Made by a program: the position numbers and the translations under genes. A stretch of 18,245 nucleotides of DNA from assembly GCA_014379815.1 (NCBI GenBank), contig JACMLA010000779.1:1-18245 (forward strand). Reading direction: 5' to 3'. Every line of letters starts with the position of its first letter. The stretch's first letter is position 1. The stretch is from Bryobacteraceae bacterium (lineage in GTDB: Bacteria > Acidobacteriota > Terriglobia > Bryobacterales > Bryobacteraceae). The notes under the pieces were generated by a model. The model was given only the letters and a program-made list of their open reading frames with translations. It searched no databases and was not told the origin of the DNA. Shown here piece by piece: positions 1-18,245 of this stretch.

Positions 1-483
1 CCGGTTTAGCACTTTATATCGAATGCCGGTCACCGGATCCGGGTATGTTTTATCGAAGGCAGAAGGCGACCAGTCGATCGTTGGATTATCGTGCCGGTCG
101 TATGAGGTTGCAGACCACGGATAGGGTCTGGCCTGTGTGGAACCCAGTGTGGGCAATCCAGTACGGAACTGCCTGGTTGTTCCGCAAGCCGAGACAAAAT
201 AATCCGTGTCCGCGTAGAGTACGAGATTGCCTCGTTCATGGCCTACTGTAATGACGCGGGTGCCATCCTGCCAGATAATGGTGTCCGGGCGGGAGGTGTC
301 GGGGGAATTTGTCGCGTCAGGATGTTCGGGACCTGTCTCAGATCCTTCGCGCAGATTTACGGTGCACTCGCCATCAGCCCCGCGGACGTACAAGCGGGCC
401 TGAGTTGCAGTCGCTTCGATGTCAATAGAAACCTCTGCGGTCAAAGGTAATAAGAAAGCTAATAAGATCAGTATTCGTTTCAT
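1..483 (-). CDS. Secreted Fn3-like domain protein, truncated by the left edge (N-terminal 161 residues)
   Basis: The frame is open from an ATG at 483 to the window edge with no stop, so the C-terminus is missing. Residues 1-16 form a clear Sec signal peptide (KR, then a leucine-rich core ending LTAEV). The mature part reads like an immunoglobulin/fibronectin-III type beta domain: strands around 22-45, a conserved-looking GECTV at 38-42, then ADTDYFVSACG (91-101) and QFRTG (105-109), the usual 'L..dTdY.v..CG...G.F.TG' ending of such domains. Cys40 and Cys100 could form a disulfide. Proteins of this style are common in Acidobacteria and lack a known biochemical role; export and binding or adhesion are inferences. 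The SD is weak (AAGAAG nearby), but a small ORF with a strong SD ends 11 nt upstream, so translation may be coupled. Existence and secretion are well supported, function is not. Confidence 0.75.
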   Translation of the reverse strand, partial: MKRILILLAFLLPLTAEVSIDIEATATQARLYVRGADGECTVNLREGSETGPEHPDATNSPDTSRPDTIIWQDGTRVITVGHERGNLVLYADTDYFVSACGTTRQFRTGLPTLGSTQARPYPWSATSYDRHDNPTIDWSPSAFDKTYPDPVTGIRYKVLNR

Positions 484-494
484 AAGTGCACTTC

Positions 495-578
495 TTAAAG
501 GAGATTCACAGGCTCCGCACAGCCGTTTACGCCAGACCTGCTGGTACCGTAACCGAACTCTTTAGCACCTCGTATCAT
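495..578 (-). CDS. Candidate 27-residue small ORF or leader peptide
   Basis: An ATG at 578 is preceded by GGAGG (591-587) at an ideal 8-nt spacing. It opens a 27-codon frame starting MIRGAKEFGYG and ending in TAA, 11 nt before the ATG of the secreted protein downstream on the same strand. There is no signal peptide or hydrophobic segment; the peptide is basic-polar with one Cys. I recognise no family. It may be a leader peptide that couples or controls translation of the next gene, a small protein, or a chance frame. The strong, well-placed SD is the main evidence. Confidence 0.4.
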   Translation of the reverse strand: MIRGAKEFGYGTSRSGVNGCAEPVNLL

Positions 579-702
579 CCTTGAATCCTCCTGCTTGTTT
601 TTGGGACCGGAAACTGCTCGAAAGTGGGTTCATTCACCTCGAACGAGCCGTCTTCGACGACCGTCAAAAGTTAGCATCCTGTTCCAAGCTTTTATTGAAA
701 AT

Positions 703-772
703 TGAGCCGCCCGCTCAGAGTTAATTGCTTTGTAGTGAGTAAAATATTTATTTTCTGTGCGCGTCAACGCGC
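703..772 (-). terminator. Possible weak terminator of the GAF gene (two short hairpins)
   Basis: On the minus strand, four bases after the GAF stop, a GCGCG-TTGA-CGCGC hairpin (772-759) occurs, followed by an A/T-rich stretch. Further on, TGAGC-GGGCG-GCTCA (717-703) is followed by ATTTTC. Both stems are only 5 bp and neither has a good U-tract, so this is a tentative call based on position. Confidence 0.3.
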
Positions 773-776
773 GATT

Positions 777-1295
777 TCAGCGCTGCTGATCGGTGTGGAA
801 AATCTGGAGCAGGCGAGTTTCCAGCAAGTTGACGGTGAGAGTACCAAAGTCCCTAAGATTGAGCTGGTCTTGTTCGTCAAAGGCCGTTCTCGGGCTGGTA
901 TCGATGATGCAGAAGGTGCCCAGAGCGTACTTATCTTTGGAAAGCAGAGGGATTCCGGCGTAAAACCGGATGCCAGGCGCGCCGGTAACCAGCCTATTGC
1001 CGGAAAAGCGATGGTCGCGCGTAGCATCGAGTACCGTAAACACGTCACTGTGCCCGATAGCGACAGAGCAAAAAGATATGTCCCGGGTTGTCTCCGTAAC
1101 AGCAACTCCGTAGTGCGATTTAAACCACTGGCGGCACTCGTCCACCAGACTGACAAGGCAAATCGGAACCTGAAAAAACAGTGCGCCAAGGCGTGTCAAG
1201 CAGTCGAAGGCCTCCTCTTCCGGGGTATCGAGAATCTGCAAATCATGCAGGGCTGTGAGGCGACGTCTTTCCTGATCGTCCGATTCAGGGAGCAT
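777..1295 (-). CDS. Stand-alone GAF domain protein (172 aa)
   Basis: Residues about 8-160 match the GAF module usually found at the N-terminus of acidobacterial and proteobacterial histidine kinases and GGDEF proteins: RRLTALHDLQILDTPEEEAFD, VPICLVSLVDECRQWFKSHYG, RDISFCSVAIG, then GIRFYAGIPLLSKDKYALGTFCIID. GAF domains bind small ligands or act as redox or light sensors; the ligand cannot be read from sequence. Here no kinase, GGDEF or HTH module follows: the frame stops about 12 residues after the GAF domain, so it would have to act through a partner or be a remnant of a longer sensor. It is cytoplasmic (no signal or TM). ATG at 1295 has GGGAG about 10 nt upstream. It is divergent from the hydrolase gene with 69 bp between starts, so the two may share a control region. 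Confidence 0.85.
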   Translation of the reverse strand: MLPESDDQERRRLTALHDLQILDTPEEEAFDCLTRLGALFFQVPICLVSLVDECRQWFKSHYGVAVTETTRDISFCSVAIGHSDVFTVLDATRDHRFSGNRLVTGAPGIRFYAGIPLLSKDKYALGTFCIIDTSPRTAFDEQDQLNLRDFGTLTVNLLETRLLQIFHTDQQR

Positions 1296-1364
1296 TCCTT
1301 ATCTTCTCCCACCAGTCAGACGTTGGCGACGAGTCCTGAACCACCTGGGCCATACTCGGATCAC

Positions 1365-2161
1365 ATGACAAATTTCAGCAGGCAGTTATTCTTTCTGGCT
1401 TTGGTGTGTTCCGTTTCAGTAAGTGGTCAGGATTGGGCCCGGACGAAAGTGGAGAAATCCCCGAGGCATCGGGAATGGGTGACGGTAACGCACGACGGCC
1501 GATCGGTGGAGGCATTTGTCGCCTATCCGGAACGAAAAGACAAAGCGCCCGTCATTCTTGTAATCCACGAGATCTTCGGACTCACCGACTGGGTAGAGAA
1601 TGTCACCGATGAATTCGCAGAAGCCGGATACATAGCGATTGCTCCGGACCTGTTGTCGGGGATGGCTCCTGGTGGCGGCCGTACGAAGGACTTCCCGCAA
1701 GGTACCGTCGGCCCTGCCATCCAGAAACTGGATCCCAACCAGATCACGGCCGATTTGAACGCCGTTGCGGACTACGGTCTGAAACTCCCTGCCGCGCAAA
1801 AGAAGTTGTATGTCACAGGTTTCTGCTGGGGCGGAGGGCAGACATTCCGATTCTCAACAAACCGGACAGATCTCGCCGCTGCGCTGGTCTTTTATGGCTC
1901 GCCGCAAGGAAAAGAGGCCATGGTCAAGATTTCGGCACAGTCTATGGATTCTACGGCGGCAACGATGCCCGAATCAATGCCACGATCCCCCAAACCACCG
2001 AAGACATGAAAGCTCTCGATAAGCGTTATGAACCGGTAACGTATGAAGGTGCGGGGCACGGATTCATGCGCGCCGGAGAAGCCCCGGAGGCAAGCGAAGC
2101 GAACGTGAAAGCTCGCGCGGAAGCCTGGAAGAGGCTCACGCAGGTAGCTCCTGTCCGATAA
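1365..2161 (+). pseudogene. Secreted dienelactone hydrolase family protein, frameshifted
   Basis: From ATG 1365 a signal peptide (residues 1-21, ending VSVSGQ) leads into an alpha/beta-hydrolase of the dienelactone hydrolase family (COG0412). HEIFG (68-72, with the family's conserved Glu) and the nucleophile elbow GFCWGGG (Cys154) are intact. After residue 191 the frame runs into unrelated sequence and stops at 2009. Shifting frame at about 1938-1940, as if one C of 'CC' were lost, restores the family sequence without a stop to TAA 2159-2161. This gives a 265-residue protein with VYGFYGGNDARI (Asp201) and GAGHGFMR (His232), completing the Cys-Asp-His triad. The unrepaired 214-residue product lacks two triad residues and should be inactive. 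The downstream part is undamaged, so the lesion is recent or a sequencing error. Such enzymes hydrolyse lactones or esters; the substrate is unknown. The larger frame upstream of 1365 is antisense to the GAF gene and was not used. Confidence 0.85.
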
Positions 2162-2187
2162 TCTCGCGCTACTCTCTCGCGCTACTC
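2162..2187 (+). repeat. 13-bp perfect tandem duplication after the hydrolase stop
   Basis: The unit TCTCGCGCTACTC occurs twice back to back (2162-2174 and 2175-2187). It begins at the base after the TAA stop and ends 9 nt before the uvrA GTG start, so it lies in the uvrA leader. It looks like replication slippage. Confidence 0.9.
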
Positions 2188-2196
2188 TTAGATTGA

Positions 2197-4974
2197 GTGG
2201 AAGATTTCCTGTCGATCCGCGGTGCGCGGGTCCACAACCTGCAAAACATCTCTGTCGACCTCCCGCATAACCAGCTGACTGTCGTAACCGGAGTATCGGG
2301 CTCGGGTAAGTCGTCGCTTGTGTTTGACACGATCTACGCCGAGGGACAGCGACGCTATGTCGAGTCGCTGTCGTCGTATGCCCGACAGTTTCTGGAGCGA
2401 ATGGAGAGGCCGGACGTAGACGAGATTACCGGAATTGCTCCTCCGATTGCGATCAAGCAGAAGAACACGACCCGCAATCCGCGTTCCACCGTTGCGACTG
2501 CGACCGAGTTGTACGATTTTTTCCGGCTGCTCTACGCCCGTATGGGCAAGACTTACTGTCCCAACGATGGCAGCCTGGTTTTGCGGGACACTGTCGATCA
2601 AATTGCCGCGAGGATGCTGGAGGAGCCGGAAGGTTCGAGGTGGTATGCATTGTTTCCCGCAGTTAGTCCGGGACGAGCGGCTGGGGAGATCCGCGACCAT
2701 CTGTTCACGCTTCGGAGCAAAGGATTCAACCGCCTCTTTCAGAATGGTCAGCTGTTTGAGTTTTCTACTCCTGAATCCCTGCTGGAGATCGATTTCACCC
2801 GGCCCCTGTTCGTTCTGGCGGACCGCCTTTCCATTGCACCGGATCAACACTCGCGAATTGTAGACACGGTGGAGGTTTGTTTTCGGGAATCGGGCGAAGT
2901 GATCTTTGAGCAGGCGGGCTCGGATCCGCTGCGTCAGATTCTGTTTAATGAGAAATTCGCTTGCAAGCTATGCGGCAAGCAGTTCAGTCAGCCCGAACCG
3001 ATTCTGTTTTCCTTTAACAACCCGATCGGCGCGTGTCCGCGATGCCAGGGATTTGGAAACACGATCGACTATGACATGGACCTGGTGATTCCGGACACGG
3101 CGCTTTCGCTCGAGCACGGCGCTGTGGATCCATGGACCAAGCCGCAGCACGAATGGGCGTGGCAACTCTTCAAGTCCGAGAACAAAGGCAACGTGCGTTT
3201 CGACGTGCCTTTCTGCGAACTCAACGAAAAGGAGCGCCTGCGGGTTGTGAAGGCCGTCCGTGAGTACTTTGCCGACGTCGAAAGCAAAAAGTATAAAGTC
3301 CACGTACGCGTCTTTATGAGCCGGTACCGGGGTTATGCGGAGTGCCCGGACTGTCTTGGATCGCGCCTTCGTCCCGAAGCCTTGTACGTAAAGGTAGGCG
3401 GAAAAAACATAGCCGAACTGGCGAAGCTGAATGTCGCCGCCGCTCGCGAATTTTGCGATGGACTGGAGCTGACTCCCGAAGAACAGGGCATCGCAGACAA
3501 GATCCAGATCGAAGTACGCCAGAGGCTGAAATTCCTGAACGACGTAGGGTTGCACTACCTGACGCTGGACCGTTTGTCCGCCACTCTGTCAGGGGGTGAG
3601 GCCCAGAGGATCCAGCTGGCAACATGCCTCGGATCCCGGCTTGTCGGGGCGACGTACGTTCTCGACGAACCTTCGATTGGTCTTCACTCGCGCGACACCG
3701 AACGACTCATCCGCATCCTTTGCGAACTCCGGGATATCGGCAACACGATCGTAGTTGTGGAGCACGATCCGGACGTCATGCGTGCGGCGGATTACATAGT
3801 CGATCTCGGCCCTGGTGCCGGAGCACTCGGCGGGAAGATTCTGTTTTCAGGCACCTACGCGGAACTTCTCCAGGACGGCTCAGCTTCTCTGACCTCCAGA
3901 TATCTGAAGGGTGAGCAGCAGGTGGCTTCCCTGCCGAAACGCCGCAAAGTGCATCCTAAGCGCACTCTCAAGGTGATTGGCGCCCGGGCTCATAACCTGA
4001 AGAATGTGGATGTGGAGATTCCGCTCGACATGATGGTGGCAATCACTGGCGTGTCGGGGTCAGGCAAATCGAGCCTTGTGCATCAGGTCATCTACAAGGC
4101 TTTAAGCGGCCAGCTGGGTAAGGATAAAGTACCTGCAAGCGAGGATGCGGCCGAGAAGTTGTTATGCAAACGGATCGAACGGACTGAGTTGCTGACCGAC
4201 GTTTGTCTGGTGGATCAGTCTCCCATCGGACGGACGCCCCGGTCGAATCCCGTCACGTACATAAAGGCTTTCGACCTCATCCGCGAAGCATTTGCGACGA
4301 CCACGGAAGCCGAACGGCGCAACTTCCCCGCAGGTCACTTCTCTTTCAACATCCCGGGTGGGCGCTGTGAAGTGTGTCAGGGCGACGGCACGGTAACGGT
4401 GGAAATGCAATTCCTGGCGGACGTGGAACTGATCTGTGAGGAGTGCAAAGGTACGCGATTCAAGAGCAGCGTACTGGAAGTGAAGTACAACCTCCTGAAC
4501 ATCCACGAAGTTTTACAGCTGACGGTCCAGGAAGCTATCGGTTTCTTCCACGGCATACCGCGGCTGGTGGCTAAGCTGAAGGTCCTCCACGAAGTTGGGC
4601 TCGGCTACCTGAAGTTAGGTCAGAGCGCGACCACGCTCTCCGGTGGAGAAGCCCAAAGGGTGAAACTCGCAGGGCACTTATCCCAGGCCACGTGCAAGAA
4701 CACACTGTTCATCTTCGATGAGCCGACCACAGGATTACACTTTGACGACATCGCCCGACTGCTCGATGCCTTTCAAAGATTGATCGCCAACGGCGGCAGT
4801 CTGCTGATCATCGAACATAACCTCGATGTCATCAAGAGTGCTGACTGGATTATTGACCTTGGGCCCGAAGGTGGCTCAGGTGGAGGGCGTATTGTCGCAA
4901 CCGGGACGCCGGAACAAGTTGCCAAAACAGAAGGTTCGTGGACAGGGCACTTTTTAAAGCCGCTGTTACAATGA
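2197..4974 (+). CDS. uvrA: Excinuclease ABC subunit A (UvrA), 925 aa
   Basis: UvrA is the damage-sensing ATPase of nucleotide excision repair; as a dimer it loads UvrB on lesions. Both ABC modules are complete: Walker [10 protein letters not shown] at 32-40, signature LSGGEAQR near 463 with Walker [12 protein letters not shown], second Walker A near 617, second LSGGEAQR near 813 with [11 protein letters not shown]. Zinc modules are present as CKLC(20 residues)CPRC near 255-282 and CEVC(19 residues)CEEC near 724-749. The UvrB-interaction/insertion region after YCPNDG (about 120-250) is present, which separates it from the shorter UvrA2 paralogues. The length is normal. The start is GTG: the codon just before it is an in-frame TGA, so no earlier start is possible, yet no real SD is visible. 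The product could be a second UvrA copy of the cell; only the rest of the genome would tell. purS follows after 10 nt. Confidence 0.95.
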
Positions 4975-4984
4975 GGCGGTTCCC

Positions 4985-5227
4985 ATGAAAGCCCGCGTAT
5001 TTGTCAGCTTCAAAAGAACGGTCCTGGATCCGCAGGGTCAGGCTGTTAAGAAGGCACTAAATGCTCATGGCCATCCCGCTGTTTCAGAAGTGCGGCAAGG
5101 AAAGTTCTTCGAAATCGAAATGGTTTCTGAGGGCCGGGAGCAGGTACTAGCTGAGTTGGATACTCTCGCCAGAGAAGTACTGGTAAACCCTGTCATCGAA
5201 GAGTACCGAATCGAAATTCCGGAGTAG
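4985..5227 (+). CDS. purS: Phosphoribosylformylglycinamidine synthase subunit PurS (80 aa)
   Basis: PurS is the small bridging subunit of the three-part FGAM synthase (PurS, PurQ, PurL), which converts FGAR to FGAM with glutamine and ATP in purine synthesis. The sequence fits the family: KARVFVSFKRTVLDPQGQAV at the start, GHPAVSEVRQGKFFEIEM in the middle, LAREVLVNPVIEEYRIE at the end, and the usual length near 80 residues. GAGG overlaps the uvrA stop and lies a few bases before the ATG, so the two genes are probably cotranscribed. Unlike the common purS-purQ-purL order, no purQ or purL follows; a secreted nuclease gene does. The pathway partners must lie elsewhere. Confidence 0.95.
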   Translation: MKARVFVSFKRTVLDPQGQAVKKALNAHGHPAVSEVRQGKFFEIEMVSEGREQVLAELDTLAREVLVNPVIEEYRIEIPE

Positions 5228-5308
5228 TTTTTTACCTGTTATTCATCGATTATTGACCTGTTGCGCCTCACGTTCTGATGGAATGGAGAGCTGCGAGTCG
5301 ATTCCCAG

Positions 5309-8296
5309 ATGAAACTAAATACAATAATGCGGACCATGCTCGGCGCACTTGTGGCCCTGAGCGCCATCTTCGGTCAACAGTCCAATCCAGCAGTCGTGAT
5401 CAGTCAGGTCTACGGTGGAGGCGGAAATTCGGGAGCCCCCCTGACGAACGATTACGTTGAGCTCTTTAACCGCAGCGGCGCGGCTGTCAACCTGTCCGGC
5501 TTCTCAGTTCAGTACACAAGTGCCACCGGTACTGGTCTCTTCGGAGCTGTGACCACGCTCTCGGGAACGATACCGGTTGGCGGCTACTACCTGGTTCAGA
5601 TGTCCGGGGGTACCAATGGCATTAGCCTTCCGACGCCGGATGCTACGGGGACTGCCAGCATGGCGGCGGGCTCGGGCAAGGTAGTTCTGGCCAGCACGAC
5701 CTCCGGTTTGGGTTGCAATGGCGGGAGCACCCCTTGTTCGGCGGCGCAGCAGGCGCAAATCATCGATCTGGTTGGATATGGAGCTGCAAACTTCTTCGAA
5801 GGCACCGGAGCTGCTCCTCAGCTGTCGAATACAACGGCCGCGTTTCGGGCAGGCGGAGGTTGCACCGATACTAACGACAACAGCGCGAACTTTACGTCAG
5901 GCGCTCCCGCTCCCCGCAACAGTGCCACGACACTGAACCCCTGTGCAGGCGGATCGACGAATCCGACCATCAGTGGGGCAGCCAATCCGTCGACTGTAGC
6001 GCCGGGCGGCAACACCACGATCAGTGGCACTTTGACGCCGGGAACTGGTCCCGCCTCGGTGAGTTTAGCGGTTGCTTGCAATCTCACACCGATCGGCGGT
6101 GGCGCGGCGACAGCGGCAACGGTCAACGGAACTGCTTATACCCTTGCGACCGCTGTGGCTGCTGCCACGACTGCGGGCTCCAAGACGATCGTATGCACGG
6201 TAACGGACAATACAAATCGGACAGGCACCGTCGACGTGGCATTGGCCGTCACGGGTGTGGTTTCTTCCTGCGGTTCACCCGCGACACTCATCGGCTCCAT
6301 ACAGGGTACCGGAGCGTTCAGTCCCCTCAGCGGGAGCACCGTTACGATCGAAGGCGTAGTGACCGGCGATTTCCAGACGACGTCTGGTCTGAACGGCTTC
6401 TTCGTTCAGGACGCCGGCGATGGCGACGAGGCAAGCTCCGACGGGGTCTTCATCAGCGAGGCAAACGGACCCGCAGGTGCGGTGACGGCAGGTCAGAGGG
6501 TTCGCATCGACGGTACAGTTGCCGAGGTTTTCAGCCAGACGGTTATCCGCAACATTACAGCCCAGTCAGTCTGCTCTTCCGGGAACTCGGTCCAGCCCGT
6601 GGACGTCACGCTCCCGGTTTCCAGCAGCACATTTCTTGAGCGTTACGAAGGCATGCTGATCCGGTTCCCGCAGCAGCTCTTCGTCACCGATAACTTCAAT
6701 CTTGGGCGCTTCAACGAAGTCGGTCTGAGTGTCGGCAACCGGCTCTTCAATCCGACGCAGGTCACATTGCCCGGCGCTTCTGCTCTGGCGCTGCAGACCT
6801 TAAACGATCGCTCACGGATCGTGCTCGATGATGGAAGCAATCGGACCTACGCGTCACTCCTTCCAGCGGAGACGTATCCTCTCGATGGCGGTGGACTCAG
6901 TGCTGCCAATTCACTCCGGCTCGGCGATCGCGTCAATGTGAACGCGGAGGGCGTCTACACTCCCCTGACCGGTGTTCTTGGCTTTGACTTCAGCGTGTTC
7001 CGTGTCCACCCGACAACTGCGGTAAACTTCAGTCCCTCCGACAACCCACGGCCTTTGACTCCTCCGGCTATCTCGGGCCGGGTGAAGGTTGCTTTCGGAA
7101 ACGTCCTGAACTATTTCACGACGTTCACGAATGTCAATCCAAATGCCCGCGGGGCGGACAATGAGACCGAGTTTGCCCGTCAGCGAGCGAAAATCATCAA
7201 CGCATTTCTGGCGATGGATCCCGCAGTTCTGGGGATCAGCGAACTGGAAAACAACGCAAACGCCATCGCAGATCTGGTGAACGGCCTGAACGCCAGCAAT
7301 CCTGGGAAGTTCGCGTTCATCAACACAGGCACTGTGGGCACTGACGCCATCCGCAACGCAATTATCTACCAGCCAGCTCTGGTACAGCCAATCGGAACGT
7401 TCGCGGTGTTTGACAGCTCCGTCGATCCCCGTGCGCTGACGCTGCGGAACCGACCAACGATTGCGCAGACGTTCCGCCTGCTCTCCGGCAGCAAACCGCT
7501 GGCGCAGCATTTCACATTTGTCGTGAAGCACCTGAAGTCGAAAGGAAGCGCATGTGCATCGACTTCACCCAGCGATCCGGACATCAACGATGGCCAGGAT
7601 AACTGCAATCTGTCGCGTGTGAGCCACGCCCGCGCCGTTCTGGACTGGCTCCTCAGCAATCCGACTGGCGATCCCACTCCGGCGGGTGACCGACGCGTTT
7701 TGATTGTTGGCGACCTGAACTCGTATCTGATGGAAGATCCCATCAAGGCGCTCACCGATCCGACTTTCAGCAAGCCACCCTCGGCTGTGTTCCCAGGCGG
7801 GCTGGCGGCGAGCACACGAGCTAATTTTGTCAATCTGGCGGACCGGCTGATCGGTGCCAACAACTACTCTTATCTGTTTCAGGGCCAGTCCGGCACGCTT
7901 GATTATGCGCTGGCGAATCCGCCTCTGTTCCGCTCGGTCAGCAGTGTTGCTGAGTGGCACATCAACGCGGACGAGCCAACAGTATTCGATTACAATTCGG
8001 ACTTTGGCGGAAACGGAAACGCGGCTGCGTCGATTCAGAAGAGCGCCAGTCAGCTAGCCGCTTATGTAACCCCAGATCCTTTCCGGACTGCCGACCATGA
8101 TCCGATCCTGATCGGCTTCAATCCTCTTTGCGGCGATGTGGATGACGATGGCGACGTGGACGCGGCGGACGCCGCCGCCATCCGCAACGCAATCGGCCGG
8201 TCGCCAGTGAATCGTCGCTACGACTTCGATCTCGACGGCCAGATAACGCTAAACGATTTCCGTCTGTTTGCCGCTTGCGCAGCGCAGGCCCGCTAA
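5309..8296 (+). CDS. Secreted ExeM/NucH-like nuclease with lamin-tail and C-terminal dockerin domains (995 aa)
   Basis: Domains in order: signal peptide (1-22, LGALVALSAIFGQ); lamin-tail domain (about 28-150: VVISQVYGGGGNSG, NDYVELFNRSGAAVNLSGF); a T/G/A-rich Ig-like stretch (about 210-310); an OB-like region typical of ExeM/NucH nucleases (about 315-580: TIEGVVTGDFQ, GFFVQDAGDGD); an endonuclease/exonuclease/phosphatase domain (about 590-930) with NVLNYF, ISELENN (metal-binding Glu near 643), VKHLKSKG, VGDLNSY (near 799), GTLDYAL and ADHDPILIGF (catalytic HD near 928); then a dockerin (about 940-992). Both dockerin repeats keep the calcium loop D-x-D-x-D-G-x-V/I-x-x-x-D (DVDDDGDVDAAD and DFDLDGQITLND). 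Predicted role: degradation of extracellular DNA for phosphate or nucleosides, with the dockerin docking the enzyme to a cohesin partner. The next gene, 13 nt on, has a cohesin-like domain. ATG 5309 has no good SD; an ATG at 5327 would also keep the signal peptide. Confidence 0.9.
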   Translation: MKLNTIMRTMLGALVALSAIFGQQSNPAVVISQVYGGGGNSGAPLTNDYVELFNRSGAAVNLSGFSVQYTSATGTGLFGAVTTLSGTIPVGGYYLVQMSGGTNGISLPTPDATGTASMAAGSGKVVLASTTSGLGCNGGSTPCSAAQQAQIIDLVGYGAANFFEGTGAAPQLSNTTAAFRAGGGCTDTNDNSANFTSGAPAPRNSATTLNPCAGGSTNPTISGAANPSTVAPGGNTTISGTLTPGTGPASVSLAVACNLTPIGGGAATAATVNGTAYTLATAVAAATTAGSKTIVCTVTDNTNRTGTVDVALAVTGVVSSCGSPATLIGSIQGTGAFSPLSGSTVTIEGVVTGDFQTTSGLNGFFVQDAGDGDEASSDGVFISEANGPAGAVTAGQRVRIDGTVAEVFSQTVIRNITAQSVCSSGNSVQPVDVTLPVSSSTFLERYEGMLIRFPQQLFVTDNFNLGRFNEVGLSVGNRLFNPTQVTLPGASALALQTLNDRSRIVLDDGSNRTYASLLPAETYPLDGGGLSAANSLRLGDRVNVNAEGVYTPLTGVLGFDFSVFRVHPTTAVNFSPSDNPRPLTPPAISGRVKVAFGNVLNYFTTFTNVNPNARGADNETEFARQRAKIINAFLAMDPAVLGISELENNANAIADLVNGLNASNPGKFAFINTGTVGTDAIRNAIIYQPALVQPIGTFAVFDSSVDPRALTLRNRPTIAQTFRLLSGSKPLAQHFTFVVKHLKSKGSACASTSPSDPDINDGQDNCNLSRVSHARAVLDWLLSNPTGDPTPAGDRRVLIVGDLNSYLMEDPIKALTDPTFSKPPSAVFPGGLAASTRANFVNLADRLIGANNYSYLFQGQSGTLDYALANPPLFRSVSSVAEWHINADEPTVFDYNSDFGGNGNAAASIQKSASQLAAYVTPDPFRTADHDPILIGFNPLCGDVDDDGDVDAADAAAIRNAIGRSPVNRRYDFDLDGQITLNDFRLFAACAAQAR

Positions 8297-8309
8297 TCAG
8301 GAACCACTT

Positions 8310-8894
8310 ATGAAGCACACCATACTTGTTAACCACACAATACTTGCACTTACTCTACTCGCGATCGGGCTGCCAGCAACGGCAGCCACAATTACTTTGG
8401 TTCCATCAGTACTGAATCCGTCAACCGGTCAGAACTTCTCGGTGAATGTTGTCGCCAACGATAACGGGACCGATGAGCTTGTAGCCTTCGGTTTCAATGT
8501 CCTGACGTCCTCTGCCGGCTCGGCATCGTTTCTTGGAGCTCTGTTGAATCCGTTGTTCACGGGAATTGAAGTTCCAGGCACGACCGTGGCAGCACTCACG
8601 GATGGCTTTAGCAACGCCGTCGGAAGCACGGTCACGCTGGCGACACTGCAGTTCCTCGCTGGCCCCGATAGCGGACCACTGACGATCTCAATCTTTTCAG
8701 ATCTGAATAACCCCAACGAGGGACTCTTCGGGCTGGATTCCACGTTCGCGTCTTTCGTTCAGACCACGAATGCTTCGGTCGATTTACAAGTGGTGGAGTC
8801 GCCAACAATACCGGAGCCGGGCACATTATCGCTGCTGGCGATCGCAAGTGCCGGCCTGCTGGTGTTCGCCCGCTCTAACCGCACTCGGCACTAG
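8310..8894 (+). CDS. PEP-CTERM protein with cohesin-like domain (194 aa)
   Basis: ATG 8310 follows AGGA at about 7 nt. A signal peptide (1-26, ending LPATAA) leads to a single beta-rich domain of about 135 residues (27-162) that follows the cohesin pattern: a first strand ITLVPSVLNPSTGQNFSVNVVA, then ELVAFGFNVL, VTLATLQFLA and a closing NASVDLQVV. The C-terminus is a textbook PEP-CTERM sorting signal: IPEPGT (167-172), a hydrophobic helix (173-186) and a basic tail RSNRTRH. Such proteins are processed by exosortase and placed at the cell surface or in exopolysaccharide. The upstream gene encodes a dockerin-tailed nuclease and is probably on the same transcript, so this may be its surface anchor. 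The PEP-CTERM call is secure; the cohesin call comes from pattern recognition only. Confidence 0.85.
   Translation: MKHTILVNHTILALTLLAIGLPATAATITLVPSVLNPSTGQNFSVNVVANDNGTDELVAFGFNVLTSSAGSASFLGALLNPLFTGIEVPGTTVAALTDGFSNAVGSTVTLATLQFLAGPDSGPLTISIFSDLNNPNEGLFGLDSTFASFVQTTNASVDLQVVESPTIPEPGTLSLLAIASAGLLVFARSNRTRH
8316..8346 (+). repeat. In-frame 18-nt imperfect duplication in the signal peptide
   Basis: CACACCATACTTG (8316-8328) recurs as CACACAATACTTG (8334-8346) with one mismatch and an 18-nt period. It encodes the doubled KHTILV/NHTILA in the n- and h-regions of the PEP-CTERM protein's signal peptide. Confidence 0.7.
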
Positions 8895-8916
8895 TCTTCG
8901 GCCCTAGTCTTCGGCC
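8891..8916. repeat. 13-bp perfect tandem duplication at two convergent stop codons
   Basis: CTAGTCTTCGGCC occurs twice (8891-8903, 8904-8916) followed by a third CTA (8917-8919). The TAG inside copy 1 is the stop of the PEP-CTERM gene; the CTA after copy 2 is the stop of the antiporter gene on the other strand. The duplication is the whole spacer between the convergent genes, and no terminator hairpin is visible there. Confidence 0.9.
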
Positions 8917-10005
8917 CTAATGTCCGGCGACGCCAGGCGCGTCCGGCAGGAAGAAAAATACTATCCCGATGATGATATAGACCACAAGCAATTGCGCGCC
9001 TTCTAACCAGTTGGACTCGCCATCCCCGGTAATCTGGCCTGCCACTGCCACCGAGAGCGCGACGGCCAAAACTTCTGCAGGCGAGAACACGAGGTCCATC
9101 GGCTTCGGCCCGATAAAGCGGCTCGCTAGAACCAGCAGCGGCGCGACGAAAAGGGCAATCTGTATGCTGCTGCCGACTGCAATCGACAGGGAAAGATCCA
9201 TCCTGTTTTTACGCGCCACGACAATCGCCGTGCTGTGTTCGGCCGCATTGCCTACGATTGCGACAACGATCACACCGACGAAGATGCTGGACATACCGAA
9301 CTGCTCGGCAGTCTGTTCCACAGACCCGACCAGCATCTCGCTAATCCACGCGATGAGAGCTGTGGCACCGGCGAGGACGGCCACGGCTTTGGTCGTGCTC
9401 CACTGCCCATGCCCGTCATGTTGTTCTGCGTGGGCACCTGCTGTTTCAGTCATGAAGAATTCTGTGTGCGTACGCAGGGTGAACCACAAACTAAGCGCGT
9501 AGGTCAGCAGCAGAACAATCGAAATATCGAGGCTGAGATCGTTTTCCAGAAGGATGTTAGCTGGCTGGCTGAGGTAATGAAACGCAGCCGGCAAGATCAA
9601 TGCAATCGCAGCAAGAGTCAGCGTCGTCGCCTGCGTTCTTGCACCTTTCGCGTTAAATTGCTGCGTTTCGAACTTCAGACCTCCCGCAAGAATGGAGGCT
9701 CCTAGCACCAGCAGCAGGTTGCCGATGATCGATCCTGTCAGCGATGCCTTAACGACGTCATAGAGGCCCTTGTTTAGCGCAACCAGGGCAATGATGAGCT
9801 CAGCGGCGTTGCCGAAGGTCGCGTTTAGCAGTCCTCCGATACCTTCGCCGGTCTTTGCGGCCAGATGCTCGGTTGCAGTTCCCATCCAGCCGGCAAGCGG
9901 GATGATTGCGACCGAGGCCGCTAAGAAAATCAGGGCGTGACTTTCGGGTCGGAAGTAGTGCAAACCCGCGGCAATGGGCACAAAAATCAGGAGCCAGTTC
10001 AGCAT
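8917..10005 (-). CDS. Calcium/proton antiporter, CaCA/CAX family (362 aa)
   Basis: An inner-membrane exchanger that exports Ca2+ in return for protons. The two inverted alpha repeats of the CAX family are clear: [22 protein letters not shown] (around 53-74) and [20 protein letters not shown] (about 251-270), each with the GNAAE core that binds the cation. About 11 hydrophobic helices are separated by an acidic/His-rich loop (about 187-201, [10 protein letters not shown]), as usual for the family. It is the last gene of an overlapping minus-strand operon: its ATG at 10005 precedes the stop of the Hsp70-like gene (ATGCTGA), a 7-nt overlap pointing to coupled translation. Its length is normal. 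Substrate choice (Ca2+ or another cation) is inferred from the family. Confidence 0.93.
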
Positions 10006-11591
10006 ATCTGTTCACTCGACGCAGCTTCGGGTCGCCTGCGGTGACGGCGTCCAGGGCGCACAGGCTCGGACTTGGCCGCCCATTTCCCAAGACGATAGAC
10101 GCGTGAGTAATTCGAAGTCAGGTTACCGATGCGGACCTCGACGTTTCCTGCTGCATCGACGGAGTAACTCTCTTCAACCAGCTGTTCCGCAATGCCTCGC
10201 ATATGAGCAACGGGTACGTCCTGCAGATCGGCCTCATTGCTAAGGGAAGGATCGAAGGGGAAACGGATTTCGTCCCATACACTCAGGTCGCCTGTGGGCA
10301 GATTGTCGCCCGTAGTATGGGTGCACTCGAGATATCGAAAATGACCGATGTTGTGAACGGGAACGTAGCGACGGCGGATCCCTATGCTCGATTCTCCGCG
10401 TGAAGGCAGCGGAGTGCCTTTGGGAAACAGGGGATCAAAGACGACATGGCGTCCATTTTCCCACTCGCGCCAGACACCGAAGTGGCGATGGAAAATCTCG
10501 CGAAGCACATAGCCTGCCTGCTCGTCGGCCTGGATTGCGAGACCGATCGCGGTGGCGCTGCGGGCATACGCTGACCTCCTGACACGACGTCCGAAGACCT
10601 CTTTCAGAATGCGGGACACCACCGGGAGTTCACTGCCTCCTCCTGTGACGTACAGCGAGTCGACCTGGCCTTCCTCGGAACCAAACATTTGCAGGAGATG
10701 CTCGGTCAAGCTGATACTTTTCTCGACCAGAGGACGGCAGCGTTCGTAGTAGTCACCTGCCGGGATCACGATTTGCGTCAGGTCCTCACGAACCTGCGAG
10801 AGATCCACGATGATGCGGCGGGTATTTGGGTGAAGCGCTTCCTTCTTGCTGCGACACTCCTCATGCAGCCGGAAGAGCTCGCTTTCAGTAAGATCTTCCG
10901 AGCTTAGGTTTGCTGCTTCGAGGGCAAAGGAGGCGAGCAGCTCGTCGAAGTCGTCGCCCCCCAGATCGGCTGCTCCTTCGGTCGCCACAACGGTGTGCAA
11001 CCGGTCGTCGATTCGTACGAGAGAGACATCGAAAGTGCCTCCGCCGAGGTCGTACACGAGAAGTTGCTCCGCTGCGCCGCCGTCCCGACTGCGGTGCCCG
11101 TACTCAATACTGGCGGCCGACGGTTCGTTCAGCAGTCCTAATACGTGAAAGCCGGCGCGCTGAAAAGCCTCGACTGTGAGGAAACGCTGGTTACTGTTGG
11201 CGCTGGCAGGAACGCCGAGCATGATCTCCAGAGTCTCGTGCGTCCGGGCTGGGATGCTCGAACCTTTTACCAGAGCGCTGCGCAGAGACGACGCCATCCC
11301 GGTCAACACATCGAGCAGCGGAATCTGCTGGTTTTCTATTTCGAGATAGGAGCAGGGCCCGGCATTTTCCAGCGAACGCTTGATGGACCGGATCACCGTC
11401 CAGCCAGCCTCGAACTGAGCGGTGTACGCTTCCCATCCGTAAAGAAGCTTCGCGTCCCGCACCGCGATCAGGGGTGGAAACCATTCCCGGCTTGTGCCTT
11501 CAGGATCTTCGAAAGTGACTACGGGATAATTGCCGCGGTCTACGGCCGCAACAACGACCCGTGTCGTTCCCCAATCAATACCCAGCCTCAT
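9999..11591 (-). CDS. Divergent Hsp70-like ATPase (530 aa)
   Basis: The N-terminal 355 residues form an actin/Hsp70-type ATPase: phosphate-1 LGIDWGTTR (3-11), connect-1-like NEPSAASIEYG (155-165), phosphate-2 VYDLGGGTFDVSL (179-191), and adenosine loop LYVTGGGSELPVV (313-325). The remaining 175 residues only loosely resemble the DnaK substrate-binding beta domain (FGVWREWENGRHVVFDPLFPKGTPLP), with no helical lid and no DnaK-type EEVD or disordered tail; instead there is a basic stretch RRHRRRP near the end. It is shorter than DnaK (about 640) and is not the housekeeping chaperone. Its start codon overlaps the stop of the upstream permease gene (ATGA) and its stop overlaps the antiporter start, so the three proteins are made together. 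A role in folding or regulating membrane partners is a guess. Confidence 0.88.
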   Translation of the reverse strand: MRLGIDWGTTRVVVAAVDRGNYPVVTFEDPEGTSREWFPPLIAVRDAKLLYGWEAYTAQFEAGWTVIRSIKRSLENAGPCSYLEIENQQIPLLDVLTGMASSLRSALVKGSSIPARTHETLEIMLGVPASANSNQRFLTVEAFQRAGFHVLGLLNEPSAASIEYGHRSRDGGAAEQLLVYDLGGGTFDVSLVRIDDRLHTVVATEGAADLGGDDFDELLASFALEAANLSSEDLTESELFRLHEECRSKKEALHPNTRRIIVDLSQVREDLTQIVIPAGDYYERCRPLVEKSISLTEHLLQMFGSEEGQVDSLYVTGGGSELPVVSRILKEVFGRRVRRSAYARSATAIGLAIQADEQAGYVLREIFHRHFGVWREWENGRHVVFDPLFPKGTPLPSRGESSIGIRRRYVPVHNIGHFRYLECTHTTGDNLPTGDLSVWDEIRFPFDPSLSNEADLQDVPVAHMRGIAEQLVEESYSVDAAGNVEVRIGNLTSNYSRVYRLGKWAAKSEPVRPGRRHRRRPEAASSEQIC

Positions 11592-12727
11592 ACGCCCTTA
11601 GAATACCGTTCGACTTCGGGGCTGGCCATAACAGAGGAGGCCGGAGACCCACGGTATCCAGTTGTGCCGGAACCTGTTTGCTCTTCCTTGCCTGCGCCAA
11701 ACTCTCTGTCTCCCAAAACATCTTCGATGTACAGCATGCGTACCAGCACCATGGCAGTCACGGCGAGTGGTGTTGCGAGTGCGAGTCCCGCGAAGCCGAA
11801 CAGAACACCGAGTACCAGCTGGGCAGCGATCGTAAGCGCCGGTGGGATTGCAACGGCCCTTTGCTGAATCATTGGAGTGATGAAATTGCCTTCCAGCGTC
11901 TGGGCGGAAAAATAGAGAGCCACCACCCACAGCGATGCTTCGTAACCATGGGTGAAGGCAAGCAGAACGGCGGGAGCGCCGGCTATCAGCGGTCCGATGT
12001 TGGGTATGAAGTTAAAGAGAGCAGCCAGCAGAGTCAGCGCGAAGGCGAGTGGGATTCCAAGGATGAACAAGCCGCTACCTGTAAGCACCCCGATGACGAC
12101 CATGGCGAAGAGCTGGGCCAGCATCCACGCTCGCAGGGTCTTGCTCAGCTCGGACATAACTTCACTGGCGCGTGGGCGGCGGGAGATGGGCAGCAGTCGT
12201 ACCAAACCCTCCTTATAGGTTTTCGGGTCTGAGGCAAAGAACAGGGAGAGCACAAGGATCAGAAAGATGTTGGCGAGGACACCAAGAGAAGACGATAGGA
12301 ACCCGGTGACCCTTTGCACGGTCTGGCCCGATCCGGATAGGCCCGGCAGAGCGTCCGGGGTGCCTGCCATCAGACTTCTTAGCAGAGGGAAATTTGAGAG
12401 CTGACCCTGTAACTGCGTCCAGGCGGCAGGTATGGTCTTTGCGAGCTGCTGGACCTGCCTCGAAATCTCCGGTGCCAGAGACCAGATGCCGACAACCAGA
12501 GCAACGAGAAGCAGCAACAGCGCGACCAGAAGCGACCAGCGCTCAGGGACTGGCGTATAACGCGCCAGACCGTCAGCCATCATCCTGAACAGGAGGGAAA
12601 GCAGGATGCTTCCAAAGACGAGAAGGATCACGTCGGAAGCGACCCAAAAGAACGCGAGCAGAAGAATAGTCCCGGCGACGATTCCGGTCGTACTCCAGAC
12701 GCGGTGATGCCAGGTGTGTTCCTGCAT
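11588..12727 (-). CDS. AI-2E family transporter / PerM-like permease (379 aa)
   Basis: The protein has the layout of the AI-2E family (PF01594): two or three N-terminal helices (13-50), another at 64-84, a soluble middle segment (85-140), then a hydrophobic C-terminal half with the family signatures NFIPNIGPLIAGAPAVLLAF (239-258) and TLEGNFITPMIQQRAVAIPP (278-297), and GFAGLALATPLAV near 311-323. Members include export systems for AI-2 and other solutes, and some act in Na+/H+ exchange; the cargo here is unknown. The open frame can begin at a TTG at 12841 or a GTG at 12751. ATG 12727 was chosen because the first 38 residues of the long form are polar and family-untypical; neither start has a strong SD. 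It is the first gene of an overlapping operon with the Hsp70-like and antiporter genes. Confidence 0.9.
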   Translation of the reverse strand: MQEHTWHHRVWSTTGIVAGTILLLAFFWVASDVILLVFGSILLSLLFRMMADGLARYTPVPERWSLLVALLLLLVALVVGIWSLAPEISRQVQQLAKTIPAAWTQLQGQLSNFPLLRSLMAGTPDALPGLSGSGQTVQRVTGFLSSSLGVLANIFLILVLSLFFASDPKTYKEGLVRLLPISRRPRASEVMSELSKTLRAWMLAQLFAMVVIGVLTGSGLFILGIPLAFALTLLAALFNFIPNIGPLIAGAPAVLLAFTHGYEASLWVVALYFSAQTLEGNFITPMIQQRAVAIPPALTIAAQLVLGVLFGFAGLALATPLAVTAMVLVRMLYIEDVLGDREFGAGKEEQTGSGTTGYRGSPASSVMASPEVERYSKGV

Positions 12728-12846
12728 TTCGCCGGATTGGTGTGTGCTCACGGACTGTGGACCTGTGCCGGGCGGTTCGTGTTTCGTTCCGTCTTCTAAC
12801 CGTCTGGAATCACACGGAACCCCAGTTATAGTAAGCCACAAATGCG

Positions 12847-12876
12847 AAGCCCTGCAAACCGGAGTTTGCAGGGCTT
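12847..12876. other. Perfect 13-bp hairpin upstream of the permease gene
   Basis: Positions 12847-12859 (AAGCCCTGCAAAC) pair perfectly with 12864-12876 (GTTTGCAGGGCTT) across a CGGA loop. Read on the plus strand it is followed by TAATTCG, on the minus strand by CGCATTTG, so neither side has a proper U-tract. It could be a weak terminator for transcripts from the ChbG-like gene, an attenuating leader structure, or a REP-like element. Confidence 0.6.
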
Positions 12877-12972
12877 TAATTCGCTAGTATTCCGCTTCTC
12901 GCGCGGAGCGGCCGGTCCTCATGAACTTCGGCTCGCCACTGGAACGAGGCCTGGAATGTCAGAATAGTCGAC

Positions 12973-13029
12973 TCAGTAGTCGGCCACCTCGCGCGTGAGT
13001 TCAGGTCTACTATGACTACCAATTTCCAT
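12973..13029 (-). CDS. Candidate 18-residue small ORF with very strong SD
   Basis: ATG at 13029 starts MEIGSHSRPELTREVADY and ends in TGA at 12973. Upstream, 13049-13032 reads AAAGGAGGTGGTCCAGTC on the minus strand, pairing along its whole length with the conserved 16S 3' tail if two G-U pairs are allowed. The GGAGG core is 12 nt from the ATG, a little longer than ideal. After the TGA the same frame stays open for 17 more codons. No family was recognised. The SD is much more convincing than the peptide itself. Confidence 0.35.
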   Translation of the reverse strand: MEIGSHSRPELTREVADY

Positions 13030-13031
13030 TA

Positions 13032-13049
13032 GACTGGACCACCTCCTTT
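13032..13049 (-). promoter_or_regulatory. Extended Shine-Dalgarno sequence (18-nt match to anti-SD region)
   Basis: The minus strand reads AAAGGAGGTGGTCCAGTC. The exact complement of the typical bacterial 16S 3' end is AAAGGAGGTGATCCAGCC; the two differences (A to G, C to T) both give G-U wobbles. It ends 2 nt before an ATG. Confidence 0.7.
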
Positions 13050-13070
13050 TTCAGTGATGCCTACATATTC

Positions 13071-13913
13071 TCATGGCACTGTTACCCTGTCAACAGCTTT
13101 GCGGACCGGTTGAAAAGCACTTACGGTTTGTTCGAAAGTGAGCAGTTCGATGTTGCGGCGTTTGATGATTTCGCGCACTTCCGGACTCGTCCACAGCCTG
13201 ACAACCTCCGCGCGGCGAACCGCTACATCTTCATTCCCGGGGTGGCCGATCGCTCTCGATTCGGGGCTGTCCACCGACGGATGCTCAATGAAGAACCAGT
13301 CGCCAGCGGTTAGCTTTGTGAGCGCGTCTGCGAACGACTGTCCCGGGGCGAGGCGCATGGGCCGGATGCTCCCGCTGGCACCGAGAAGCGGTAGTCCATA
13401 CTCGCGGGCCAGTTTTTCTGTCAGCGACCGCAACTCGGGTGTAGCCACCGCGGTTCCCATATGCGGCCACAGCCACCCGACGTTTACGATCTCTTTCCTG
13501 GCGGTCTCAATCTGCTTTCGTAATTCCTTTTCTACATCTGCGATCGGCGCATTCAGGCTTAGGAATCCTTTCGTGGTCGAGGGCAGGAAGCCGTTCTCGT
13601 CGCCGAGCGAAGCGAGGCCGGTCATCGGGCGCCACTTGATCCCAGCCCATTCCGCTGTCAGATCGAGGTGCACCCCAACGCCGATTGCGGGATTGTCTTT
13701 CAATCGGCGCGCCATGTCTGGAAACCAGGGACCGGCAACGATCACGTTGGCGCAGCCCATGACCCCGTTGCGATGAGCCTCGATAGTTCCCAGGTTGAAC
13801 GACAGCGCGGCTCCGCCGTCGTCTCCACAGATCAGAAGCCGGATCCGTTCGCTGGCTTGCAGGGAAGACGTTGCGAGCAAAGTGGTGAGTAGAAAAGAAG
13901 CGTACACAGGCAC
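13071..13913 (-). CDS. Secreted ChbG/YdjC-like carbohydrate deacetylase homologue with altered active site (280 aa)
   Basis: A signal peptide (1-20, FLLTTLLATSSLQA) precedes a YdjC/ChbG-type domain (about 24-270). The family removes acetyl groups from small sugars such as chitobiose in a metal-dependent way. Recognisable parts are LLICGDDGGAALSFNLGTIEAHRNG (Asp31/Asp32), IGVGVHLDLT (His82) and PHMGTAVATPEL (His151), which could still give the Asp-His-His metal site. The segment before His151 usually reads (T/S)-H-x-D-x-H in this family, but here it is G-W-L-W-P-H (146-151), so a conserved His and Asp are both Trp. Activity is therefore doubtful. The start is GTG at 13913 (or GTG 13907), with TAA three codons upstream and no clear SD. 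It is divergent from the MFS gene with 23 bp between starts. Confidence 0.8.
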   Translation of the reverse strand: MPVYASFLLTTLLATSSLQASERIRLLICGDDGGAALSFNLGTIEAHRNGVMGCANVIVAGPWFPDMARRLKDNPAIGVGVHLDLTAEWAGIKWRPMTGLASLGDENGFLPSTTKGFLSLNAPIADVEKELRKQIETARKEIVNVGWLWPHMGTAVATPELRSLTEKLAREYGLPLLGASGSIRPMRLAPGQSFADALTKLTAGDWFFIEHPSVDSPESRAIGHPGNEDVAVRRAEVVRLWTSPEVREIIKRRNIELLTFEQTVSAFQPVRKAVDRVTVP

Positions 13914-13936
13914 GGCAGTATCTTATTCCAGAGTCC
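13914..13936. promoter_or_regulatory. Very short divergent intergenic region
   Basis: Only 23 bp separate the GTG of the ChbG-like gene and the ATG of the MFS gene. There is no room for two separate promoters, so at least one must lie inside the opposite gene, and transcription of the two is likely to interfere or be co-regulated. Confidence 0.4.
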
Positions 13937-15115
13937 ATGCAGAATAAAGAGATGACCACAGCCGTGGCGGCTCCTCCGCGCAGTAAGTTGCCGGTAGTGC
14001 TTGCGGGTTTCTGCGCGTTTCTTAGCGTGTTCGCCACACAGCCTCTTTTGCCGGAATTTATCCGGATCTTCGAGGCTTCGAAGGTCGCGGTCAGCCTGAC
14101 TGTGACCGCAGCCACTCTGGGTGTCGCACTTGCCGCTCCCTTTATTGGAACGGTAGCGGACAGACTGGGGCGCAAACGCGTCATCGTGTGGTCGGCGTGG
14201 TTGCTGGCTGTGACGACGATGGCAGCGGCAACCGCCAATAGCCTGAACACACTGATCTTTTGGAGGCTGCTCGAGGGCCTTGTGACTCCCGGCGTCTTCG
14301 CGATTACGGTGGCATACATTCAGGAAGAGTGGGCGGGTGCGGGGACGGGCTCTGCGACAGCCGCTTATGTATCGGGAACGGTTCTTGGCGGATTCGCAAG
14401 CAGGCTGATCTCGGGCATGGTGGCGGCGCAGTTTGGCTGGCAAATGTCGTTCCTGGCACTGGGTGGCGTTGGTCTGATCGGCGCGGCTATGCTTGCACGG
14501 TATCTGCCGAAGGAAACGCGCTTCGTGCGACGCGAACAGGGCACTTCCCTTCTCTCTGTCGCAGTCGACCACTTGAAGAACCGGCAGTTGCTGGGGACTT
14601 ACGTCGCTGGTTTCTGCGTTCTGTTCTCCCTGCTTGGGGCATTTACATTCATTACGTTCTATCTGGCGGCTCCGCCGTTTTCGCTTTCCTCTGGTGCGAT
14701 TGGGTCCCTGTTTGTGGTTTATCTGTTTGGGGCGATTATCACACCGAACGCCGGAAAAGTGATCGACCGGTACGGGCAGAAAATCACGATGGCGATGGCG
14801 ATCGCTTGTTGCACAGCCGGGTTGCTGCTGACGCTGAGTCACTCGCTTCCCGTGGTGGTTACCGGACTGGCTCTGGCGTGTTCGGGCGTCTTTGTGGGAC
14901 AGTCGTGCTCCAGCAGCTACATAGGCCTGGTGGCAAAACACAACAAGGCGCTGGCGGTAGGTTTGTATGTCACGTTCTATTACGTGGGCGGCAGCTTCGG
15001 TTCCTCAGTGCCAGGCTACCTGTGGGCATGGGGAGGCTGGCCTGCGTGCGTGGCCCTGTTCACGGGAGTGCAACTGATCACCGGGCTGATTACGTGGAAT
15101 CTCTGGCAACGTTAG
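13937..15115 (+). CDS. MFS transporter, YnfM-like (392 aa)
   Basis: A 12-helix major facilitator. The N-terminus FLSVFATQPLLPEF (28-41), the second helix LTVTAATLGVALAAPFIG and MFS motif A GTVADRLGRKRV (71-82) fit the YnfM/arabinose-efflux-like branch of proton-linked transporters. A hydrophilic loop (KETRFVRREQGTSL) separates the two six-helix halves. Length is normal. Seven bases after its stop comes the glucuronate-isomerase-like gene, so the two are surely cotranscribed and the transporter may handle a uronate or related sugar acid, although most YnfM relatives are annotated as exporters. ATG 13937 was taken; ATG 13952 (MTTAVAA) is possible. Neither has a clear SD. Confidence 0.9.
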   Translation: MQNKEMTTAVAAPPRSKLPVVLAGFCAFLSVFATQPLLPEFIRIFEASKVAVSLTVTAATLGVALAAPFIGTVADRLGRKRVIVWSAWLLAVTTMAAATANSLNTLIFWRLLEGLVTPGVFAITVAYIQEEWAGAGTGSATAAYVSGTVLGGFASRLISGMVAAQFGWQMSFLALGGVGLIGAAMLARYLPKETRFVRREQGTSLLSVAVDHLKNRQLLGTYVAGFCVLFSLLGAFTFITFYLAAPPFSLSSGAIGSLFVVYLFGAIITPNAGKVIDRYGQKITMAMAIACCTAGLLLTLSHSLPVVVTGLALACSGVFVGQSCSSSYIGLVAKHNKALAVGLYVTFYYVGGSFGSSVPGYLWAWGGWPACVALFTGVQLITGLITWNLWQR

Positions 15116-15122
15116 AACCCTC

Positions 15123-16373
15123 ATGACAGATTACCTACGCTCAGACCAGGTATTACTCGCCGTTCAGGAGCAGCTGCAGTCCCTCCAGGTCGTGGACATG
15201 CATACGCACCTGTTCATGCCCTCACTGGGCTCCCTCGGGCTGTCGGGCATCGATGAACTGGTTACGTATCACTACCTCGAAGCGGAGCTGTTCCGGTCGA
15301 ACCCTATTCAACCTGCCCAGTACTGGGCTTTGCCCCGGCAGCAACAGGCAGATCTGATCTGGAAAACTCTGTTCGTCGAGAACCCGCCGATTTCTGAAGC
15401 GACGCGGGGAGTAGTCGCCGTGCTCCAGGCATTCGGGCTGCCAACGACGGCTCCGGATCTGGTCGAAGCCCGGCGATGGTTTGCCGCCCGGACACCTAAC
15501 GATCACCTTACCGAGGTTTTGCGACTGGCAGGTGTAAGCGACGTGGTGATGACTAACGATCCCCTGGATCCAGCGGAAGGCCCGGAGTGGCGGAAGGAAC
15601 CGGAGCGCGATCCCCGGTTTCATCCAGTGCTGCGACTGGACCGCATCCTGAATAAGTGGGCAGATCACTGGAAAATTCTCGACAGTCAGGGCTACTTAGT
15701 AAGTGGTGATGCTTCCGGCCGGTCGGTAGGCGAGGTCAGGCGTTTTCTCGATGAATGGTGCTATCTGATGAAGCCGGTTTATATGGCTGTCTCACTCCCG
15801 GATTCGTTTGCCTTTCCGGAAAATAGCCTTCGTGCCAAACTCCTGGACGGAGCTGTGCTCCCTGCGTGCCGTGACCACGGAATTCCGTTGTCGCTGATGA
15901 TTGGCGTACGTTATTTGGTGAACCCTGCACTGCGGCTGGCTGGCGATGCTTCCGGTGTGGCGGACCTCCGGGCACTGGAGTATCTATGCCGGGAGTATCC
16001 GGACAACCGGTTTCTGGTCAGCCTGTTGAGCCGGGAGAACCAGCACGAGTTGTGCGTCTATGCCCGCAAGTTCGGGAACCTGATGCCGTTCGGCTGCTGG
16101 TGGTTTCTGAACAACCCGTCCATCGTGGAAGAGATCACCCGCGAACGCATCGAGATGCTTGGAGCGAGTTTCATTCCACAGCACTCCGATGCCCGAGTTC
16201 TGGAGCAGCTGATCTATAAGTGGAAGAACACGCGGCGGACGCTCGCTCCCATCCTTGCCGACACGTACCAGAAGCTTACCGATGACGGCAGGGCTGTCTC
16301 CCGGGACGAGATCAAGCAAGATGTCGACCGCATGTTCCGTAACAATTTCCTGGTGTTTGTCCGCAATAGCTAG
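15123..16373 (+). CDS. Glucuronate isomerase family amidohydrolase (416 aa)
   Basis: Related to uronate isomerase UxaC (COG1904), which interconverts D-glucuronate with fructuronate, or galacturonate with tagaturonate, at the start of uronate breakdown. The amidohydrolase metal motif is near the N-terminus: VVDMHTHL (His27, His29), followed by GIDELVTYHYLEAE (42-55). RDHGIPLSLMIGVR (250-263) is a barrel strand, and HSDARVLEQLIYKWKNTRR (354-372) carries the Asp that closes the active site. It is shorter than E. coli UxaC (about 470) and belongs to a divergent subgroup, so the exact substrate is open. It follows the MFS gene by 7 nt. Its TAG stop overlaps the stop of the convergent desaturase gene. 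Confidence 0.85.
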   Translation: MTDYLRSDQVLLAVQEQLQSLQVVDMHTHLFMPSLGSLGLSGIDELVTYHYLEAELFRSNPIQPAQYWALPRQQQADLIWKTLFVENPPISEATRGVVAVLQAFGLPTTAPDLVEARRWFAARTPNDHLTEVLRLAGVSDVVMTNDPLDPAEGPEWRKEPERDPRFHPVLRLDRILNKWADHWKILDSQGYLVSGDASGRSVGEVRRFLDEWCYLMKPVYMAVSLPDSFAFPENSLRAKLLDGAVLPACRDHGIPLSLMIGVRYLVNPALRLAGDASGVADLRALEYLCREYPDNRFLVSLLSRENQHELCVYARKFGNLMPFGCWWFLNNPSIVEEITRERIEMLGASFIPQHSDARVLEQLIYKWKNTRRTLAPILADTYQKLTDDGRAVSRDEIKQDVDRMFRNNFLVFVRNS

Positions 16374-17371
16374 TTCCTGTCCTCCGGCGACACCAGTTCG
16401 CCAATCAGTGCCTCGGACCCAAACAGGTACCCGGTCGTGACGTGGGCTTCTGCTCTATACAGCGGCGTTGCGATCAGGCGCTTGTGCAACGCGGGCAGCC
16501 GGTACCAGGGAACATAAGGGAACAGGTGGTGGTCGAGGTGAAGACACACGTTGTGAGGGGCAAAGACGAACTCCTCCCACCACGCACCCCGGACGTTCCT
16601 GGAGCTGTTGAGAAGAGTTGTCCGTGATAAGCCAAAGTGCTCGGCAACGCTGCGCAATCGCAGAATGGCAGGCAGGATAAAGAGCAGCGGAACGAGCCAT
16701 GCATAGAGAATTAACCCTGCCTGGCCGCTGAACAATACCAGGGCGATGAGACAAACAGCATGAATCAGTCTTAGTAACTTCGCCTGATTCTGCTCGGGAC
16801 TAGTACTTACAGAGCTGGACTTACGTTTGGATAGGTAGCGGATTCCACCGAGGAGATACAGAATTCCCCTACCAAGTAAGTCACGCAGAAAGAGCGAGGC
16901 AACCCGCACCGAAGGTTTCGGGAACTCCCAGTCTTGAGGATGCCCGTGTGGCCCTGTTTTCTGTTGCAGGTCCGGATCATCTTCTGTATTCAAGTGCTCG
17001 TGGTGTTTCAGATGGGTCGACCGATAACCGGCTGTGCTCACCCCAAAAGGGAACGCGCAGAAAAGATCACTCAACAGGTCGTTCCATTTCTTATTCCTGC
17101 ACAGCAGAAAATGCGCGCCATCGTGCATCAGTATCAGCAGCGCATGCTGGCGGGCTGCAATCAGGCAAAGCAGAACCGCATGAAACCACCAGGGGGTTGC
17201 ACGCAGAAGGACGAAGGAAAACACAATAAACATCCAGTTGAAAGCGAGCGCACCTATTGTGGGCCAGATACTTCTGTCTGCAAAGTCTGTGGGAGCAGCG
17301 AGACGCTGAAGTTCCGCAATTACTTCGCGTCTCTCCATGGCTGGTACGGTCTCGATAATCCCGGTCTGCAT
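16370..17371 (-). CDS. Membrane fatty acid desaturase (333 aa)
   Basis: A membrane-bound di-iron desaturase/hydroxylase. The three His boxes are complete: HDGAH (83-87), HLKHH (120-124) and HLDHH (278-282), plus AEH (243-245), which often supplies a further ligand. Hydrophobic pairs at about 39-57, 62-82, 163-180 and 203-238 fit four membrane passes with the His boxes in the cytosol. It introduces a double bond or hydroxyl in an acyl chain or a related lipid (carotenoid or sphingolipid relatives are possible). Start ATG 17371 was chosen over the longer GTG at 17392 because AAGGAG lies just 5 nt upstream. The frame ends in TAG sharing CTAG with the convergent gene. It stands alone; no partner ferredoxin or reductase is in view. 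Confidence 0.93.
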   Translation of the reverse strand: MQTGIIETVPAMERREVIAELQRLAAPTDFADRSIWPTIGALAFNWMFIVFSFVLLRATPWWFHAVLLCLIAARQHALLILMHDGAHFLLCRNKKWNDLLSDLFCAFPFGVSTAGYRSTHLKHHEHLNTEDDPDLQQKTGPHGHPQDWEFPKPSVRVASLFLRDLLGRGILYLLGGIRYLSKRKSSSVSTSPEQNQAKLLRLIHAVCLIALVLFSGQAGLILYAWLVPLLFILPAILRLRSVAEHFGLSRTTLLNSSRNVRGAWWEEFVFAPHNVCLHLDHHLFPYVPWYRLPALHKRLIATPLYRAEAHVTTGYLFGSEALIGELVSPEDRN

Positions 17372-17618
17372 AAGTCTCCTTGCTGAACACACGTGTCCCG
17401 TTTCGATAAAGCGCTTGCTTTACCACTGCGACGAAGCTGGTCCGGTCACGGGCCAAAAACGTGTACTCTGTTTGTCTACTAACAGCAGTACCACGATTTA
17501 GCGATTTTCCAGTTAGGCTAAAGTACTAAAACGATCAGGAATTTGTTCTGTGAAGTATGTCGGCTAACTAAGTAAAACGAGGCGTGTGTTTAGGGATTTC
17601 GAGAAGGGTGATTCGATG
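17372..17618. other. Intergenic region upstream of the desaturase
   Basis: 247 bp between the alcohol dehydrogenase stop and the desaturase ATG, both on the minus strand, and visibly more A/T-rich than its surroundings. It contains two inverted repeats (described separately) and no convincing ORF. No clear -35/-10 pair could be fixed by eye. Confidence 0.5.
17407..17422. promoter_or_regulatory. Palindrome, possible operator for the desaturase
   Basis: TAAAGC-GCTT-GCTTTA is a perfect 6-bp inverted repeat about 36 nt upstream of the desaturase ATG. A second inverted repeat lies further up (TTTAGC 17497-17502 and GCTAAA 17517-17522, 14-nt spacer). The size and place fit a binding site of a dimeric repressor, but no regulator gene is adjacent. 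Confidence 0.35.
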
Positions 17619-18245
17619 TTACGGATGCAGTAAGACCTTAAGCACGCCCTTCTGCGCGGCTCTCTCAAATGCGAGTGGCGCATAGTCGAGGCGGATGCTG
17701 TCGCTGATCATGTCATCGACATTGATCTTCTTACGGGCGAGGAGCTTCAGTGCAGGTTCGAAGCGGCCGCAGCGCGATCCCACAAGGGTAATTTCATTCA
17801 CGATTGCAGACGCGGTATCTATGGCCACCTCGCCGTGCAGTGTGGATTTCATGACGACCGTGCCCCGCGGCTTCGTCATTTGAATGGCGCGCTGCAGACC
17901 CTGGGCGGAACCGCTGGCGTCCACGACAAAGTCGTACTCAGCCACTGGAGCCTTGTTAGCCGAGAGTTCGGTTGTTACTCCCGCCCTGGCAGAGATCGCG
18001 AGCTTGTCAGGATACCGGCCAAACTGGTGTACTTGTGCCCCGCTGGACTGCAGTACCTGAGAAATAAGTAGTCCCAGCTTGCCATCACCGAGGACCGCTA
18101 CCCGCGCCTGCTTCGGGATACGAATCTGATCGAGGATTTCACATGCTGCCGCCACGGGCTCACAAAACACCGCGTGTTCGCTGGGGACGGAGTTAGGAAC
18201 AGTGTGGAGGTTAGTCTCCGGCAGCGTTAGGATCTCGCGGAAGGC
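17619..18245 (-). CDS. Medium-chain (zinc-type) alcohol dehydrogenase, C-terminal 208 residues; N-terminus beyond the right edge
   Basis: The frame is open from the window edge (first codon GCC at 18245) to TAA at 17619. The visible part starts in the catalytic domain (AFREILTLPETNLHTVPNSV), passes FCEPVAAACEILD (27-39), the conserved 'F-x-E-P-x-A' of the family, and contains the Rossmann fold VAVLGDGKLGLLISQVL (about 49-65; G-x-G-x-x-G). The remaining elements are VDASGSAQGLQRAI, a substitute for the usual strand with G, and PRGTVVMKSTLHG. The catalytic zinc ligands near the N-terminus are out of view. Enzymes of this type oxidise alcohols or polyols with NAD(P); the substrate cannot be told. 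A GTG at 18170 is internal, not the start. Confidence 0.9.
   Translation of the reverse strand, partial: AFREILTLPETNLHTVPNSVPSEHAVFCEPVAAACEILDQIRIPKQARVAVLGDGKLGLLISQVLQSSGAQVHQFGRYPDKLAISARAGVTTELSANKAPVAEYDFVVDASGSAQGLQRAIQMTKPRGTVVMKSTLHGEVAIDTASAIVNEITLVGSRCGRFEPALKLLARKKINVDDMISDSIRLDYAPLAFERAAQKGVLKVLLHP

Follow-up and report, generated by a model that had tools for sequence, protein, structure and literature searches.

The window, an 18,245-nt stretch of a Bryobacteraceae contig (GenBank JACMLA010000779.1), carries two adjoining genes (Table 1). The first encodes a secreted endonuclease that scores 521.7 bits against the NCBIfam model NF033681 (cut-off 300); its closest named relatives, from a Bryobacteraceae MAG and an Acidobacteria MAG, share 60% and 56% identity. 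Its C-terminus matches PF00404 with 25.7 bits (cut-off 22.9) over two calcium-loop/helix repeats, and both loops have the full ligand pattern, which confirms the complete two-repeat dockerin proposed in the initial annotation. When the window protein is aligned with 13 relatives (alignment A1), D943, D946, D947, G948, V950 and D954 of the first loop and D972, D976, G977 and D983 of the second are invariant. The CelS dockerin (2mte/1daq) matches the nuclease with a phmmer E of only 0.04.

Table 1. Features of the nuclease gene and of the adjoining gene (positions refer to the window)
Feature	Residues	Position	Strand	Basis
Gene 1, secreted endonuclease of the ExeM/NucH family	995 aa	5309..8296	+	ORF translation, Pfam, NCBIfam
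Putative signal peptide, gene 1	~1-22	5309..5374	+	read from sequence
Lamin tail domain (LTD), gene 1	23-129	5375..5695	+	Pfam PF00932, 48.9 bits
ExeM/NucH nuclease region, gene 1	347-938	6347..8122	+	NCBIfam NF033681 (ExeM_NucH_DNase)
Catalytic Exo_endo_phos domain, gene 1	620-884	7166-7960	+	Pfam PF03372, 32 bits
Type I dockerin, C-terminus of gene 1	942-985	8132..8263	+	Pfam PF00404 (Dockerin_1)
Dockerin calcium loop 1, DVDDDGDVDAAD	943-954	8135..8170	+	ligand pattern full
Dockerin calcium loop 2, DFDLDGQITLND	972-983	8222..8257	+	ligand pattern full
AGGAA, ribosome-binding-like, for gene 2, within the 13-nt gap		8299..8303	+	read from sequence
Gene 2 (P2), PEP-CTERM protein with a single cohesin-like domain	194 aa	8310..8894	+	Pfam, structure prediction
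Cohesin-like beta-sandwich, P2	23-164	8376..8801	+	structure prediction
PEP-CTERM sorting signal, P2	166-188	8805..8873	+	PF07589, TIGR02595

The second gene, P2, follows after 13 nt (8297-8309, TCAGGAACCACTT), the spacing given earlier, and the AGGAA lies six bases 5′ of its ATG at 8310. We took this ATG as the start (194 aa); the mechanical ORF list uses a TTG at 8268 (208 aa). The N-terminus is hydrophobic and forms a helix (residues 4-18) in the predicted model, which reads as a putative signal peptide, while the C-terminus has a PEP motif, a hydrophobic helix and a basic end. The PEP-CTERM signal previously assigned to this protein stands, with marginal scores just above both cut-offs (PF07589, 20.9 bits against 20.7; TIGR02595, 16.7 against 16), and it is the sole Pfam match of P2.

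Structure prediction and fold comparison give the P2 domain as a jelly-roll beta-sandwich of the cohesin fold, with 2vo8 closest by Z and 2jh2 second. The cohesin-like beta domain noted in the initial annotation is supported by the predicted structure and not by a Pfam search of P2 on its own: there is no Pfam cohesin match in P2 up to E 1 and, because the family sequence model does not match it, we call P2 cohesin-like and do not place it in PF00963. As sole query, P2 found no homologue besides itself and no relative among the genomes; its relatives were recovered via the nuclease neighbourhood. A trimmed profile–profile comparison with Cellvibrio-type cohesins gave a weak result. The pair partners number 40 when P2 is added to the 39 neighbours. 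Pfam Cohesin matches 20 of them at E ≤ 0.1, not including P2, and Pfam PEP-CTERM matches 30 at the same threshold (alignment A7); the joint profile of all 40 finds cellulosomal cohesins in the PDB with a best E of 5.5e-13. P2 itself does not have the makeup of a cellulosome scaffoldin, since it has a single domain, roughly 140 residues long, and no carbohydrate-binding match.

The pair recurs in relatives, a check that the initial annotation had proposed, both at ExeM loci and at dockerin loci more widely. A P2-like gene lies immediately 3′ of a dockerin-tailed nuclease in MAGs of the same group (loci L001, L002 and L003), in genomes of the order to which these MAGs belong (L086, L088, L089 and L091) and in Methylomonas methanica (L029). 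In two gammaproteobacterial MAGs (L052 and L056), the dockerin-tailed nuclease is followed by a protein with a weak, sub-cut-off match to Pfam cohesin as a single sequence (E 0.04 and 0.073, respectively). The adjacency is conserved in two phyla. We collected 94 ExeM loci and judged 78, having dropped 16 for short or open contig ends or for lack of a profile hit; a PEP-CTERM neighbour accompanies 11 of the 14 dockerin-tailed nucleases (window included) versus 16 of the 64 others. Locus L057 has a dockerin-like tail, missed by the script motif, and no PEP-CTERM neighbour. Of the 13 related genomes with ExeM loci that were tested, 12 encode the exosortase family PF09721, the exception being the MAG behind L052 (G259). 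PF00404 undercounts dockerins, since it finds no match in three genomes (G164, G258 and G260) whose nuclease tails read as dockerin-like.

Across the order of G003, PF00404 matches in 79 of 257 genomes at 113 places, of which we took 108, the other five being further matches within two of the same ORFs. The judged set was restricted to ORFs that carry the dockerin C-terminally, are closed at the end and are followed by 700 nt or more of sequence, 81 in all. In 38 of these, the next same-strand ORF has signal-like and PEP-CTERM-like ends, as called in all such counts by a motif-and-hydrophobicity rule and not by Pfam. Only one of 75 other genes in the same loci has such a neighbour, and this one (L191) lies one gene past the dockerin gene. 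Because it recurs in relatives far over this background, the adjacency is above chance; p-values and Fisher values overstate the independence of such counts, since genomes of one order are related. Cohesin-core profiles match 33 of the 38 neighbours at E < 0.01, at least six of the 33 being in the alignments behind the profiles, and do not match the other five (L204, L210, L220, L241 and L250). Matches to the A5 profile occur in 219 of the 257 genomes, and most of those listed span the PEP-CTERM end only and were not counted.

Where the dockerin is internal, such a neighbour occurs in one of 17 judged ORFs. C-terminal dockerins divide by subtype: 38 of the 53 without a Cys directly before the first loop have the neighbour versus none of the 28 with it, a rule chosen after the data were seen. 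An earlier motif split (37/65 versus 1/16) was too loose and was replaced post hoc by the Cys rule. The 15 negatives without the Cys include a convergent partner (L173, identical to L134) and two probably frame-broken partners (L223 and L229).

The 39 dockerin proteins are diverse: six have Exo_endo_phos and 11 He_PIG, with a single FGE-sulfatase and a single caspase-like protein, in a domain census where long proteins were cut by the fetched flank. The arrangement also occurs elsewhere. Among 201 sampled genomes of the order that includes the Methylomonas genome, 60 have a dockerin, and 10 of 19 judged loci (30 taken) have a PEP-CTERM neighbour; a corresponding sample for the order of G260 gives 27 of 293 genomes and three of 13 judged loci (30 taken), one of the three neighbours (L307) not reading as a cohesin. 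Of these 13 neighbours, four match Pfam Cohesin and eight PEP-CTERM at E ≤ 0.1. The initial annotation had proposed a two-gene module that holds a DNase. Its cohesin fold is predicted and its genes adjoin in relatives, as stated above, but its scope proved too narrow, because the same pairing goes with many secreted non-nuclease proteins. This suggests that a dockerin and an adjoining PEP-CTERM cohesin are a general way to hold secreted proteins at the cell surface.

Dockerins and their partners co-vary. Over 39 pairs, distances between dockerin tails correlate with those between partner domains (r 0.80), a value reached in none of 5000 shuffles (Mantel). The correlation is 0.73 in a less redundant set of 31 pairs and 0.785 over the 32 pairs left when nuclease-marked pairs are removed, a marking in which G062_L206 is probably mislabelled and G225_L238 was missed. 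The same nearest neighbour appears in both distance trees for 13 of the 39 pairs, versus 1.04 expected by shuffling. This correlation fits matched pairs, and linked inheritance alone would raise it too.

The dockerin, the PEP-CTERM signal, the predicted cohesin fold, the conserved adjacency, the enrichment over background, the co-variation and the exosortase in relatives, as computed here, are consistent with the nuclease and P2 forming a dedicated tethering pair in which the cohesin-like domain of P2 captures the nuclease dockerin. We consider this pairing probable, and retention of the nuclease by P2 at the surface or in exopolysaccharide is its most likely role. The nuclease would be secreted and its C-terminal dockerin would fold around two calcium ions; P2 would be co-secreted, an exosortase would recognise its PEP-CTERM tail, and P2 would be delivered to the cell surface or into exopolysaccharide, where its single cohesin-like domain would capture the dockerin and thereby keep the DNase near the cell, in trans. 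Binding should depend on calcium because of the dockerin calcium loops, and each dockerin may be specific to one partner; the enzyme could serve DNA scavenging or the remodelling of biofilm DNA. Related bacteria may use the same arrangement of dockerin and adjoining cohesin for numerous other secreted proteins.

That PEP-CTERM neighbours might be peculiar to dockerin nucleases was ruled out by the 16 of 64 nucleases with other tails that have one, compared with a background of four among 320 other genes in L001-L080. The tails concerned are RTX/type-I-secretion-like or belong to a third class (Duganella type), and PF09721 is present in all four genomes with the non-dockerin version. One of the 16 cases, L054, looks spurious. 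In the other 15 partners, we found no cohesin match (HMM E above 0.2) and no Pfam domain besides PEP-CTERM. Because such neighbours also occur without a dockerin, the neighbourhood could reflect shared localisation: the two proteins would be co-expressed in one surface or exopolysaccharide regulon and remain unbound, the P2 beta-sandwich binding a sugar or another protein and the dockerin being a calcium-stabilised cap. We hold this to be unlikely, as partner type tracks tail type. When clustered without their ends, the partners of six dockerin tails fall into two cohesin-like families, those of the third class into one (8/8) and those of the RTX-like class into three plus the doubtful L054, with L344 standing alone; no partner family is common to two tail classes, taxonomy being confounded with class. 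The dockerins preceded by a Cys, which are also C-terminal, likewise speak against this reading (0/28 neighbours versus 38/53 in the post hoc split).

Less probable still is a loose, cellulosome-like network without private pairs, in which the nuclease dockerin would bind several cohesins. Clostridial type I cohesin–dockerin pairs do cross-react within a species, and several genomes have two or more dockerin/PEP-CTERM pairs, G157 having four; however, the paired cohesins within one genome differ strongly (distances 0.60-0.95), and every counted pair has its own adjoining partner gene. A secreted DNase can be harmful to the cell that makes it until it is exported, and P2 might use its fold as an inhibitor, or as a periplasmic holdase under which the nuclease stays inactive up to that point, but this is very improbable, given that the same partner type goes with proteins lacking a nuclease domain and that the PEP-CTERM tail points to surface sorting.

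The tethering pair favoured here resembles the cellulosome in having a dockerin on the enzyme, a cohesin on the anchoring side and calcium loops. It differs in its single cohesin-like domain, the lack of a carbohydrate-binding match and its organisation as pairs of adjoining genes; its enzyme is a nuclease, not a polysaccharidase, and a PEP-CTERM signal replaces the S-layer or LPXTG anchoring. Single cohesin modules outside cellulosomes are known from a Clostridium perfringens glycoside hydrolase (2vo8/2jh2) and from Archaeoglobus fulgidus (2xdh); there, judging from the entry titles, the cohesin sits in a large enzyme or an archaeal protein, whereas in P2 it makes up nearly the whole of a small PEP-CTERM protein whose gene adjoins the dockerin gene. 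Cohesins and dockerins are widespread outside cellulosomes. Peer et al. (2009) reportedly surveyed these non-cellulosomal modules. The available text of a 2017 paper states that such proteins have no known function (PMC5244752), and that of another, archaeal paper describes archaea with these domains as having no large scaffoldins (PMC9012536). In a survey of Acidobacteria genomes, the sole mention of dockerin is in the legend of a supplementary figure (PMC5900883).

P2 shares the PEP motif, hydrophobic helix, basic end and (putative) signal peptide of the exosortase substrates described in the available part of Haft et al. 2006 (PMC1569441), a paper that mentions neither cohesin nor dockerin; unlike the PEP-CTERM proteins described there, its sorted domain is a predicted receptor for another secreted protein. 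In the accessible text of a paper on methanotrophs, the exosortase system is connected with polysaccharide (PMC11072679). In the open-access papers searched, we found none that combines PEP-CTERM, dockerin and cohesin, and none that combines "extracellular nuclease" with dockerin. Few PEP-CTERM proteins are known to have a defined role. The conserved pair links cohesin and dockerin with PEP-CTERM and would give both a concrete, testable function, for which we propose a surface-sorted socket for one secreted partner. From gene order alone, several dozen proteins in the counted sets would each have a predicted binding partner, and the pairs could supply new orthogonal cohesin–dockerin modules for protein assembly.

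The window nuclease belongs to the same family as Shewanella ExeM and the GlyGly-CTERM ExeM nucleases. As far as the available text of PMC6085458 goes, Shewanella ExeM was detected nearly exclusively in the cytoplasmic membrane fraction, and DNA near the cell is its proposed substrate; the enzyme has its own putative C-terminal membrane anchor and still stays with the membrane after deletion of that anchor. Where ExeM has this putative anchor in cis, the nuclease in the window ends in a dockerin and the PEP-CTERM signal is on a separate protein; dockerin and sorted cohesin together would be the trans counterpart of ExeM-type retention. More tentatively, display in trans might be common to ExeM/NucH nucleases and to many further secreted proteins of bacteria that have an exosortase, with each C-terminal tail fitting a neighbouring PEP-CTERM receptor of its own and the two being swapped together in evolution. 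The RTX/type-I-secretion-like tails and the beta-proteobacterial tails of the third class would then be further unrecognised pairs, with dockerin and cohesin as the case in which the interaction is already understood. The Duganella partner (L018) corresponds to NCBIfam NF038129. Of 349 sampled genomes from the order of Duganella, 29 have a close nuclease, and seven of 21 judged loci have a PEP-CTERM neighbour, one of the seven (L340) being the L018 locus again.

A PEP-CTERM gene, encoding a protein other than a cohesin, lies directly downstream of an ExeM/NucH nuclease lacking a dockerin in the loci L006, L009, L010, L011, L016, L018, L021, L022, L024, L025, L030, L031, L032, L033 and L045. 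The partners of these dockerin-less nucleases fall into four families, which track the tail class, i.e., the type of nuclease C-terminus. The ExeM relatives of Pseudoalteromonas (L067, L068, L074, L075 and L080) carry at their C-terminus a hydrophobic stretch of their own, together with basic residues, possibly the cis counterpart of the dockerin/PEP-CTERM gene pair.

A second dockerin subtype, in which a cysteine immediately precedes loop 1, is found at the end of long secreted proteins (L232, L235, L249, L255 and L260 (G013), among others); none of the 28 proteins counted has a PEP-CTERM neighbour. At L191 (G133:C653), one ORF separates the dockerin gene from the PEP-CTERM gene that follows it, and the dockerin partner may thus be encoded one gene away. 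At L134 (G181:C70), a locus listed also as L173, a cohesin-like PEP-CTERM gene adjoins the dockerin gene in convergent orientation. Unusually, a single ORF of 652 amino acids at L207 (G182:C99) has five dockerin matches, specifying a multi-dockerin protein.

In the window, the gene for P2, the PEP-CTERM protein with the predicted cohesin-like domain, stands tail-to-tail with a sodium/calcium exchanger gene, which ends 22 nt past it; a tandem repeat that begins at the P2 stop codon is located between them. The presence of a calcium export gene beside a module expected to depend on calcium may be a coincidence. The Hsp70-family protein is short and has an additional region at its C-terminus.

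Features of the window downstream of P2
Feature	Position	Strand	Details
Tandem repeat	8891-8916		two copies of the 13-base unit CTAGTCTTCGGCC
Sodium/calcium exchanger family gene	8917-10005	-	PF01699, 143 bits
Hsp70-family protein	9999-11591	-	530 aa; PF00012 at residues 123-358
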